A stretch of 64,000 nucleotides of DNA from Anaerosolibacter sp. (GTDB lineage Bacteria > Bacillota > Clostridia > Peptostreptococcales > Thermotaleaceae): assembly GCF_029240175.1 (NCBI RefSeq), contig NZ_JARBTM010000001.1, positions 186,001 to 250,000 on the forward strand, given 5' to 3'. Shown piece by piece: positions 1-64,000 of this stretch. The notes beneath the pieces are model-generated. The model did not search any database and was not told the DNA's origin. It saw nothing but the letters and a program-made list of their open reading frames with translations. A program made the translations under genes and the position numbers. The stretch's first letter is position 1; each line of letters begins with the position of its first letter.

Positions 1-42
1 TAATAGTAGTCTTTCTAACTTAAAAGAAAAGAGGTGATATAC

Positions 43-279
43 ATGACAAAACGACCAATGGTACCTGAAGCTAGAGCCGCGCTCAATGAATTCAAAGCAG
101 AAATCGCAGGAGAACTCCATATGGATATGACCAACAAAACCTTTGGCGGTGAAATCACATCTCGACAAGCAGGCCAAATGGGTGGACAGCTTGGTGGTGA
201 AATGACCAAGAGACTGGTTGAAAACGCATCAAATGGCATGGTTTATACAAACGATCAACTCCCTCAAGACCTAGATTAA
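43..279 (+). CDS. Alpha/beta-type small acid-soluble spore protein (SASP)
   Basis: A 78-residue protein of the SASP family, which coats and protects DNA in the dormant spore and is degraded on germination. It shows the family core: a helix with EIAGEL (around residues 26-31), matching the germination-protease recognition region EIASE, and a Gly-rich stretch with MGGQLGGEMTKRLVE (about residues 46-60). The ATG at 43 is chosen because GAGGTGAT lies just upstream; a GTG at 34 is part of that ribosome binding site. A 28-bp hairpin follows directly. In this family expression is usually by sigma-G in the forespore; too little upstream sequence is present to check. Confidence 0.93.
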   Translation: MTKRPMVPEARAALNEFKAEIAGELHMDMTNKTFGGEITSRQAGQMGGQLGGEMTKRLVENASNGMVYTNDQLPQDLD

Positions 280-338
280 TATTTTTTTACGATAAAACGG
301 ACATATACGGTATGTCCGTTTTATCGTAAAAAAATATT
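278..338. terminator. Long perfect hairpin terminator after the SASP gene
   Basis: A 28-bp perfect inverted repeat (278-305 with 311-338) with a 5-nt loop, starting in the SASP stop codon region. T and A runs lie at both ends of the stem. It should end the SASP transcript; it is symmetrical and could work both ways. Confidence 0.8.
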
Positions 339-411
339 TTTATAACAATATGAAACTTTTTCCTATTTTTTACGTCTATATATATAGGGGAACCAATCGG
401 GGGGTAAAATC

Positions 412-828
412 ATGAAGAAGATACTGCTATTTTTTGTGCTAAGCGCCGTTTGTGTGTTTGGGCTCATAGGCTGCGATGAAGATGAATTGACCAGCAGCAT
501 GAAGGATTTTAAAATTATCTATGATGTGGATCAGCTCGACCCTGATGTGCAGGAATGGATTGAAGCTACCCAAGAAAGTACAGGTATTTATAAGAATCAA
601 TTTAGCTGTGGTAATTTCATCCTTATTAGTTTAGGAGATCATCATGATCACTTGATAAAAAATATTGAAGTTAAGAAAGATAATTATGGCTACATCTTTA
701 ATATCACTTTGAAAGAATCTAGCAGCGATCGACAGTTATTGGATCGTATGCTGATTTCTCCTATCGTCTTAGAAGCTGATGCTGATGATGGTAGCACCAG
801 ATATGATGTAAAAGTAATTTATCAATAA
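412..828 (+). CDS. Small predicted lipoprotein of unknown function
   Basis: 138 residues beginning with a lipoprotein signal peptide: KK, a hydrophobic stretch and the lipobox LIGC, with the acylated Cys near residue 21, followed by acidic residues (DEDE). The mature part is about 115 residues of mixed polar sequence with no domain I recognise. The ribosome binding site GGGGGG lies 7 nt before the ATG. It is a single-gene unit between two strong hairpins. Function unknown; surface location is inferred from the signal peptide. Confidence 0.7.
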   Translation: MKKILLFFVLSAVCVFGLIGCDEDELTSSMKDFKIIYDVDQLDPDVQEWIEATQESTGIYKNQFSCGNFILISLGDHHDHLIKNIEVKKDNYGYIFNITLKESSSDRQLLDRMLISPIVLEADADDGSTRYDVKVIYQ

Positions 829-854
829 ACATGCCTCCTTTACTACATATATAT

Positions 855-906
855 GATATAACAGAAGCATGTCAGCGTATCTAAGCTGACATGCTTTTGT
901 TATATC
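855..906. terminator. Bidirectional terminator between convergent genes
   Basis: A 22-bp stem (855-876 with 885-906, one G-T wobble) with an 8-nt loop. Its right arm reaches into the stop codon of the minus-strand gene ending at 900, so both convergent transcripts can use it. Confidence 0.75.
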
Positions 907-1409
907 AATTCGCTGATTTTCTTTGTTGTCTTTAGCTTCCATTTCCCCTTTTCCCATATAAATAATAAATCTTCCACCTCTTTCCCATGAAGGGTTTCCT
1001 CGTTATCCTTTTCCAAAGAGTACACCTTTAATGCACGAACCCATATGCCATCTGATGTGGGATAATAAATATCTACCTTATAATTCAAATGTTGGTATCT
1101 GTATTCATTCCATTCATACTGCAAGGAATCTTTTAGCAGATCATAGTCTCTCGTTTTATCGTCCCTATATACTGATGCAATATTCTTCATATATCCATTT
1201 AAATTCTTCTTCAGTATGTTGTCTTTCTGCTCTTCAAGTACGTTCCATATGTCTTTCTTAATCTTCATAAAATAAGCTTCATCTTGGTTGGCCTTAAGAT
1301 ACATATCAGCCAACTGATCCTGGTCAGGATAAAGGCTTTGAATATCCATGTTCATAGCAAGAGCGATTAAGAGAATAATGGTGGTTATTAATAAGTAGAA
1401 TTTTTTCAT
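900..1409 (-). CDS. Membrane-anchored or secreted protein of unknown function
   Basis: 169 residues. An N-terminal hydrophobic segment (about residues 5-20) acts as signal anchor or signal peptide; no lipobox is visible. The rest is charged, and the C-terminal half (VRALKVYSLEK, then LLFIWEKGKWKLKTTKK) resembles the beta-strand end of NTF2/SnoaL-like folds; this is only a resemblance. The ATG at 1409 is chosen over a TTG 24 nt upstream because AAAGGAAAAC precedes it. It lies in tandem with the next minus-strand gene, separated by a hairpin. Function unknown. Confidence 0.6.
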   Translation of the reverse strand: MKKFYLLITTIILLIALAMNMDIQSLYPDQDQLADMYLKANQDEAYFMKIKKDIWNVLEEQKDNILKKNLNGYMKNIASVYRDDKTRDYDLLKDSLQYEWNEYRYQHLNYKVDIYYPTSDGIWVRALKVYSLEKDNEETLHGKEVEDLLFIWEKGKWKLKTTKKISELI

Positions 1410-1435
1410 AAAGTTTTCCTTTCTATTTAACAATA

Positions 1436-1467
1436 AAAGCTATAGAAGATCATTCTTCTATAGCTTT
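1436..1467 (-). terminator. Hairpin terminator of the 1485-1910 gene
   Basis: Perfect 14-bp stem (1436-1449 with 1454-1467), 4-nt loop, followed on the minus strand by TTTTATTG. It lies directly after the stop codon of the upstream gene. Confidence 0.65.
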
Positions 1468-1484
1468 CCTCAAAAGGCAAATAT

Positions 1485-1910
1485 TTAGTCTCCTACAACC
1501 GTAATCAATCGATTCCCTACATCTCTTAGCTTTAGCTCTCCAAGGGATTCAAAGGAAATGACCAAAATTGTCTTGATTACTCCTTCATCCTCATCATACT
1601 CAAAAGCATAATAATAGGCCAATAAATCTTCTGGCAATACTTCTTCAATCTCTACTGCATATTCATCGGCTTTGTTCATCAGCTCTGAAATAAAGGCTTC
1701 CTCATCTTCATCGATGTCCAATTCCAATTCTTCTTCCTCTAAATCCTTTTTTAATGCTTCTGCATCACATTGTAAAATAAAAGCCAATACATCCTCCCGC
1801 TTTGTTCGGGAAGAAATGTCCATGGTTACATCAAACTCTGTATTATCCTTAATCAGCTTAGATAATTCATCAAATGTATATTGCTTTTTTCCCTCTCGAA
1901 TATCACTCAT
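1485..1910 (-). CDS. Acidic protein of unknown function
   Basis: 141 residues, strongly acidic in the middle (LEEEELELDIDEDEEAF). No signal peptide or membrane segment, so probably cytosolic. The start at 1910 (MSDIREGKKQ) is chosen because GAGGGATG lies upstream; an upstream extension of 35 codons has no ribosome binding site. No domain recognised. It ends with a run of beta-like hydrophobic residues (IKTILVISFESLGEL). Function unknown. Confidence 0.6.
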   Translation of the reverse strand: MSDIREGKKQYTFDELSKLIKDNTEFDVTMDISSRTKREDVLAFILQCDAEALKKDLEEEELELDIDEDEEAFISELMNKADEYAVEIEEVLPEDLLAYYYAFEYDEDEGVIKTILVISFESLGELKLRDVGNRLITVVGD

Positions 1911-2051
1911 ATAACATCCCTCATCTTTCGTATATTTTAAGAAACTGAAATTCTTCCATCTCCAGCGATTTAATAAATTGTACCATATTCTCAGATCCAT
2001 AACAATTATAACCAAAATAATTTTGCTATATGCCTCTCCCCACTGCCTTTT

Positions 2052-3077
2052 CTATGTAAAATAATGAATGTGGCCATTTGGGAAGTGCTTCACAATCAGG
2101 TCCGAAATAAATGACTTCATTTCCCGGGCATCATCCTTTGGATAAACATACTTGGTACGCCCATATTTTCCAAACTTTAACACTCTCTTTTTTTCGTCCA
2201 TGTCGAGCTTAGTATTTGGGTATCTTTCTAGGATAATCTGTTTCGCATTATTGGTATATCGATGTTGAATCAACTCAAAGGTGATATGGCTTTTCTTCTT
2301 GAAAGCAAGGTTCTGTCCCATGGTTTCTATAAGTTCTGTATACCCTTCTCTCCAGTTTTCATGCAGAATAATTGGCGCGATAATAAACCCTAGGGGATAA
2401 CCTGCTTCTGCCACCTTCCCAGCTCCCTCCAATCGCTCTGAAAGAGAATGGGTATTGTGTTCAAATTGATGTATAACATAGGGAGAATTCACTGAAAAAC
2501 GAAATCTCGTATTGCCATTATGCTTTGCATCAAGCAAAGAGTCTACATTTGAAAATTTAGTAACCACCCGGAGCTTGCCTTTCTTTAATTGCCCAAAATG
2601 CTCAATGGTTTCCTTCAAAGCCCCTGAAATGTGCTCTATGCCTAATGGGTCTCCAGTGCTGGCTGCCTCAAATACTGTAGTCTCTGGAAGTCTTTCTTCA
2701 ATATATCGGTCAATGGTCTGAAAAGTCTCTTCAAGATTCACATACACCCTTACGTATGGCTTCTTTCCTTGGGTTGTATATAGATAGCAATACTCGCAGC
2801 TGCCAGGACAATTGGTCATCAAAGAAAACTGAAAGTGCGCTGAGGGTTTGCATACATCCAGTTTTAAACTCTTCTTCGTCCCTACCACCAAGGTTTTTTT
2901 TGCATTCGCGAATCTAGCCTTTTCTGTTTCCCCAGGGATGTCCCTTACTTGATTATGAGACGTTGTTTTCAAAATTGGAATCTGATGTTCCCTGCAAAAC
3001 TTTAGAATTCGTTCCCCCATAGGATATTCCATAGCCGCTGGTTCAAAATAAACCCGGTCAGGTATCCATAGCTTCAT
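2052..3077 (-). CDS. splB: Spore photoproduct lyase (radical SAM DNA repair enzyme)
   Basis: 341 residues, almost the length of B. subtilis SplB (342). The enzyme directly reverses the UV lesion 5-thyminyl-5,6-dihydrothymine in germinating spores using S-adenosylmethionine. The radical SAM cluster motif CPGSCEYC has Cys90, Cys94 and Cys97. Family blocks TTSHNQVRDIPG, AKHNGNTRFRFS, AGYPLGFIIAPI and ITFELIQHR are all present. The hydrogen-donor Cys141 of B. subtilis (in EASCTSD) is Ser140 here (EAASTGD), while a Cys occurs at 76 (LDVCKPSA); see findings. The ATG at 3077 is preceded by GAGAGGTG; a GTG at 3086 lies within that site. A monocistronic unit; no B. subtilis-like splA neighbour. Confidence 0.95.
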   Translation of the reverse strand: MKLWIPDRVYFEPAAMEYPMGERILKFCREHQIPILKTTSHNQVRDIPGETEKARFANAKKTLVVGTKKSLKLDVCKPSAHFQFSLMTNCPGSCEYCYLYTTQGKKPYVRVYVNLEETFQTIDRYIEERLPETTVFEAASTGDPLGIEHISGALKETIEHFGQLKKGKLRVVTKFSNVDSLLDAKHNGNTRFRFSVNSPYVIHQFEHNTHSLSERLEGAGKVAEAGYPLGFIIAPIILHENWREGYTELIETMGQNLAFKKKSHITFELIQHRYTNNAKQIILERYPNTKLDMDEKKRVLKFGKYGRTKYVYPKDDAREMKSFISDLIVKHFPNGHIHYFT

Positions 3078-3399
3078 CTTGATCACCTCTCTACATATCT
3101 TTCATATCTAGGCTTATCCGTTCTCGTCCTATTTATACAAAGAAAAAGACAGCTCGATAAGCTGCCTCTTCCTTTGATGAGTTGTGGGTGGGAATAAGGT
3201 GTATTTAAAAGTCATTTGACTTTTAAATCGAATGTACTTTTCTAATGTCATTATTTCCAACCCTATACATTTTATACATAGTTTTTTGAATTTTATGTAA
3301 TATCTTTTTTATGTCGATTATTGTCTGATTAGATATATATTATAATGGGTATACACCAATCGTGCATAAACGACTCTCATTCCTTAAGGAGGACAACAT
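3078..3399. other. Intergenic region between divergent splB and H-NOX chemoreceptor genes
   Basis: No gene seen. It holds an imperfect hairpin near 3140-3172 (fully paired only in minus-strand RNA, using G-U pairs), a perfect 12+12 palindrome at 3203-3228 (ATTTAAAAGTCA with its complement), and a TATAAT at about 3342-3347 with a weak upstream TTATTG that could serve the plus-strand gene. The palindrome could be an operator; unproven. Confidence 0.4.
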
Positions 3400-5214
3400 A
3401 TGAAGGGTACAGTGGTATCTACATGGATCAAAAGCTTGGAAAAACTCTACGGTAAACCAACCGTTGAAAAGGCTGGACGAAGCATTGGCTGGGAAGTAGA
3501 CCGGGTTATTACGCCTTTAGAGGATATTCCTGATCATGAATCTAAAGCCCTTATAGATGCAGTAGCGAAAATTGTCAGCAAATCACCTGGTGAAGTTTGG
3601 AGAGAAATCGGCCGAAGCAATATTGAGACCTTTCGTACCTGGTTTCCCTCTTATTTTGAAAGATTTAGTTTAAAAGGCTTTCTTATGATGATGGATGATG
3701 TGCACGCTCAGCTGACCAAGATGATTAAGGGAGCAAAACCACCTAGGTTGATTGCTACGGAAATTGCAGAAAAAGAAATTGAAATTCTCTATGAATCAAA
3801 GCGGGGAATGTTCGATTACTTCCTAGGATTACTCGAGGGCAGCGCTCGATTCTTCCAAGAGAAGATTGAAACAGAAATTCTTGAAAAAGGTACATACCCT
3901 GATGGAAGGGCTTATTTAAGGATAAAAATCAAATTAGAGAAGGATACCCGTCATGTCACCAACTATCCTGTCAATCGTATACTCTCTTTTGGTTTTGTCA
4001 GGAGCATACCTTTTAAAATTGCTGCTGCTGTTACTTTGATCTCTACAGTCATTCCTTTCATCAAAATCGGCACCAATCCCATGGTAAACATCGTTTTGAT
4101 CCTAGGATTTGTGTTTGCTGCAACCTTGGCCGTCAGTACCCTATTGCTCTCACCTATTCGTTCCATCAAAGGCGAATTGGATATGTTATCTGACTTAGAT
4201 TTTGCAAACAGCTCACAAATCAAAACAGGAGATCATTTCGAAGATTACCTGAATCAAATCAATGATATGAAAACAAAGGTAAAGAAAGACTTCCTATTCC
4301 TTAAAGGCGGTACCGATGATATGTATAATTTCACCATGAAGTTTTCAGAGATCGCCCAGGAGATGAAAGGGGTATCCGATGGTATTTCCGATTTGGTACA
4401 GGAGGTTGCCGGCGGTGCCATGCATCAAGCAGAAGAAACAGAACGCTCTGTTTATATATTAAATGATAATATTGATAACTTGAATAAGCTGGCGGAACAA
4501 GAGGCTGGCAGCAAGAAACAGCTTGAAGAGGCTGTAGACGATATTCGCACCTCCTTCCAAGAAATCCAAGGTGTAGCAGCAATGCTCCTCCACATGAAGG
4601 ATGATTTTGCAAAGGTAAATGCCCAAGGTGATGATTTATCCAAACGGGCTCAAGATATCATAGATATTGTCACAACCGTAGAACAAATATCGGATCAGAC
4701 CAATTTGCTTGCTTTAAACGCTGCCATCGAAGCTGCCCGTGCTGGTGAAATGGGCAAAGGGTTCACCGTGGTAGCTGAGGAAATCAGAAAATTGGCTGAG
4801 AACTCTAAGGATGCTGTAAAAACCATCAATCAAAGCCTTCAAATTTTCACATCTGATGTTAAGGGAATGGTTGAGCAGGTAACAAATCAATTCCATCGTC
4901 TGGAAGATAGCAATAAAACCTTGGCTGCTGTCGCTTCCGATAATGAAAAGGCAACCAATGAAATCACCCTTGTGTCCAATCAAATTGTGCATCTGGTGGA
5001 GACTTTGTCCCTTGAAACCAAAAAGATTTCTGATGTCTTCCAAAACATCCACTCCCTGGCTGCCATTGCCCAACAAAACTCCGCTGCAACCCAGGAAATG
5101 AGCGCCAATGTGATCCAGTACTCCAATCGAATCAAGGACTTGACAGATTACATCCAGCAACTGGAAAGCTTAACCAGCAATTTAAAAATTGAACTCAAAA
5201 AATACAAAATATAA
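3400..5214 (+). CDS. H-NOX heme sensor fused to a methyl-accepting chemotaxis protein
   Basis: 604 residues. Residues 1-185 form an H-NOX domain that binds heme; proximal His102 (DVHAQLTKM), Pro115 and the YxSxR motif (Tyr131, Ser133, Arg135) are present. Two membrane segments follow (about 204-222 and 229-250) with only a short loop, so there is no extracellular sensor domain. Residues 320-604 are the coiled-coil signalling domain with the conserved tip ([18 protein letters not shown]). The architecture and many residues match Tar4H of Thermoanaerobacter tengcongensis (from memory). Distal-pocket Trp9, Asn74 and Tyr140, which stabilise bound O2 there, are kept. Role inferred: oxygen or NO taxis via CheA/CheW. 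Ribosome binding site AAGGAGG, 8 nt before the ATG. Monocistronic. Confidence 0.95.
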
Positions 5215-5240
5215 GTGCAGAAATTCTGCACTTTTTTCTT
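5213..5240 (+). terminator. Rho-independent terminator of the chemoreceptor gene
   Basis: 9-bp stem (5213-5221 with 5225-5233), 3-nt loop, followed by TTTTCTTTTCC. It overlaps the stop codon. Confidence 0.85.
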
Positions 5241-5332
5241 TTCCTCTCTTTCCATTATGTGTTATGGAACCATGATCTGCACAATTCATGTTTCATTGGA
5301 AGTCGGAAATAATACTATTGAGGTGATAAAAC

Positions 5333-6067
5333 ATGAAAAAATTATTTAGTATCTTGATTGTATGCGTTCTGATTTTCACTGCTTGTGCACCAGCACAGCA
5401 GAAACCAATGATTACACCAAAAGCCTCCTCCATCTTTCGAAAAGGAAATGTGGAAAAAATTCGGATTATTGCCAATCAGGCACCCTTGAGAACTGGACAT
5501 TCAGCGGAATACCCAATTATCAGGCAGCTGCCAAAAGACAACACCTACAACGTTCTTCGAGATGCTGAGGATTGGTATGTGGTAGAAACCGATGATGGCC
5601 AAGTAGGCGCTGTGGAAGCCAAACAAGCAAAACCTCAAATTGATCCTCCATCCATGGAGGGACAACAGCAAAGTATTGCAAAGCTTACACCAAACGAAGA
5701 AGAAATGCTGCGTCTGTTAAATGGAGAAAGGGTGAAGAAGGGATTAAATCCATTAAAAGTAGATATGGAAATCACACGGGTAGCAAGGCTTAAATCTCAA
5801 GATATGATCGACAATAGTTATTTTAGCCATAATTCGCCTACCTACGGAAGCCCCTTTGATATGATGAAGCAATATGGGATCAAATACATTTATGCAGGGG
5901 AAAACCTTGCTGGAAATCCATCCATCGCCAATGCCCATACATCCCTTATGAATTCCCAGGGCCATCGGGAGAATATCCTAAATCCTAACTTTACCCACAT
6001 TGGCATCGGCGTTAAGGAAGGGGGCCAATATGGCAAGATGTGCACCCAAATGTTTGTAGGCAGATAA
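5333..6067 (+). CDS. Lipoprotein with SH3b and CAP/SCP domains (YkwD-like)
   Basis: 244 residues. A lipoprotein signal peptide ends in the lipobox FTAC (Cys about residue 18). Residues 38-100 resemble a bacterial SH3 domain (LRTGHSAEYPIIRQL, WYVVETDDGQVG), likely a wall-binding module. Residues about 120-244 are a CAP (cysteine-rich secretory/PR-1) domain with YFSHNSPTYG, AGENLAG and GHRENILNPNFTHIGIGV; the family His and Glu residues are present. In spore formers such proteins are often found in the spore coat or envelope. Exact activity unknown. GAGGTGAT precedes the ATG. Co-transcribed with the next gene, 18 bp downstream. Confidence 0.85.
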   Translation: MKKLFSILIVCVLIFTACAPAQQKPMITPKASSIFRKGNVEKIRIIANQAPLRTGHSAEYPIIRQLPKDNTYNVLRDAEDWYVVETDDGQVGAVEAKQAKPQIDPPSMEGQQQSIAKLTPNEEEMLRLLNGERVKKGLNPLKVDMEITRVARLKSQDMIDNSYFSHNSPTYGSPFDMMKQYGIKYIYAGENLAGNPSIANAHTSLMNSQGHRENILNPNFTHIGIGVKEGGQYGKMCTQMFVGR

Positions 6068-6085
6068 TGAGAAAGGAGTTATACC

Positions 6086-6427
6086 ATGCAGCATGAAATC
6101 GATAGTCACAAGCATCATAACAATCTGCTAAAAACTGTAGAAGGAACCGCTTGGATTTTATGCGATGCCCTGAAAACCATGGCCCATCACAATATCATTC
6201 CTGATGAAGATGCTTCTACGAAACCCGCAACCAAACTGGCCCAGCACATAGCTGAAATATTCGAAGTCATCTCTGAGTGTGAGGAGCCCAATGTAATCGA
6301 CTATACGGCCGATAAAATGCTACAGTTTGCAGGGAACGAACAGGATCAGCTGGTTCAATATATTGAGAAGTACATGGGAGATAATCCTTTGGCTGAACGA
6401 ATCTTACAAAACAAACAGAACAATTAA
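6086..6427 (+). CDS. Conserved-looking cytosolic protein of unknown function
   Basis: 113 residues, no signal peptide, His-rich N-terminus (HEIDSHKHHNN) and predicted helices throughout. It has AAAGGAGT before the ATG and starts 18 bp after the CAP lipoprotein gene, so it is probably the second gene of that operon. No domain recognised. Confidence 0.6.
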   Translation: MQHEIDSHKHHNNLLKTVEGTAWILCDALKTMAHHNIIPDEDASTKPATKLAQHIAEIFEVISECEEPNVIDYTADKMLQFAGNEQDQLVQYIEKYMGDNPLAERILQNKQNN

Positions 6428-6464
6428 CAGAAAAAGCCCGATTACTGGGCTTTTTCTGTTAATT
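6422..6464. terminator. 18-bp bidirectional terminator hairpin
   Basis: Perfect stem 6422-6439 with 6447-6464, loop of 7 nt. It covers the stop codon of the plus gene and the last codons (ELTEKAQ-stop) of the minus gene ending at 6442, with internal A/T5 runs for both directions. Confidence 0.8.
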
Positions 6465-7695
6465 CTTTCTTTTTAATTTTCGCGCCTTCCGTCAATGTCT
6501 CATCGGGTGATAGGATTACCTGTTCACCTTCCTTCAGACCATCAACAACTTCTACTCTGTCTTCACTGTCAATGCCCTTTTCAATTTTTCGCAGAGATGC
6601 TGCTCCATTGTTGTTTATAAATACATGATCCGCTCCTTGATATTCAAAAACGGCGTTCTCTGGAATCCAAAGAACATTGGGCTTTGTCAAAGTGACGATG
6701 CGGATATCCATATCATAATCTGGCCTTAATTTCAGTTTTGTCTGGGGTAAATTGATTTCTACTTTCACTCGTTTTTGCTCAATTCCTAAATCTGAAACCT
6801 TGCTAAAGGCTTTTGGATGAATTTTTTTCACTGTTCCCTTTACTTCTTCAATATTTAAATCCTCATTCCAAATAACGACAGAACCGCCTTCCTTTACATC
6901 GCCGATTTCACTTACTAACACATCACTCTCAATATATACATCGGTACTGTTTCCAATCTCGAAGACTGGCATTCCAGTCTGTATATAAGTACCCGTCTGA
7001 ATCTCCTTTGACATGATCATACCATCCTGAGGTGCCTTGATGATAAAGTTCATTTTCCTTTGATCTAACAGGTCTATTTGGGCTTGCACTTGGCTGATTC
7101 TTGCTTCAAACTCCTTTTTTTGCTGGGCAGAGATGCCCTTCTTCGCTATTTCTAAATCACTTTTAGCACTTTCCAAGGCTGCTTCTTCAAGTTCCAGTTT
7201 TGCTGAATCGCCCTTATACGACTCATAGCTTATCGCCCCTGCTTCATAAAGTTTTTTGCTGTTGTCGGCAGTCCGTTTTGCTTCTTCAAAATTGATTTCA
7301 GCAGTTTTTACTGCCAACTGAGCTTTTTTTATGGCTTCTCCGTCACTGGGTTTTAGGGCTTCTTGATATTGTGCTGCCGCAGCCTCTTTTTCCGCTTGTA
7401 GTCCTGCCAGCTGAATAGCCATTTCTTTTTCATCCAACTTAGCTAACACGTCTCCTGCCTTTACCAAATCCCCTACGTTTACAAAAAGCTCTACGACCTT
7501 TCCTGTTTCTAAAGCATAAATAGTGGTTTGTTGTTCCATTTTTACAGTGCCCACTTCTTCAATATACTTTTCAAGGGTCCCTGTTTCCACTTTGAAAGTT
7601 TCTACTTCTACCGCTTGATTCCTACCCACTGCAAAAAATACAATCCCTACGATGACTATAACCGCTAAGGCAATCCATTTGATTTTCTTCTTCAT
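6442..7695 (-). CDS. Efflux periplasmic-adaptor-like (HlyD/MacA) subunit
   Basis: 417 residues. One N-terminal membrane anchor (about residues 4-22), then a lipoyl/barrel-sandwich half, a long coiled coil (about residues 85-205, Ala/Glu/Lys rich), the second lipoyl half (FIIKAPQDGMIMSKEIQTG) and beta-barrel domains. This is the membrane-fusion partner of MacB-type ABC exporters; in Gram-positives it extends outside the membrane. The second ATG (7695) suits the AGGGGGA site better than the first (7701). Last gene of a TetR-ATPase-permease-adaptor operon, 11 bp after the permease. Substrate unknown. Confidence 0.88.
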   Translation of the reverse strand: MKKKIKWIALAVIVIVGIVFFAVGRNQAVEVETFKVETGTLEKYIEEVGTVKMEQQTTIYALETGKVVELFVNVGDLVKAGDVLAKLDEKEMAIQLAGLQAEKEAAAAQYQEALKPSDGEAIKKAQLAVKTAEINFEEAKRTADNSKKLYEAGAISYESYKGDSAKLELEEAALESAKSDLEIAKKGISAQQKKEFEARISQVQAQIDLLDQRKMNFIIKAPQDGMIMSKEIQTGTYIQTGMPVFEIGNSTDVYIESDVLVSEIGDVKEGGSVVIWNEDLNIEEVKGTVKKIHPKAFSKVSDLGIEQKRVKVEINLPQTKLKLRPDYDMDIRIVTLTKPNVLWIPENAVFEYQGADHVFINNNGAASLRKIEKGIDSEDRVEVVDGLKEGEQVILSPDETLTEGAKIKKKELTEKAQ

Positions 7696-7706
7696 CTTCA
7701 TTCCCC

Positions 7707-10058
7707 CTAAGAGACACGATTTTTTAAAGCTTCTATGAAATTAAGCCCATAAATTTTCTTCCATGTAGCCAGCTGTGCAATAAAGACAAAACCAATTGTA
7801 GCAATGGCGGCCGTAATAAATACGTCTGGCGTTAAGAAAACTGGGATAGAAAAAATATCTGTATTAAATGCCTGGGCAATGCCGTTACACATTCCATATC
7901 CAATAGGTATGCCTAGGATAATGGCCACCACGGTCATCAGCATATTTTCTTTCGTAATCATTTGATATATATTTTTCTTTTCAAACCCCAGCACCCGGAG
8001 AGAAGAAAACTCCATACTTCTCTCAGCAATACTAATAATGGTGGAATTGTACACAATAGCAAATCCTAAGATTCCCCCAAAGATCATCATCACACCCGTA
8101 GAATATTTGGCAGCATCTAGAAACTGTAAGAAGCTGTTTTTCATATCGTCCACCGACTGGACAACAGCAACATGCTTTATATCCTTCACTTTTTCCTGTA
8201 CACGGTCTTTGGATCGGATATTGACACCAGTAATCATCCCCTTTTCTGTCAAGGTATTTTCCATTTCCACAATATTCATGTAAGCATTGACACCTATATA
8301 TTGCTCCACGATTCCTTTCACTTCTACCTTGACATCATCTTTACCTGGAATGAAATTTTTAATGGTGATGAGATCACCTTCTTGAACATTCAATACTTTT
8401 GCCAATCCTGCCGTAAGGAATATCCCCTTTTCAGGCAACCTTATAGACCCTTGGTTTTTATTTGTAAAATCATAGAACTGGGTATCCCTTGGAACACCTA
8501 CAATACTTACCACCTTTTTTCTCCATCCCGTTCTGAGCTCAAATGGATATTCTAGTTTTGGTTCAATATAACGAATATCAGCCAACTGCTTAACTTCAAT
8601 CATTGCCTTGCGATTCATCGGTTTATTAAAGTCAATGCTGTAGTCCATCTTCTGGAACTCTCCATAGTGGAGCGTGAACATGTTGACCATGGCACCTCCC
8701 TGAAAAATTGGAACAACGGTTATGCCATAGGTCAATGCAATGCCCAGTACCAAAAACACAAATCTTTTCTTGCTCCTGGCTATGTTTCGAATGACCATTT
8801 TCCAGCTAAAACTCACATGCTTCCAAAACCATGGAATTCTCTCCAATAAGATCCTTCCTCCTGTTTTGGGTGCCTCTGGGCGCATGGAATCCGCTGGCAT
8901 AATACCCAGCACGGGCCTTGCACCCATAAGGCCTGCAAATATACAAAAGATACAGGTCAGTAATATAGCATTCACCATATATCCATAATAGATTTGCGAC
9001 CTTAACAACGGTAGATTATAATACATCACATAGACTTGTGCCAATAGACCTGAAAGCATGATCCCAACCCCATTGCCGATCATTGCCCCCGTTATTCCTA
9101 TCACCAAGGAAAACTTCACATAGTGAGACAGTATTTCATAATTTCCATACCCTATTGCCTTCAGCACACCGATATAAATACGATCGTTTTTCACAATTCT
9201 CGTCAGCATGATATAAATAATAATTGCAGCCACCGACAGGAATAGCAAGGGTATAGTCTTGGACATATTATCCAATTGCTTAACTTCTTCTGTCAGCATC
9301 CGATTGCTTAATTGATCTTTTCCTTCGATGATTCTCTTTACACCATATCGGTCTAATCGTTCTTCAAGCTTCTTTACAACCTCATCCATCTTTTCTTGAT
9401 CTTTTATCTGAATCAACAGTTCATTGTAACTATCTTGATAACCAAAAGTCATCTGAGCAAACTCTTCACTGACGAAAACCACACCAAATTTTTCAGGTGC
9501 TGGAAGCAGTGCTTGTTCATTTTCCATGAGATATACATATTCAGAACTAGCCACGATCCCTGATACATCTAGCTGAACTACTCTTCCATTTATATAGGCC
9601 GCAATTTTATCTCCTACGGTAATGTTTCTGGCCTTTGCAAACTGTTCCAGAACGACTACCTTTTTAGGCTGGCCCTCAAGGATCTTACCTTCAAGCATAT
9701 ACAAATCATTGATACGTTTTTCCTGATCTGGGAGAGATACGATTCTTACACGAACCTTTTCTTTGTCATCTTCTACCTTTAACGGAACATCAAAGCTGAC
9801 GCGTCCCTGTACGACTTCAATGCCATCAATTTCTTTTACTTTATCCAGCGCACTTTCAGGTATTTTAACAACCTGGGCAAAGATATCTCCAAAGTTTGTC
9901 AACTCATAGTAATAATCCACTGTATTTTTTAAGTTCATGGCAGTCATGCTAAAAGAAACATACATACATAACCCGAGGGTAACTACCATGGCAATGGAAA
10001 TAAACTGTCCCTTTGAATTCCGCAATAGTCTTAATAGACGTATATCCAGCTTCCTCAT
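7707..10058 (-). CDS. ABC transporter permease, MacB/FtsX type with two permease repeats
   Basis: 783 residues. It begins with RLLRNSKGQFISIAMVVTLGL, the usual first membrane helix, followed by a large extracellular domain, then three membrane helices (about 270-390), then a second repeat starting near residue 415 (MVIRNIARSKKRFVFLVLG) with its own extracellular domain and three C-terminal helices. The duplicated form is the usual 10-helix FtsX-like exporter family (antibiotic peptide or lipid export; LolE/MacB relatives). The ATG at 10058 forms TAATG with the ATPase stop, giving translational coupling; an upstream GTG at 10064 is possible. Substrate not predictable. Confidence 0.9.
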   Translation of the reverse strand: MRKLDIRLLRLLRNSKGQFISIAMVVTLGLCMYVSFSMTAMNLKNTVDYYYELTNFGDIFAQVVKIPESALDKVKEIDGIEVVQGRVSFDVPLKVEDDKEKVRVRIVSLPDQEKRINDLYMLEGKILEGQPKKVVVLEQFAKARNITVGDKIAAYINGRVVQLDVSGIVASSEYVYLMENEQALLPAPEKFGVVFVSEEFAQMTFGYQDSYNELLIQIKDQEKMDEVVKKLEERLDRYGVKRIIEGKDQLSNRMLTEEVKQLDNMSKTIPLLFLSVAAIIIYIMLTRIVKNDRIYIGVLKAIGYGNYEILSHYVKFSLVIGITGAMIGNGVGIMLSGLLAQVYVMYYNLPLLRSQIYYGYMVNAILLTCIFCIFAGLMGARPVLGIMPADSMRPEAPKTGGRILLERIPWFWKHVSFSWKMVIRNIARSKKRFVFLVLGIALTYGITVVPIFQGGAMVNMFTLHYGEFQKMDYSIDFNKPMNRKAMIEVKQLADIRYIEPKLEYPFELRTGWRKKVVSIVGVPRDTQFYDFTNKNQGSIRLPEKGIFLTAGLAKVLNVQEGDLITIKNFIPGKDDVKVEVKGIVEQYIGVNAYMNIVEMENTLTEKGMITGVNIRSKDRVQEKVKDIKHVAVVQSVDDMKNSFLQFLDAAKYSTGVMMIFGGILGFAIVYNSTIISIAERSMEFSSLRVLGFEKKNIYQMITKENMLMTVVAIILGIPIGYGMCNGIAQAFNTDIFSIPVFLTPDVFITAAIATIGFVFIAQLATWKKIYGLNFIEALKNRVS

Positions 10059-10768
10059 TACCACTCAATCCTTTCTGGTGGCATTGGATTGACATTTTCT
10101 TTCATCTCAACAATCTTTCCACTGCGCATTTTAATCACTCGATCAGCCATTTCTCCAATGGGCGTATTGTGGGTAATAATCACAACCGTCTTATTGAACT
10201 GCCGATTAATTTTATGCAGTAAAGATAAAATCATAATACCTGTTTGAAAATCCAAGGCCCCTGTAGGCTCATCACACAATAAGAGCACTGGATTTTTAGC
10301 AACTGCCCTGGCGATGGCAACTCGCTGCTGTTCACCCCCGCTCATCTGGGATGGAAAATGATCCTTTCGATCACCCAGCCCAACATCGTCCATAATCTCA
10401 TCAATGTTCAAGGCATTCTTACAAATTTCTGTTGCCAGCTCCACATTTTCTTTCGCAGTTAGATTGGCCATCAGGTTATAAAACTGAAACACAAAGCCCA
10501 CATGATCCCTTCTGTATACTGTCAATTGCTTATCATTATAATCGGTAATCTCTTCTTCATGAATAAATACCCTTCCTTCCGAAGGTGAATCCATTCCACC
10601 CAAGATATTTAGGAGCGTACTCTTTCCTGAACCACTAGGGCCTAAAATCACCACGAACTCTCCTTCATACAACTCAAAGCTTGCATCTTTCAACGCATGG
10701 ACTTTGACCTCGCCCATCTGATACGTCTTGCTGACATTTTGGACACCCATGAGTATTTTCTTCTCCAT
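10058..10768 (-). CDS. ABC transporter ATPase (MacB/LolD type)
   Basis: 236 residues. Walker [11 protein letters not shown]-loop region [14 protein letters not shown], signature [14 protein letters not shown], Walker [14 protein letters not shown] and H-loop VVIITHN are all intact, so it should hydrolyse ATP. It drives the FtsX-type permease encoded next. AAAGGGGGGAC precedes the ATG. It starts 32 bp after the TetR gene and overlaps the permease by one base. Confidence 0.95.
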
Positions 10769-10800
10769 ATCTGTCCCCCCTTTGCAATGGCATAGATACT

Positions 10801-11406
10801 TTATGCTTTATCATTTTTCTTACCCAATAATCCATATTTGAAAAAATCATAAATATTTTCAATCAACCATCCGATTCCTTTTTCTTCATTTAAATAGAAA
10901 GAGTTTGAGAGCAATTTTGTCCAGTCCAGATGGACAGCCATATCCGATAGGAAATGAGACATAAATTCAATGTCAAAGGGCCTAATCTCTCCCTGATCAA
11001 TCCCCTCCTGTAGAATCTTATTCCAGATTGAAAACATATGATTTTTTTTGTAGTCCTGCAGCTTTTCTACCACACGAGGGGTTTCCAGTATATCTCTATA
11101 GAGAACGACAGGAATCGTCCGCGCAGCATTTGTACCCAGAGAAAATATATATTCAATCTTTTCCGCAGGACTCACGATTTCATCTACTTTTTCCATGATG
11201 GGCTGCAATGCCCTTTCACTGATCTGAATTAACACCTCTATCAGTAAATCTTCCTTAGAAGGAAAATACTTGTAGATAGTCATTTTACTTATTCCAGCAG
11301 CAGCGGCAATTTCATCAATGGTCACCCGCTTATATCCCATGGTAAAGAATAACTCTTCTGCCTTTTCCATGAGGCGATTGTATTTCTTCATGCTTTGGGT
11401 AGACAT
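10801..11406 (-). CDS. TetR-family repressor of the downstream exporter operon
   Basis: 201 residues. N-terminal helix-turn-helix (VTIDEIAAAAGISKMTIYKYFPSKEDLL, residues about 27-54) followed by a helical ligand-binding domain. First gene of the tetR-ATPase-permease-adaptor operon, which suggests autoregulated, ligand-induced efflux. The ATG at 11406 has GGAAGGA upstream. A palindrome TTGTACT-N13-AGTACAA lies 39 bp before the start and is a good operator candidate. Ligand unknown. Confidence 0.9.
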   Translation of the reverse strand: MSTQSMKKYNRLMEKAEELFFTMGYKRVTIDEIAAAAGISKMTIYKYFPSKEDLLIEVLIQISERALQPIMEKVDEIVSPAEKIEYIFSLGTNAARTIPVVLYRDILETPRVVEKLQDYKKNHMFSIWNKILQEGIDQGEIRPFDIEFMSHFLSDMAVHLDWTKLLSNSFYLNEEKGIGWLIENIYDFFKYGLLGKKNDKA

Positions 11407-11444
11407 GTAAATCCTTCCTTTCAATAGTGAACAATACATATACT

Positions 11445-11471
11445 TTGTACTTTTATACTTATTTAGTACAA
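11445..11471 (-). promoter_or_regulatory. Candidate TetR operator
   Basis: Inverted repeat TTGTACT (11445-11451) and AGTACAA (11465-11471) separated by 13 bp, upstream of the tetR start. Size and symmetry fit a TetR-family site; binding is inferred. Confidence 0.5.
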
Positions 11472-11532
11472 TCTTATTTTATATCTATTCTAGTTTATGC
11501 GCAATAGGGATTCTTTAGAGAAGTAATTTGGG

Positions 11533-11559
11533 AAAAAAAATGCCATCCTATTGGATGGC
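11533..11559 (-). terminator. Second terminator downstream of the cobalamin riboswitch
   Basis: GCCATCC stem (11542-11548 with 11553-11559), 4-nt loop, followed on the minus strand by a run of eight T. Strong intrinsic terminator, 130 bp before tetR. Confidence 0.85.
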
Positions 11560-11611
11560 GAGTTAAGGAAAAAAATGTTTGAAAATAGACCAGTTACCTT
11601 CTATACAGGAA

Positions 11612-11641
11612 GAAATAAAAAATCCTATCAGAAGATAGGAT
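11612..11641 (-). terminator. Terminator in the expression platform of the cobalamin riboswitch
   Basis: ATCCTATC stem (11622-11629 with 11634-11641), 4-nt loop, then TTTTTTATTTC on the minus strand. It lies about 50 nt after the aptamer, the usual place for a ligand-controlled terminator. Confidence 0.8.
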
Positions 11642-11689
11642 GAGCGTTCAACGACAACACTTCCTAGCCTTCCCTCCGAAGGTAGTGAT

Positions 11690-11850
11690 ATCAGCAATAG
11701 GCAGGTCTCCTGGCTCATGAATCAATCTACTTCCCCTCACCTTCCCGATGAATCAGTGGCTTTTTTGGGGTTTCGTCATCACTTACAGTAGCGGGGGCTG
11801 CGACGGTTTTTCACCGTACTTCCCTATTCTTCCTAAACGGAACCTAATGC
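11690..11850 (-). promoter_or_regulatory. Cobalamin (B12) riboswitch aptamer, no gene attached
   Basis: On the minus strand, in order: GGTTCC, AATAGGGAA, GGTG with AAACC, GCAGCCCCCGCTACTGTAA, GCCACTG, GGGAAGG, and the B12 box GCCAGGAGACCTGCC. These are the conserved blocks of the cobalamin riboswitch (Rfam RF00174). The aptamer is complete, but the next 280 nt in its direction contain two terminators and no ORF before tetR (11406). Such elements normally control B12 synthesis, transport or B12-independent isoenzymes; none is adjacent. Confidence 0.95.
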
Positions 11851-12367
11851 AAATCATATTCACTTATGTTAAATTATAGAGCTTTTTTTGAAAAAGTCAA
11901 GCTAACAGCCTCATTTTTATATGATTATTATTCTTCTTTACCTGATATCTATAAAAGAGTAACTTACTAACCAAACTATGCTATTAAAAAATTTTAGCAA
12001 CTCAAAGAATGATTATTATCTCTTTAAATTTCAAAAATATTTTTGGATATAAATACCCTAATTTTTTCCATTGTTGGCTTTATTTTTAATAGTTTTTTTA
12101 CTTTTTTGTCATAATTTTATCATTTTATTAACATATACATAAGATACATATATTACTTTTCCTGCTTTTCAACTTGAACAATTGTATATTTATTACTTTA
12201 TTTGTATGTTTTATTATTCAAATGACAATACTTTGACAAAAAATCTACAATTATTCCCTAATTATAAACATTCAGAAAAGTAAAAATAATCATTGCTAAT
12301 TATTTTGAAACTATTTATAATGGAAGTTGAAATAGAAATCATACATTTTAAAGGAGGGAGCACTCTT
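11851..12367. other. AT-rich intergenic region
   Basis: Very AT-rich, no ORF seen on either strand. It should contain the promoter of the riboswitch RNA (minus) and the promoter of the NSS symporter (plus, near 12293-12321). Confidence 0.4.
12293..12321 (+). promoter_or_regulatory. Sigma-A type promoter of the NSS-MetS operon
   Basis: TTGCTA (12293-12298), 17-bp spacer, TATAAT (12316-12321), 46 bp before the symporter ATG. Confidence 0.6.
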
Positions 12368-13948
12368 ATGAGCAATTCAAGAGAGAACTGGGGATCCAAA
12401 TTAGGATTGATCCTTGCTATGGCAGGTAATGCCGTTGGCTTGGGTAACTTCTGGAGATTCCCGTATCAAGCAGCTAGCAATGGCGGCGGCGCATTTATGA
12501 TTCCTTATTTTGCAGCACTACTTCTTATCGGTATTCCTGTTATGTTGGTAGAGTGGAACCTTGGACGTTACGGCGGTAAGTACGGTCATGGTACATTAGG
12601 TCCAATGGTTTATCTACAGGCTAGAGAAGGCACAAAACCAAAAACTGCTCTTATCATTGGTTCATTGGCGGGTATGATTGCTTTCGCAGTAACCTTGCTA
12701 GTTAACTCCTACTACAACCACATCATCGGTTGGACATTGGGATACAGCTTCCTTTCTGTAACAGGTGGTTACTCAGACACAGCAGTATCTACAGGGGAAG
12801 TATTTGTAAACTACATCCAATCTCCAGGTATGGTATTTACTTTCTGGATTTTGGCTCTTGCAGGTCTTGGATTTGCAGTTATGAGAGGTATCCAAAAAGG
12901 TATCGAGGCTTGGGCAAAATTAATGATGCCAGTTCTTTATATATTCGGTATCATCCTAGCAATCCGTGCTTTAACCCTTGGCAGCCCAGTAAATCCTGAC
13001 TGGTCTTCCATGAAAGGACTAAATTACATTTGGAACCCTGACTTTACAGCCCTTAGCTGGAAATCAGCGGTTGCTGCTGCTGGACAAATTTTCTTCACAT
13101 TGTCTATCGGTATGGGTATCATTTGTAACTATGCTTCTTATTTGAAAGCTGATGATGACGTAGTTTTATCATCCTATGCTACAATTTCGTTAAATGAATT
13201 TGCAGAAATTATCCTTGGTGGTACTGCGGTTATTCCAATCGCGTATGCATTCCTTGGTCCAGATGGCGTAGGTGCTGGTGTAGGTCTATCCTTCATCGCT
13301 TTACCTAACGTATTTAGAACAATGGCTGGTGGTGAAATCTTCGGAGCATTATGGTTCCTACTGTTATTCTTCGCTGGATTTACATCTGCAATCGCAATGT
13401 ACAACTATCTAGTGGCCCTTTTGGAAGAAGATATGGGTATTGCTAGAGGTAAAGCAGCCTGGTTAGTATTCCTTGGCTATATCATTGTAGGTTTACCAGT
13501 TGGTCTAGAACCAATTTTAACAAAAACAGCAGATTTAGCTTACTTTACAGAGGTTGATAACTGGGTAGGTTCCAACTTGTTGATCGTACTTGGTTTGATC
13601 GAAATCATCGCAGCTTGCTGGTTGATGGGTGATCGGGCATTTGAAGAAATGAATCGTGGTGGAATTTGGAAGGTACCAAAGTGGTTCTTCAATACATTCC
13701 ACAAAGTAGTAACACCGTTGGTCATCATGATTTTAATCTTCTTCTCCTATAGAGATTTCTATAGAGCTGGATACTTCAAGGCAATTCCAGATTTCGTGGC
13801 AGGTACTCCACAGTTAATTCCTTGGGTAAATGCTGCAAGAGTTGTGGTATTCTCTGTAATGATTATTGGTTTCATCCAATCCTATAGATCTATTAAGAGA
13901 AAGTATGCTGATGAAATTGAAACCAATAAGGTAACTGTTCGTATATAA
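12368..13948 (+). CDS. Sodium-dependent transporter, neurotransmitter:sodium symporter (NSS) family
   Basis: 526 residues with about 12 membrane helices. The helix-1 signature GNAVGLGNFWRFPYQAASNGGGAF is the sodium and substrate site of LeuT-fold NSS proteins (Asn and Gly residues that ligate Na+). ATG at 12368 has AAAGGAGGGAG upstream; the longer reading frame from 12293 begins inside the promoter. It is followed 19 bp later by a MetS-like micropeptide, so it corresponds to the MetP type (methionine/alanine uptake in Corynebacterium). Substrate: small neutral amino acids, inferred. Confidence 0.93.
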   Translation: MSNSRENWGSKLGLILAMAGNAVGLGNFWRFPYQAASNGGGAFMIPYFAALLLIGIPVMLVEWNLGRYGGKYGHGTLGPMVYLQAREGTKPKTALIIGSLAGMIAFAVTLLVNSYYNHIIGWTLGYSFLSVTGGYSDTAVSTGEVFVNYIQSPGMVFTFWILALAGLGFAVMRGIQKGIEAWAKLMMPVLYIFGIILAIRALTLGSPVNPDWSSMKGLNYIWNPDFTALSWKSAVAAAGQIFFTLSIGMGIICNYASYLKADDDVVLSSYATISLNEFAEIILGGTAVIPIAYAFLGPDGVGAGVGLSFIALPNVFRTMAGGEIFGALWFLLLFFAGFTSAIAMYNYLVALLEEDMGIARGKAAWLVFLGYIIVGLPVGLEPILTKTADLAYFTEVDNWVGSNLLIVLGLIEIIAACWLMGDRAFEEMNRGGIWKVPKWFFNTFHKVVTPLVIMILIFFSYRDFYRAGYFKAIPDFVAGTPQLIPWVNAARVVVFSVMIIGFIQSYRSIKRKYADEIETNKVTVRI

Positions 13949-13967
13949 CATTGAAGGAGGTATTCAT

Positions 13968-14066
13968 ATGACAGGTGCAGCTTTGGGATTTATGGTTGTT
14001 ACATGGAGTATCATCATTGTTGCCATAGTGGTTACAATGAAGCCCCTTTTAAAGGGAGACAAATAA
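13968..14066 (+). CDS. MetS-like small subunit of the NSS transporter
   Basis: A 32-residue single-helix membrane peptide, MTGAALGFMVVTWSII then a hydrophobic run and a basic tail. Strong ribosome binding site GAAGGAGG 8 nt before the ATG, 19 bp after the symporter stop, followed by a terminator. Pattern and sequence (MTGxALxFMVVxWxII) match the MetS family of methionine/alanine import small subunits, needed for function of the partner MetP. The length makes it easy to miss. Confidence 0.85.
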   Translation: MTGAALGFMVVTWSIIIVAIVVTMKPLLKGDK

Positions 14067-14078
14067 TTTAGGGATAGG

Positions 14079-14101
14079 ACCCCACCTTTGGTGGGGTTTT
14101 A
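14079..14101 (+). terminator. Terminator of the NSS-MetS operon
   Basis: ACCCCACC stem (14079-14086 with 14090-14097), 3-nt loop, then TTTT. Confidence 0.88.
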
Positions 14102-14210
14102 TTATCGGCAGGGTTTTATATCAACCCATATACAACAGGGATTAGAATATGATACACTAATATCAATCATACTATAGTTATGAAATGATCAGCAGATAAG
14201 GAGTGATTCC

Positions 14211-14906
14211 ATGCATACATCACATTTAATGGATATCATGAAAGAATTAAATACCTTGACAGCAAACCCCAAGGTGATTGCTCCAGGCAAGGGGGATAAA
14301 CTTCGAAAAGACCTCGTTTCCTTGGAAACAGGCTATAGGGGAATGGAAATTCCTGATTCCTATGAACATGTATATGAAGCCCTCTGCAAGAAAGGTAAAG
14401 ACACTGTTAAAAAATTAAAGGAAAGCAAAGATCAGAAAGAGAACCTAAGCAAACTTGAAAGCTATGTGCGATATTTACATGCGGCCAAGGGCGACTTTGA
14501 AGGCAAAACTCAGGAGGTAAATAGGTATCATATCAACTTCCTCTTTACTTCGGCTCTATTTTTGGCCCTTTCTCCTCAATACTTTGGCTTCATCCTCCCA
14601 GCAGTATTTTTTGTACCTATGTTCCTAGGTATGCGTGGCATAAAAAGTCGTTCAATCAATGGACTATATATGAGCCTTTCTGTGGTACCTGTAGCCTTAA
14701 TGACATCCTTCATTTGGATACGATACGGCATCTATGCTTTATCGAACTATCAGGAGGCTGTTGGTCAAGTGGTTGCTGATACAGGTCGTTCCCTTGGTGT
14801 AGCAAAGGCACTGGTAACTGGACCTCCAGTTCTAGCATTGATTTTGTTGGTATTGGCAGCACTCCAGGCCTATCGAGGCTTCAAGAATAAGAACTTATTT
14901 GTTTAA
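14211..14906 (+). CDS. Membrane protein of unknown function
   Basis: 231 residues. Residues 1-105 are charged and helical, with a likely coiled coil (KKGKDTVKKLKESKDQKENLSKLE). Residues about 108-225 contain four predicted membrane helices, the last before a basic tail (YRGFKNKN). AAGGAGTG precedes the ATG. It stands alone between two terminators, between the two symporter genes. Not recognised. Confidence 0.65.
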   Translation: MHTSHLMDIMKELNTLTANPKVIAPGKGDKLRKDLVSLETGYRGMEIPDSYEHVYEALCKKGKDTVKKLKESKDQKENLSKLESYVRYLHAAKGDFEGKTQEVNRYHINFLFTSALFLALSPQYFGFILPAVFFVPMFLGMRGIKSRSINGLYMSLSVVPVALMTSFIWIRYGIYALSNYQEAVGQVVADTGRSLGVAKALVTGPPVLALILLVLAALQAYRGFKNKNLFV

Positions 14907-14914
14907 TCATCTAA

Positions 14915-14950
14915 TAAAAGCACACTTTGCTTCGACAAAGTGTGCTTTTA
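14915..14950 (+). terminator. Terminator after the membrane protein gene
   Basis: 15-bp perfect stem (14915-14929 with 14936-14950), TTTTA within the right arm. Confidence 0.75.
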
Positions 14951-15056
14951 TAATTAGGTTTTGGATACCCTAATGTTAGTCTAAATCCTCACATATTCCC
15001 ACTAATCATTTAATAAAGTTTATATATATTAAAACATCGAGATATTTATTACATAA

Positions 15057-15085
15057 TTGACACATTTTATCTTCCGTGTTACTAT
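15057..15085 (+). promoter_or_regulatory. Sigma-A type promoter of the second NSS gene
   Basis: TTGACA (15057-15062), 17-bp spacer, TACTAT (15080-15085), 68 bp before the ATG. Confidence 0.65.
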
Positions 15086-15153
15086 CTCTTTAAGACTTTT
15101 TAGTATTTTTTTGATAGTTCAGAATTATCTTTAACTTTAAGGAGGATGAATGA

Positions 15154-16506
15154 ATGGACAAACCATCTCTTCAAAGAGATTCCTTTGGTAGTAGATTTGG
15201 TGTGATTGCTGCAGCAGCTGGCTCTGCCATTGGTTTAGGGAATATATGGAAGTTTCCATATATCACAGGTGTATATGGGGGCGCTGCCTTTATTGTTGTT
15301 TATTTAATTTGTATTGCACTCATTGGTTTTCCCCTAATGCTTTCTGAATTCTTGGTTGGCCGTAAGTCACAAAAGAATGCCATTGGCGCTTTCAAAAAAT
15401 TAGCCCCGGGCACACCTTGGTATTTAACAGGCTGGATCGGGATGGCTGCAGCTTTCGTTGTTCTTTCTTTCTATGGTGTAGTTGCAGGTTGGTGTATGGA
15501 GTATATTGTGAAAGCCGCTGCCAACGCCTTTGCTGGCCAATCTCCAGGCCAGATTGGGGGAATGTTTGGTGCATTTATAAGCTCAGCTGCAAAACCAGTT
15601 TTATGGCAGATCGCATTTATGGGATTAACAGCCTGGATTGTTGTGGCTGGTATTAAGGATGGCATTGAAAAATACTCTAAGGTATTGATGCCTTTACTCC
15701 TTGTTCTCATCATTATCCTAGATATTCGCGCTATTACCCTTCCAGGTGCAGAAAAGGGTCTAGCCTTCCTGTTCAAGCCTGACTGGTCAAAAATAACCGG
15801 CGAAGCAATTCTAGCAGCATTAGGTCACGCTTTTTTCTCTCTCAGCTTAGGAATGGGTACCATGATTACTTATGGCTCCTATATTCATAAAAAAGAAAAT
15901 CTTGGTGAAACAGCTGTACAGGTTACCCTTGCTGATACATTTATTGCTTTATTAGCTGGTGTAGCCATATTTCCAGCCGTATTCGCCTTTGGCATTGAAC
16001 CCGGTGCAGGTCCTAGTTTAGTTTTTATAACACTCCCTAATGTATTTCAACATATGCCCTATGGACATATCTTTGGCGTACTATTCTTCATACTGCTTGC
16101 TGTGGCAGCCTTAACTTCATCGATCTCGATTCTTGAGGTTGTTGTTGCCTACTTTGTGGAAGATTTAAAAATGTCTAGAAAGAAGGCTACCCTTATTGCT
16201 GCCCTCATCATCACAGTGATTGGTGTGTTCTGTTCATTATCTAACGGTCCTTTGGCCGAAGCTAAGATATTGGGATTGACATTTATGGATCTATTGATGT
16301 GGCTTTCAGACAATCTATTGCTGCCATTGGGCGGATTATTCATCACACTCTTTGTGGGCTGGTATATGAAGAAATCCTCTGTAGCGGAAGAGTTACGGTC
16401 TGAGGGTGTGAAAGCTGGTTATTTTGAGCCATTCATCTTCTTAACAAAGTTCGTAGCTCCGATTCTTATTGCCCTTGTATTCTTAAAAGGAATTGGTCTT
16501 CTATAA
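15154..16506 (+). CDS. Sodium-dependent transporter, NSS family (second copy, no small subunit)
   Basis: 450 residues, about 11-12 membrane helices. Helix-1 signature AAAGSAIGLGNIWKFPYITG matches NSS proteins, and the helix-6 region (HAFFSLSLGMGTMITYGSY) is conserved. It is shorter than the first NSS protein (526), as usual for the 11-helix prokaryotic branch (Tyt1/LeuT-like). Unlike the first, no MetS-like peptide follows; a terminator comes 15 bp after the stop. AAGGAGGATG precedes the ATG. Probable sodium-coupled amino-acid uptake; substrate unknown. Confidence 0.92.
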   Translation: MDKPSLQRDSFGSRFGVIAAAAGSAIGLGNIWKFPYITGVYGGAAFIVVYLICIALIGFPLMLSEFLVGRKSQKNAIGAFKKLAPGTPWYLTGWIGMAAAFVVLSFYGVVAGWCMEYIVKAAANAFAGQSPGQIGGMFGAFISSAAKPVLWQIAFMGLTAWIVVAGIKDGIEKYSKVLMPLLLVLIIILDIRAITLPGAEKGLAFLFKPDWSKITGEAILAALGHAFFSLSLGMGTMITYGSYIHKKENLGETAVQVTLADTFIALLAGVAIFPAVFAFGIEPGAGPSLVFITLPNVFQHMPYGHIFGVLFFILLAVAALTSSISILEVVVAYFVEDLKMSRKKATLIAALIITVIGVFCSLSNGPLAEAKILGLTFMDLLMWLSDNLLLPLGGLFITLFVGWYMKKSSVAEELRSEGVKAGYFEPFIFLTKFVAPILIALVFLKGIGLL

Positions 16507-16521
16507 TTTAAACTTCAATGT

Positions 16522-16554
16522 AAATAGAGAGGGTGTAGTACACCCTCTCTATTT
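16522..16554. terminator. Terminator between NSS2 and topB
   Basis: Perfect 15-bp stem (16522-16536 with 16540-16554), 3-nt loop. Confidence 0.75.
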
Positions 16555-16635
16555 GCTATTTACTATCTTATCCTTTTCCTGATTATCTGAAGCATTATTA
16601 AAATCAAAGCACCCTCCCCAATAACCCGTCAATAA

Positions 16636-18966
16636 CTATTCTGTAATACGATTAACATTCTTCAGCTCTAGTGCACCAGTTTTGCTCTCTTTGAATTCTA
16701 AGGATGCTGTACAATTTTCTTTTGTTTGTGGTAATACAATATTCACTTTATCTATTTTTCCTTTTTCAAGCAGTTCTTTTACCATTTCCATATTGACTTC
16801 TTGTTTATAAAGATCCAGACTATTTTTCCAAACGGTAAATTTGCATTTTTGTTTCCAATTGCTACAATAGAAGGCTTTACTATTTTCTAAAATTTCTCCT
16901 GTTTCACATGCGATGCACTTTCCAATAGCGAGTCTTCTTTCTCTCCTTTTTTTAGCATCTATGTTTCTTTCTCCAACATTATTAGAACTAATTGAAAACG
17001 AACTCGCAAGATTTGAATTGTTACTGAGTTCTAACACTTTCTGTGTATTTTTCCTTATATATGTCTCTAACTTTACCATATAGTCTTCTGATCTTATTTC
17101 ACCATTAGCAATCATACTAAGTCCCTTTTCCCAACTAGCTGTTAATTCTGGTTTTAATAATGACGGGATCGACCCATTCACTACGTCATAAATCCCTTCC
17201 CCCAATGATGTAGGGGTTAATATTTGTGTCTTCTTATTTAAGTCAATGTAATGGATTTTCTGCAACTTATTCAATATCTCAGCTCTTGTAGCACTAGTAC
17301 CTATTCCACTACCTTTAATTTGTTCCCTCAATTCCTCATCTTCAATTAGCTTTCCTGCACTCTCCATAGCTAAAATCATAGAACCTGAGTTATATCTTTT
17401 AGGGGGTGTAGTCTCTGATTCCTTGATTTCAAGTTTATCAATTTTCACTTTCTGGCCTTTTTTTAATTTCTTTAGTGATTCTTCTTTATCCAGTTTTGAA
17501 GATACATCCTTACTATCATCATTCAATACTACAAGATAGCCTTCTTGTATACATACTTTTGAAGTGGAAAAAAAGCTCTCTGTTTTAATTTTAGTCGTGA
17601 TTGATAACTGACTGAAGATTGCAGGTGGATAAAAGATTGCTAAAAACCGTTTTATGATAAACAGAAACGTTTCTTTTTCATGATCTGACAACTTATTAAA
17701 ACTACCTAACCCTTGTCCAGTAGGTATAATTGCATAGTGATCCGTAATTGCTTTATCATTTACATACTTGGTTTTCTGTAAGCCCTTATACAAACTCTCA
17801 TCCAATATTTTCTGAAGAAAACTTCCTATTGCTTGATCTTTACTATCTAATCTACAGGATTCTTTGATATGCAAAAGTCCTTTTAGGTTTGATTCTATTT
17901 CCTTCGCTACAGCTGTTGATAAAACTCTTGCATCTGTTCTTGGATAAGTGATCATCTTCTTTTCATATAGCTTTTGTGCAATTTTGAGTGTTTCATCTGG
18001 ACTTAACTTTAATTTCTTAGAGAGCTCATTTTGTAATTCTGCCAAGTTATAAAGTAAAGGAGGATTTTTTGTTTCCTTCTTCCTTTTAATTTCCTCCACT
18101 ACAGCAATTAAATCTATATTGTCCTCTTTTAAATCATGAATAAATTTCTCAGCAGATTTTTTATCCTTAAATCCGATATCCTTAAATAACAAGTTAGACA
18201 TATAATAATCCGAACTCTCAACAGCCTTCCACTCTCCATCATAATCAATCGATTGATCGAATTGAAAATTAGAGACAATCTTATAATATGGAGTTTTCAC
18301 AAATTCCCTAATCTCTCTTTCTCTTTGAACAATCATTCCAAGTACACATGTCATAACCCTCCCAACAGCGATAACAACATATTTCTTTGCAAGTTGTCTA
18401 CTCAGTGTGTTTCCATAACACAGAGTCAATAATCTAGAAAAATTTATTCCCATAAGATAGTCTTCTTTTGCTCTTAGATAAGCAGCATTTGCTAAATTAT
18501 CATATTCATTTAATGATTTTGCATTTTTGACACCTTTTTTTATTTCATCTTCTGTCTGTGAATCAATCCATACTCTTTTTTTGGTCTTACCTTTAACATT
18601 AATCATCTCATCTACAAGCCTATAGATATATTCACCTTCGCGCCCTGAGTCTGTGCATACGTATATGGTAGATATGTCTTGTCTTTTCATCTGTGCCTTT
18701 AGTACATCAAACTGTTTCTTTACATTCTTTATTACTTCATATTTATATTTCTCAGGTAAGAATGGAAGGTCTTTAAGTGACCATTTTTTATACCTCTCAT
18801 CATATTTTTCAGGATAACTCATGGTTACTAGGTGCCCAATGCACCATGTCACAACAGCTTCATTTGATTCGATAAACCCATCTTTTTTATTACCCTTAAT
18901 ATTTAATGCTTTTGCAAATTCTAGTGCAACGCTTGGTTTTTCTGCAATATATAAGGCTTTACTCAT
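16636..18966 (-). CDS. topB: DNA topoisomerase III (type IA)
   Basis: 776 residues. The toprim domain begins KALYIAEKPSVA and has CTDSGREGE (residues 104-112), the metal-binding acidic triad in the form common in TopB. The catalytic tyrosine is Tyr341 in MITYPRTDARVLS. Near the C-terminus four Cys (CIACETG, then YCSNWKQKC) form a zinc-ribbon-like element. It cuts single strands and decatenates DNA. The gene is more AT-rich than its neighbours and stands alone, so it may be an acquired copy; the housekeeping topA is not in the window. No clear ribosome binding site is visible before the ATG. Confidence 0.93.
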   Translation of the reverse strand: MSKALYIAEKPSVALEFAKALNIKGNKKDGFIESNEAVVTWCIGHLVTMSYPEKYDERYKKWSLKDLPFLPEKYKYEVIKNVKKQFDVLKAQMKRQDISTIYVCTDSGREGEYIYRLVDEMINVKGKTKKRVWIDSQTEDEIKKGVKNAKSLNEYDNLANAAYLRAKEDYLMGINFSRLLTLCYGNTLSRQLAKKYVVIAVGRVMTCVLGMIVQREREIREFVKTPYYKIVSNFQFDQSIDYDGEWKAVESSDYYMSNLLFKDIGFKDKKSAEKFIHDLKEDNIDLIAVVEEIKRKKETKNPPLLYNLAELQNELSKKLKLSPDETLKIAQKLYEKKMITYPRTDARVLSTAVAKEIESNLKGLLHIKESCRLDSKDQAIGSFLQKILDESLYKGLQKTKYVNDKAITDHYAIIPTGQGLGSFNKLSDHEKETFLFIIKRFLAIFYPPAIFSQLSITTKIKTESFFSTSKVCIQEGYLVVLNDDSKDVSSKLDKEESLKKLKKGQKVKIDKLEIKESETTPPKRYNSGSMILAMESAGKLIEDEELREQIKGSGIGTSATRAEILNKLQKIHYIDLNKKTQILTPTSLGEGIYDVVNGSIPSLLKPELTASWEKGLSMIANGEIRSEDYMVKLETYIRKNTQKVLELSNNSNLASSFSISSNNVGERNIDAKKRRERRLAIGKCIACETGEILENSKAFYCSNWKQKCKFTVWKNSLDLYKQEVNMEMVKELLEKGKIDKVNIVLPQTKENCTASLEFKESKTGALELKNVNRITE

Positions 18967-19070
18967 CTAAACACATCACTTTCAACACAATGTTTTTATC
19001 AACTAAGACATCATGATTAGAGCATATTTTAAAAAACAACTCAAACATAGAAAACTCTTTTGATATTTAT

Positions 19071-19099
19071 ATTATAAACGATTACTCATATTTAGTAAA
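19071..19099 (-). promoter_or_regulatory. Sigma-A type promoter of topB
   Basis: On the minus strand: TTTACT (19099-19094), 17-bp spacer, TATAAT (19076-19071), about 105 bp before the topB start. Confidence 0.5.
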
Positions 19100-19171
19100 A
19101 TTATGTCGATTTTATGTTTTATCGAAAAAATTTATCTATAAACAAAAAGAAAGCCAGCACCATTGTTCGAC

Positions 19172-19423
19172 TCACTTTTCAAAATTAGTTTCTATCAGTT
19201 TTTCTTTTTCGCTTCTTTTCAGTTTCTTTATATTGTTCTCACGCATCTGAGCTTCACTACGGGTCGAACTTTCCTCCCAATAAACTAACTCAACAGGTAG
19301 CCTTGCCCTCGTGTATTTGGCTCCCTTTCCCTCATTATGAGCTATTAGCCTTTTATGAACATCTGTTGTCCAACCAGTATATAGGGTTCCGTCTGAACAC
19401 TTTAAAATATATGTATACGGCAT
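19172..19423 (-). CDS. GIY-YIG nuclease-superfamily protein (UPF0213, YhbQ/YazA-like)
   Basis: 83 residues, the whole protein being one GIY-YIG domain: [17 protein letters not shown], an Arg in [10 protein letters not shown], a Glu in the C-terminal helix. Stand-alone UPF0213 proteins are widespread; their substrate is unclear, with DNA cleavage and stress roles suggested for E. coli YhbQ. GGGGAG precedes the ATG. Monocistronic between topB and the second exporter operon. Confidence 0.9.
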
Positions 19424-19579
19424 ATTTTATCTCCCCAAGATTTTACTATAGAATTTTGCCTGTTCTCACTTTTAATCATAGATAATCTAGGATTCTCACC
19501 CGACGCTTCACCGTTGCAGCTCTTTCCTCGAATTTGTGTTCCTTTGGTATTATATTATAAAAAGGAATCAGAAAATGCA

Positions 19580-19607
19580 AGAAGAAAAGTGTGGATATAT
19601 CCACACT
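19580..19607 (-). terminator. Terminator of the second exporter operon
   Basis: AGTGTGGA stem (19588-19595 with 19600-19607), 4-nt loop, then TTTTCTTC on the minus strand. Confidence 0.8.
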
Positions 19608-19609
19608 CC

Positions 19610-20746
19610 TTAATCGAGTCTCTTTTTAAACCTAAAGATTGCAATGCTAATCAACAAAATGGTAAACAGAATCAACAGTATTACCTGCTGATAGATATAT
19701 TCAATACCCACGCCCTTCAGCACAATGCCTCGAATGATTTGTAGATAGTAGGTCAATGGGATTCCGTACCCCATCATGTAGATGGGCTTTGGCATAGCCT
19801 CCCTGGGGAATACGAAGCCGGATAGCAATACGCTGGGCAATAATGCCAATAAAGATAATTGCATGGCCTGGAGTTGGGTTTTTGCCACCGTGGAAATAAT
19901 AAGTCCCATAGACAAAGCACAAATCACAAAGCAGGCAGACAATACCAATAAAAGGGGCACATTGCCTTGGATGTCCATATGAAATACAACAATGGCTAAG
20001 ATCATGACCATACCAAAGTTCATAAATCCGATGAGTACATAGGGCGTCAGCTTGCCTAAAATCAACTCTATAGGGCGAATAGGTGTGATAATGAGCTGCT
20101 CTAGGGTTCCACGTTCCCGCTCTCTGACCAAGGCAAATGCTGTCAGTATAATGGTGATGTTCTGAATCACCAATCCAACTAAGCCAGGGATGGTAAACTT
20201 AATGCTATCCATTTCCTGATTATATAAAACCCTCGCCTTTGCCGCCACACCAGCCTTCCCTCCCATTGCCATGGCTCCTTTTTTCTCCATGGCTTCTGTC
20301 TTTAACTGTACGGAATATTGGTTTGCTGTCATTACAGCACTGGGCAAGGCTGTTCTTGAGACCGTTGAGTCGCTGCCATCAATAAGGAATTGTACCTCTG
20401 CCTCCTTCCCTTTGTGGATGTCTTTTTCAAATCCCGGAGGAAAGATCACAGCCACCTTTACCAATCCACGATCAATAAGGTCAATGGCATCCTGGTCCCT
20501 TGATACGTAATATTTATCAATAAAATAATCTGTATTCTTAAGCTTCTGGACGAACTCCCTGCTGGCCGTACTTTGATCCCAGTCTACTACAGCCATTTCC
20601 ACATTCTCAATATCTATTTTTACTGCAAATCCAAATAGGAACAACATCATAATCGGTGCAATAAATGCAATAACCATACTGGCTTTATCCCTTCTAATAT
20701 GGATAAATTCCTTTCTAACAATAGACATAAATCGCTGAAAATTCAT
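19610..20746 (-). CDS. ABC-2 type permease (YbhR/YbhS-like)
   Basis: 378 residues. N-terminal RKEFIHIRRDKASMVIAFIAPIM with the first membrane helix, a long extracytoplasmic segment (residues about 45-175), then five helices with the family motif LVRERERGTLEQLIITPIRP near residue 215. It forms the membrane channel of an ABC-2 exporter with the ATPase encoded 10 bp upstream and the HlyD lipoprotein. Final gene of the tetR-hlyD-ATPase-permease operon. Probable drug or toxic-compound export, by analogy with YbhFSR. Confidence 0.9.
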   Translation of the reverse strand: MNFQRFMSIVRKEFIHIRRDKASMVIAFIAPIMMLFLFGFAVKIDIENVEMAVVDWDQSTASREFVQKLKNTDYFIDKYYVSRDQDAIDLIDRGLVKVAVIFPPGFEKDIHKGKEAEVQFLIDGSDSTVSRTALPSAVMTANQYSVQLKTEAMEKKGAMAMGGKAGVAAKARVLYNQEMDSIKFTIPGLVGLVIQNITIILTAFALVRERERGTLEQLIITPIRPIELILGKLTPYVLIGFMNFGMVMILAIVVFHMDIQGNVPLLLVLSACFVICALSMGLIISTVAKTQLQAMQLSLLALLPSVLLSGFVFPREAMPKPIYMMGYGIPLTYYLQIIRGIVLKGVGIEYIYQQVILLILFTILLISIAIFRFKKRLD

Positions 20747-20756
20747 GGAGCCACCT

Positions 20757-21533
20757 CTATTCTATATGATCCTTCATATCTCTGAAGGATCCTCTTACTT
20801 TAATATCACTGATTTTCTCCACATAGGAAATGAATATATCTTCAATGTTTTTATTGTTATTTTCCTCCATGATTTCCCCCACCGATCCCAATGCAATAAT
20901 CTTTCCTCGGTAAATAAAGCCAAGTATGTCACAGCTTTCTGCTTCATCCATATAGTGGGTTGTAACGAGAATCGTAATGCCTTCTCGAGACAGTGTATGA
21001 ATCACTTCCCAAAACACCCTTCTTGATACAGGATCTACCCCTGCCGTCGGTTCATCAAGTATAAGCAGTGCAGGTTTGTGAAGTAAGGAACATCCAAGGG
21101 CAACCCGTTGTTTCCATCCCCCTGAGAGGATACCGACAATGGCATTTTCTCTTCCCCGTAAAGCACACAAATCTAGGATTTCATCGATGCGACATCCTAA
21201 CTCCTTTTTAGGTATTCCGTAAATAGATGCAAAGAACTGCAGATTTTCAAGAATCGTCAAATCTTCATAAAGCCCAAACTTTTGAGACATGTAACCGATG
21301 TTTTGTTTAATTTTTTCTGCATCTTGAAGGATATCTAAGCCCAAGACCGTTCCTTTCCCTGATGTGGGTCTTAGAACACCACACAACATACGAATCGTCG
21401 TTGATTTTCCCGAACCATTAGGTCCTAGGAAACCAAATATCTTTCCTTTTGGAATAGAAAAGCTGATGCCATCCACGGCTATAAAGTCTCCAAATTGTTT
21501 TTTTAAGTCTTGAATTTCTATGGCAAATTCCAT
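20757..21533 (-). CDS. ABC transporter ATPase (YbhF/CcmA-like)
   Basis: 258 residues. Walker A GPNGSGKST, signature LSGGWKQRVALG, Walker B LLILDEPTAGVDP and H-loop VTTHYMDEAE are intact. Residues after about 215 are a short regulatory tail. GAAGGTGAGA precedes the ATG; it lies 12 bp after the adaptor gene and 10 bp before the permease gene. Confidence 0.95.
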   Translation of the reverse strand: MEFAIEIQDLKKQFGDFIAVDGISFSIPKGKIFGFLGPNGSGKSTTIRMLCGVLRPTSGKGTVLGLDILQDAEKIKQNIGYMSQKFGLYEDLTILENLQFFASIYGIPKKELGCRIDEILDLCALRGRENAIVGILSGGWKQRVALGCSLLHKPALLILDEPTAGVDPVSRRVFWEVIHTLSREGITILVTTHYMDEAESCDILGFIYRGKIIALGSVGEIMEENNNKNIEDIFISYVEKISDIKVRGSFRDMKDHIE

Positions 21534-21545
21534 CTTCTCACCTTC

Positions 21546-22559
21546 TTAATTTGTGTTCTCTTGATCGAGATCTGCATCTAGTACCATACCTGGATTTAAC
21601 TGGTCCATTCCCTCAATCACCTTGATCTTAACCTGGTGGACCCTATTATGGCGATCTTCCTTTGTGGTTACATTGGATGGAGTAAATTCAGCCTGGGGCG
21701 AAATAAATATAACCTTTCCTTTCAGTTTCTGGTCTTGCACTGTATCGGAAAGTAAATTCACTTTCCCGCCAATTTTTACTTGATGGATCTCTTTTTCAGG
21801 TACATATATTTTCATCCACAAATCCTCCCTATTCATCAAGGTAATGATCGGTGCCCCTGCTGGTAGAAATTCGCCTTCATGATAATATTTATATAAAACA
21901 ACCCCCTGATGGACTGTCTTCACGTTCACCTTCTCCTTTTGGGTCAAAGCCTGCTCATAGGCATACTTTGACTGGGCTACACTATACTCACTGCTTTTCA
22001 CTGTCTCCCGGGTTGCACCCTTTTTCACCAAAGCCACCTTTGAACGCATTTTTTCAATGGCTTTTTCCGCATTTTGTACGCTTGCCTCTGCTTGATCCAG
22101 TTGAAGCTTACGATCTTTCACTTGCTGCTCATTTACGGCACCTTCATTGAACAGTGTCTTTGTGCTATTATAAAGGTCTAACTGGTGGCTATATTGTTCT
22201 TTCGCCGTTGTCAAAGCAATTTCCGCTGCCTCGAGTTCCTGCTCTGCAATGACGATTTCCTCTTCCCTTGAGCCATTCTTGATGTCATTCAGCTGCTCCT
22301 GCTTTGCATTATAGCCTGCCTCCTGCTGCAAAGCATTATATTTCAGCGTGGCATCGTCCAACTGGGCCACCACTTTACCTGTTTCCACAACATCCCCTTC
22401 TTCTACAAAAAGTTCTTTGATCATCCCCCCGATATCCGTTGTCACATCATACTGGGTAGCTTCTATTGTGCCTGTGTACCTCAATTGATCTCTATCCTTT
22501 TGCCCACATCCCGTTAAAATCAATAGGAATATGATCGCCATCCATCCGATTTTTTTCAT
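21546..22559 (-). CDS. HlyD-family membrane-fusion lipoprotein
   Basis: 337 residues. Lipoprotein signal with lipobox LTGC (Cys18), then a barrel-sandwich half (VTTDIGGMIKELFVEEGDVV), a coiled coil (about residues 85-190) and the second half (VKTVHQGVVLYKYYHEGEF) plus a beta-barrel. It is anchored by a lipid rather than a membrane helix, unlike the adaptor at 6442. Second gene of the operon, 18 bp after tetR. Confidence 0.9.
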   Translation of the reverse strand: MKKIGWMAIIFLLILTGCGQKDRDQLRYTGTIEATQYDVTTDIGGMIKELFVEEGDVVETGKVVAQLDDATLKYNALQQEAGYNAKQEQLNDIKNGSREEEIVIAEQELEAAEIALTTAKEQYSHQLDLYNSTKTLFNEGAVNEQQVKDRKLQLDQAEASVQNAEKAIEKMRSKVALVKKGATRETVKSSEYSVAQSKYAYEQALTQKEKVNVKTVHQGVVLYKYYHEGEFLPAGAPIITLMNREDLWMKIYVPEKEIHQVKIGGKVNLLSDTVQDQKLKGKVIFISPQAEFTPSNVTTKEDRHNRVHQVKIKVIEGMDQLNPGMVLDADLDQENTN

Positions 22560-22577
22560 AAATCATTCCCCCAAATA

Positions 22578-23186
22578 CTATTTTGATATTCCCTTCAAAA
22601 ATATTTCTATAGTTTCCTCCAACAATTGGTCTGCGTTTATATCCTTTGAAAAAGTCAGTATATTGTTTCCCAGCAGGTTGCTTACAGTAAACCCTATGAG
22701 GGTTAATGTCATGGTCGTGGGGCAAATATTTTTAAATCGTCCTGCTTCCATGCCCCTTCGAAAGAACTCATCAATCACGCCCTTAATCGGCAGTATTACT
22801 TTTTCAAAATAGGCACTCTGTAATTCCGGGTGATACTGGGCTTCATTTAATACCACTCTTATAAGGGGTAAATGGGATTTAATCAGTTTGATTCTATTCT
22901 GTATGAAATCCATGAAGATTTCTCGATCACTTTTCTTTTCATTGCTTTCGAATATTTCTTTTAATCCGCTTCCAACAATTTTAGGTCCAACTGCTTCGAT
23001 CATCTTCAGCAAAATCCCATGCAGTATATCCTTTTTTTTAGGAAAATAACGGAATATGGTTCCTTCCGCGATGCCTGCCTTTTGGGCGATTTCCTTCGTC
23101 GTTGTACCATTAAATCCTTTTTGTGAAAAAATCTCCACTGCTGTTTCCAATATCTTCTGTTCTGTTGTCAAGATTTCCTTATCCAT
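22578..23186 (-). CDS. TetR-family repressor of the second exporter operon
   Basis: 202 residues. Helix-turn-helix GTTTKEIAQKAGIAEGTIFRYF at about residues 24-45. GGAGGTG precedes the ATG. Its promoter (TTGCAA-17-TAATAT, 23250-23222) is overlapped by palindromes TGAGTGATTACTCA and TACTC-N4-GAGTA, so autorepression is likely and would control hlyD, ATPase and permease too. Confidence 0.93.
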   Translation of the reverse strand: MDKEILTTEQKILETAVEIFSQKGFNGTTTKEIAQKAGIAEGTIFRYFPKKKDILHGILLKMIEAVGPKIVGSGLKEIFESNEKKSDREIFMDFIQNRIKLIKSHLPLIRVVLNEAQYHPELQSAYFEKVILPIKGVIDEFFRRGMEAGRFKNICPTTMTLTLIGFTVSNLLGNNILTFSKDINADQLLEETIEIFLKGISK

Positions 23187-23202
23187 ATCAGCACCTCCAA
23201 AA

Positions 23203-23250
23203 TGAGTGATTACTCACTATTATATTACTCCTTTGAGTATTCCTTTGCAA
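23203..23250 (-). promoter_or_regulatory. Promoter with TetR operators for the second exporter operon
   Basis: Minus strand: TTGCAA (23250-23245), 17 bp, TAATAT (23227-23222). Palindrome TGAGTGATTACTCA at 23203-23216 lies just downstream of the -10 box, and TACTC-CTTT-GAGTA at 23226-23239 lies in the spacer. Classic repressor layout; binding inferred. Confidence 0.65.
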
Positions 23251-23321
23251 GTTTATTACGTCGAATTTAAAAAATATTTTTGTCCTTTTCCCGGGAAATA
23301 TGTAGAAAGAGAATGATTGAC

Positions 23322-23341
23322 GGGCGATTCGTGAATCGCCC
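23322..23341. repeat. REP-like palindrome, copy 1
   Basis: GGGCGATTCGTGAATCGCCC, a perfect 20-bp palindrome apart from the centre, followed by CTAC. Identical copies at 25411-25430 and 33506-33525. Confidence 0.9.
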
Positions 23342-23348
23342 CTACGCT

Positions 23349-23444
23349 CTCAACCTCAACCTCAACCTCAACCTCAACCTCAACCTCAACCTCAACCTCA
23401 ACCTCAACCTCAACCTCAACCTCAACCTCAACCTCAACCTCAAC
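23349..23444 (+). repeat. Tandem array of 16 exact CTCAAC hexamers
   Basis: Sixteen uninterrupted CTCAAC units (96 bp), then two degenerate units (CTTAGC, CTTGCA). It sits directly after REP copy 1, downstream of the GH18 gene. A six-base period lets it read as Leu-Asn repeats, but it is not a gene. Confidence 0.97.
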
Positions 23445-23460
23445 CTTAGCCTTGCATGGC

Positions 23461-23492
23461 TAAATAAAAAACTAGGGAGTTCATCCCTAGTT
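23461..23492 (-). terminator. Terminator of the GH18 gene
   Basis: AACTAGGGA stem (23470-23478 with 23484-23492), 5-nt loop, then TTTTTATTTAG on the minus strand. The stop codon lies within the stem. Confidence 0.85.
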
Positions 23493-25193
23493 ATTCTCAA
23501 AACTCAGCTCGTGATATTCTCTTCCTCTTTTGATTATCTCGTCCAACACCATCCAGACGTCTTGGTCTTCAAATCCCCGCCTCCAGGAGGCGGTCCCAGC
23601 CAAATCATACTTCTCCACCAAGGTTGTTTTTAAGGCAATGGATCTTGCATCCTCTAGCCAAATCTTGAAGGTTGCGCCATCTTCTTCATACTGGGCATAA
23701 TACTGTCCTAGATCCTCGTTCCAAAGTACCGCTGCATCTTTTTCTTCTATGATTTCCTTGGCCCTTACCATGGATACAGCCTTAGATTCTACCTTTATTT
23801 TTCCAGTTTCATCCCTATACTCTTTCCAAACCCGAGTATAAAACGGCAGTCCTAAAAGCAGCTTTTCAGGTGGTATATTCTCCATGCTTCGAATAATCCC
23901 ACGCTCGACCCAAGGCATAGATGCAACAGAACCGCTGACAGGGCTGGTAGCCCAGTGTTCATCGTATGTCATTACCGCCATATAGTCCACGTGCTTCGCT
24001 AATTCTTTTCTATCGTAAACCTTTGACCACTGCTCGCTGCTGGAAGGTACGGTTACATCCATGGATAGGCTGATATTCTGCTTATTCGTATAGTAACTTA
24101 GTTCCCTTACAAAGGCTGTCAAAACGTCTTTATCTTTATAGTAGATATTTTCGAAATCCACATTGATTCCATCTAAGTTATATATGCTTGCATACATCAA
24201 CAGTTGACCGATCACTTGTTTTCTTTTCTGAGGATCCTGTAGTATTTGAGAAGTTAATGCAGGGTCAAACCCATTATCTACCAGCCCCCACACTTTATAT
24301 CCCTTTTTATGGGCTTCATTCACATAATGCCGATTCCCTTTGTTCATCACAATCCCTGATTCATCTGCAATGCTGAACCATGTGGGTACAACCACGTCTA
24401 GCGATTGGATTCTGCTTTCTGCTCCTATATTAGGAGATTTGTCATGGACATACTCCCAAGCGATATTTATTTTTTTATCACCTAAATCCTCTTGTGCCCG
24501 TTTTTCATTGATCTGCATGCTAGGGGACTCTACTGGATTTAAAATTTGAACATGCTTTTTCTCTACATATCCCAATTCTCCTGTATTGCTGCGAATATGA
24601 TACCAATCGCCCACTTCTTCAAATACCACAATACGGTCACCGAGCTTTAGCTCTGCCTTTGAGAATTCTAGACGAGAAGCTTTTTCTTTCATTCCCACTT
24701 TATTTCCGACAATCTCGCCTTGGCTTATTTCTGTGGCAGCTGCATCAATGATCACAGTGGCTCCATCCTCAATATAATCAATCTTTATTCCAAGTATTTC
24801 TTTTAAAAGGGTAACAGGTATAAATATGGTTCCTTCTTCTATACGGGTTGGTATATTTACTTGAACACCAGCGTTTTTTACATATTCTGTAAGCTCCTTG
24901 TTTTCTAGCTCCATCGTTGTATCTTGCAGTGGCATATATACCCTCTTCTGATCTTCGCTAAGGATGATATCTTGGTTGATATAATTCTTTATGACTTCAT
25001 AAGGCATGTACAAAATATCATCATTATAAAGAATCAAAGGCTCCTCTTCCACCAGCCGTGCTCCGATGACGATCTTTGCCCTCCCCTCATAGCTCACAGG
25101 GGAAACCTCTTGGGATTGAAATACCATAAATATGAATCCCGCTGCTACACCTAGTATCAATGATAATCCTATAAACCAATAGATCCTTTTCAT
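23487..25193 (-). CDS. GH18 glycoside hydrolase with SH3 domain (spore cortex/germination type)
   Basis: 568 residues. Signal anchor (about residues 4-22), a copper-amine-oxidase-N-like domain (residues about 40-150), an SH3b domain (about 165-215, WYHIRSNTGELGYVEKKHV), then a GH18 barrel to the end. The catalytic signature is LDGINVDFEN with the proton-donor Glu; YMAVMTYDEHW and AGTASWRRGFED follow. Relatives act on spore cortex peptidoglycan (YaaH/YkvQ/SleL group). Start at 25193 (MKRIYWFIG) because GGGGGATACGG precedes it. Monocistronic, with promoter TTGAAC-16-TATAAT upstream. Confidence 0.9.
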   Translation of the reverse strand: MKRIYWFIGLSLILGVAAGFIFMVFQSQEVSPVSYEGRAKIVIGARLVEEEPLILYNDDILYMPYEVIKNYINQDIILSEDQKRVYMPLQDTTMELENKELTEYVKNAGVQVNIPTRIEEGTIFIPVTLLKEILGIKIDYIEDGATVIIDAAATEISQGEIVGNKVGMKEKASRLEFSKAELKLGDRIVVFEEVGDWYHIRSNTGELGYVEKKHVQILNPVESPSMQINEKRAQEDLGDKKINIAWEYVHDKSPNIGAESRIQSLDVVVPTWFSIADESGIVMNKGNRHYVNEAHKKGYKVWGLVDNGFDPALTSQILQDPQKRKQVIGQLLMYASIYNLDGINVDFENIYYKDKDVLTAFVRELSYYTNKQNISLSMDVTVPSSSEQWSKVYDRKELAKHVDYMAVMTYDEHWATSPVSGSVASMPWVERGIIRSMENIPPEKLLLGLPFYTRVWKEYRDETGKIKVESKAVSMVRAKEIIEEKDAAVLWNEDLGQYYAQYEEDGATFKIWLEDARSIALKTTLVEKYDLAGTASWRRGFEDQDVWMVLDEIIKRGREYHELSFENN

Positions 25194-25255
25194 CCGTATC
25201 CCCCTTTCTTGACTGCCCACCTTACCTTTCTTCCCTTACTGTTATACTCCTTACT

Positions 25256-25283
25256 ATTATAAAGACATTTCATGAAAGTTCAA
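25256..25283 (-). promoter_or_regulatory. Promoter of the GH18 gene
   Basis: Minus strand TTGAAC (25283-25278), 16-bp spacer, TATAAT (25261-25256), 62 bp before the ATG. Confidence 0.55.
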
Positions 25284-25323
25284 TGGTTTTCCCATGGTAG
25301 TTTTCGCCAAAGGCATTTTAGCA

Positions 25324-25460
25324 GGTTAAGGTTGAGGCTAAGGTTAAAAGAAAAGCATAGGAGTGATCTTTGATCACTCCTATGCTTTCTGCCTCCTGGC
25401 TGAGGACAAAGGGCGATTCGTGAATCGCCCCTACAACCTTAACCTCAACCTTAACCTCAT
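25324..25460. repeat. Inverted telomere-like motifs around a terminator and REP copy 2
   Basis: GGTTAAGGTTGAGGCTAAGG (from 25324) and its loose complement CCTTAACCTCAACCTTAACC (from 25437) flank a terminator (25352-25388) and REP copy 2 (25411-25430). The motifs are short mixed CTTAAC/CTCAAC units in opposite orientation at the two ends. Confidence 0.8.
25352..25388 (-). terminator. Terminator downstream of the chrA pair
   Basis: 17-bp perfect stem (25352-25368 with 25372-25388), 3-nt loop, T-rich on both sides. It lies 76 bp after the last chrA stop. Confidence 0.75.
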
Positions 25461-25463
25461 CCC

Positions 25464-25985
25464 TTAAAACAAAATCGCTCCCATGACTCCGGCTAGGATA
25501 ATCCCTAGAATAGGATTGACTTTAAATCTCCATATACCTAGGAACACAACCACTGCTATACCTATGCTTTTTATATCTACAAAGGCTGTTTTACCAATGG
25601 AAATCCCTGCACTAAGAATCAACCCTAAAACAGCAGGGCGAATTCCTTTAAACACTGCTTGGGTCGCCTGTGCATCTTTGACTCGCATAAAAAACTTTGC
25701 CAATAATGTGACCAACATAAAGGAAACAATGGCTACCCCAATGCTTCCAGCAATGGCTCCTGGTACACCTGCTACCTTGTGCCCCACAAAGGTAGCAGCA
25801 TTGACCGCAATAGGTCCAGGTGTCATCTCAGAGATCGCCACCACATCAATAAACTCTTGGACTGTAAGCCAATGGTGGGTGTGTACAATTTCTTCTTCGA
25901 TCATGGGCAGCATTGCCAATCCACCGCCAAAGCTAAACGCACCTATTTTGGCAAAGGTTAGAAATATCTCAATGAGTATCTTCAT
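25464..25985 (-). CDS. Chromate-transporter (CHR) family protein, half-size subunit 2
   Basis: 173 residues, a single CHR domain with about five to six membrane helices. Conserved blocks: FAKIGAFSFGGGLAMLPMIEEEIV, EFIDVVAISEMTPGPIAVNAATFVG. Half-size CHR proteins are encoded as adjacent pairs and function together; anion efflux (chromate/sulfate) is known for some, other substrates likely. ATG at 25985 lies inside the end of subunit 1 (17-bp overlap) with GGAGAAAAGACGG before it, indicating coupling. Confidence 0.9.
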   Translation of the reverse strand: MKILIEIFLTFAKIGAFSFGGGLAMLPMIEEEIVHTHHWLTVQEFIDVVAISEMTPGPIAVNAATFVGHKVAGVPGAIAGSIGVAIVSFMLVTLLAKFFMRVKDAQATQAVFKGIRPAVLGLILSAGISIGKTAFVDIKSIGIAVVVFLGIWRFKVNPILGIILAGVMGAILF

Positions 25986-26523
25986 CCGTCTTTTCTCCTT
26001 CTCTAAATAGCATATATCCTGCAATTCCTGACATTACAATAACCATGATAGGATGTACGTTTAGTAAAGTAATCGCCAATGCTACACCAATCACCCACAC
26101 CAAGTTGACAGCATTTTTTGGCAGGGGTTTTCCCAACTTCATAACTGCAAGCAAAATCAAGGCAACCACGGCAGGCCGGATTCCGCGGAATATGGACTCA
26201 ATCAATGGCAGACTTCTAAATTGAATAAAAAACGTTGCTACCAGGAGGATGATAATTACTGAGGGCATAATGGTACCTAAGCACCCCACTACAGCCCCTG
26301 GAAAACCGAACAGTCGATAGCCAATATAGGTGGAAGAATTGATGGCTAGGGCTCCTGGTATTGTCTGGGATAGTGCGATAATATCAATAAACTCTTCAGG
26401 ATCAATCCATTTATTTTTTTCAACGATTTCCTCCTCAATTAAGGGAATCATGGCATAGCCGCCCCCCAAAGTAAAGGCTCCAATCTTAAAAAAAATCATA
26501 AACATTTTAAACATATTTTTCAT
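25969..26523 (-). CDS. Chromate-transporter (CHR) family protein, half-size subunit 1
   Basis: 184 residues, single CHR domain: FFKIGAFTLGGGYAMIPLIEEEIV, EFIDIIALSQTIPGALAINSSTYIG. About half of the residues match its partner, as expected from an ancient duplication. It overlaps subunit 2 by 17 bp. GGGGATAGGG precedes the ATG. A 215-nt leader with two strong hairpins lies upstream (26540-26740), hinting at RNA-level control. Confidence 0.9.
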   Translation of the reverse strand: MKNMFKMFMIFFKIGAFTLGGGYAMIPLIEEEIVEKNKWIDPEEFIDIIALSQTIPGALAINSSTYIGYRLFGFPGAVVGCLGTIMPSVIIILLVATFFIQFRSLPLIESIFRGIRPAVVALILLAVMKLGKPLPKNAVNLVWVIGVALAITLLNVHPIMVIVMSGIAGYMLFREGEKTDEDTH

Positions 26524-26539
26524 AAGCCCTATCCCCTTC

Positions 26540-26745
26540 TATCAACTAAGACTCAGTTCAGATGGAGTTTGCACCCGCGGGCACAGGTAACTCCACCTGA
26601 ACGCCAAGTCGTGTTATCCAGGGGCTGTACAACTCTTGCCTCCCCCTTGTATAAGCAGGGATCATAAATCTTTGATTTATTGATCATCGCTTACACAGCG
26701 TGCAAGCGGGAGGCTTAGAGTTGTTAGCCATCGGATAAACTACAT
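26540..26745 (-). ncRNA. Highly structured candidate leader RNA of the chrA pair
   Basis: Two stable hairpins. Hairpin A: 26556-26602, GTTCAG.TGGAGTT pairing with AACTCCA.CTGAAC, with CCCGCGGG inside. Hairpin B: 26614-26738, a rod made of TTATCC/GGATAA, GGCT/AGCC, ACAACTCT/AGAGTTGT, GCCTCCC/GGGAGGC and an inner GATCATAAATC/GATTTATTGATC stem. On the minus strand it ends about 33 nt before chrA1. I do not recognise a known riboswitch family. It could also be a mobile palindromic element; strand is inferred from context. Confidence 0.5.
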
Positions 26746-26960
26746 GCGATTATTGTCTATTAATATTCTTACTCTCTAAAAATTTTATATAATTTCCATC
26801 CAAATGTCAAATTTACATACATATGGTATTGAACCTAACATATAAATAAATATGAACAAATATTAAAAAGGATTTATATTTTTTGTTTAGAATACTATTA
26901 TGGTGGGTAAAATCAAACTAGATTGTTGATTCATGCTTTATAATGAAAGGAGAATGTCAA
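26746..26960. other. AT-rich intergenic region before rubredoxin
   Basis: No gene or strong structure seen. Probably holds the promoters of the rubredoxin gene (plus) and the chrA leader (minus). Confidence 0.3.
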
Positions 26961-27122
26961 ATGCAAAAATACAGATGTATTCCATGTGGTTATATTTATG
27001 ATCCTGAGGTAGGCGATCCAGACGGCGGCATCGCACCAGGTACTGCTTTCGAAGATATTCCTGAAGATTGGGTATGCCCAGTTTGCGGCGTAAGCAAGGA
27101 TATGTTTGAGCCAGAAGAATAA
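26961..27122 (+). CDS. Rubredoxin
   Basis: 53 residues, the normal rubredoxin length. Iron ligands in CIPCG (Cys6, Cys9) and CPVCG (Cys39, Cys42), with [13 protein letters not shown] and the aromatic core of the family. It carries single electrons, commonly to rubrerythrin, flavodiiron protein or similar oxygen-stress enzymes in anaerobes. AAAGGAGAATG precedes the ATG. Monocistronic with its own terminator. Confidence 0.97.
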
Positions 27123-27136
27123 AAAAACATACATAC

Positions 27137-27169
27137 GAGGCGCACTGGGGTGTGCCTCTTTCATTTTTT
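27137..27169 (+). terminator. Rubredoxin terminator
   Basis: GAGGCGCAC (27137-27145) with GTGTGCCTC (27150-27158), one G-T pair, followed by TTTCATTTTTT. Confidence 0.8.
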
Positions 27170-27286
27170 GATTCCCAAATTTCTGTTTCTTCTCTATAAT
27201 ACTTCTTACTTCTGTGCTTACTTCTATGATAAAATATTTACATAATATATTTAGATACTAGAAATATCTTTAAAGGAGTGAACACA

Positions 27287-28180
27287 ATGAAGAAGCAGCA
27301 CCAGGCTGACCTGGCCTTACTTGGTGTAACCTTAGCATGGGGTATCTCTTTTATTTTAACGAAGAATTCCCTCGAATCCCTAGAGACCTTTAATTTTCTG
27401 GGCATTCGTTTTTTAATTTCCGCTGTTACCTCGGCATTATTCTTTTATAAACGATTGATGAAGCTTGATCGCACCACATTGAAATATGGTCTTCTCATCG
27501 GTGTCATCATGTTTTCTGGCTATGCCACCCAAACCATTGGACTGAATTATACCACGGCGTCAAAGTCTGGCTTTATTACTGGCTTTTCCGTCGTAATCGT
27601 TCCCATCTTTTCTGCAGTGGTTTTAAGAAAACTGCCAAAGTTTTCTTCAATCATTGGCGTTGTATCGGCAATCATCGGTTTAGGTATGCTCACCCTGGAT
27701 GCCAACTTACAATTAAACATAGGTGATTTCTACACCCTAATCGGCGCCGTTTGTTTTGCTATGCACATTATCACCGTGGGCAAATACGCTGTACAGGTGG
27801 ATTCCATCAATTTGGCCATTCTTCAGATTGGTGTAGTCGGCATCCTCAGTACCATCGTTAGCTTTTTATTTGAAACCCCTGTCATGCCCGCAGCAGGAAG
27901 TGACTGGTTCTCCATTTTATTTTTAGCATTTGTATGTACCTCAGGTGCTTTTATTGTACAAAATGCAGTACAAAAATATACCTCTACCACCCACACTGCT
28001 CTTATTTTCACAGGAGAGCCTGTATTCTCTGCCATATTTGCCTATATTCTTATCGGGGAAGTAATGAACAATAGAGGAATCATTGGCAGTATTTTGATTG
28101 TTGCAGGTATGATCGTGGCTGAAATAGATTTTGACCTATCTTTCTTCAAGGCAAAGAAGGGAAAAGTTATAGAGGAATAA
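27287..28180 (+). CDS. EamA/DMT-family membrane transporter
   Basis: 297 residues, ten predicted membrane helices arranged as two EamA repeats (about 7-135 and 150-285). Family features include GVTLAWGISFILTKNSLE at helix 1 and TSTTHTALIFTGEPVFSAIFAY near helix 9. The family exports amino acids, metabolites or nucleotide sugars; substrate unknown. ATG at 27287 with AAAGGAGTG upstream; a GTG at 27278 is part of that site. The last codons (VIEE-stop) lie in a 32-bp inverted repeat shared with engB. Confidence 0.9.
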   Translation: MKKQHQADLALLGVTLAWGISFILTKNSLESLETFNFLGIRFLISAVTSALFFYKRLMKLDRTTLKYGLLIGVIMFSGYATQTIGLNYTTASKSGFITGFSVVIVPIFSAVVLRKLPKFSSIIGVVSAIIGLGMLTLDANLQLNIGDFYTLIGAVCFAMHIITVGKYAVQVDSINLAILQIGVVGILSTIVSFLFETPVMPAAGSDWFSILFLAFVCTSGAFIVQNAVQKYTSTTHTALIFTGEPVFSAIFAYILIGEVMNNRGIIGSILIVAGMIVAEIDFDLSFFKAKKGKVIEE

Positions 28181-28230
28181 AATAAAAAATGGGCAAAATG
28201 CCCATTTTTTATTTTATTCCTCTATAACTT
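28164..28230. terminator. 32-bp perfect palindromic terminator joining two C-termini
   Basis: Perfect stem 28164-28195 with 28199-28230, 3-nt loop AAA. The left arm contains the last five codons of the EamA gene, the right arm the same codons (VIEE-stop) of engB on the other strand. T6 and A6 runs give termination in both directions. Confidence 0.9.
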
Positions 28231-28897
28231 CATCGTCTTCTTCAATGCCTTCTTCGAAATCTTCTCCATCTTCATCAGGAAGCACATCCATGTCATACAA
28301 CTGATGACCATTTACCCTAAAAATCTCATGAATTACAGACCAAAGCTCCTCTTTTCCTTCTCTGGTTTCAGCAGAAATTGGAATCAGTATATCTTCCTTT
28401 TTCATCTGTAATGTCTCTCGAATAATCTTTAAGTGTTTCTGTCTTTGGCCCCGGCCAATCTTATCTGCCTTGGTAACCACCACAATGCCATTAAAACCGA
28501 AGTGCTTGATCCAGCTGTACATTTGCTGATCCTGCTCCGTGGGTTTATGACGGATATCCACCAGTTGAAATACTTCTAATAGGTTTTTCCGACTGGTCAG
28601 ATATGTTTCAATCATCTTTCCCCATGTCTCCTTGTTGCTCTTGGATACCTTGGCGTAGCCATAGCCAGGTAGATCCACCAGGCTAAATTCATCGTTAATA
28701 CGATAAAAGTTAATCGTTTGTGTTTTCCCTGGACTTGAGCTGGTTCTAGCCAGCTTTCTACGGTTTGTCAGCATATTAATACTCGAAGATTTCCCCACAT
28801 TGGATCTTCCAGCAAAGGCGATCTCAGGTATATTTTCTTCTGGATACTGAGATGGCTTTACAGCACTAATGACAATCTCTGCACTCTTAATCTTCAT
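28214..28897 (-). CDS. engB: Ribosome-biogenesis GTPase EngB (YsxC/YihA)
   Basis: 227 residues. G1 [10 protein letters not shown]3 [12 protein letters not shown]4 TKADK and G5 ISAETREG motifs are present; the protein helps assembly of the large ribosomal subunit. The last 25 or so residues ([20 protein letters not shown]) form an acidic tail beyond the usual ~200-residue length. ATG at 28897, with AAGGAAG upstream, overlaps the lonA end by 11 bp, so it is coupled to lonA. Confidence 0.96.
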
Positions 28898-31235
28898 TGA
28901 TTTCTTCCTTCCTAACAAGGGCATGGGCTAGTACTTGATCCATATGCTCAACGAATACTAGCTCAAGCTTTTTCCTTACATTCTCGGGGATTTCTTCCAC
29001 ATCTTTTTGGTTTTGAACAGGAAGAAGAATTTTCTTTATCCCTGCCCGATTGGCAGCTAAAACCTTCTCCTTGATGCCACCTACAGGCAACACACGACCC
29101 CTTAGGGTAATTTCTCCCGTCATGGCAACCTCTCGATGGATTGGCATATTGGTCAGCGCTGAAATAACAGCCGTGGCCATGGTAATTCCCGCCGATGGTC
29201 CATCCTTTGGAATGGCCCCTTCAGGAATATGAATATGAATATCTAGGGTTTGATAAAAATCCTCCTGCAGCTTCAGTTCTTCCATCTTGGAACGAATATA
29301 ACTGATACCAGCCCTCGCTGATTCCTTCATTACATCCCCTAATTGTCCTGTGAGTACCAGCTTGCCATTTCCTTTCATGGTGGTAACCTCTATGGATAAG
29401 GTATCTCCACCCACAGCTGTCCACGCCAATCCAGTGGCAATGCCTACTTCATCCTTCTCTTGGGCTTTGTCATATCTAAATCGTGGAATCCCCAAATAAT
29501 TTTTGAGATTTCCTGGCTGAATTCGCACCACTTTTGTCTTTTCCTCCAGCATTCTTCTGACAGCCTTTCTGCAGATGGTAGCCAATTGCCGCTCCAGGTT
29601 TCTTACGCCAGACTCCCGTGTATAATAATTAATCACATCTCGGATAACCTGCTCAGAAATCTGTAGATTTTCTGGCTTCATGGCATGCTCTTTGATCTGT
29701 TTTGGCAGTAGGTATTTCTGGGCAATCATCAATTTTTCTTCTTCTGTATAGCCTGAAACATCAATAACTTCCATTCGATCCAATAAAGGTCTTGGAATTG
29801 TCCCTAGGCTGTTGGCGGTGGTGATAAACATTACCTTTGATAAATCAAAGGGCACTTCCAAATAGTGATCAGTAAAATCTTTATTTTGCTCAGGATCAAG
29901 AGTCTCCAATAGGGCTGCCGCAGGATCTCCTCTGAAATCACTGGTTAACTTATCGATTTCATCGAATAGGAATACTGGGTTTTTTGAACCTGCTTCTTTG
30001 ATGGCAGATATGATTCTCCCTGGGATCGCACCGATATAGGTTCTCCTATGTCCACGAATTTCTGCTTCATCCCGTACACCGCCCAAAGACATGCGTACAA
30101 AATTTCTATTTAATGATCGGGCAATAGATTTTGCAATAGATGTTTTTCCAACACCTGGAGGCCCTACAAGGCAAATAATCGGCCCCTTCATTTCCTTGGC
30201 CAGCTGTCGAATGGCTAAATACTCAATAATTCTTTCCTTAACCTTCTTTAAACCATAATGGTCTTCATCTAATATTTCTTTGGCATTGTTGATATCCAAT
30301 CGGTCCTTCGTCTGTTTATTCCATGGTAAGTCCAATATCCAATCTACATAAGTACGAATAACACCACTTTCTGCTGAACCCGGTGACAATCTTGAGAGCC
30401 TGTCTACTTCCTTTACAACCTTTTCCTCCACTTTCTTGGGGAGCTTTGCTTTCTTGATTCGATCACGATAATTTTCCATCTCATCATCGATGTTGCCATG
30501 ATCTCCAAGCTCTTCTTGAATCACCTTCAGTTGTTCTTTTAAGTAGTATTCTTTTTGCACCTTGTTGATTTGTTTTTTTACCTTGGCATTGATTTCTTTC
30601 TCTATTTCTAAAATTTCAATTTCCCGTAGAAGTAAGCGGTATAGTACCTCTAGTCGATCCTTAGGCTGAAAAGCCTCCAGTATTTCTTGCTTCTGCTCTA
30701 TTTTTAAGAGCATATGGGATGAAATGACATCAGCCAATCTACCTGGCTCTTCAATGGCTGTAACAGACATAAGAATCTCAGGTGAAATACGATTGCTAAT
30801 ACCTACATAATTTTCGAACGCATCCAGCACTGTTCGCATCAAGGCTTCCAGTTCCTTATCAATCTCCAGCTCTTCGTCCACCACTTCTTCCTCAATTTCT
30901 GCTTTAAAGAAGGGCTCTTCTTGGACGAGCTCAATAATTCTTGCCCTGCTAATCCCCTCAACCAATACACGAATGGCATCTCCCGGCAGTTTTAACATCT
31001 GTTTAATCTTTGCGATGGTACCAACTTCATAAAAATCTTCAGCTGAAGGCAAATCTGTTTCTGCTTCTTTTTGGGTGGTCAGAAAAATCAATTGATCATT
31101 CACCATGGCCTCTTCCAAGGCATTGATTGACTTTTCTCTCCCTACATCAAAATGCAGTACCATATATGGAAAAACAGATAGTCCCCTCAGTGGTATTAAA
31201 GGCAATATTTCTTTTTTCGTCTTTTGATCCTCCAT
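28887..31235 (-). CDS. lon: ATP-dependent protease Lon (LonA)
   Basis: About 782 residues. N-terminal substrate-binding domain (1-200), coiled coil, AAA+ module with Walker [10 protein letters not shown] and sensor motifs, and the serine-lysine protease domain with catalytic Ser in [11 protein letters not shown] and Lys in [11 protein letters not shown] soluble hexamer degrading damaged and regulatory proteins. ATG at 31235 suits the GAGGAG site best; another ATG lies 6 nt upstream (31241). Part of the clpX-lonB-lonA-engB block. Confidence 0.97.
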
Positions 31236-31791
31236 ATTCATCAACTCCTCGTTTATTAAGGATTACAATTATATTTTTCTCATTGTTTCTCTTTATATTC
31301 CTAGGAAAGGCTGTTTATATAAACAGTCTGACCACACCATCTCAGACAGTCTGTGTATTTAGATGTTATGACCCTTCATTTGTATATCGTTACACCTTAT
31401 ATATACACATCTGACCGTATATTAAAACCCACTGTTAGGCAATTCCTAATTATATATAAAATCACCAATTTTTTCAATACTTCTTTCACCGAAATACCTT
31501 GATCGATTATGCCACTAGAAACAATACCATGGTTATACCTACAACACCTATAACAGCAAATATGGAAATACCTAATCCGAAAGCCCTTAGGCCCCGGCTG
31601 CCTATTTCTTTGAAGTTCACCTCTAGTCCTATTCCTAACATGGCCATTAGTATAAAATAACTGCTGGCTTGGGTCATTATGTCAAGTGTAATATTTTATG
31701 ATTCATTCTAAGCCCCCTTGTCATTCCATACCCAGTCGATTGCCTATGCTATTTTACCACAAAAATTTACAAAAAGCCAAGAATAGCACAC
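31236..31791. other. Intergenic region between lonA and lonB with a gene remnant
   Basis: 550 bp. The lonA-proximal half has short repeats of GTCAGA/TCTGAC (about 31320-31420) and a TATATAAG-like -10. The other half contains the 56-codon YeiH-like fragment (31507-31677) and the lonB terminator. No intact gene. Confidence 0.5.
31507..31677 (-). pseudogene. 3' fragment of a YeiH/UPF0324-type exporter gene
   Basis: The frame reads MTQASSYFILMAMLGIGLE, then VNFKEIGSRGLRAFGLGISI and a final membrane helix before the stop. This resembles the last two helices of the YeiH family (about 340 residues; AxIGLxTNFK and GLKPLLLG-like motifs). A stop codon precedes the fragment in frame and no upstream helices are found, so about 85 percent of the gene is missing. 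It lies in the lonB-lonA gap. Assignment is from family memory. Confidence 0.55.
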
Positions 31792-31811
31792 CTAAGAAAG
31801 GGTGCTATTCT
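31770..31811 (-). terminator. Terminator of lonB
   Basis: AGAATAGCAC (31780-31789) with GTGCTATTCT (31802-31811), 12-nt loop; minus-strand continuation TGGCTTTTTG. The stop codon lies in the loop. Confidence 0.6.
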
Positions 31812-33483
31812 GACGATCTAATCCTTGGGCCATGGCAATCATCACATGATTGTTAGGGATAGATGCTATTTCTACGTGCTCTTTCACCACAGCATGATGA
31901 ATCACCTCTTGTATATCTTCTACGGGTATTACTTCTACACCCATATCCTTAAAGCGATCCTGCCAATTTTCACTGGGGATCAATACTTTGGTACATCCAG
32001 CTAACCGTGCAGCTTCTACCTTGGCTACAACACCACCCACAGGCCTTATTTTTCCTCTAATCGATATTTCACCCGTCATCGCAATACGATGATCTATTTC
32101 TTTATTGGTGATGGCGGAGTAAATTGCACTTGCCACCGTAATACCTGCCGATGGACCGTCCACCATCATGCCTCCTGGAAAGTTCAAGTGAATATCATAA
32201 TCCCTTGGATCGATTTGAAAGTTTTTTCTGATGACAGTCATTACATTTTCCACAGACCCTTGGGCTGTACTTTTTCTCTTTAATTTTCTTCCTGTTGAGG
32301 ATACTTCCTCTTCACTAGCCATTCCTGTAATAATGATCTTTCCTGTTCCCTTTTCGGTAGGTATGGCAGTGGCTTCTGTTTCCGATACAACCCCTATATT
32401 GGGCCCTACCACAGCCAAGCCATTGACAACCCCTATTTGCGGCGCTTTAGCAATCTTGGATTGAGGTCTTGGATGGTATTGCCCACTTTCTACCACCCAC
32501 TCCAAATCCTTCTTCACCAAAAGCTTTCTCCCTTCATTCAATGCCACACCACTGGCGATCTGAATCATATTGATGGCGTCTCTTCCACTGTGGGCGTACT
32601 TTTTGACAATCTCCACTGCTTCATCCTCAATGGCAAATTTCACTTTTTCTGCTGCATTCCTGCTAATTAGCCCTATTTCCTCAGGTAGCAAAGGTCTAAA
32701 GTAGATTTCCACACATCTAGATCGGATAGCCGGTGGTATTTCATTGGAAGTTCGGGTCGTTGCACCTACAAGTCTAAAGTCGGCAGGCAATCCATTTTGG
32801 AAAATCTCATGGATATACTTTGGTGTATTTGGATCTTCTGAATTATAATAGGCACTATCTAGAAATACCTTGCGATCCTCTAATACCTTTAACAGCTTAT
32901 TCATCTGTACGGGATGAAGCTCTCCAATTTCATCTAGGAATAAAATTCCTCCATGAGCCTTCGTCACCGCTCCGGGTTTTGGTTGTGGAATTCCCGATTG
33001 TCCTAAAGGACCAGCTCCTTGGTAAATGGGATCATGGACTGTGCCCATCAGTGGATCAGCTATACTTCGCTCATCAAATCGGAGGGTTGTGGCATCCATC
33101 TCGATGAATTTCGACTGATAATTGAAGGGTGAGTGCTGTACTTTCTTCGCCTCCTCCAGTACAAGCCTTGCAGCCGCTGTCTTTCCAACCCCTGGTGGTC
33201 CATAGATCAGCACATGCTGGGGGTTTACACTGCACAGCGCAGCCTTCAAGGCTTTGACGCCATCCTCTTGTCCAATGATTTCTTTAAATGATCGCGGTCT
33301 TGTCTTCTCTGAAAGGGGTATGGTCAATGAAATGTTCTTTAATTCGTTGAGTCTTTCCAATTCCTTTCTAGACTCCTTCTCAATAGCAGATTTATTTCCA
33401 CTCTGGCTTCTTAACAGATTTAAAAAATATAGCCCAATAATCACTGCAAAAAAGAATTGAACTAAAAAAAAGGCACTTGGCAA
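31792..33483 (-). CDS. lonB: Sporulation-type ATP-dependent protease LonB
   Basis: 563 residues. An N-terminal membrane helix (about residues 4-22), AAA+ module with Walker [10 protein letters not shown] and Walker B ILFLDEIGEL, and a C-terminal Lon protease domain with Ser in [11 protein letters not shown] and Lys in GGVVAKVEAARLAG. It lacks the large N-terminal domain of LonA. In B. subtilis LonB is forespore-specific (sigma-F). TTG start with AAAGGAGGAAG upstream. Downstream of a REP and hexamer array. Confidence 0.95.
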   Translation of the reverse strand: MPSAFFLVQFFFAVIIGLYFLNLLRSQSGNKSAIEKESRKELERLNELKNISLTIPLSEKTRPRSFKEIIGQEDGVKALKAALCSVNPQHVLIYGPPGVGKTAAARLVLEEAKKVQHSPFNYQSKFIEMDATTLRFDERSIADPLMGTVHDPIYQGAGPLGQSGIPQPKPGAVTKAHGGILFLDEIGELHPVQMNKLLKVLEDRKVFLDSAYYNSEDPNTPKYIHEIFQNGLPADFRLVGATTRTSNEIPPAIRSRCVEIYFRPLLPEEIGLISRNAAEKVKFAIEDEAVEIVKKYAHSGRDAINMIQIASGVALNEGRKLLVKKDLEWVVESGQYHPRPQSKIAKAPQIGVVNGLAVVGPNIGVVSETEATAIPTEKGTGKIIITGMASEEEVSSTGRKLKRKSTAQGSVENVMTVIRKNFQIDPRDYDIHLNFPGGMMVDGPSAGITVASAIYSAITNKEIDHRIAMTGEISIRGKIRPVGGVVAKVEAARLAGCTKVLIPSENWQDRFKDMGVEVIPVEDIQEVIHHAVVKEHVEIASIPNNHVMIAMAQGLDRQNSTLS

Positions 33484-33505
33484 TGTCGCTTCCTCCTTTC
33501 TCTTC

Positions 33506-33569
33506 GGGCGATTCGTGAATCGCCCCTACAATCTCAATCTAATTCTCTACGGGCGAACACTGTTCGCCC
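33506..33569. repeat. REP-like palindromes, copy 3 and a variant
   Basis: GGGCGATTCGTGAATCGCCC at 33506-33525 and GGGCGAACACTGTTCGCCC at 33551-33569; both end in CCTACAA. The two share arms but differ in the centre. Confidence 0.9.
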
Positions 33570-33576
33570 CTACAAC

Positions 33577-33666
33577 TTCAACCTTAGCCTCTATCTTAGC
33601 CTTAACCTTAACCTTAACCTTAACCTTAACCTTAACCTTAACCTTAGCCTTAACCTTAACCTTGAC
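33577..33666 (+). repeat. CTTAAC hexamer array
   Basis: Seven exact CTTAAC units at 33601-33642, then CTTAGC, CTTAAC, CTTAAC, CTTGAC to 33666; looser related units (CTTCAA, CCTTAG, TCTTAG) begin at 33577. It follows the REP pair and lies between clpX and lonB. A minus-strand frame through it reads Leu-Arg repeats but is not a gene. Confidence 0.95.
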
Positions 33667-33737
33667 TTTATGTAACTAAATTTAGTATGTCTCCTCAAAA
33701 TCTTTATATAATGTACAAAATTTGGAGATACAATAAA

Positions 33738-33767
33738 AAGAAGGCGAATCCGTAGATTCGCCTTCTT
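33738..33767 (-). terminator. Terminator of clpX
   Basis: Perfect 13-bp stem (33738-33750 with 33755-33767), 4-nt loop, then TTTATTG on the minus strand. Immediately after the clpX stop. Confidence 0.8.
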
Positions 33768-33768
33768 A

Positions 33769-35043
33769 CTAAGAAGCAGTTTCTTCTTTTTTCTTTTTGC
33801 TCTTTCTTTTCTTGGCATCAGATAAAACCAATGTAGGCTCCGTATTGTTCTCAACGGTTTCTCTCGTCACGATGCACTTTTCGATATCATCTCTAGATGG
33901 AATATCATACATTACATCCAGCATAATATTTTCTACAATGCTTCGTAAACCTCTCGCACCAGTCTTTCTCTCAATAGCCTTTTTAGCAATAGCCTTTAAT
34001 GCTTCTTCATCCATCTCAAGCTCTACATTGTCCATCTCAAAGAGCTTTTTGTACTGCTTGATTAAAGCATTTTTAGGCTCAACCAATATCTTCACAAGCG
34101 CTTCTTCATCTAGCTCATGAAGGGTTACTACCACAGGTACTCTTCCTACAAATTCGGGAATTAGACCATATCGCAATAAATCTTCAGGCTGAATTCGATT
34201 TAGCAGCTCACCAACATCCTTCTTTACGTTGCTTTGAATATCTGCACCAAAGCCCATGGACTTTTGTCCAATACGTCTTTCGATGATTTTATCAATACCA
34301 TCGAAAGCACCACCACAGATAAACAGGATATTGGTTGTATCAATTTGAATAAACTCCTGATGGGGATGTTTTCTGCCTCCTTGAGGCGGTACGCTGGCCA
34401 CAGTTCCTTCCAGAATCTTCAGGAGTGCCTGCTGTACCCCTTCCCCGCTTACATCTCGGGTAATAGAAGGATTATCTGATTTTCTAGCAATTTTATCAAT
34501 CTCATCGATATAAATGATCCCTTTTTCAGCTCTCTCTATATCGTAGTCTGCTGCTTGAATCAGCTTTAATAAAATATTTTCAACATCCTCGCCCACATAA
34601 CCTGCTTCTGTCAGAGAAGTAGCATCTGCAATAGCAAAAGGAACATTCAAAATTCTTGCTAGGGTTTGTGCAAGTAGTGTTTTTCCTGATCCTGTCGGTC
34701 CCAGCATAGCAATATTGCTCTTCTGAAGCTCTACGTCGTCAGGCTTGCCTTCCCGGTTAATTCTTTTGTAGTGATTGTATACAGCTACAGCCAAAGCTCG
34801 TTTTGCCCGATCTTGGCCCACAACGTACTGGTCTAATACATTTCTAATCTCCTGTGGTTTCGGCAAATCAGTCATTTCTAAATCGATATGCTCATCGAAT
34901 TCCTCTTGAATAATTTCCTGACATAGTTCAATACATTCATCACATATATACACACTAGGCCCGGCAATCAATCTTCTGACCTGATCTTGGGACTTACCAC
35001 AAAAAGAGCACTTTAGCTGCTTCTTCTCATCAAATCTGGACAT
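33769..35043 (-). CDS. clpX: ClpXP unfoldase subunit ClpX
   Basis: 424 residues. N-terminal zinc-binding domain with Cys12, Cys15, Cys34, Cys37; AAA+ domain with Walker A GPTGSGKT and Walker [13 protein letters not shown]; pore loop GYVGED; sensor [12 protein letters not shown]. The ClpP-docking loop reads KSMGFGA, i.e. MGF instead of the usual IGF/LGF. It unfolds tagged proteins for ClpP. The C-terminal tail is Lys-rich ([11 protein letters not shown]). GAGAGGTGG precedes the ATG. Downstream of the damaged clpP, in the tig-clpP-clpX order. Confidence 0.97.
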
Positions 35044-35061
35044 TTTTCCACCTCTCTTGTC

Positions 35062-35573
35062 TTATTTCCTAGAAGTGATCACCTTATCAATCAAGCCATA
35101 TTCTACAGCATCAGCAGCTTCCATAAAGAAATCTCTATCTGTATCATTCGTTCTGCGTGAATGCGGATATCTTCTGCCTGACCTCTTGTGCCCCCTAATG
35201 GTTGGTGAATCATAATTTCCGCATTTGGAAGGGCAAAACGCTTACCCTTTGCGCCAGCAGCCAGTAAGAATGCACCCATGCTTGCTGCCATTCCTATACA
35301 AATTGTTGATACATCTGGTTTGATAAACTGCATTGTATCAAATATCGCCATTCCAGCAGTGATAGATCCTCCAGGACTGTTTATGTAGATACTGATATCC
35401 TTATCTGGATCTTCAGATTCCAGAAACAGTAACTGTGCTACTACTAAGCTGGCAGTATGATCATTAATTTCATCACCTATGAATATAATTCTCTCCTTTA
35501 ATAATCTTGAATAGATATCATAGGATCTTTCTCCCCTGTTTGTTTGCTCTACGACCATTGGAACTAAAGGCAT
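35062..35573 (-). pseudogene. clpP: clpP with an out-of-frame internal deletion
   Basis: The frame from 35573 encodes normal ClpP up to [17 protein letters not shown] (about residue 143), including the catalytic Ser in [14 protein letters not shown] and His in IMIHQPLGG, then runs into unrelated residues and stops at 35103 (156 residues; normal about 194). In another frame the sequence continues [28 protein letters not shown] and a stop at 35062, which is the normal ClpP C-terminus with the catalytic Asp. About 25 codons of the handle helix are missing and the frame is shifted. Either a real mutation or an assembly error. AGGTCAGAGCC region upstream; follows tig. Confidence 0.85.
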
Positions 35574-35598
35574 AGGCTCTGACCTCCATTCATTCTCA

Positions 35599-36885
35599 TT
35601 ATTCTACAATTGATGCGCTTTCTACAAGGAAATCAATTGTCTTTCTAACTTTGATACCCTCTTTGATGTTCTTGTAATCGGAATCTCTTAGAGAAGATTT
35701 GAACTTCTCCATTTCTGTATTGTATTGCTTTGCATATTTTTCGATTTCTGTATCAAGCTCTTCAGAAGTAACTTCAATATTTTCGACATCACCAATGGTT
35801 TCAAGGGTTAACTGAGTTTTTACTCTATTGTATGCATCATCTCTCATTTGGTTTCTAATATCTTCTGGTTTCTGATTCATATATTGAAGATAAGTTTCCA
35901 AATTTAAACCTTGGAATCTCAGCTGATAATCTAATTCATTTAACATATCATCCAACTGATGTTCAACCATGATTTCTGGAATATCCACTTGAACGTTGTC
36001 TGTTACTTTTTTTACAACTTCATCTCTTGTTTCTCTTTCCGCTCTGTTTTTCGCAGTTTCTTCTAACTTCTTACGTAAGTCTGCTTTTAGTTCATCTAAT
36101 GTATCATGTTCGCTGACATCTTTCGCAAACTCATCATCTAATACAGGTAGTTCCTTTTCTTTAATTTCATGGATTGTAACCTTGAAGATAGCTTCTTTGC
36201 CAGCTAAATCTGGTGCGTGATATTCTGTTGGGAATGTCACATTTACTTCTACTTCCTGACCAATTGTTTTACCAACCAACTGCTCTTCAAAACCAGGTAT
36301 AAACTGTCCTGAGCCGATAACCAACGTTTGGTTCTCAGCTGTGCCGCCTTCAAACTGCTCTTCACCCACGAAGCCTGAATAGTCGATAATCAAAGTATCT
36401 CCGTCTTGAACAGGTCTTTCTACAGCAATCAATCTTGCATTTCTTTCCTGAAGCTTTTCAATTTCCTGACCTACCTCAGCTTCTTCTACATTATACTCTT
36501 TTTTAGTTACTTCTATACCTTTATAGTCGCCAAGGGTAACTTCTGGAACTACAGTAACCACCGCTGTAATTACAAGGTTTTCTCCCTTTCCTACTTGCTC
36601 GATGTCAATGGATGGTCTATCGATTGGCTCTAAATTATGCTCCTTCACTGCCTCATCATATAATTCAGGGAAGATCTCATTGATCGCTTCCTCATAGAAT
36701 ACACCTTCACCATACTGAACCTCGATCAGCTTTCTAGGTGCTTTCCCTTTTCTAAATCCAGGAATATTGAATCTTCCTTTCATTTTCGTATAGGCCTTTT
36801 GTACCGCTTTTTCGAAATCTCCAGCACTTGCTTCAATTCTTAAGGTTACTTCATTATTTTCCTTTTTTACTACAGTTGAACTCAT
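35599..36885 (-). CDS. tig: Trigger factor (ribosome-bound chaperone, peptidyl-prolyl isomerase)
   Basis: 428 residues, full length. Ribosome-binding signature [17 protein letters not shown] near residue 44, central FKBP-type domain (about 150-245; [20 protein letters not shown]), and a helical C-terminal chaperone domain. AGAGGAGGAAC precedes the ATG. First gene of the tig-clpP-clpX block; a TATAAT at 36983-36978 on the minus strand may be its -10 box. Confidence 0.97.
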
Positions 36886-37085
36886 TGAATTTGTTCCTCC
36901 TCTATATTTAAAATGAGCTTAAAATTTACAAGGGAATCAGAATCGTTTGTTTATACCAGCTATGTATAATCCTTACTATTATAACATAAAAATGCCATGT
37001 AAACTAATTTTTTGCAACATATTCAATTTATGTTGACGCTCTTACCCTAGTAATTTTTTCCTATCATAAGGAAAAGTATACAATA

Positions 37086-37140
37086 GAACAAAAGCATTTC
37101 ATGCTCTGGAATGTAAGGAAAGGAAATGCTTTTATTCTTC
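37086..37140 (+). repeat. Dispersed hairpin repeat, copy 1
   Basis: AAAAGCATTTC (37090-37100) pairs with GAAATGCTTTT (37123-37133). The whole segment from GAAC to TTCTTC is closely similar to 45896-45945. Confidence 0.7.
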
Positions 37141-37169
37141 GCTAGGAAGTCACTTTCCTGTATACTCAC

Positions 37170-37199
37170 AAAGACCAATGGATTTTCCCATTGGTCTTT
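37170..37199. terminator. Terminator-like hairpin without an upstream gene
   Basis: AAAGACCAATGG (37170-37181) with CCATTGGTCTTT (37188-37199), followed by TATTC. It could end a small RNA that includes the 37086-37140 repeat. Confidence 0.6.
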
Positions 37200-37311
37200 T
37201 ATTCATTCATAAGTCTTTTCCATATACATTATACCATTAAAGTTTTATTTGTAAACGATCAAATCAAAATATGATCTTTTTTATTATGGTTTGGGTTTCT
37301 AGTCTTTTGTA

Positions 37312-37338
37312 ACCTTTTTATGCTTATATCATATTATA
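37312..37338 (+). promoter_or_regulatory. Sigma-K-like promoter
   Basis: AC (37312-37313), 16 bp, CATATTATA (37330-37338): matches the sigma-K consensus AC-N16-CATANNNTA. It lies 47 bp before the small hydrophobic protein gene. Confidence 0.45.
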
Positions 37339-37385
37339 AAACTAGGTGTAAAACACATTCATCATAATTTAAGGAGGTCAGATTT

Positions 37386-37595
37386 ATGAGTGACGCAAAA
37401 AAAGGATTTTTAGCTGGCTTTGGGGATAATTCATCCTTGTTGTTCTTCTTCCTATTGTTGGTTGTTCTTTTCTTCAGTGGCAGCGGCTGTGGTATTGGTG
37501 GTATCGGCGGCATTAACTTTGGTGACAATGATTCATTGTTGTTCTTCTTCCTATTACTAGTCGTTTTATTTGGTTGTGGCGGCTTCGGTTGTTAA
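37386..37595 (+). CDS. Small Phe/Leu/Gly-rich protein with an internal duplication
   Basis: 69 residues: a short polar start, then two copies of the block FGDN(S/D)SLLFFFLLLVVLF separated by a Gly/Cys-rich linker (SGSGCGIGGIGGIN), ending GCGGFGC. Each block is one membrane-helix length. The nucleotide copies differ at silent positions, so the duplication is old and under selection. TAAGGAGG precedes the ATG. A sigma-K-like promoter suggests a late mother-cell spore protein (coat or membrane); this is inferred. Function unknown. Confidence 0.75.
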   Translation: MSDAKKGFLAGFGDNSSLLFFFLLLVVLFFSGSGCGIGGIGGINFGDNDSLLFFFLLLVVLFGCGGFGC

Positions 37596-37604
37596 GAATA
37601 ACAT

Positions 37605-37646
37605 AAAAAAATAGGGACACAGCTGATGCTGTGTCTCTATTTTTTT
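37605..37646 (+). terminator. Terminator of the small hydrophobic protein gene
   Basis: 19-bp stem (37605-37623 with 37628-37646, one G-T pair), A7/T7 ends. Confidence 0.9.
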
Positions 37647-37721
37647 ACCCAATGATGAGATTTACATATAAGATAAAAGATGCGACACAAGATCGAGATC
37701 ATGATTGTGAAAAGAATATTC

Positions 37722-37798
37722 GTAGGGAGCGGCCCCTGTGCCGTTCCGTTAGGTTGTTTCCCCGAGATAAACGGAAGGCCACAGGGGGCCTTCCCTAC
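37722..37798. repeat. Large REP-like palindrome GTAGGG...CCCTAC
   Basis: GTAGGGA, GGCCCCTGTG and TTCCGTT on the left pair with AACGGAA, CCACAGGGGGCC and TCCCTAC on the right. A different class from the GGGCGATTC palindromes but with the same GTAGGG/CCCTAC ends. Confidence 0.85.
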
Positions 37799-37910
37799 AA
37801 ATGAAGAACCAGCTATCCCGCAGACTCTAAATCACCCATATTACTTAAACTGATTACCATCCATTCCTTTCTTTCTAGACAAATACTTCCAATTTGCTAA
37901 ATTATTTAAC

Positions 37911-38050
37911 CTCTAACCTCTAACCTCTAACCTCTAACCTCTAACCTCTAACCTCTAACCTCTAACCTCTAACCTCTAACCTCTAACCTCTAACTTCTAA
38001 CTTCTAACTTCTAACTTCTAACTTCTAACTTCTAACTTCTAACTTCTAAC
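37911..38050 (+). repeat. Compound heptamer array: 12 x CTCTAAC then 8 x TTCTAAC
   Basis: Twelve exact CTCTAAC units (37911-37994) followed without a break by eight exact TTCTAAC units (37995-38050). The single C-to-T change is fixed across the second block, so the array grew twice. Confidence 0.98.
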
Positions 38051-38358
38051 ACCAATGTGCACTGCCAACAACTTGAAGAAAATTAAACCTAACAAGTGAT
38101 CCTTAACTTACACTACCGTGAATTAGAATCTGCTAGAAGAACTTCTTCTTGTATTTATTATATCACTAAACTGTAAGATTATGCAATAGTTTTCTGAATA
38201 TTTTTTATTTTCCATTTTGTTCATGCTTAGGATATTTTTATCTTCTACTTCCTAGATATGGAGCCTGCAGAGAAGATTATGATCCTTTTGTTTGATTTTT
38301 CCTTTTCTACTATATATGATGTAAATAAAATGATCAAATGAACAGAGGGGGTTAAAAA

Positions 38359-39981
38359 ATGGACATGATTTTACATAATGGAAGGGTCGTTACGATGGAT
38401 TCTTCACAGCCTGAAGCCGAAGCAGTGGCTATACAAGGTAACAAAATTATGAAAGTAGGCAGTAGGGATGAAATCCTTCAGCTTAAGAAAGACCATACAG
38501 AGATGATAGATCTCGGTGGTAAGCTGCTTGTACCAGGCTTTCATGACAGCCACATGCATCTTTTGAACTACAGCCTTAGTCTGCACCAGGTTGATCTACG
38601 GGGTGTAACATCAATGGGTGAATTCATTCAGAAAGGAATAGATTTTCTATCCTCCAGAGAAGAGACAGGTGGTTTTTGGCTGCAAGGCAGGGGCTGGAAT
38701 CAAGACTTCTTCTCTGAGAAAACCTTCCCCACTCGGCATGACCTAGATAAAATAACAACAGAGTATCCTATTGTTTTTGCCCGGGCCTGCGGTCATGTGA
38801 TTGTAGTGAATAGTAAAGCCCTTGCCATAGCAGGAGTTACCAAAGCTACATCCCAATTAGAAGGAGGTCATTTTGATCTAGATTCTGAAGGAGAGCCCCT
38901 TGGTATCTTCCGTGAGAATGCACTCCAGCTCATTTGCCGACATATTCCTGACCCAAGCCTTGAAGAGATAAAGTCCATGATCATAGAGGGCGGCCGTCTT
39001 GCCCTTGCCCAAGGAATCACATCTGTTCAGTCCGATGATTTCGAAGCCTTGCCTGAAAAGGATTTTATGAAGATTATCAAAGCCTATGAATCATTGAGGG
39101 ACAATGGCATGCTGCCCATAAGGGTATATGAGCAGTGTCTGCTTCCTACCATTGAAAAACTGCAGCTTTTTATGTCCTCAGGCTATCAAACAGGACACGG
39201 TGATGATTTTTTTAAACTAGGTCCTCTAAAACTGCTTTGTGATGGTTCCCTTGGTGCCAGAACTGCTTATCTGAGAGATCCCTATACTGACGATCCTACT
39301 ACTTGCGGCATTCCAGTTTATACGCAACAGGCGTTAGATCAGCTGGTTCTCACTGCCCACCAAGGAGGTATGCAGCTTGCCATTCACTGTATAGGTGACG
39401 GTATCATGTATATGGCTTTTGAGAGCATCGAAAAGGCATTAAATATCCAACCGAAGGATAACCACCGCCATGGTATCATCCACTGTCAAATTACAGATGA
39501 AACATTGCTGGATAAATTTGCTGAATTCGATGTCATCGCCCATATTCAGCCTATTTTTATTGACTATGACCTTCACATCGTCGAGCAGCGTATCGGAAAA
39601 GATAGGGCTCAGACTTCCTATAACTGGCGTACCATGGTAAATCTCGGGGTTACTGTAGCTTGCGGTTCTGATTGTCCAGTAGAACCCTTCGATGTATTAC
39701 CTGGTATATATGCCGCCGTTACGAGAAAAGATCTACAAGGGTATCCACCTCAAGGCTGGCTTCCTGAGGAAAGACTTTCTGTTTCTCAAGCTCTTTATGG
39801 TTTTACCATGGGTGCTGCCTACGCCTCCTTCTCTGAGGACATCAAAGGTTCTATCAGCCCTGGAAAACTGGCTGACATGGTGGTTTTATCCCAAGATATC
39901 TTTACCATAGATCCCAACGCTATCAAAACTACCGAAGTAGTGATGACAATACTAGATGGGAAAATTGTTTATTCTGCCTAG
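38359..39981 (+). CDS. Metal-dependent amidohydrolase, YtcJ family (amidohydrolase_3)
   Basis: 540 residues. Metal-binding motif FHDSHMHL near residue 65, DGSLGARTAYL near 300, HCIGD near 345, HCQ near 375 and GSDCPVEPFD near 437. The family includes N-substituted formamide deformylase (NfdA); most members have unknown substrates. N- and C-terminal beta-sandwich parts are visible (MILHNGRVVTMDS and the end KLADMVVLSQD). GAGGGGG precedes the ATG. Monocistronic. Confidence 0.92.
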   Translation: MDMILHNGRVVTMDSSQPEAEAVAIQGNKIMKVGSRDEILQLKKDHTEMIDLGGKLLVPGFHDSHMHLLNYSLSLHQVDLRGVTSMGEFIQKGIDFLSSREETGGFWLQGRGWNQDFFSEKTFPTRHDLDKITTEYPIVFARACGHVIVVNSKALAIAGVTKATSQLEGGHFDLDSEGEPLGIFRENALQLICRHIPDPSLEEIKSMIIEGGRLALAQGITSVQSDDFEALPEKDFMKIIKAYESLRDNGMLPIRVYEQCLLPTIEKLQLFMSSGYQTGHGDDFFKLGPLKLLCDGSLGARTAYLRDPYTDDPTTCGIPVYTQQALDQLVLTAHQGGMQLAIHCIGDGIMYMAFESIEKALNIQPKDNHRHGIIHCQITDETLLDKFAEFDVIAHIQPIFIDYDLHIVEQRIGKDRAQTSYNWRTMVNLGVTVACGSDCPVEPFDVLPGIYAAVTRKDLQGYPPQGWLPEERLSVSQALYGFTMGAAYASFSEDIKGSISPGKLADMVVLSQDIFTIDPNAIKTTEVVMTILDGKIVYSA

Positions 39982-40046
39982 AATTCTCCTTCAAAAGTCA
40001 TTTTTAGAATTTCCGTCATATACTATTAGTGGAAGGGGGCGGATAT

Positions 40047-40451
40047 ATGAAGCATCATGGCCACATCTGGTTAAAAGACGGTTTTTTAGGATCAGAAGTT
40101 CTTCATTCCAATACAAAGTGTAAAACAGGATATTATCGAATCATTTTTGGGGGTGCCGAAAGATCGGGGTGTGACAATCCATGGAGGATTAATTTCATCC
40201 TCAGCTTCACTTGCGCCTCGGGTGAAAGCCCTCCCACCAATTGTCAAGGGGCATCCAGTGCCAACATGTATGTACTTGCTTATCCTGGAGACGTCATCCG
40301 ATTTGACCGTTATCTTGGCATCTTAGGAAAAGAGACCATAGAATATGGACCCAATGACTTCGGGCTATGTGATCGTTTCTATACGGTTCAACATATTAAG
40401 CTTCTGCAAATCGAAACAGATTATATCCAATACGAAATCCATTGCAGCTAA
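40047..40451 (+). CDS. Cys-containing protein of unknown function
   Basis: 134 residues, no signal peptide. Contains GSEVLHSNTKCKTG, a run with several Cys (SGCDNPW, FTCASGE, TNCQG, GLCDRF) and beta-rich C-terminus. GGAAGGGGGC precedes the ATG at 40047; a GTG at 40029 is less likely. Ends 13 bp before a strong hairpin. No domain recognised. Confidence 0.6.
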   Translation: MKHHGHIWLKDGFLGSEVLHSNTKCKTGYYRIIFGGAERSGCDNPWRINFILSFTCASGESPPTNCQGASSANMYVLAYPGDVIRFDRYLGILGKETIEYGPNDFGLCDRFYTVQHIKLLQIETDYIQYEIHCS

Positions 40452-40464
40452 ACGTATTTGTAAA

Positions 40465-40514
40465 GTAATCAAAAACGACTTAATGGGTGAACAAATTAAG
40501 TCGTTTTTGATTAC
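40465..40514. terminator. 20-bp hairpin terminator
   Basis: Perfect stem 40465-40484 with 40495-40514, loop 10 nt; A5/T5 runs in the stem. Confidence 0.75.
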
Positions 40515-40569
40515 ATCTATTCTCCCAAAGGTAAGAATAATATAATAGAAGAAGGAAGGTGAGGAAAGT

Positions 40570-40788
40570 ATGATCAAGTTTTTTAGTTGGCTCATCGTTT
40601 TTGCAGGTATCATCTATTTTGCTGGAATTTTTATACTTCCCTTTGTCACAGCAATGTTTGTTCCTGTCTTCTTTCTTATAGCCATAGGCCTTGGAATTTT
40701 TGGTGCTGTAGGCCTTTTGGTTTCAGTCATCCGGGAAAGAATAAAAGATCAAAAGGAGGAAGATAAAAATGATTTTAGTAAATACTAA
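40570..40788 (+). CDS. Small membrane protein of unknown function
   Basis: 72 residues with two predicted membrane helices (about 4-24 and 30-52) and a charged tail (RERIKDQKEEDKNDF). GGAAGGTGAGG precedes the ATG. Its 3' end overlaps the YbjQ-family gene by 20 bp, so the two are translationally linked. Confidence 0.7.
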   Translation: MIKFFSWLIVFAGIIYFAGIFILPFVTAMFVPVFFLIAIGLGIFGAVGLLVSVIRERIKDQKEEDKNDFSKY

Positions 40789-41089
40789 TGAAATTGCAGG
40801 AAAAGAAATTACCGAAACCCTAGGTTTGGTAAAGGGAAGTACGATTCGGGCAAAACATATTGGGAAAGATATTGTTGCCAGTTTTCGGCATCTTGTAGGT
40901 GGCGAATTGAAGGAATACAGCGAGATGATTGAAGAGGCTAGAAAAATTGCCATGGGCAAAATGGTCCAAGAGGCCCAAGAATTAAATGCCGATGCAATTG
41001 TCTGTATTCGATATTCTACCACAGCGGTAATGCAGGGTGCAGCCGAGATTATGGTCTATGGTACAGCTGTCAAATTAAGAAGCAAATAA
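40769..41089 (+). CDS. YbjQ/UPF0145 family protein
   Basis: 106 residues, whole-length match to the UPF0145 (YbjQ) fold: ILVNTNEIAGKEITETLGLVKG at the start, FRHLVGGELKEYSEMIEEAR in the middle, and ADAIVCIRYSTTAVMQGAAEIMVYGTAV at the end. The family forms pentamers and has been called a heavy-metal-binding domain; biological role unclear. AAAGGAGGAAG precedes the ATG inside the upstream membrane-protein gene. Confidence 0.92.
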   Translation: MILVNTNEIAGKEITETLGLVKGSTIRAKHIGKDIVASFRHLVGGELKEYSEMIEEARKIAMGKMVQEAQELNADAIVCIRYSTTAVMQGAAEIMVYGTAVKLRSK

Positions 41090-41090
41090 C

Positions 41091-41121
41091 AATAGCCAAG
41101 GGATACATACCCTTGGCTATT
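41091..41121. terminator. Bidirectional terminator
   Basis: AATAGCCAAGGG (41091-41102) with CCCTTGGCTATT (41110-41121), 7-nt loop; reaches the stop codon of the minus gene. Confidence 0.75.
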
Positions 41122-41350
41122 ATGCCATACTACCACTTTCTTCTTTTAAGCATTGCTTGGCGAATTTCATCAAGCTTTTTTTCTGTACTTCCCCAAGCTT
41201 TTCATAGATCATCAACAACTCTCTTGCATCATATTCTCCATTTAAACCCATTGCCCCTATTGGCAAATACCTTAGGTCTGCATCGGTGAGTTCTGATGAA
41301 TTCATCAAAATTCTGTAAATGCGATCCATGGAATAATTTTTATCGTTCAT
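41120..41350 (-). CDS. Small helical protein of unknown function
   Basis: 76 residues, cytosolic, predicted helical (ELTDADLRYLPIGAMGLNGE, ELLMIYEKLGEVQKKSLMKF). GAGGAGGTGG precedes the ATG, a strong site. Single gene. Not recognised. Confidence 0.6.
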   Translation of the reverse strand: MNDKNYSMDRIYRILMNSSELTDADLRYLPIGAMGLNGEYDARELLMIYEKLGEVQKKSLMKFAKQCLKEESGSMA

Positions 41351-41496
41351 GGTTCCACCTCCTCATGAAAGCTTTCCTAATTTCATTTTAATATGAGGCA
41401 GCCAATCCTGATTATATTTTCCATTAATTACACAAAATCCTGCATAACAAGCAGTGATGTCAACATATTTTACGTTCATACATCATGGTCATTGTC

Positions 41497-43071
41497 CTAG
41501 TGCAACTTAGGGGGTAGGCTTTCTTTTATGAAATTTTTCCACCTTTCTACGTAATTTCCTGTAGCCCACTCAGCCATAACAACATCTTCCCCTTCAAGAA
41601 GCTTGATTTTTTCCAGGGGTTTTTCTCCGAGCTCTCCTTTGATAAGCCCGTAGATATGGATGAAGTTTTCCGTAACAATCACCGCCATATCCTTATTGGG
41701 AGAAACAAAAGCATCTATTGCTTCCGGCACCTTTTCCTTAATCTTATTCCAGGACACATGAAGTTCATCATAATTTACGATCTTATCAGGGGGAATCATA
41801 TTGATACTGTAGTCCACGTAAGGCCGTTCTTCATGATCGGTATAATACAATCTCCCCTTCATGAGCCAGTGGCCGTTCCTACGCTCCAGTGTGAAATAAT
41901 CCTCTCGGACTTGTTCTTCCATTCTGTCAAGCTCTTTTCCGTTTCTATTAGATAGATAGCCTTGGGCAGAATTTAATAATATCTCTCGTCCCTCTGCTCC
42001 TGCTATGTCAGAGATATTTATACCTTGTCCATTGTTCATATTATCTATGGGCATAAGCTGGAAATAGTTTTTTGTATTTCCGTTATTCTCCTGTGATTGA
42101 TGATATTCTATGGCAGCATAATCATTGCCAATAAATCGAATTCGTTTGAACAGATTTGCGGAAAATATCCTTGTCTCCTCTCTTGATTCCGTTTCCCGCT
42201 GTTCTTTCTTCTGTTGATGTAACAACATGCTTGTCTTTTTAGTCCTTTCCGTGCCAGTTTCCAAAGGACTCACTATAAAATAATCTTGTGAATAATCGTT
42301 CCTGTTGTTACGATTGCTTTCAACAATCCAAAATCCACTTTTTCTAGGAACAAGCAGATTTTTAATTTCTTCTATGGAAAAAATCTGCCTATTTTTAGCA
42401 GCAATCCATACTGTTCTATAGTTCATTTCTTCTCCTTCCCACTCCTGCTCGTGGAAACTAGAGGCATTCCCATGGCTAGGGAATCTCAATCCCAGTAACA
42501 CGCCTGACCGAAGTAAGTTAGATTCAATCGCAGGAATTTGAGGATCATTACCCGCAACCTTCTTGTTAAACCTATCTGCTGCTCTTTCATCCACATCTGG
42601 ACGTACATACTTTAGATAAAAAAAAGCGTCGTCCTTATGCACAATTAGTTGCTGATCATCTATTACAATGAAATCATAAAAATGTTGCCCCTTGGCTGTT
42701 ACAGAAACAATTTCTATGATTGATTCCATTGATCCCAACATCTTATGAGAAATGTGATAGGTATATAAGAAATAGTCCTTGCTCCGGACACTTCGAATCT
42801 TATATTCTGGATTTTCACAGAGTTCACTTCCCAATAGCGCAATATTTTCATCAAAGGCTGCTTGCTTTCCCACCAAAGAATTTCTAAACACTTGTTTATC
42901 CTTTGTTGGCATCATCCCACCCTCGACTCTCCACGTCCCTTTGATGGGAATGAACTTATTTCTAGGGGGCACTATAGCTTCCTCTGTATCTACCTTAACC
43001 TCTGTACATCCTTGAAATATAAAGATATTCAGACCTAATACTATTAACAATATTATTATCCGCTTTGTCAT
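41497..43071 (-). CDS. Large lipoprotein encoded with a two-component system
   Basis: 524 residues. Signal peptide with lipobox FQGC (Cys22), then an exported domain with no Cys clusters and repeated beta-like patterns (YVRPDVDERAADRFNKK, YFIVSPLETGTERTKK, RNGHWLMKGRLYY). It lies 16 bp after the histidine kinase gene, so it is the last gene of the RR-HK operon and may be a sensor accessory or output. GAGAAGGAAC precedes the ATG. No family recognised. Confidence 0.75.
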   Translation of the reverse strand: MTKRIIILLIVLGLNIFIFQGCTEVKVDTEEAIVPPRNKFIPIKGTWRVEGGMMPTKDKQVFRNSLVGKQAAFDENIALLGSELCENPEYKIRSVRSKDYFLYTYHISHKMLGSMESIIEIVSVTAKGQHFYDFIVIDDQQLIVHKDDAFFYLKYVRPDVDERAADRFNKKVAGNDPQIPAIESNLLRSGVLLGLRFPSHGNASSFHEQEWEGEEMNYRTVWIAAKNRQIFSIEEIKNLLVPRKSGFWIVESNRNNRNDYSQDYFIVSPLETGTERTKKTSMLLHQQKKEQRETESREETRIFSANLFKRIRFIGNDYAAIEYHQSQENNGNTKNYFQLMPIDNMNNGQGINISDIAGAEGREILLNSAQGYLSNRNGKELDRMEEQVREDYFTLERRNGHWLMKGRLYYTDHEERPYVDYSINMIPPDKIVNYDELHVSWNKIKEKVPEAIDAFVSPNKDMAVIVTENFIHIYGLIKGELGEKPLEKIKLLEGEDVVMAEWATGNYVERWKNFIKESLPPKLH

Positions 43072-43087
43072 GTTCCTTCTCCTACCT

Positions 43088-44482
43088 CTAGAAAGCAGTG
43101 TCTATGGGAAAACGAACGTGTACCGTAGTTCCCATTCCTAATTCACTGTGAATCTCAAGATCACCCTGGTGCAAATTCATGATCTCATCACATACAGATA
43201 AACCAATACCATTCTGAGATTTGCTGCTTTTTCCCTTAAAAAACTTGTCTTTTACTTTGGGTAAATCTTCCCTGCTGATGCCGCATCCCTGATCTTTGAC
43301 AGTCATACATACATACTGATCTTCTCGTTTTACGAAAAGGTATACTTGTCCTCCGGGATCAGTGAATTTAAAAGCATTGTCCAACACATTAATCAGTACC
43401 TGTTTGGTTCTATTGCCATCTATCCACACCAATGGCAGATTTTTTTCACATTCCACAATAAATTCGATTTCATCCCGATCTGCCCTTGGGGCCATATAGT
43501 TGACAATATATTGTATCAGCTCTTCTATATGGGTTTCTTCTTTGTTTAAGGTAATCTTTCCCGATGCAAATTTTGAGAAATCTAATAACTCCTCCACCAT
43601 AACAGTAAGTCTTTCACTTTCTTTTTCAATGATTCCTAATCCTTCTTGGATAGTCTCTGAATCCTTGATTTCACCTTTGTTTAACACAATAGCCCAGCCT
43701 TTGATCGCTGTCAATGGTGTTCTAATTTCGTGGGAAACAGAAGAAATAAAATCATTCTTCAGCTCATCCTTTTTTAAGATTTCTCCTGCCATATAGTTTA
43801 ACGTATCGGAAAGTTTTCCAATCTCGTCATCGAATCGTTTCCTGCTCCTCACCCGAAAATTACCTGTCGCCATCTTTTCCGCTGCCTGAGTTACCTCTTT
43901 TATTGGTCCAATGATGCTATTTGCCAATACAATACTCACAGCCCCTGAAATCAAGATAACCAACAGTCCAATACCCACAAAGATTTGGGATATCCTATGG
44001 ATTCTATCGTCTGCCTCTCTTAAAGATGTGATAAAACGAATGACACCAATAACCTTCTGCTCAGATTTTAAAGGATAGGATACGATCATCACTGGTGCAT
44101 CATCATAATCCACCGCGCCTATCCAAGTTCCCTTTTTCCCGTCTATAGCCATCTTAAAATCATTGGACTCTATCGGTTCTTTTATTGATAAACCAATGGA
44201 GTCCATCAAAACCGTTCCGTCGGAATCGATGATTTGAACTTGGGCCGATGTTTGTTTCCAAAACACATCTATGTTATCTAAAATATTTTCCTCCAATGTT
44301 GTATTGGCAAAGTACCGAGAATAAAACTGTGAAGACATCGTAATTTGATTGGTGAGTACATCTTCTACGCTGGCATAATAATAATGCTTTACAAAGCCAA
44401 TCAATATCAACTCCAATATAATGACCGTAATTAAAATAACCAGCATGAAATCAAATACCAATCGTTTTTTTATACTTTTCAT
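43088..44482 (-). CDS. Sensor histidine kinase
   Basis: 464 residues. Membrane helix 1 (about 10-32), an extracellular domain of about 125 residues, helix 2 (about 160-182), HAMP, HisKA with phospho-acceptor His in SVSHEIRTPLTAIKG, and HATPase with N box NAFKFTDPGG and G boxes DQGCGIS and GIGLSVCDEIM. The ATG at 44482 overlaps the response-regulator stop (ATATGA), giving coupling. Partner of the regulator upstream; ligand unknown. Confidence 0.94.
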   Translation of the reverse strand: MKSIKKRLVFDFMLVILITVIILELILIGFVKHYYYASVEDVLTNQITMSSQFYSRYFANTTLEENILDNIDVFWKQTSAQVQIIDSDGTVLMDSIGLSIKEPIESNDFKMAIDGKKGTWIGAVDYDDAPVMIVSYPLKSEQKVIGVIRFITSLREADDRIHRISQIFVGIGLLVILISGAVSIVLANSIIGPIKEVTQAAEKMATGNFRVRSRKRFDDEIGKLSDTLNYMAGEILKKDELKNDFISSVSHEIRTPLTAIKGWAIVLNKGEIKDSETIQEGLGIIEKESERLTVMVEELLDFSKFASGKITLNKEETHIEELIQYIVNYMAPRADRDEIEFIVECEKNLPLVWIDGNRTKQVLINVLDNAFKFTDPGGQVYLFVKREDQYVCMTVKDQGCGISREDLPKVKDKFFKGKSSKSQNGIGLSVCDEIMNLHQGDLEIHSELGMGTTVHVRFPIDTAF

Positions 44483-45168
44483 ATTTTCCATCTGTATCCA
44501 GTACCCCACACTGTCTCAATGTAGGTAGGGCTAGATGAATCATCTTCGATTTTCGTTCGGAGGCGCCGAATGTTTACATCCACGATTTTTGTATCTCCAA
44601 TATAGCTCCATCCCCATATCACATTCAACAGTTCATCTCTCGTAAAAGCTTTTCCAGGGTTCTCTAAAAATAATTTCATTAAAAGGTATTCTTTCGGTGT
44701 CATCTCAAGTACTTTGCCTTCCTTAAATATCTTATGTGCCTCGGTATCCAGCAGAAAAGGCGGTCTTTCAATATGTTGAACGCCCATTGCCGTTGCTCCG
44801 CTTTCCATACGTCGCAGTAAAGCATTCACCCGTAATGCAAGCTCTGTAGGATTGAAGGGTTTTATTACATAATCATCCGCGCCAAATTTCAAACCGCAAA
44901 TCTTGTCTGTATCTTGACCTCGAGCAGTCAACATAATAATTCCAATGTTATGAAATTCTTTTCGGAGGGCTTCACAGACCATAAACCCGTCTATCCCTGG
45001 CAGCATCACGTCTAGAATCACCACATGGGGGTTTTCATCTCTAGCCTTTGTTAGGCCCTCTTCTCCTGATGCAGCTTCAATAATCGCATAATTACCATGA
45101 ACCAAACTTACTTTTAATAAGCTTCTGATACTATGTTCGTCCTCTACGATCAAGACTTTATGCTTCAT
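44479..45168 (-). CDS. OmpR/PhoB-family response regulator
   Basis: 229 residues. Receiver domain with acidic pair (VEDEHS), phospho-acceptor Asp in VVILDVMLPGIDG, and Lys in VIKPFNP; C-terminal winged helix (TPKEYLLMKLFLENPGKAFTRDELL, VDVNIRRLRTKIE). Start preceded by AAGGAGTTGT. 61 bp after the ECF sigma gene, overlapping the kinase gene, so sigma, RR, HK and lipoprotein form one transcription block. Confidence 0.95.
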   Translation of the reverse strand: MKHKVLIVEDEHSIRSLLKVSLVHGNYAIIEAASGEEGLTKARDENPHVVILDVMLPGIDGFMVCEALRKEFHNIGIIMLTARGQDTDKICGLKFGADDYVIKPFNPTELALRVNALLRRMESGATAMGVQHIERPPFLLDTEAHKIFKEGKVLEMTPKEYLLMKLFLENPGKAFTRDELLNVIWGWSYIGDTKIVDVNIRRLRTKIEDDSSSPTYIETVWGTGYRWKI

Positions 45169-45229
45169 AGTACAACTCCTTTGTTTCTAGCGTATATTTG
45201 TAATTATATCATTACAAGCCCATTTATCT

Positions 45230-45793
45230 CTACATGGCAGACGAAACTGTGAATTCTTGCTTCAACTCTTTTTCCTCAAGAAGGTGATAAAGCTTACTCT
45301 TTGCACGATGAATCCTCGTTTTTACAGTACCGCAGCTTAGATTTAGCCTTTTTGCAATATCATTATAGGGCAAATCATGGTAATACCTGAGAATGATTAC
45401 CTTGCGATAATGGCTGTCCAACCCATCGATTGCTGCTTTTATCTGGTTAAATTCAAATTTTGCCACTACCTCATCTTCTATTGTCCAGCAAGGCTGGGTC
45501 CATTGCTCAATGGAAGCTACGGGTGATACTCTATGATTCTTTCTTATATGATCTCTTGCTAAATTTAGAGCAATACGACAAATCCAACCTTTAAATCTGT
45601 CCATGTCCTTTAGCATTGATATCTTTTGAAAAGCTACTAAATATGCTTCATTGGTTAGCTCCTTTGCCAATTCATAGTCTCTGCAAAAACGGTAGACAGT
45701 ATAATATACGTTTTTATAATAGAGGGTATAAACCATTTCCTGTTCCTCTAGACCCAATCCTTGCTTTTCCATGTTCTCTGATAAAACTTCCAT
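45230..45793 (-). CDS. ECF-type RNA polymerase sigma factor
   Basis: 187 residues. Region 2 (YYTVYRFCRDYELAKELTNEAYLVAFQ, WICRIALNLARDHIRK) and region 4 helix-turn-helix (LPYNDIAKRLNLSCGTVKTRIHRAKSKL) are intact; regions 1.1 and 3 are absent. No anti-sigma factor gene is adjacent: instead the gene is followed by a response regulator and kinase on the same strand. ACAAGGAGTGG upstream of the ATG. A C-terminal tail of about 18 residues follows region 4. Confidence 0.92.
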   Translation of the reverse strand: MEVLSENMEKQGLGLEEQEMVYTLYYKNVYYTVYRFCRDYELAKELTNEAYLVAFQKISMLKDMDRFKGWICRIALNLARDHIRKNHRVSPVASIEQWTQPCWTIEDEVVAKFEFNQIKAAIDGLDSHYRKVIILRYYHDLPYNDIAKRLNLSCGTVKTRIHRAKSKLYHLLEEKELKQEFTVSSAM

Positions 45794-45895
45794 CCTTGTT
45801 CCACTCCTTGTGCTTGTATCCTATCTTGATAGTTCCATTGTATTATCTCTGTTCTTTTAAGTCGTTACAAAAAAGTTACGAAAAATGATCAATTT

Positions 45896-45945
45896 GAACA
45901 AAAACATTTCATACTCTGAAATCTAAGGAAATGCTTTTGTTCTTC
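45896..45945 (+). repeat. Dispersed hairpin repeat, copy 2
   Basis: GAACAAAAACATTTCATACT, then CTGAAATCTAAGG and AAATGCTTTTGTTCTTC: closely similar to 37086-37140, with a 5-nt length difference in the loop. Confidence 0.7.
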
Positions 45946-46073
45946 ATAGGGAACTAATAGTTCCCTATGACGCTTCGCTGTGACCCTCCAAATATTAGAC
46001 ATAAAGGGATGAACCCCTTTAAAAATCCCCCATATCTAGAAAATTTAAGATCGTAATTTTCTAGATATAAATA

Positions 46074-46101
46074 AAAACTCCTGGATTTACCCAGGAGTTT
46101 T
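46074..46101 (-). terminator. Terminator of the GGDEF/EAL gene
   Basis: AAAACTCCTGG (46074-46084) with CCAGGAGTTTT (46091-46101), then TTATTTATATC on the minus strand. Confidence 0.85.
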
Positions 46102-46140
46102 GTAATGTGTCCATTCTTATGTAATTAATTACTATTCAAT

Positions 46141-48270
46141 CTAATCAAGGCCTTTTTCTTGATCTGCAAGCAATTTTTCCAATGCATCGGGGGATACTGG
46201 CTTACTAAATAAATATCCTTGGGCTTTATCACAGTTTTGTTCTTGAAGAAATTTATGTTGGGTCTCTGTTTCGATTCCTTCTGCTGTCACAGTAAGATTC
46301 ATGCTGTGGGCCAAAGTAATCAATGATTTGGCAATAGCCTCTTCATTGGAACCCATAGTAATATCCTTTACAAAGCTTTTATCTATCTTCAATGTATCTA
46401 TTGGCAGCTGTTTCAAATAATTCAAAGAGGAATATCCGGTTCCAAAATCATCCAAAGCGATCTTAATGCCTAAGCTTCTGAGCTTTTTAAGTATCTCCAC
46501 AGTATGTGCTAAATCTTTCATGGCCAAACTCTCCGTGATTTCCAACTCTATGTACTCAGGCTCTAAATCATTTTCTAAGATGATGCGATGAATCATCTCC
46601 ACCAAATTCTGTTGTTGAAACTGTCTCGCCGAAAGATTGATGCCAATTCCTAATGGTGGATAGCCTGCATCCTTCCATTTCCTGCACTGGCTACAAGCTT
46701 CACTTAATATCCATTCTCCTATATCCATAATCATTCCCGTCTCTTCTGCTATGGGAATAAACTTTACAGGAGGCACCATTCCCCAGACGGGATGATTCCA
46801 TCGAATAAGGGCTTCAACACCTACTATTTTTCCATTTTCCAGATCTACTTGGGGCTGATAATGAAGTAATAATTCTTTACGTTCTAAAGCACGCCTTAAG
46901 CTATTGCTCATTTCAAGCTTCTCTACAATCTTTTTATTCATATCCATGGTATAGAATCGAAAATTGTTCTTTCCGAAGTCCTTTGCACTATACATGGCTG
47001 TGTCTGCATTTCTAAGGAGGGCATGCCGATCTTCTCCATCCAATGGATATACGGCGATACCAATACTAGTCGTAATATAAAACTCTCGGTCATCTAGAAG
47101 CCAAGGGTTTTGGAAAGCTGCAAGCACCCTATTGACAACCGGTATAACATCCTCTTTTTTCGTAATACCGGGCAAAAGAATGGCAAACTCATCTCCCCCT
47201 AATCGGGTAACAATTCCCTGTTCACCAAGACATCGTCTCAAAAGCTCCCCCACATTCTTCAGCAGCAGATCTCCAAAAATATGGCCCAAGGTATCATTAA
47301 CCATTTTAAAATTATCTAGATCTAGATAAAGCAAAGCGGTCATTTCTCCTTTTTTCTTCGAATCCTCTAAGGAAGTAGAAAGACTTTCTTCAAATACCAC
47401 ACGGTTTGGTAACTCAGTTAAATTATCATAATAAGCCAGCCGATGTATCTTCTCTTCTGCCCGCTTCTGATTGGTTATATCCTTATGGGAGCCTACCATT
47501 CTGATGGGATTTCCATGATCATCCCATACAGCCTTTCCCCGACTGGCAATCCAACGATAATCGCCTTCCTTCGTCCGTAATCGATACTCATGCTCATAGG
47601 AAGGTATTTTTCTACTTAGATATTTTCCCCTTACTTCCAAGGTACTGGCAATATCTTCAGCATGGATGATACTCTGCCACCCTTCTATTGTGTTGGGAAT
47701 CTCATCTTCCTCATACCCTAAGATTTCCTTGGTTCGGTTGAAGAAAAAATTGTCTTGTTTGGTTATATCGTGAACCCAAATTCCATCACTGGTTCCTTCA
47801 AGGGCTAATCGATATCGTTCTTCGCTCTCTTTTAAAGCTACTTCACTTTTCAAAAGCGCATCATATTTTTCTTTTAAGGCTTCCTCGGTAGCGATAAGCT
47901 GCCCATGGACAGCTTCTAGTTCTTCATAGCTCTGAATCAGTTTCTGATTCCAATACTCGCCTTTTTTCAAGCTGCTTCCGACCATAAAGTAAATCATGAT
48001 CCCTGTGACAAAGATAAACATCCAGCCCTTGATGGTTTGTACCATGGTTAAAGTTTCAATATTATTAAAAAGCTCGGCAAGGGCTTCATCAGATAATATG
48101 ACCCATGCACAACCTATGGTTAAGTAAAGCAGTGCTACCTTTATCGGTACAAGGGATAACTCCGGTTTTTTATGTAATGCCAATAACCCTTTTATTCCAT
48201 CGACTTCCTGGCTAGTATCCCTTTGTTGAATCGACTGCTTCCATCCATTATCTTTGTTTGTCTTGTTCAT
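46141..48270 (-). CDS. PAS-GGDEF-EAL cyclic-di-GMP signalling protein
   Basis: 709 residues. Two N-terminal membrane helices (about 43-62 and 80-100) with a short external loop, coiled coil, PAS/PAC domain (about 145-265), GGDEF domain (about 280-435; TRLGGDEFAILLPG intact) and EAL domain (about 450-700; GVEALIRWNHP, ELEITESLAMKD, DDFGTGYSSL intact). Both cyclase and phosphodiesterase sites look functional, so it could make or break c-di-GMP depending on the PAS signal. AAAGGTGT precedes the ATG. Monocistronic. Confidence 0.95.
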   Translation of the reverse strand: MNKTNKDNGWKQSIQQRDTSQEVDGIKGLLALHKKPELSLVPIKVALLYLTIGCAWVILSDEALAELFNNIETLTMVQTIKGWMFIFVTGIMIYFMVGSSLKKGEYWNQKLIQSYEELEAVHGQLIATEEALKEKYDALLKSEVALKESEERYRLALEGTSDGIWVHDITKQDNFFFNRTKEILGYEEDEIPNTIEGWQSIIHAEDIASTLEVRGKYLSRKIPSYEHEYRLRTKEGDYRWIASRGKAVWDDHGNPIRMVGSHKDITNQKRAEEKIHRLAYYDNLTELPNRVVFEESLSTSLEDSKKKGEMTALLYLDLDNFKMVNDTLGHIFGDLLLKNVGELLRRCLGEQGIVTRLGGDEFAILLPGITKKEDVIPVVNRVLAAFQNPWLLDDREFYITTSIGIAVYPLDGEDRHALLRNADTAMYSAKDFGKNNFRFYTMDMNKKIVEKLEMSNSLRRALERKELLLHYQPQVDLENGKIVGVEALIRWNHPVWGMVPPVKFIPIAEETGMIMDIGEWILSEACSQCRKWKDAGYPPLGIGINLSARQFQQQNLVEMIHRIILENDLEPEYIELEITESLAMKDLAHTVEILKKLRSLGIKIALDDFGTGYSSLNYLKQLPIDTLKIDKSFVKDITMGSNEEAIAKSLITLAHSMNLTVTAEGIETETQHKFLQEQNCDKAQGYLFSKPVSPDALEKLLADQEKGLD

Positions 48271-48523
48271 AGTAGAACACCTTTCATATAGAAATTTATA
48301 TTTTTCTCATTAGCGGATGCATGTTACAGCCTGTCGGCAATTTGATATCTTTTATCTGTCCGTTATCATATAAATACTTATCAGTATTATATAGTATTCA
48401 TTTGCAAGTTTCTACATCGTTCTCCATATTTTGCGTTTATTTTTTCTTTTTCTAAATCCCTGTTTATCCCTTTCACCCATGCCAAATTATTTGTGGTATA
48501 ATATACACAAGAGGTGATCATAA

Positions 48524-48736
48524 ATGAAAAAGAAAAAAGCAATACAGAAAGAAAGCATCCATCTCGATGGAAAAAAGGCTTTTATCCACAGTGCCAACAA
48601 ACTTAATCGCAGCATGTCTGAAGTATCACGGGGTTGTGGTGTTATGGGAGATGTAAAATACAATCGAAAGAAAGTAAAAAGATCCGTCCAAAAGGAACTG
48701 AAAGATAATTGGACGGATCTTTTAATATTTAATTAG
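48524..48736 (+). CDS. Small basic protein with a terminator-like hairpin inside its coding end
   Basis: 70 residues, strongly basic N-terminus (MKKKKAIQKES), a middle with SANKLNRSMSEVSRGCG, and a Lys-rich region (KYNRKKVKRSVQKELK). AAGAGGTGAT precedes the ATG. A 15-bp perfect stem (48677-48691 with 48709-48723) followed by TTTTAATATTT lies in codons 52-67, before the stop at 48734. Transcripts ending there would have no stop codon. This layout resembles arfA of E. coli and brfA of B. subtilis, small basic ribosome-rescue proteins made from non-stop mRNA. The sequence itself is not recognised. Confidence 0.65.
   Translation: MKKKKAIQKESIHLDGKKAFIHSANKLNRSMSEVSRGCGVMGDVKYNRKKVKRSVQKELKDNWTDLLIFN
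48677..48723. terminator. Hairpin terminator located within the small basic ORF
   Basis: AAAAGATCCGTCCAA (48677-48691) with TTGGACGGATCTTTT (48709-48723), loop 17 nt. T-rich downstream on plus (TTTTAATATTT) and on minus (TTTTTACTTTCTTTC), so it may also end the convergent gene that stops at 48739. Confidence 0.75.
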
Positions 48737-48738
48737 CC

Positions 48739-49338
48739 TCATTGAATGAGTATTTCCACAATCTCATTCATGCTCGTTCCCCTTTTGATGCTCTTCTTAC
48801 CGGGAACCACGTTTTCTTTTTCTTTTAATGCACCTAAGATATACGTTAAGCTGGCCTCATCATCAATCAATTTGGCCTCATATATCTTTTGTGAAGTCAC
48901 ATGATGCTTTCTTGATACTACGCCCAGCAGCTGGGTTACTTTCCATCCTTGGCTGATAATGCCGTGATCGGTTAACACCTGTCCAGCTTTCACAGTATCT
49001 AGTGTTCTTAGGTTTAAAAGGATTTTAAAGTCCTCTTTACTTGCTATTAATTGCTTCCGATACAGCATTTCTGCTATTTCTTCCGATGATAGCCCTTCCT
49101 TGATCACAATCTGAACAATTTCTGGCTCATTTGCTGATTCCTCTTTGCTTTCTTCATTATCTACAATTTCTTTGTCGGTTGGAGTTTCTTCCTGAACGAC
49201 CTGGTTGGCAGCATCAAGCCTCCCCATGACCTCTTTTTGATAATTCGTCATCTTGGTTCCTACCATGCCTAACATTGAAGCGATAATCAATCCCATTCCA
49301 ATCCCTAATATAAATACAAATCGTATATGTCTTTTCAA
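48739..49338 (-). CDS. YceG/MltG-like membrane protein lacking the catalytic domain
   Basis: 199 residues. One membrane helix (about residues 5-25), a linker rich in Glu/Asn, then two copies of the LysM-like subdomain of the MltG (YceG) family: IVIKEGLSSEEIAEMLYRKQLI (about 88-110) and KSIKRGTSMNEIVEILIQ at the very end. The catalytic YceG domain with its essential Glu is absent. Proteins of this type are common in Clostridia; role unknown, peptidoglycan-related by homology. TTG start at 49338 chosen because AAGGAGGCAAAA precedes it. Confidence 0.75.
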   Translation of the reverse strand: MKRHIRFVFILGIGMGLIIASMLGMVGTKMTNYQKEVMGRLDAANQVVQEETPTDKEIVDNEESKEESANEPEIVQIVIKEGLSSEEIAEMLYRKQLIASKEDFKILLNLRTLDTVKAGQVLTDHGIISQGWKVTQLLGVVSRKHHVTSQKIYEAKLIDDEASLTYILGALKEKENVVPGKKSIKRGTSMNEIVEILIQ

Positions 49339-49462
49339 TTTTGCCTCCTTATGCCCTTCGTGGTCCAATAAATAGTTTCTATCTTATTATATCGTCATCA
49401 TATATTAAAACAAAAGACCTATTTATTGTTTATAAGGTACCATTTCGTGGAACTGAAAGGAA

Positions 49463-49494
49463 AAACCCTTGAAAATTTACATTTCCAAGGGTTT
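49463..49494 (-). terminator. Terminator after the permease gene
   Basis: AAACCCTT.GAAAAT (49463-49476) with ATTTCC..AAGGGTTT (49481-49494), 14 bp with one wobble in minus-strand RNA, then TTCC. Confidence 0.6.
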
Positions 49495-49538
49495 GCCACT
49501 GGTTTATCCTATCACTTTGTGACAGCCATCTAATATAA

Positions 49539-50906
49539 CTAAGCTTCAGAAATCTCTTGTTCCTGCTCTTTTTTATTTTCATATGCTTTCTTTACTCCGA
49601 TTAGGAAATGAAGAACAATCCCTGCAGCTAATCCCCAAGCAGCACTTTGGAAGGCAAGGAATATAGCCATAATTCCTGCTACGCCAGCCTCTTCCTTGCT
49701 CTTTAGCATATCTACCGCAATATAAGTACATGCAAAGCCTTGTACAAGGAGCGTAAGAGAAAGTCCTGCAGGAAGTACTGGTTTAACCAATGAAATAACC
49801 GGCATAAAGAAGGCAGCTATGGCCATGGCAAAGACAAAGGAGCTTATACCTGAAAAAATACTATCCATAGCTTTTCGACCATGCTTATATCTTTCTGCGT
49901 TTGCAATGGTTCCCCCTGCCCACAATGGGCCGCATAATGGTGCATATGGTGCAAAAATTCCCATGATCAGGTTTCTAATTCCTGAGATAATATTTGATCT
50001 CGTTGGATTGAATTCAATGACTTCATCTTGTCGGACTTGATCAGCATCTTTCGTCACAACCTCTGCCAATACAAAATCTCCAAAAGCAATAATATACGCT
50101 GCAAACACCATTGGTATCGCCTTTATAAAGTATGCCAAAGGAGGAAACCCAGGTGTACCTAAGACTGTATATCCACTGATTAGCTCTCCAAATCTTAAGC
50201 TGACTACCCCACCTTCGATGACAGGAGCAGGTATCTCTCCAACAATAGGACCAATAATTGCTGCAACTATAAATCCAGGTAACATTCCGTATTTGGATAC
50301 CTGACCCAAGAACGCGCTTTTATTTTTTGCCACTGCAAAACGCCATGAGAATAATACTAGAAAGCAAAGGGCTGCTCCCACCAATATCGTAATCTCTTTT
50401 CCTTCCATTCTTCCACCAGGTTTGATTACCCCATGAACTGCAGCTATACCAGCTCCTAGAATGATTCCAGCTCTTAAGGAAACGGGCACATAGGAGACTA
50501 ATTTTTTAGCCAAGCCTGTTACTCCCATAAAAGTGAATAATACTGCCATTGATAACTGCAATGCGATAATTGCATGAATTCGATCAGGTCCTTCTGGGAA
50601 TCCACCTGCAAAAGCAAGTACCAAAGGAATAGCAGGTGTAATCCATCCAGGAAACACGGGATCACCAAATGTAGGGTGTAAAATATAAAGCAATCCATTT
50701 AATATCATCATGGTCAGTGCAACCTCAAAGGAACACCCTAAGGTTTCTTGAACCACTGGTATCGCCCCCATGGGTACCGCAACCAGTAATATCCCCTGTA
50801 TTATTTCTGGTAATTCCCAGCGGTAGTGAATAAATGGCAGCCGCAGTTTAAAAAGTCCTAAACTTATATAGGGTTGTTCTTTTCCATACTCTCTAACAAT
50901 GGCCAT
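49539..50906 (-). CDS. NCS2/SulP-like multi-pass permease
   Basis: 455 residues, 12-14 membrane helices. Resembles solute carrier families built on the 7+7 UraA fold: VSLRAGIILGAGIAAVHG, GLPGFIVAAIIGP-like and FGDFVLAEVVTKDADQ segments. No xanthine/uracil signature I can be sure of. It is the last gene on the same strand as the CoA-transferase and AbfD-like genes, separated by a 337-bp gap, so a role in uptake of the pathway substrate (a carboxylate) is plausible. AAGGAGGG precedes the ATG. Confidence 0.8.
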   Translation of the reverse strand: MAIVREYGKEQPYISLGLFKLRLPFIHYRWELPEIIQGILLVAVPMGAIPVVQETLGCSFEVALTMMILNGLLYILHPTFGDPVFPGWITPAIPLVLAFAGGFPEGPDRIHAIIALQLSMAVLFTFMGVTGLAKKLVSYVPVSLRAGIILGAGIAAVHGVIKPGGRMEGKEITILVGAALCFLVLFSWRFAVAKNKSAFLGQVSKYGMLPGFIVAAIIGPIVGEIPAPVIEGGVVSLRFGELISGYTVLGTPGFPPLAYFIKAIPMVFAAYIIAFGDFVLAEVVTKDADQVRQDEVIEFNPTRSNIISGIRNLIMGIFAPYAPLCGPLWAGGTIANAERYKHGRKAMDSIFSGISSFVFAMAIAAFFMPVISLVKPVLPAGLSLTLLVQGFACTYIAVDMLKSKEEAGVAGIMAIFLAFQSAAWGLAAGIVLHFLIGVKKAYENKKEQEQEISEA

Positions 50907-51243
50907 AATAACCCTCCTTATTCATTAAAAATTCAGAAATATGTTCTTATGAAAGCATCCTTACATTCAATTCATCGATATATTTACCTATCAGAACGGT
51001 GGTATAGATGGCTGTCATCCTTAACACCAATTATTTGTAGGGTCCTCTCCCCTATTTCAAGGGTGAGAGGCCCCATACTCATACTTTCATTAGCAACTAG
51101 TATGCTGTGAGGTCCACCCTCACTGAAAGCAGGAGTCCAACAAATGTAATGATTCGTATAACATCCCTGTCGATGTCCTCGGTCACATCCCCTATAGGGT
51201 GAAATGCCTTATGTGTTCGTCAAATTTACTATATTCTTGTTGC
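50907..51243. other. Gap between AbfD-like and permease genes
   Basis: No intact gene. Minus-strand RNA can fold GGGGCCTCTC with GAGAGGACCC (near 51030-51072) and GTGAGGGTGGACCTCAC (near 51108-51125). One minus frame stays open for over 70 codons without a start until late (GPLTLEIGERTLQIIGVK), which could be a decayed coding remnant or chance. Promoter for the permease not recognised. Confidence 0.35.
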
Positions 51244-52701
51244 TTACTTTTTTGGAGGTTCTGCAAGATCAGCTGTGATACCAGCAATTCTCTTGGCATC
51301 AGATGCATGGTCTTCCCATTTTGTAAGTGCTTTAACTACTAGCTTGGCACCATCAGGAGATCCACCACCGTGCATACAACCTGGGATGCCGCCGCCAACT
51401 GTCAGCCATTCAACAAGACGAGCTGCACGGGCACGAGACTCGCCATCTGTACCAGCTGTAAGCGTTTCGATCAACTTCTTACCGTATTCTGGATGCTGGA
51501 AATCAGCGTAGGGAGGCATACAACCTGTCTCTGCTATACCACCACTGATATCCTGGGCCATAACCTTTACATCATAGGGCAGTTTTGCAACTTGCGTCTT
51601 GTTGGTATGGGCTAATAGAGGGCTAGGAATAAAGGTTCCTGAGGCAGTCTTCTTACCTTTTACCATGGCACCAAGTCCCAATCCATAAGTAATTTCATTT
51701 TTTATTGCCATTTCATTGAGGGTAGTTTGGAATGTCTTTTGGGAAAGCCCGTTGGCGCGAGCCATGTTGATAGCAGCTCCAATCATGATGTCACCCTGGC
51801 CAGCAACGCAAGCACCGATGGCTGCACGGTATATAGCCGCAAAATCACCGATAATCTTGCCAGAGTATTTGAATTCACCACAGAGGAATAAACGCTCATT
51901 AGGTACAAACACATCTTCAAAAAGGATGTAAGCCTGAGTAATGTTACCAACCTTTGGGGCATCCCAACCTTCTTCCAAATCCCGCTCATCACTTGGACGA
52001 CGAGTTTCTATGATGGTGATCCCTGGAGCATCCTTGGGGATTGCACCGGCTACACAGAAATCAGCATCATCTGCACCATAACCGCTGGTGGGAATAAACA
52101 CAAGTTCATGGGCAGCTGCAGTACCGCAGATCTGGATTTTATAACCGCTGATAACAACACCATCTGCCCGTCTTTCTTTAATATGTAGGTAGGAGTCTGG
52201 ATTGGATTGCTGTGATGGCTTCAGAGAACGATTCCCTTTCGCATCAGTTATTGCGCCTACCAATGCAAGGGCATTGTCCTCCACATGCATCATATAGTTT
52301 TTAAGCCGCTCATGATAATTGGTACCGTTTTCTTTATCACATTGGAATGTTGCATCCCAAAGAGCAGAAAGGACGGTCCAGCCCGCACAAGTAGCCCCGG
52401 TACAGGTACCAGACCAGCGATATTGGTCACGTTTCATATCAGCATTGCCAACAATGTCTTCCATTGAGGTCATGAGCGTATTCCAACGATGGGCTTTTTC
52501 ACCAGAAAGGAAAGATATTGTGGTATAAAGTGGAGATTTTTTCTCGTCAAAAGCCATATCATAAGCGTGGGCAACTGATTCAACGTGCAGCCTCGTTGCA
52601 GCATGTGTTGTAACATCCTCGATTAGTTCACCAAACTTGTAAATATTTGGACGCATTTTCTTTAAGCTCTCTTTGTACTGATTTCCATTCATTAATGTCA
52701 T
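51244..52701 (-). CDS. 4-hydroxybutyryl-CoA dehydratase (AbfD)/HpaB-family flavoprotein, divergent
   Basis: 485 residues, full length for the AbfD/HpaB family (acyl-CoA-dehydrogenase-like fold, FAD). AbfD dehydrates 4-hydroxybutyryl-CoA to crotonyl-CoA using FAD and a [4Fe-4S] cluster bound by Cys99, Cys103, His292, Cys299 (known for Clostridium aminobutyricum). Here the cysteine pair is Cys100-x4-Cys105 rather than x3, the His position reads Tyr291 (AAIYRAAIGAC) and the last Cys is Cys298; the Lys after it is Val. So the cluster may be altered or absent. Adjacent CoA-transferase and beta-oxidation genes support a CoA-ester lyase or dehydratase role. ATG at 52701 with AAGGAGTG; a TTG at 52707 is less likely. 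Confidence 0.85.
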   Translation of the reverse strand: MTLMNGNQYKESLKKMRPNIYKFGELIEDVTTHAATRLHVESVAHAYDMAFDEKKSPLYTTISFLSGEKAHRWNTLMTSMEDIVGNADMKRDQYRWSGTCTGATCAGWTVLSALWDATFQCDKENGTNYHERLKNYMMHVEDNALALVGAITDAKGNRSLKPSQQSNPDSYLHIKERRADGVVISGYKIQICGTAAAHELVFIPTSGYGADDADFCVAGAIPKDAPGITIIETRRPSDERDLEEGWDAPKVGNITQAYILFEDVFVPNERLFLCGEFKYSGKIIGDFAAIYRAAIGACVAGQGDIMIGAAINMARANGLSQKTFQTTLNEMAIKNEITYGLGLGAMVKGKKTASGTFIPSPLLAHTNKTQVAKLPYDVKVMAQDISGGIAETGCMPPYADFQHPEYGKKLIETLTAGTDGESRARAARLVEWLTVGGGIPGCMHGGGSPDGAKLVVKALTKWEDHASDAKRIAGITADLAEPPKK

Positions 52702-52795
52702 ATTCAATCACTCCTTAATCATATTTTGTCATGCTTTCCTACCGGACCTTAATGCTTTCAATGGCTTTTCTCTATATCCCCTTTTAGCACGCGCT

Positions 52796-54100
52796 TTAAG
52801 GAATCAAATGCATTTTTTTAGCTTCATGAGTCAATTCTTCTCTAAAGTTCGGGTGTGCGATATTAATTAGTGCAGTCGCCCTCTGCGAAGCAGTCTTCCC
52901 CTTTAGTCTTGCAACACCATACTCAGTAACAATATAATCAACATCGTTTTTCGCACAGGTTACATGGGAACCTTCTGCCAATGTTGGCTTGATTTTTGTA
53001 ATGCTGTCATTTTTTGCTGTGGAATAGGTAGTAATGAATGATTTTCCTCCTTTAGAAACGCCTGCACCTCTTACAAAATCAACCTGCCCACCGGTACCGC
53101 TAAATTGTTTAGAACCAATAGATTCAGAACATACTTGCCCCAGTAAATCTACTTCAAGGGTAGCATTGATAGAAATAAAGTTATCATGAGAAGCAATGAC
53201 GTTGACATCGTTAACGTAGTCTATGGGATGAAATTCGACACCAGGATTATCATGTAAGAAATCATACATTCTACGGGTTCCCGCTGCGAAACCAGCAATT
53301 GTTTTATATGGGTTTACATTCTTTTTTCGATTGGTTACGATTCCTGATTCTATTAGATCTACCATTCCCTCGGTGAACATTTCGCTGTGGATACCAAGGT
53401 CTCGTTTGTTTCTAAGTGCCTTTGCTACTGCATTAGGGATTCCACCAATTCCTAATTGAATAGTTGCCTCATTGGGAATTAATTCAGCTATATAATTCCC
53501 TACGATTTCATCTTTTTCCGTAATAGGCGCCTCCATCATTTCTATCAAAGGTACATCATTTTCATAAATAGCATCAACCTCTGAAATGTGAACAAACCCT
53601 CTCCCATGCGTTCTAGGCATGTATTTATTCACTTCCAAATATACTTTTTTAGCCCGAAGCATTTGTGCTCTAGCATTGCTTACAGATACACCAAAGCTGA
53701 ACCATCCTTGCTTATCCATCGGTGAAACAGTAGCATAGAATACATCTGCTTCTACAAACTCCCGCCATAGCTTCGGCGCTTCATAGTAATAGCAAGGCAT
53801 GAAATCGGCATATCCTTCTTGTACTGCTTTTCGTGCATATCCACTGGTAAACCATGCTACATGCTTTAACCGACTTGATACCTCAGGGGATAAGTATTGA
53901 TTATTTCTAAGTGTCAGTAAGAGGTGATGGGTGATTCCTTCTAACTTTTCCCTCTTTGCTCTCTCTGCCAAAGCGTCCACTAAACCAATCGGTTCCCCTA
54001 ATGCACAGGTACTGGCGCAAATCTCACCGGCGTTAATGTTTTTTACAATCTCTTCTGCAGATGCCAGTTTGGCTTTATACATTTCGTTCCATTTATTCAC
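52796..54100 (-). CDS. 4-hydroxybutyrate/butyrate-type CoA-transferase (Cat2/AbfT family)
   Basis: 434 residues, acetyl-CoA hydrolase/transferase family. Likely catalytic Glu240 in GIHSEMF (Glu238 in AbfT of C. aminobutyricum), with LGIGGIPNAVAKAL before it and TEYGVARLKGKTASQRA near the C-terminus. It would transfer CoA from acetyl-CoA or butyryl-CoA to a hydroxy- or other short acid. GTG start with AAAGGAGAG upstream. Preceded by a consensus sigma-54 promoter; followed 94 bp later by the AbfD-like gene, probably one operon. Confidence 0.92.
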   Translation of the reverse strand: MNKWNEMYKAKLASAEEIVKNINAGEICASTCALGEPIGLVDALAERAKREKLEGITHHLLLTLRNNQYLSPEVSSRLKHVAWFTSGYARKAVQEGYADFMPCYYYEAPKLWREFVEADVFYATVSPMDKQGWFSFGVSVSNARAQMLRAKKVYLEVNKYMPRTHGRGFVHISEVDAIYENDVPLIEMMEAPITEKDEIVGNYIAELIPNEATIQLGIGGIPNAVAKALRNKRDLGIHSEMFTEGMVDLIESGIVTNRKKNVNPYKTIAGFAAGTRRMYDFLHDNPGVEFHPIDYVNDVNVIASHDNFISINATLEVDLLGQVCSESIGSKQFSGTGGQVDFVRGAGVSKGGKSFITTYSTAKNDSITKIKPTLAEGSHVTCAKNDVDYIVTEYGVARLKGKTASQRATALINIAHPNFREELTHEAKKMHLIP

Positions 54101-54151
54101 ACGATCTCTCCTTTCTCTAATTTTCTATATGTTCTCTCTGCCCTTGAGAAG

Positions 54152-54168
54152 AGCAAGTTGTGTGCCAA
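54152..54168 (-). promoter_or_regulatory. Sigma-54 (-24/-12) promoter of the CoA-transferase operon
   Basis: Minus strand TTGGCAC-ACAAC-TTGCT, a perfect match to TTGGCAC-N5-TTGCW, 52 bp before the GTG start. The adjacent gene encodes a sigma-54 activator. Confidence 0.9.
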
Positions 54169-54242
54169 CAATACAGCATAGAATCACTTTTAATTTCTTT
54201 CGCCTTAATCCTTGATAATTACACGATCGGAATACTCATAAA

Positions 54243-54281
54243 AAAAAGAATCTCACCCTTTCAATGGATAAGATTCTTTTT
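54243..54281 (-). terminator. Terminator of the sigma-54 activator gene
   Basis: AAAAAGAATCT (54243-54253) with AGATTCTTTTT (54271-54281), then TTTT on the minus strand. Confidence 0.75.
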
Positions 54282-54357
54282 GTATTTTTAACTTTTAAGT
54301 TTTTTGATTGAATATTGCATCAAGGTACAACAGTTTATCGCAAATATTGAGCTAGTC

Positions 54358-56514
54358 TTAGATTTTAATTAGATGCCCATACGCATCAAGGTCATGCTCT
54401 TCTGCATCATCTCTGTTAATTTGATACTGATGTAGTTTTCGAACGATGGTCGACTGATTAACACCCAGAGATTTTGCAACCTGCCTTGTGGTCTTATATT
54501 TTTTTAGTGCTTCCTTAAGCAGTTGGCTTTCTAGCTCCTCCACAGCCTCCTTCAACGGAATGATTCCTTTTATAGTAATATTGTCAGTGACAACTCCAGA
54601 TTCAATTAAGAAACCAGGTAAATGTTTCAACTGAATGAGTTGATCGTCAGAAAGTATAACCAATCTTTCTAGCATATTTTCAAGTTCCCTGATATTTCCT
54701 GGCCAATCATATTGAAGTAGTCTCTCAATCACAGGCTGGGAAAGATATTTATTCGACTGATATCTTTTATTTAAGTTGTTTAGCACAAAACCCAGCAAAT
54801 GCTCCATGTCTTCTTTCCGATTCCTTAATGGAGGTATTTTTATATTCACTACATTTAAGCGGTAAAATAAATCCTTGCGAAAGGTGCCTTCCTTAACCAT
54901 TTCTTCCAAGTCTCTATTGGTGGCAGTAATGATCCTCGCGTCGACTTTAATCGTTTTTGTCCCACCCACCCGTATCATTTCCTTTTCTTGCAGCACCTTC
55001 AACAGCTTTACCTGTAAGCCTAATGGCATATCTCCTATTTCATCTAAAAACAGCGTACCTCCCGAGGCCAATTCAAACATTCCTGGCTTACCTTCTTTTT
55101 TTGCTCCTGTAAAAGCCCCTCCCTCATAGCCAAACAATTCAGACTCCAGCAGATTCTCGGGAATAGCTCCACAGTTTATTTTTATTAAACTATTATCTCT
55201 TCGATTGCTAAGCATATGGATTTTTTTAGCAATCACATCTTTCCCTACCCCTGATTCCCCAGTGATCATTACCGTAGAGTCCACCTTTGAGACTCTAACA
55301 GCCAATTCCATTACACTTTGCATTGCTGGACTTCTAACAACGATATCATCACTTTTTTTGTGAAGTTGAAGCCTAATCTCTTCTAACTCACTTTCATAGC
55401 GTTTGCTTAATTCCATCGTTTCTAAAAGCCGTACTTTAAGATTTTCTAGATCCGTTATATCTCGAACATTGACCACCACCTGAATTAACTCACCATTTTC
55501 GTCGAAAATTGGCGTACCTGTAGCCATGATGATCTGACCTTTTTTAGGCCCAGACTTAATTTCTAACATGGTGGAAAAAACCTTTTTGGTCTTGATCGTC
55601 ATGAGGGCAGCAGATTTGTCGTACCATCCCTCATCCACTAATTCTTTTGCAGTTTTGCTCAATGCAAATTCCCGTTTAATCCCGCATATTTTTTCCCATG
55701 CAGTATTTACCCTTATAACCCGGCCATTTTGATCACAAATATACAGTCCATCATAAGAGCTTTCCAGTATTGTATTAAGCTCTTGGGATAGACTTTTATA
55801 TATATTTAGCTCATGACTGGCCTTTTCTAGATCTGAAACATCTTGAAAAACGCCAACTGCTCCCACGTATTCTCCTTTATAAATTAAAGGGGTTCTATTT
55901 GTCAAAATGGTAAAACCATTAAGTGTAGTTTTGGTTCCAACAGAGGTTTTCCTTGATTTTAACGTTTCTAAAAGTCCATTAGCAGGGTCTAAGCAGGACA
56001 CGTGCTTTCCAAGCATCTCTTCTTTTTTATAGCCAAGTATTCTTTCCGCAGCTGGGTTATATACAAAAATAATCCCCTCTGCATTGATTGCTACGATACC
56101 ATTATATGAAGAATCTATTACCTGACTGTATTCATTTGATTTTTCCATAAAGTGCAAATAGGCAAAATGATAGATATCTTCTTTTGAAAGAAATCCCTGA
56201 TAAAGATTATTTTTTACTACTGGTACAATATCATAATGATATTTTTTTATTGTTGCTGCTGCCTTTTTCAACATATCATCTTTAAGTCTGATGGGCTTAT
56301 ATCGCTTAATATACGTAAGTATGGATTGATTTTGATCAATACACCTGTTATAAATTAGACTTTTTAGCGTAACAACACCTATGTATTTTTTTTCTTCACT
56401 AATTACTGGGAGAGCATTTACATGTGTATTATCCAATAATTCAATGGCCTGTTGAATCGTTTGATTCTCCAAAACATACAAATGACTAACAAGTTCTAAG
56501 AACTGTTTATCCAT
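54358..56514 (-). CDS. Sigma-54-dependent activator with CBS and PAS domains
   Basis: 718 residues. Two CBS motifs (about 1-125), PAS 1 (about 128-240), PAS 2 (about 255-365), sigma-54 AAA+ domain (about 395-630) with Walker A GESGVGKD, GAFTGA loop and LFLDEIGDMP, and a TyrR/Fis-type helix-turn-helix (TRQVAKSLGVNQSTIVRKLHQY). The intact GAFTGA loop shows it contacts sigma-54. The CBS pair may bind adenine nucleotides or CoA. ATG at 56514 with AAAGGAGAG. Lies between etfA and the CoA-transferase genes and probably controls both flanking sigma-54 promoters. Confidence 0.95.
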   Translation of the reverse strand: MDKQFLELVSHLYVLENQTIQQAIELLDNTHVNALPVISEEKKYIGVVTLKSLIYNRCIDQNQSILTYIKRYKPIRLKDDMLKKAAATIKKYHYDIVPVVKNNLYQGFLSKEDIYHFAYLHFMEKSNEYSQVIDSSYNGIVAINAEGIIFVYNPAAERILGYKKEEMLGKHVSCLDPANGLLETLKSRKTSVGTKTTLNGFTILTNRTPLIYKGEYVGAVGVFQDVSDLEKASHELNIYKSLSQELNTILESSYDGLYICDQNGRVIRVNTAWEKICGIKREFALSKTAKELVDEGWYDKSAALMTIKTKKVFSTMLEIKSGPKKGQIIMATGTPIFDENGELIQVVVNVRDITDLENLKVRLLETMELSKRYESELEEIRLQLHKKSDDIVVRSPAMQSVMELAVRVSKVDSTVMITGESGVGKDVIAKKIHMLSNRRDNSLIKINCGAIPENLLESELFGYEGGAFTGAKKEGKPGMFELASGGTLFLDEIGDMPLGLQVKLLKVLQEKEMIRVGGTKTIKVDARIITATNRDLEEMVKEGTFRKDLFYRLNVVNIKIPPLRNRKEDMEHLLGFVLNNLNKRYQSNKYLSQPVIERLLQYDWPGNIRELENMLERLVILSDDQLIQLKHLPGFLIESGVVTDNITIKGIIPLKEAVEELESQLLKEALKKYKTTRQVAKSLGVNQSTIVRKLHQYQINRDDAEEHDLDAYGHLIKI

Positions 56515-56570
56515 ACCTTCACTCTCCTTTTTAAATTTACCATAAGTAATGTGTGTCACTTGTCAAACTT

Positions 56571-56590
56571 ACGGTATTCCTGCTTACCGT
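56571..56590. promoter_or_regulatory. Palindrome ACGGTA-N8-TACCGT, possible operator
   Basis: Inverted repeat at 56571-56576 and 56585-56590, between etfA and the activator gene. A possible binding site for the activator; unproven. Confidence 0.3.
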
Positions 56591-56598
56591 GACTTACT

Positions 56599-57582
56599 TT
56601 ATTTATTCAGGATTCTCTTAAACTCATCTGTCAAAGCAGGAACCACTTGATATAAGTCTCCGATTATTCCATAATGGGCAGTCTTAAAAATTGTAGCACG
56701 TTGATCCTTATTTATTGCAATAATGTGTTGGGCAGTGGATATTCCTGCCACAAATTGAATTGCCCCGGATATGCCACAGGTAATAATGATTTTGGGTGAA
56801 ACAGTTTTTCCTGTTTGACCAATCTGCAATGAACGAGGCTTGAATCCAGCATCTATCACTGCCCTTGTATAACCCAGCGAAGCCCCCAATACTCCAGCCA
56901 ATTCTTCTAATAGAAAAAAATCCTCTGACCGCTTAATACCGCGGCCTCCGCAAACAATTATTTCTGCTTCATATAACGGTTTACGGCTTTGATTTTTCTT
57001 AACAACTTCCTTGAGAATGTAGTTTATTGGAGGGTTTACTTGACTTTTTATTACTTTAATTGATGGTATCACTGCCATATTGTTTCTTATGCCAATAGCA
57101 TTCGGTCGTATGGTTGCAAATACTCTTTGTTTTTTGTACCCATTCATTTCTATGATTTTTCCCCCAAAAATTGTTTTGATGAACTGTAATGAATCATGGA
57201 TCGTATTGATTTGTATAACATCACTAACCATTTCTGATGAAAATATTTGTGCCATCGGAGGTAGAAGGTCTTTTCCAATAGGTGTATTTCCAGTGAATAC
57301 GAACTGAGGTCTACATTCAGTAATAACTTCAGCTAGAAATGGAAGTAAAATTTCAACATTTGGCATCAAAAAAAGATGGTTTTCTCCATAATATATCTCA
57401 CCCACCCCACACTTCCCAATCTCCTCAAACACTTCATGGTTAATAGCACTTCCATAAACTGCAGCAAATACTTTCATTCCAGTTTTTACGGCTATTTCAC
57501 TAGAAAAGCTAAGAATTTCTTTACTTGAAATTTTTAATCTACCATCATCATGCTCTACAATGACCAAAATACTCTTATCCAT
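56599..57582 (-). CDS. etfA: Electron-transfer flavoprotein alpha subunit
   Basis: 327 residues. C-terminal FAD domain with GGRGIKRSEDF, GYTRAVIDAGFKPRSLQIGQ, TGKTVSPKIIITCGISGAIQF and AINKDQRATIF. It takes electrons from acyl-CoA dehydrogenase together with EtfB. ATG at 57582 has AGGTGGG upstream; a GTG at 57612 overlapping the etfB stop is an alternative start. Directly after etfB. Confidence 0.94.
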   Translation of the reverse strand: MDKSILVIVEHDDGRLKISSKEILSFSSEIAVKTGMKVFAAVYGSAINHEVFEEIGKCGVGEIYYGENHLFLMPNVEILLPFLAEVITECRPQFVFTGNTPIGKDLLPPMAQIFSSEMVSDVIQINTIHDSLQFIKTIFGGKIIEMNGYKKQRVFATIRPNAIGIRNNMAVIPSIKVIKSQVNPPINYILKEVVKKNQSRKPLYEAEIIVCGGRGIKRSEDFFLLEELAGVLGASLGYTRAVIDAGFKPRSLQIGQTGKTVSPKIIITCGISGAIQFVAGISTAQHIIAINKDQRATIFKTAHYGIIGDLYQVVPALTDEFKRILNK

Positions 57583-57608
57583 TCCAATCCCACCTAACCT
57601 ATATATCT

Positions 57609-58361
57609 TCACAATATCTTATCCTGGATTAAAGCCTTTATTAGTTCTCTCACCGCATTATCTGGTTCCTGACCATCAAACAGTTTAACTGGTGGTCTTG
57701 TCTTTGGATATGCATATTTGATATTCGCTTTTTCATGGGTTATTGATAATTGGTTTGATAAATATATAATTTTTGATTCGTTATTCTTTATCAACGAATT
57801 CGCTGTGGGATAGCGTAATTTATTTATTCCTCTCTGCACTGTGATTACAGCTGGGAGTCTAACTTCGATCATCTCTAATTGAGTTTCAGCTTCTCTATAA
57901 CAAATCATTCTGTCCTTTACTAAATCGATTTTTTCTACCATGGTCACCAGTGGAATGTCCAAAATTATGCTCAATCTTCCAGGAATCTGTCCATTGTTTC
58001 TATCAATTCCCATGACCCCTGCCAATATTAAGTCAAAATCACCGCTTTCATTGTAGACGGCATTTCCTATCATCTGACTCATCAAAACTGGATTACTTTC
58101 ATTGCTCGGAATAATAAATACACGATCTGCTCCTTTTGCTAATAAATATTTAAACGATGGTGTAGATGCTTGTCTCGCGATCGCATAAATAATGACTTCT
58201 CCGCCTACGGTTTCTTTTATTCTGAGCGCTTCTTCAAGGGCATGTTCATCACTTGGGTTAAAAATATACTTTATGTCCTCTTCATCGATGTTATGATTAC
58301 TATCTAATCGAATACGGCATTCCGTGTCTATTATTTCCTTCATTAACACAAGGATTTTCAA
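57609..58361 (-). CDS. etfB: Electron-transfer flavoprotein beta subunit
   Basis: 250 residues. MKILVLMKEIIDTECRIRLD at the start, NPSDEHALEEALRIKE, and the family signature near residues 155-195 (LPAVITVQRGINKLRYPT). The NAD/AMP-binding partner of EtfA. TTG start with AGGAGGGAGAAATT before it. The pair is transcribed after a 256-bp gap following the crotonase gene and just before the activator gene. Whether the complex bifurcates cannot be told from sequence alone. Confidence 0.94.
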   Translation of the reverse strand: MKILVLMKEIIDTECRIRLDSNHNIDEEDIKYIFNPSDEHALEEALRIKETVGGEVIIYAIARQASTPSFKYLLAKGADRVFIIPSNESNPVLMSQMIGNAVYNESGDFDLILAGVMGIDRNNGQIPGRLSIILDIPLVTMVEKIDLVKDRMICYREAETQLEMIEVRLPAVITVQRGINKLRYPTANSLIKNNESKIIYLSNQLSITHEKANIKYAYPKTRPPVKLFDGQEPDNAVRELIKALIQDKIL

Positions 58362-58576
58362 AATTTCTCCCTCCTTTCCCTTGATTCTCTGCTAGCTAGA
58401 GGCCTATAATACTCCATATTTCTTCACCATTTGTTTGTCATTTTCAGTGAATGTAAGTTTTCAAGCATATCATTCAGTCGCCGCCCAATCTACTTCTAAT
58501 CCAATTATATGTGCAGATGTACAAGCATATGCCCAGAGAAATATATGTATTCATATGCATACAATAAAAAAATGAT

Positions 58577-58610
58577 ATAAAAAAGGCCCTTGACTGTTAC
58601 GCAAAGGCCT
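58577..58610 (-). terminator. Terminator after crotonase
   Basis: AGGCCCTTG (58584-58592) with CAAAGGCCT (58602-58610), one G-U, then TTTTTTATATC on the minus strand. It separates the dehydrogenase-crotonase operon from etfBA. Confidence 0.8.
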
Positions 58611-58617
58611 AGATACG

Positions 58618-59400
58618 TTATCTTCCTATGAAAGTCGGTTTTCTTTTTTCAACAAATGCAGTCATACCTTCTTTTTTATCCTCCGTAGAGCATGTGATAC
58701 CAAATAGCGTTCCCTCATAGGATGTGCCAGTATCTTGATCTACTTCCATCCCGACGTTTACAGCCTCTTTGCACAAACGAACAGCATAAGGAGCCTGTTT
58801 CAAAATCTTTTCGGCCATAGCCATGGCAGCGTTTAATAATTCTTCAGGTGCAACTACCTTGTTCACCAGTCCAATTCGATATGCTTCTTGTGCATCGATT
58901 AAATCACATGTAAACAAAAGTTCTTTTGCTCTGCCTTTTCCTATAAGCCTTGGTAATCTTTGCGTCCCTGCAAACCCAGGAATGATACCAAGACCAACTT
59001 CTGGCTGCCCAAACTTTGCTTTTTCAGATGCAATGCGAATATCACATGCCATTGCGAACTCGCAGCCTCCTCCAAGAGCAAAGCCATTTATAGCAGCAAT
59101 GACTGGTTTTGGTAGAGACTCTATTTGGTTAAAAACTTTATGCCCCACTTCACCCCATGCTTTACCTTCTGCACTTGACATTGGCAGCATTTCAGTGATG
59201 TCTGCCCCTGCAATGAAGCTTCTCTCACTTCCAGTAATGATAAGAACCTTTAATTCCTCATCCTTCGCTGCTCTTTCGAAGAAGTCAGAAAGCTCTTCCA
59301 TTGTTTCTGCATTTAAGGCATTTAGAGCCTTAGGTCTATTCATGGTCAATATTCCTATGCCATTTTCATTTTGATAAAGCAAATTCTTGTATCGTGACAT
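58618..59400 (-). CDS. crt: Enoyl-CoA hydratase (crotonase)
   Basis: 260 residues. Oxyanion motif FIAGADITEM, catalytic Glu in LGGGCEFAMACD and second Glu in GQPEVGLGIIPGFAGTQRL both present, so hydration of crotonyl-CoA-like enoyl-CoA is expected. GGGGGAG precedes the ATG. 24 bp after the 3-hydroxyacyl-CoA dehydrogenase gene; last gene of the operon before a terminator. Confidence 0.95.
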   Translation of the reverse strand: MSRYKNLLYQNENGIGILTMNRPKALNALNAETMEELSDFFERAAKDEELKVLIITGSERSFIAGADITEMLPMSSAEGKAWGEVGHKVFNQIESLPKPVIAAINGFALGGGCEFAMACDIRIASEKAKFGQPEVGLGIIPGFAGTQRLPRLIGKGRAKELLFTCDLIDAQEAYRIGLVNKVVAPEELLNAAMAMAEKILKQAPYAVRLCKEAVNVGMEVDQDTGTSYEGTLFGITCSTEDKKEGMTAFVEKRKPTFIGR

Positions 59401-59424
59401 AACGCTCCCCCTTATTCAAATAAA

Positions 59425-60285
59425 TTATTTTTGATAATCGTTGTAGAAACCACGCCCTGATTTTTTTCCTAAATAATTCGCTTCTACCATTTTTCTTAAT
59501 AATGGACAAGGTCGATATTTAGGATCACCCAATTCTTTATAAAGAACTTCCATTACTGCAAGAATCGTATCATTACCGATTGCATCACATAATCTTAAGG
59601 GTCCGATTGGATGATTGAAGCCAAGTACAGCTACATCATCTATTGTTTTTGCATCTGCAACACCTTCATATAATGTATAAATTGCCTCATTCATCATTGG
59701 TACCATAATCCTATTACCAACAAAACCTGGATAGTCCTTTACTTCCACAGGACGCTTACCAATTTCTACACCCAACTTCATGATGGTCTCAACAGTTTCT
59801 TCATTCGTAGCCAAACCTTTAACAACTTCAACCAATTTCATCAAATGCACCGGGCTGAAAAAATGCATTCCTACTACTTTCTCAGGACGACTTGTAATCG
59901 CTCCAATTGCAGTAACAGGTAAAGAAGAAGTATTGGTAGCAAGAATTGTGTGAGGCGGACAAAGCTTATCTAATTTTTTGAAGATCTCTATCTTTAATTC
60001 CATTTGTTCTGGTACTGCTTCAATGGCTAGATCGACATCGCAATCTTTCTCGTCAAAGCCTTCTCCAATATTGATACGACCTAAAATAACAGCCTTTTCT
60101 TCAACTGACATTTTACCCTTTTCCACCAATTTGCTTAAATTCTTATCAATAGATGCTAATCCTTTTTGTGCAAAGACTAACTCATGGGCCCTCAGTGATA
60201 CTTCGATTCCTGCTTGAGCCATTACGTGGCCAATCCCACTTCCCATTTGTCCAGGCCCTACAATTAATACTTTCTTTATCTTCAT
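59425..60285 (-). CDS. hbd: 3-hydroxyacyl-CoA (3-hydroxybutyryl-CoA) dehydrogenase
   Basis: 286 residues. Rossmann motif VLIVGPGQMGSGIGHVMAQ (GAGTMG in most relatives; here GPGQMG), NTSSLPVTAIG, catalytic His in VGMHFFSPVHLMKLVE, and the C-terminal domain PGFVGNRIMVPMMNEA. It interconverts acetoacetyl-CoA and 3-hydroxybutyryl-CoA in butyrate-type metabolism. GGGGAG precedes the ATG. Between the FabD-like and crotonase genes. Confidence 0.94.
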   Translation of the reverse strand: MKIKKVLIVGPGQMGSGIGHVMAQAGIEVSLRAHELVFAQKGLASIDKNLSKLVEKGKMSVEEKAVILGRINIGEGFDEKDCDVDLAIEAVPEQMELKIEIFKKLDKLCPPHTILATNTSSLPVTAIGAITSRPEKVVGMHFFSPVHLMKLVEVVKGLATNEETVETIMKLGVEIGKRPVEVKDYPGFVGNRIMVPMMNEAIYTLYEGVADAKTIDDVAVLGFNHPIGPLRLCDAIGNDTILAVMEVLYKELGDPKYRPCPLLRKMVEANYLGKKSGRGFYNDYQK

Positions 60286-60349
60286 AAATACTCTCCCCTT
60301 TATCCATAATAAATTCTTAGAAAAACGAACATAATACCGGCTAAAATAT

Positions 60350-61300
60350 TTACGCTGGAGACTCTTGTCTCAAAAATTCCTCAAGGGTTTTCATATCTTC
60401 GATATTATAGCACTTAATCTTAATTCCTTGCTTTTCTGCTGTACGTTTGTTGAAAGCTGTTAGTACACTCTTAGGCCCAATCTCGATAAAGGTATCTACA
60501 CCTGCCTTTAGCATTGCATTTACTGAATCTTCCCACATCACAGCCTTATACACATGCTCCTTGAGTAGTTCCTTTAAATCGTCTTTCTCAGTGAAAAAAT
60601 CTCCGGTCACATTATCTACATATTGTTTAATAGGATTCTTTACATCGATCTTATCCAGTTCTTCTCTTAGCTTTATTCCCGCCTCTACTAACAGTTCCGT
60701 ATGGAAGGGGCCGCTCACCCTCAAGTAGTCCGCACTTTTTGCCCCCTTCTCAATGGCCAATCTTGATGCATTCTCTACAGCAGCATTTAAACCTGCCACA
60801 ATAACCTGACCCGGACAATTATAATTGGATGGTTCTATATGCCCTAAATGCTTAGATTCTTCAACAATACTAAACACTTCTTCTCTTTCGAGTCCCACGA
60901 TCGCACACATCTTTCCCCTTCCCATAGGTACTGCTTCTTGCATGAGAACGCCCCTTTTTTTCACAAGCTTAACAGTGTCTTCAAACCTCAGAGCCCCCCC
61001 ATAGACTAAGGAAGAGTATTGTCCTAAGCTAAATCCTGCGGTTACATCTGCCTCAAACCCATATTTTTGTAATACCTTTAATATTGCAATACTCGTGGTA
61101 TGAATTGTAGGCTGTGAATTTTCTGTCTTCAAAAGCTCTTCCTCCGGCCCCATAAAGCAAAGCTTTCTTATATCAATGCCCATGATATCATTGGCCATTT
61201 GGTATATTTCATCTGCTTCTCTAAAATTCTTTGCCAAATCCATCCCCATTCCAGCATAATGGGTTCCTTGACCAGGAAAGACAAATGCTCTATTCTTCAT
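60350..61300 (-). CDS. FabD-like acyl-carrier/CoA acyltransferase within the butyrate operon
   Basis: 316 residues, malonyl-CoA:ACP transacylase fold: FVFPGQGTHYAGMG, nucleophile Ser91 in GFSLGQYSSL (usually GHSLGEY), Arg in KKRGVLMQEA, catalytic His in SGPFHTELL, and EIGPKSVLTAF. The triad looks intact but the nucleophile elbow differs, and no other fatty-acid synthesis gene is present. It sits between CoA-transferase and hydroxyacyl-CoA dehydrogenase genes. It may act on a dicarboxylyl-CoA or other acyl-CoA; substrate unknown. GAGGGGTGATGGG precedes the ATG. Confidence 0.88.
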   Translation of the reverse strand: MKNRAFVFPGQGTHYAGMGMDLAKNFREADEIYQMANDIMGIDIRKLCFMGPEEELLKTENSQPTIHTTSIAILKVLQKYGFEADVTAGFSLGQYSSLVYGGALRFEDTVKLVKKRGVLMQEAVPMGRGKMCAIVGLEREEVFSIVEESKHLGHIEPSNYNCPGQVIVAGLNAAVENASRLAIEKGAKSADYLRVSGPFHTELLVEAGIKLREELDKIDVKNPIKQYVDNVTGDFFTEKDDLKELLKEHVYKAVMWEDSVNAMLKAGVDTFIEIGPKSVLTAFNKRTAEKQGIKIKCYNIEDMKTLEEFLRQESPA

Positions 61301-61349
61301 CCCATCACCCCTCGTAAAAATCTAAATATTGAATAAAAAAATAAATATC

Positions 61350-62006
61350 TTATTCAACTGCAATTTTTTTCAAATCCTCTGATACCCTAAAGTCTGCTTC
61401 AGTCGTTTTTCGAAGCTCATCAACGGTAGTTTCATCTGCAATTTCAATGAGCATCAGTCCTTGATCTGTCACGTCAAAAACAGCCTTTTCTGTAATAATC
61501 CTGCTTACTACCTTCTCCGCAGTTAATGGAATCGTGCATCTTTTTAGTATCTTAGGGCTGCCCTTCGCAGTATGCTCCATCGCCACAATAACTCTTTTGG
61601 CACCTACCACAAGATCCATTCCTCCACCCATGCCAGGCGTTTTCCCTCCAGGCATTTTCCAATTCGCTAGATTTCCTTCCTGGTCCACCTGTAAGGCGCC
61701 AAGGACAGTCGCATCTAAATGGCCGCCTCTCATAATTCCAAAGGATAATGCGCTATCAAAGCAAGCTGCTCCTGGCAATAAGGTAACCACAGCACCACTG
61801 GCATTTATCAACTCACTATCTGTTTCAGTCTCATTTTTAGGAGAAGGTCCGAAACCATAATGTCCGTTCTCAGAGTGCATCACTACCTTTACACCTTCAG
61901 GAATGTAATTGCCAGATAAAGTAGGAATGCCAATCCCTAAGTTTACAAAATCACCATTTTTAAATTCTTGAGCAACTCTTTTTGCAATAAACGTCTTTAT
62001 ATCCAT
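61350..62006 (-). CDS. 3-oxoacid/acetoacetate-type CoA-transferase, subunit B
   Basis: 218 residues. Catalytic Glu in [12 protein letters not shown] (SENG motif), [17 protein letters not shown] and [19 protein letters not shown]. Pairs with subunit A encoded 13 bp upstream. ATG at 62006 with AAGGAGGGGG. AtoA/CtfB/ScoB relatives activate acetoacetate, butyrate or similar acids with CoA. Confidence 0.94.
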
Positions 62007-62019
62007 GCTTTCCCCCTCC

Positions 62020-62667
62020 TTAGCCCTGAACCAAATAATCAACAAAAATACCCGGCATCATTACTTCATCAGGGTCAAGCATACCTATCTCTACTATTTC
62101 ATCTGCCTGAACAATCGTAATGTCTGCAGCTGGCCCCATAATTGGATTAATATTTCTTGCAGCACGATGGAACACCAAATTACCAGCCTTATCTGCCTTT
62201 TTCGCCTTCAGGAAAGCAACATCTGCCCTGAGTCTTTTTTCTAGCAAATATGTACGTCCATCAATTTCAATTTTTTCCTTATGTGCTTCTACTTCTGTGC
62301 CTACCCCTGTAGGTGTTAGAACCCCGCCTAAACCCATACCTCCGCATCGTATTCTCTCCACCAATGTACCTTGGGGAACAAACTCTACTTCTAGTTCACC
62401 TGCTGCAAATTGTCGCCCTGACTCAGGATTCGCTCCAATATATGAAACAATCGCTTTCTTCACCTGTTTGTTTACTACAAGCTTTCCACTGCCCTTACCC
62501 TCATATGCTGTGGAAATGGCAATTAAAGTGAGATTTCCCGTATTCGCAGCTACCAAAGCATCCACCAGCTTTTCAGCTGTTCCTACTGCTAAAAATCCAG
62601 GCACCATAATGCGCATTCCTTCTTTAACCATGGCCGCTGCTGCTTCTATAGAAATTATTTGAACCAT
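62020..62667 (-). CDS. 3-oxoacid/acetoacetate-type CoA-transferase, subunit A
   Basis: 215 residues. [18 protein letters not shown] at the start (the family usually has a Gly-rich GGFGxxGxP), [19 protein letters not shown] near residue 150 and [19 protein letters not shown] near the C-terminus. GGGAGGGGT precedes the ATG. Heterodimer partner of subunit B; 100 bp after the acyl-CoA dehydrogenase gene. Confidence 0.93.
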
Positions 62668-62725
62668 CCATACCCCTCCCTGATCTATTCATAAGCATTT
62701 TACGGTATAATCAAAATGGTTTGAA

Positions 62726-62745
62726 GACCCCTCTAAAGAGGGGTC
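62726..62745. terminator. Hairpin between acyl-CoA dehydrogenase and CoA-transferase genes
   Basis: GACCCCTC (62726-62733) with GAGGGGTC (62738-62745), 4-nt loop, weak T content after it. Partial terminator or RNA-processing hairpin inside the operon. Confidence 0.45.
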
Positions 62746-62767
62746 ATGTTCTGATATATGTAAACTA

Positions 62768-63913
62768 CTATCTTAGAATATGACCGCTAATTACAACCTT
62801 TTGAATTTCATTGGTTCCTTCATAAATTTGTGTTATTTTTGCATCCCGCATCATTCTTTCAACAGGATGGTCTCTGAGGAACCCATGGCCGCCAAGAATC
62901 TGCACTGCCTCTGATGCATTTTGTGCAGCCGAATCGGTGGCGAACATTTTTGCCATTGCAGCATGCATCCCATATTTTTGTCCTGAATCCTTTAGATAAG
63001 CAGCCTCTAATGATAGTAGGAGAGATGCCTCAGCTTTTGTAATCATGTCTGCGAGTTTAAAAGCAATTGCTTGCTGTGCCGCAATGGGCTTTCCGAACTG
63101 AACTCTTTGCATAGCATACTTTCTTGCATACTCATAGGCTCCAAATGCAATACCAGCTCCTTGGGCAGCGATACCGATTCTTCCTCCATCTAAGGTAGTC
63201 ATCGCTATCTTAAAGCCATCGCCTTCTTTTCCGAGTAGGTTTTCCTTAGGTACTTTAACATTTTCCATGACGATTTCTCTTTGAACAGTTGCTCTTATTC
63301 CCATCTTTCTTTCTTGCTTCATGAAATTAAAGCCAGGCGTATCTTTTTCAACGATAAAAGCACTGATCCCTTTGACGCCTTTTGATGGATCTGTCATAGC
63401 AAATACTACATAGATATCCGCAAAACCAGCATTCGTACAGAATATTTTTGTACCATTAAGTATATAATGATCTCCTTCTAGCACAGCTGTACATTCACTT
63501 GCCCCTGAATCACTGCCTGCATTCGGCTCTGTCAAAGCAAAGGCGCCTAATTTTTCTCCTTTAAACATAGGTACAGAGTATTTTTGTCTTTGTGCTTCAT
63601 TGCCATAATGGAATATTGGCCATGCAGATAAGGAAATTGCTACGGAGTAAGAACATCCTAATGAGGCATCTACTTTATTAATTTCTAATCCTGCCAAAAC
63701 GTAAGCGATTTGATCTCCACCTGCACCACCATATTCCTTAGGATAAGGTAATCCTAGCAAACCAAGCTTACCCATTTTCATCAGCAATTCATAGGTAGGT
63801 GCAAAATCTTCTTTTTCATCTCTTTCTGCTACCCCAGGAGCAACTTCTTTTTCAACGAATTCCCGTACAAGTTTTTGCACAGCTTCTTGCTCTTGCGTTA
63901 ATTTAAAGATCAT
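62768..63913 (-). CDS. Acyl-CoA dehydrogenase (butyryl-CoA dehydrogenase type)
   Basis: 381 residues. FAD/acyl-CoA site FALTEPNAGSDSGASECTA, FCTNAGFADIYVVFAM, and the catalytic Glu in QIYEGTNEIQKVVISGHILR. QILGGHGFLRDHPVERMMRD is the second family signature. It oxidises a short acyl-CoA and passes electrons to EtfAB encoded downstream. A sigma-54 promoter lies 42 bp before the start. AAGGGGGT precedes the ATG. First gene of the operon. Confidence 0.95.
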   Translation of the reverse strand: MIFKLTQEQEAVQKLVREFVEKEVAPGVAERDEKEDFAPTYELLMKMGKLGLLGLPYPKEYGGAGGDQIAYVLAGLEINKVDASLGCSYSVAISLSAWPIFHYGNEAQRQKYSVPMFKGEKLGAFALTEPNAGSDSGASECTAVLEGDHYILNGTKIFCTNAGFADIYVVFAMTDPSKGVKGISAFIVEKDTPGFNFMKQERKMGIRATVQREIVMENVKVPKENLLGKEGDGFKIAMTTLDGGRIGIAAQGAGIAFGAYEYARKYAMQRVQFGKPIAAQQAIAFKLADMITKAEASLLLSLEAAYLKDSGQKYGMHAAMAKMFATDSAAQNASEAVQILGGHGFLRDHPVERMMRDAKITQIYEGTNEIQKVVISGHILR

Positions 63914-63954
63914 GAAAATACCCCCTTATATTTTTTGGATTGTACATATATTGT

Positions 63955-63971
63955 TGCAACAAGTATGCCAA
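63955..63971 (-). promoter_or_regulatory. Sigma-54 promoter of the acyl-CoA dehydrogenase operon
   Basis: Minus strand TTGGCAT-ACTTG-TTGCA, matching TTGGCAC-N5-TTGCW with one change. Upstream activator sites would lie beyond the window end. Confidence 0.85.
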
Positions 63972-64000
63972 TCATTTATTGCTTAAAAACCTGCTTTAGA

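Follow-up and report, generated by a model that had tools for sequence, protein, structure and literature searches.

A clostridial gene with a terminator-like hairpin inside its own reading frame encodes a candidate back-up ribosome-rescue protein

BrfA (YqkK) of Bacillus subtilis and ArfA (YhdL) of Escherichia coli are small basic ribosome-rescue factors. The brfA gene, reported in a subset of Bacillaceae, has 71 sense codons and an intrinsic terminator inside its frame, which yields a non-stop mRNA and a tagged product of about 62 aa with a positively charged C-terminal part (PMC6881298). The arfA gene, with 72 codons, carries a hairpin in the 3' part of the frame, where RNase III cleavage or early termination makes a non-stop mRNA whose product is repressed by tmRNA (PMC3989581). 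ArfT of Francisella tularensis, of about 40 aa, is a further small RF-recruiting rescue factor (PMC6514570, PMC8012679). In a published survey ArfB and ArfA are each tabulated in 5 of 2,633 Firmicutes, while its text speaks of 10 species of the B. subtilis group (PMC11633108), and a review expects further rescue factors that sequence similarity may not reveal (PMC8012679). A family recognised by its mRNA architecture would begin to fill that gap, suggest that the non-stop, tmRNA-sensing design evolved repeatedly, and give a search rule (small basic ORF, hairpin before a drifting stop codon) for finding more. In the literature searched, which lacks most subscription journals and was judged by titles and starts of abstracts, no paper on ribosome rescue or BrfA in clostridia, or on ribosome rescue in Alkaliphilus, describes such a factor; in PMC11317155 the one clostridial mention concerns a structural match of YlmH.

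We analysed a 64,000-nucleotide stretch of Anaerosolibacter sp. (the window; contig NZ_JARBTM010000001.1, positions 186,001 to 250,000, assembly GCF_029240175.1), in which an initial annotation had marked a small basic ORF with a hairpin before its stop codon as a candidate ribosome-rescue factor. The observation was confirmed, and the features of the locus are collected in the table below. The encoded protein has 18 K+R against 7 D+E and a pI of 10.2, and its hairpin, in which 15 of 15 positions pair, ends 10 nt before the stop. The segment 48670-48740 has an MFE of -21.4 kcal/mol (z = -5.4), and 0 of 200 shuffles were as stable. The structure is hardly a by-product of the protein sequence, as evidenced by 1 of 400 synonymous recodings of the ORF that gave an equally good hairpin and T tract, and 15 of 500 that gave an equal stem score without regard to the T tract. 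With a limit of -15 kcal/mol, 2 of 58 ORFs of the window have such a structure in the end of the frame, the other being a doubtful 78-codon ORF with a terminator-like hairpin of -19.3 kcal/mol, which is probably a spurious frame over the terminator region of a minus-strand gene. We note that a simple terminator scan did not list the site, as it allows loops of 3-8 nt and this loop has 17, and that the U tract, with 5 T in the 8 bases after the last G-C pair, is interrupted.

Features of the candidate rescue gene and of other elements in the window
Position	Strand	Feature	Basis
48494-48502	+	extended -10 promoter box TGGTATAAT, which would give the gene its own short leader	read in the sequence; function inferred
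48510-48518	+	Shine-Dalgarno AGAGGTGAT, 5 nt before the ATG	sequence; the other 16 members also have a G-rich SD-like stretch there, by eye
48524-48736	+	ORF of 70 codons, ATG start, basic protein of the new family	sequence and family searches
48524-48676	+	codons 1-51, conserved protein core (around K-L-N-x-S-M-x-x-V-x-x-G-C-G-x-x-x-D-x-K-Y-N-R-K-K)	alignments; third-position-biased changes to the sister gene
48677-48723	+	internal intrinsic-terminator-like hairpin, codons 52-67 (5' arm 48677-48691, loop 48692-48708, 3' arm 48709-48723)	folding, shuffles, recodings, covariation
48720-48730	+	U-rich tract TTTTAATATTT	sequence; 3' end inferred
48734-48736	+	stop codon TAG, expected to be absent from most transcripts	sequence; its distance from the hairpin varies widely in relatives
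48739-49368	-	convergent neighbour, weakly YceG-like; could share the same hairpin as its terminator	E 1.2e-4, below the Pfam cut-off
46141-48270	-	divergent upstream neighbour, PAS-GGDEF-EAL protein	
50874-51110	+	doubtful ORF with a terminator-like hairpin near its end	
51244-52707	-	gene whose terminator region the doubtful ORF probably overlies	
11683-11862	-	cobalamin riboswitch (RF00174), the only Rfam gathering-level match in the window	124.7 bits

To establish whether the protein has relatives, we began with a single-sequence search, which gave 9 of 148 genomes, the own one included. Profile searches then gave 13 hits in 393 genomes of the order (one of them chance), 5 of 391 of the class (two chance), 6 of 20 of the Alkaliphilus-holding family, 1 of 67 of a second order, 5 of 398 of the phylum (two chance), 3 of 73 of the order of the distant carriers and, finally, 25 of 393 of the own order at E <= 0.05, of which 13 are true by motif and 12 were dropped. 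Hits were dropped before counting when, judged by eye, they lacked the family motif or lay inside other frames, and because only the best 15-16 first-look candidates per genome were scored in the searches of the order (both times), the class and the phylum, carrier counts are lower bounds. In all we found 17 genes: 13 among the 393 sampled genomes of the order (Anaerosolibacter and Alkaliphilus kin), one in another order and three in another class, which is perhaps that of Desulfitobacterium, a guess from genome sizes. Carrier genomes are denoted here by G and a number, G000 being that of the window gene. First-discovery E-values, by queries that did not yet contain the sequence, were 1.6e-7 for G122, 0.007 for G012 and 0.009 for G042 with the single sequence, 4e-12 for G007, 2e-11 for G011, 6e-8 for G133, 2.5e-10 for G609, only 0.001 for G118, 2e-12 for G1147 and 2e-11 for G1185, whereas G1198 was found at 5e-19 with a profile that held its sisters. 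G012 and G042, placed in different families, carry nearly identical loci and are not independent; the G012 copy is on a 6.5-kb contig, which suggests contamination or recent transfer. A broken second copy in G609 (L030/L036; positions 801-920 of L036, on contig C26), with its frame interrupted by TAA and an altered C-terminal part, lies beside an intact copy on another contig and was not counted. All 17 proteins have a pI of 9.8-10.5.

The initial annotation had proposed that homologues be searched for absence of the internal hairpin, and this test was passed: in 17 of 17 family genes a hairpin has its 5' arm, or the beginning of it, before the stop, with changed sequence. In ten (G000, G001, G017, G092, G082, G072, G122, G012, G042 and G609) the hairpin lies wholly before the stop with a U-rich tail; for G122 the program drew the stem out through the T tract and into the stop, although by eye the GC-rich stem and the T run TTTTTATTTTT both precede the stop. 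In G007, G011 and G118 the stop is in the 3' arm of a terminator-like hairpin, so that plain termination at the U tract would leave the stop on the mRNA, and these genes would need cleavage or trimming. In G133, G1147, G1185 and G1198 the stop lies within a long hairpin with a U-poorer tail (0, 3, 5 and 4 T, respectively, in the 8 bases after its last G-C pair, against 5-7 in the others apart from G122). Such a hairpin would suit cleavage by RNase III as described for E. coli arfA (PMC3989581), a step that must be assumed, though weak termination is not excluded, above all in G1185. The suggestion in the initial annotation of a further, clostridial rescue family is supported as to layout and sequence novelty, with two corrections: the family also reaches a second class, and in 7 of 17 members the stop codon lies inside the hairpin and not after it.

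The hairpin looks selected as RNA. In six related genes the 13-bp stem is paired in 98.7% of cells with 4 of 13 pairs changed on both sides, whereas sliding the arms reduced pairing to 35.9-59.0% with 0-1 such pairs. In the shuffle control, on these 6 related sequences only, 1 of 500 shuffles reached the cells paired and the covariation score, 23 of 500 the number of pairs changed on both sides, and 128 of 500 the number of pair types. In the three distant genes an A-T pair of the stem has become G-C in one, with one side in codons and the other beyond the stop. Each of the ten in-frame terminators is matched in hairpin and T tract by at most 3 of 400 synonymous recodings, and against dinucleotide shuffles 15 of 17 hairpins had 0 of 200 as good by stem score, while G012 had 4 and G609 had 11. 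The stem of G609 alone is not above chance (215 of 500 recodings), only with its T tract (0 of 400). Among neighbour ORFs of 100 aa or more, 1 of 36 has such a structure at -14.5 kcal/mol or below.

By contrast, the sequence after the hairpin does not look selected. In the closest pair, G000 and G001, codons 2-51 comprise 25 same, 14 synonymous and 11 non-synonymous codons (8, 4 and 20 differences at positions 1, 2 and 3), whereas codon positions 68-90 have 0 same and 23 non-synonymous, although only 68-70 lie before the stop of G000. The frame runs 58-83 nt past the hairpin in G001, G092, G082 and G072, into unlike residues, as is expected if the stop codon is rarely on the mRNA. To examine whether carriers possess trans-translation we searched for its genes, and found tmRNA above the Rfam cut-off in 16 of 16 carriers tested and SmpB in 17 of 17. 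ARAGORN called a tmRNA in only 1 of 4 loci tried, and because lower-scoring Rfam matches also appeared in archaeal controls, only matches over the cut-off were counted.

Taken together, our preferred explanation, held with moderate confidence and without experimental evidence, is that the gene makes a mRNA that ends at the internal terminator, before the stop codon. Ribosomes would reach the 3' end and stall, and tmRNA-SmpB would normally tag the roughly 65-residue product for destruction, so that little accumulates. When trans-translation is overloaded or missing, the untagged protein would be released, enter the empty mRNA channel of non-stop ribosomes with its basic part, and recruit a canonical release factor (most likely RF2) to free the peptide. 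The layout is well supported, whereas the RNA ends, tagging, ribosome binding, release-factor partner and rescue activity are inferred.

The sequence evidence bears on the mRNA and not on the activity, and it therefore remains possible, though less likely, that the protein is controlled by trans-translation as above and yet does another job that is wanted when trans-translation is saturated, such as ribosome hibernation, splitting or a stress signal. The lack of detectable similarity to ArfA or to any solved chain leaves room for this reading, as does the presence of RqcH in 2,557 of 2,633 Firmicutes (PMC11633108), such that these cells usually have another rescue route; on the other hand, the two small basic proteins known to us with this layout, ArfA and BrfA, are rescue factors. 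We consider it unlikely that an inefficient terminator merely lies near the end of an ordinary small basic gene whose transcripts mostly read through to give the full 70-aa protein. The interrupted U tract of the window gene and the 7 of 17 stops inside the hairpin are compatible with read-through, but the unlike sequence after the hairpin in the closest sister genomes, the very different distances of the stops, the 10 of 17 hairpins with U-rich tails wholly before the stop and the rarity of such structures in neighbour ORFs speak against it.

Equally unlikely is the alternative raised in the initial annotation, that the hairpin only serves the convergent gene and overlaps a small gene by compaction. 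In the window the convergent gene ends 2 nt from the stop of the ORF and the hairpin is followed by TTTTT on that strand too, so the hairpin may also end the convergent transcript, and in 11 of 17 members the nearest downstream ORF of 100 aa or more is convergent. However, it is co-directional in 6 of 17 (G012, G042, G118, G1147, G1185 and G1198, the first two being near-copies), which still have the hairpin, and the convergent genes differ between genera, that of G001 looking by eye like the same gene as in G000. The hairpin thus travels with the small gene, and a role solely as the terminator of the convergent gene is not supported. A phage or plasmid origin was likewise rejected: no tblastn match of the window protein was obtained at E <= 10 in 50,697 phage and 72,556 plasmid records, none of 37 pattern-matching stretches in viral contigs was confirmed as a relative, and only weak matches to PHROG families were seen (best E 0.0056 among 15 members).

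To compare the protein with described families, we searched profile and structure collections. The window protein matches nothing in Pfam or NCBIfam up to E = 10, and of 16 members scanned (the G042 protein equals that of G012 and was left out) none is matched convincingly, the best being 0.015 in Pfam (DUF4985) and 0.0074 in NCBIfam (RimK family). Four of the 16 (L057, L058, L059 and L071, numbered by locus) match the middle part of DUF7230 (PF23876), of unknown function, over the G-V-H-x-D-K-x-x-Y-x-R-K region at E 0.02-0.065, below the Pfam cut-off of 27 bits; this may point to a distant uncharacterised kin family and is a lead only, and no paper in the literature searched holds the name. 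The single sequence matched 48 PDB sequences at E <= 10, mostly OspA (best E 0.021), which we take as chance, and the predicted structure was of low confidence (mean pLDDT 63.8; helices 16-21, 32-35 and 48-68) and was not used.

None of the 16 members matches the ArfA profile (PF03889) up to E = 1, while E. coli ArfA does (E 9.2e-26), and profile comparison with ArfA by hhalign gave a probability of 0.4%; ArfA membership was accordingly rejected. The family profile found no PDB chain at E <= 10 in a collection containing at least the RF2 chain of entry 6szs, the complex of B. subtilis BrfA with RF2; membership in BrfA, with which no direct alignment was made, is unproven. The Lys-His pair shared by ArfA and BrfA, which in BrfA (K49-H50) contacts 16S U534 (PMC6881298), is present in 1 of 17 proteins (G133) and absent from that of the window. 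It is about as likely as not that these genes represent a third, independently evolved family of non-stop-mRNA-encoded alternative rescue factors, spread over the window's class and a second class of the phylum, in which one protein family makes its mRNA non-stop in more than one way: by an intrinsic terminator in most members and, in others, by a long, U-poorer hairpin enclosing the stop that would be cut by an RNase III-like enzyme. The architecture and size are those of BrfA and ArfA, and a factor that works like ArfA/BrfA, but is not detectably related to ArfA, remains the best-supported reading.
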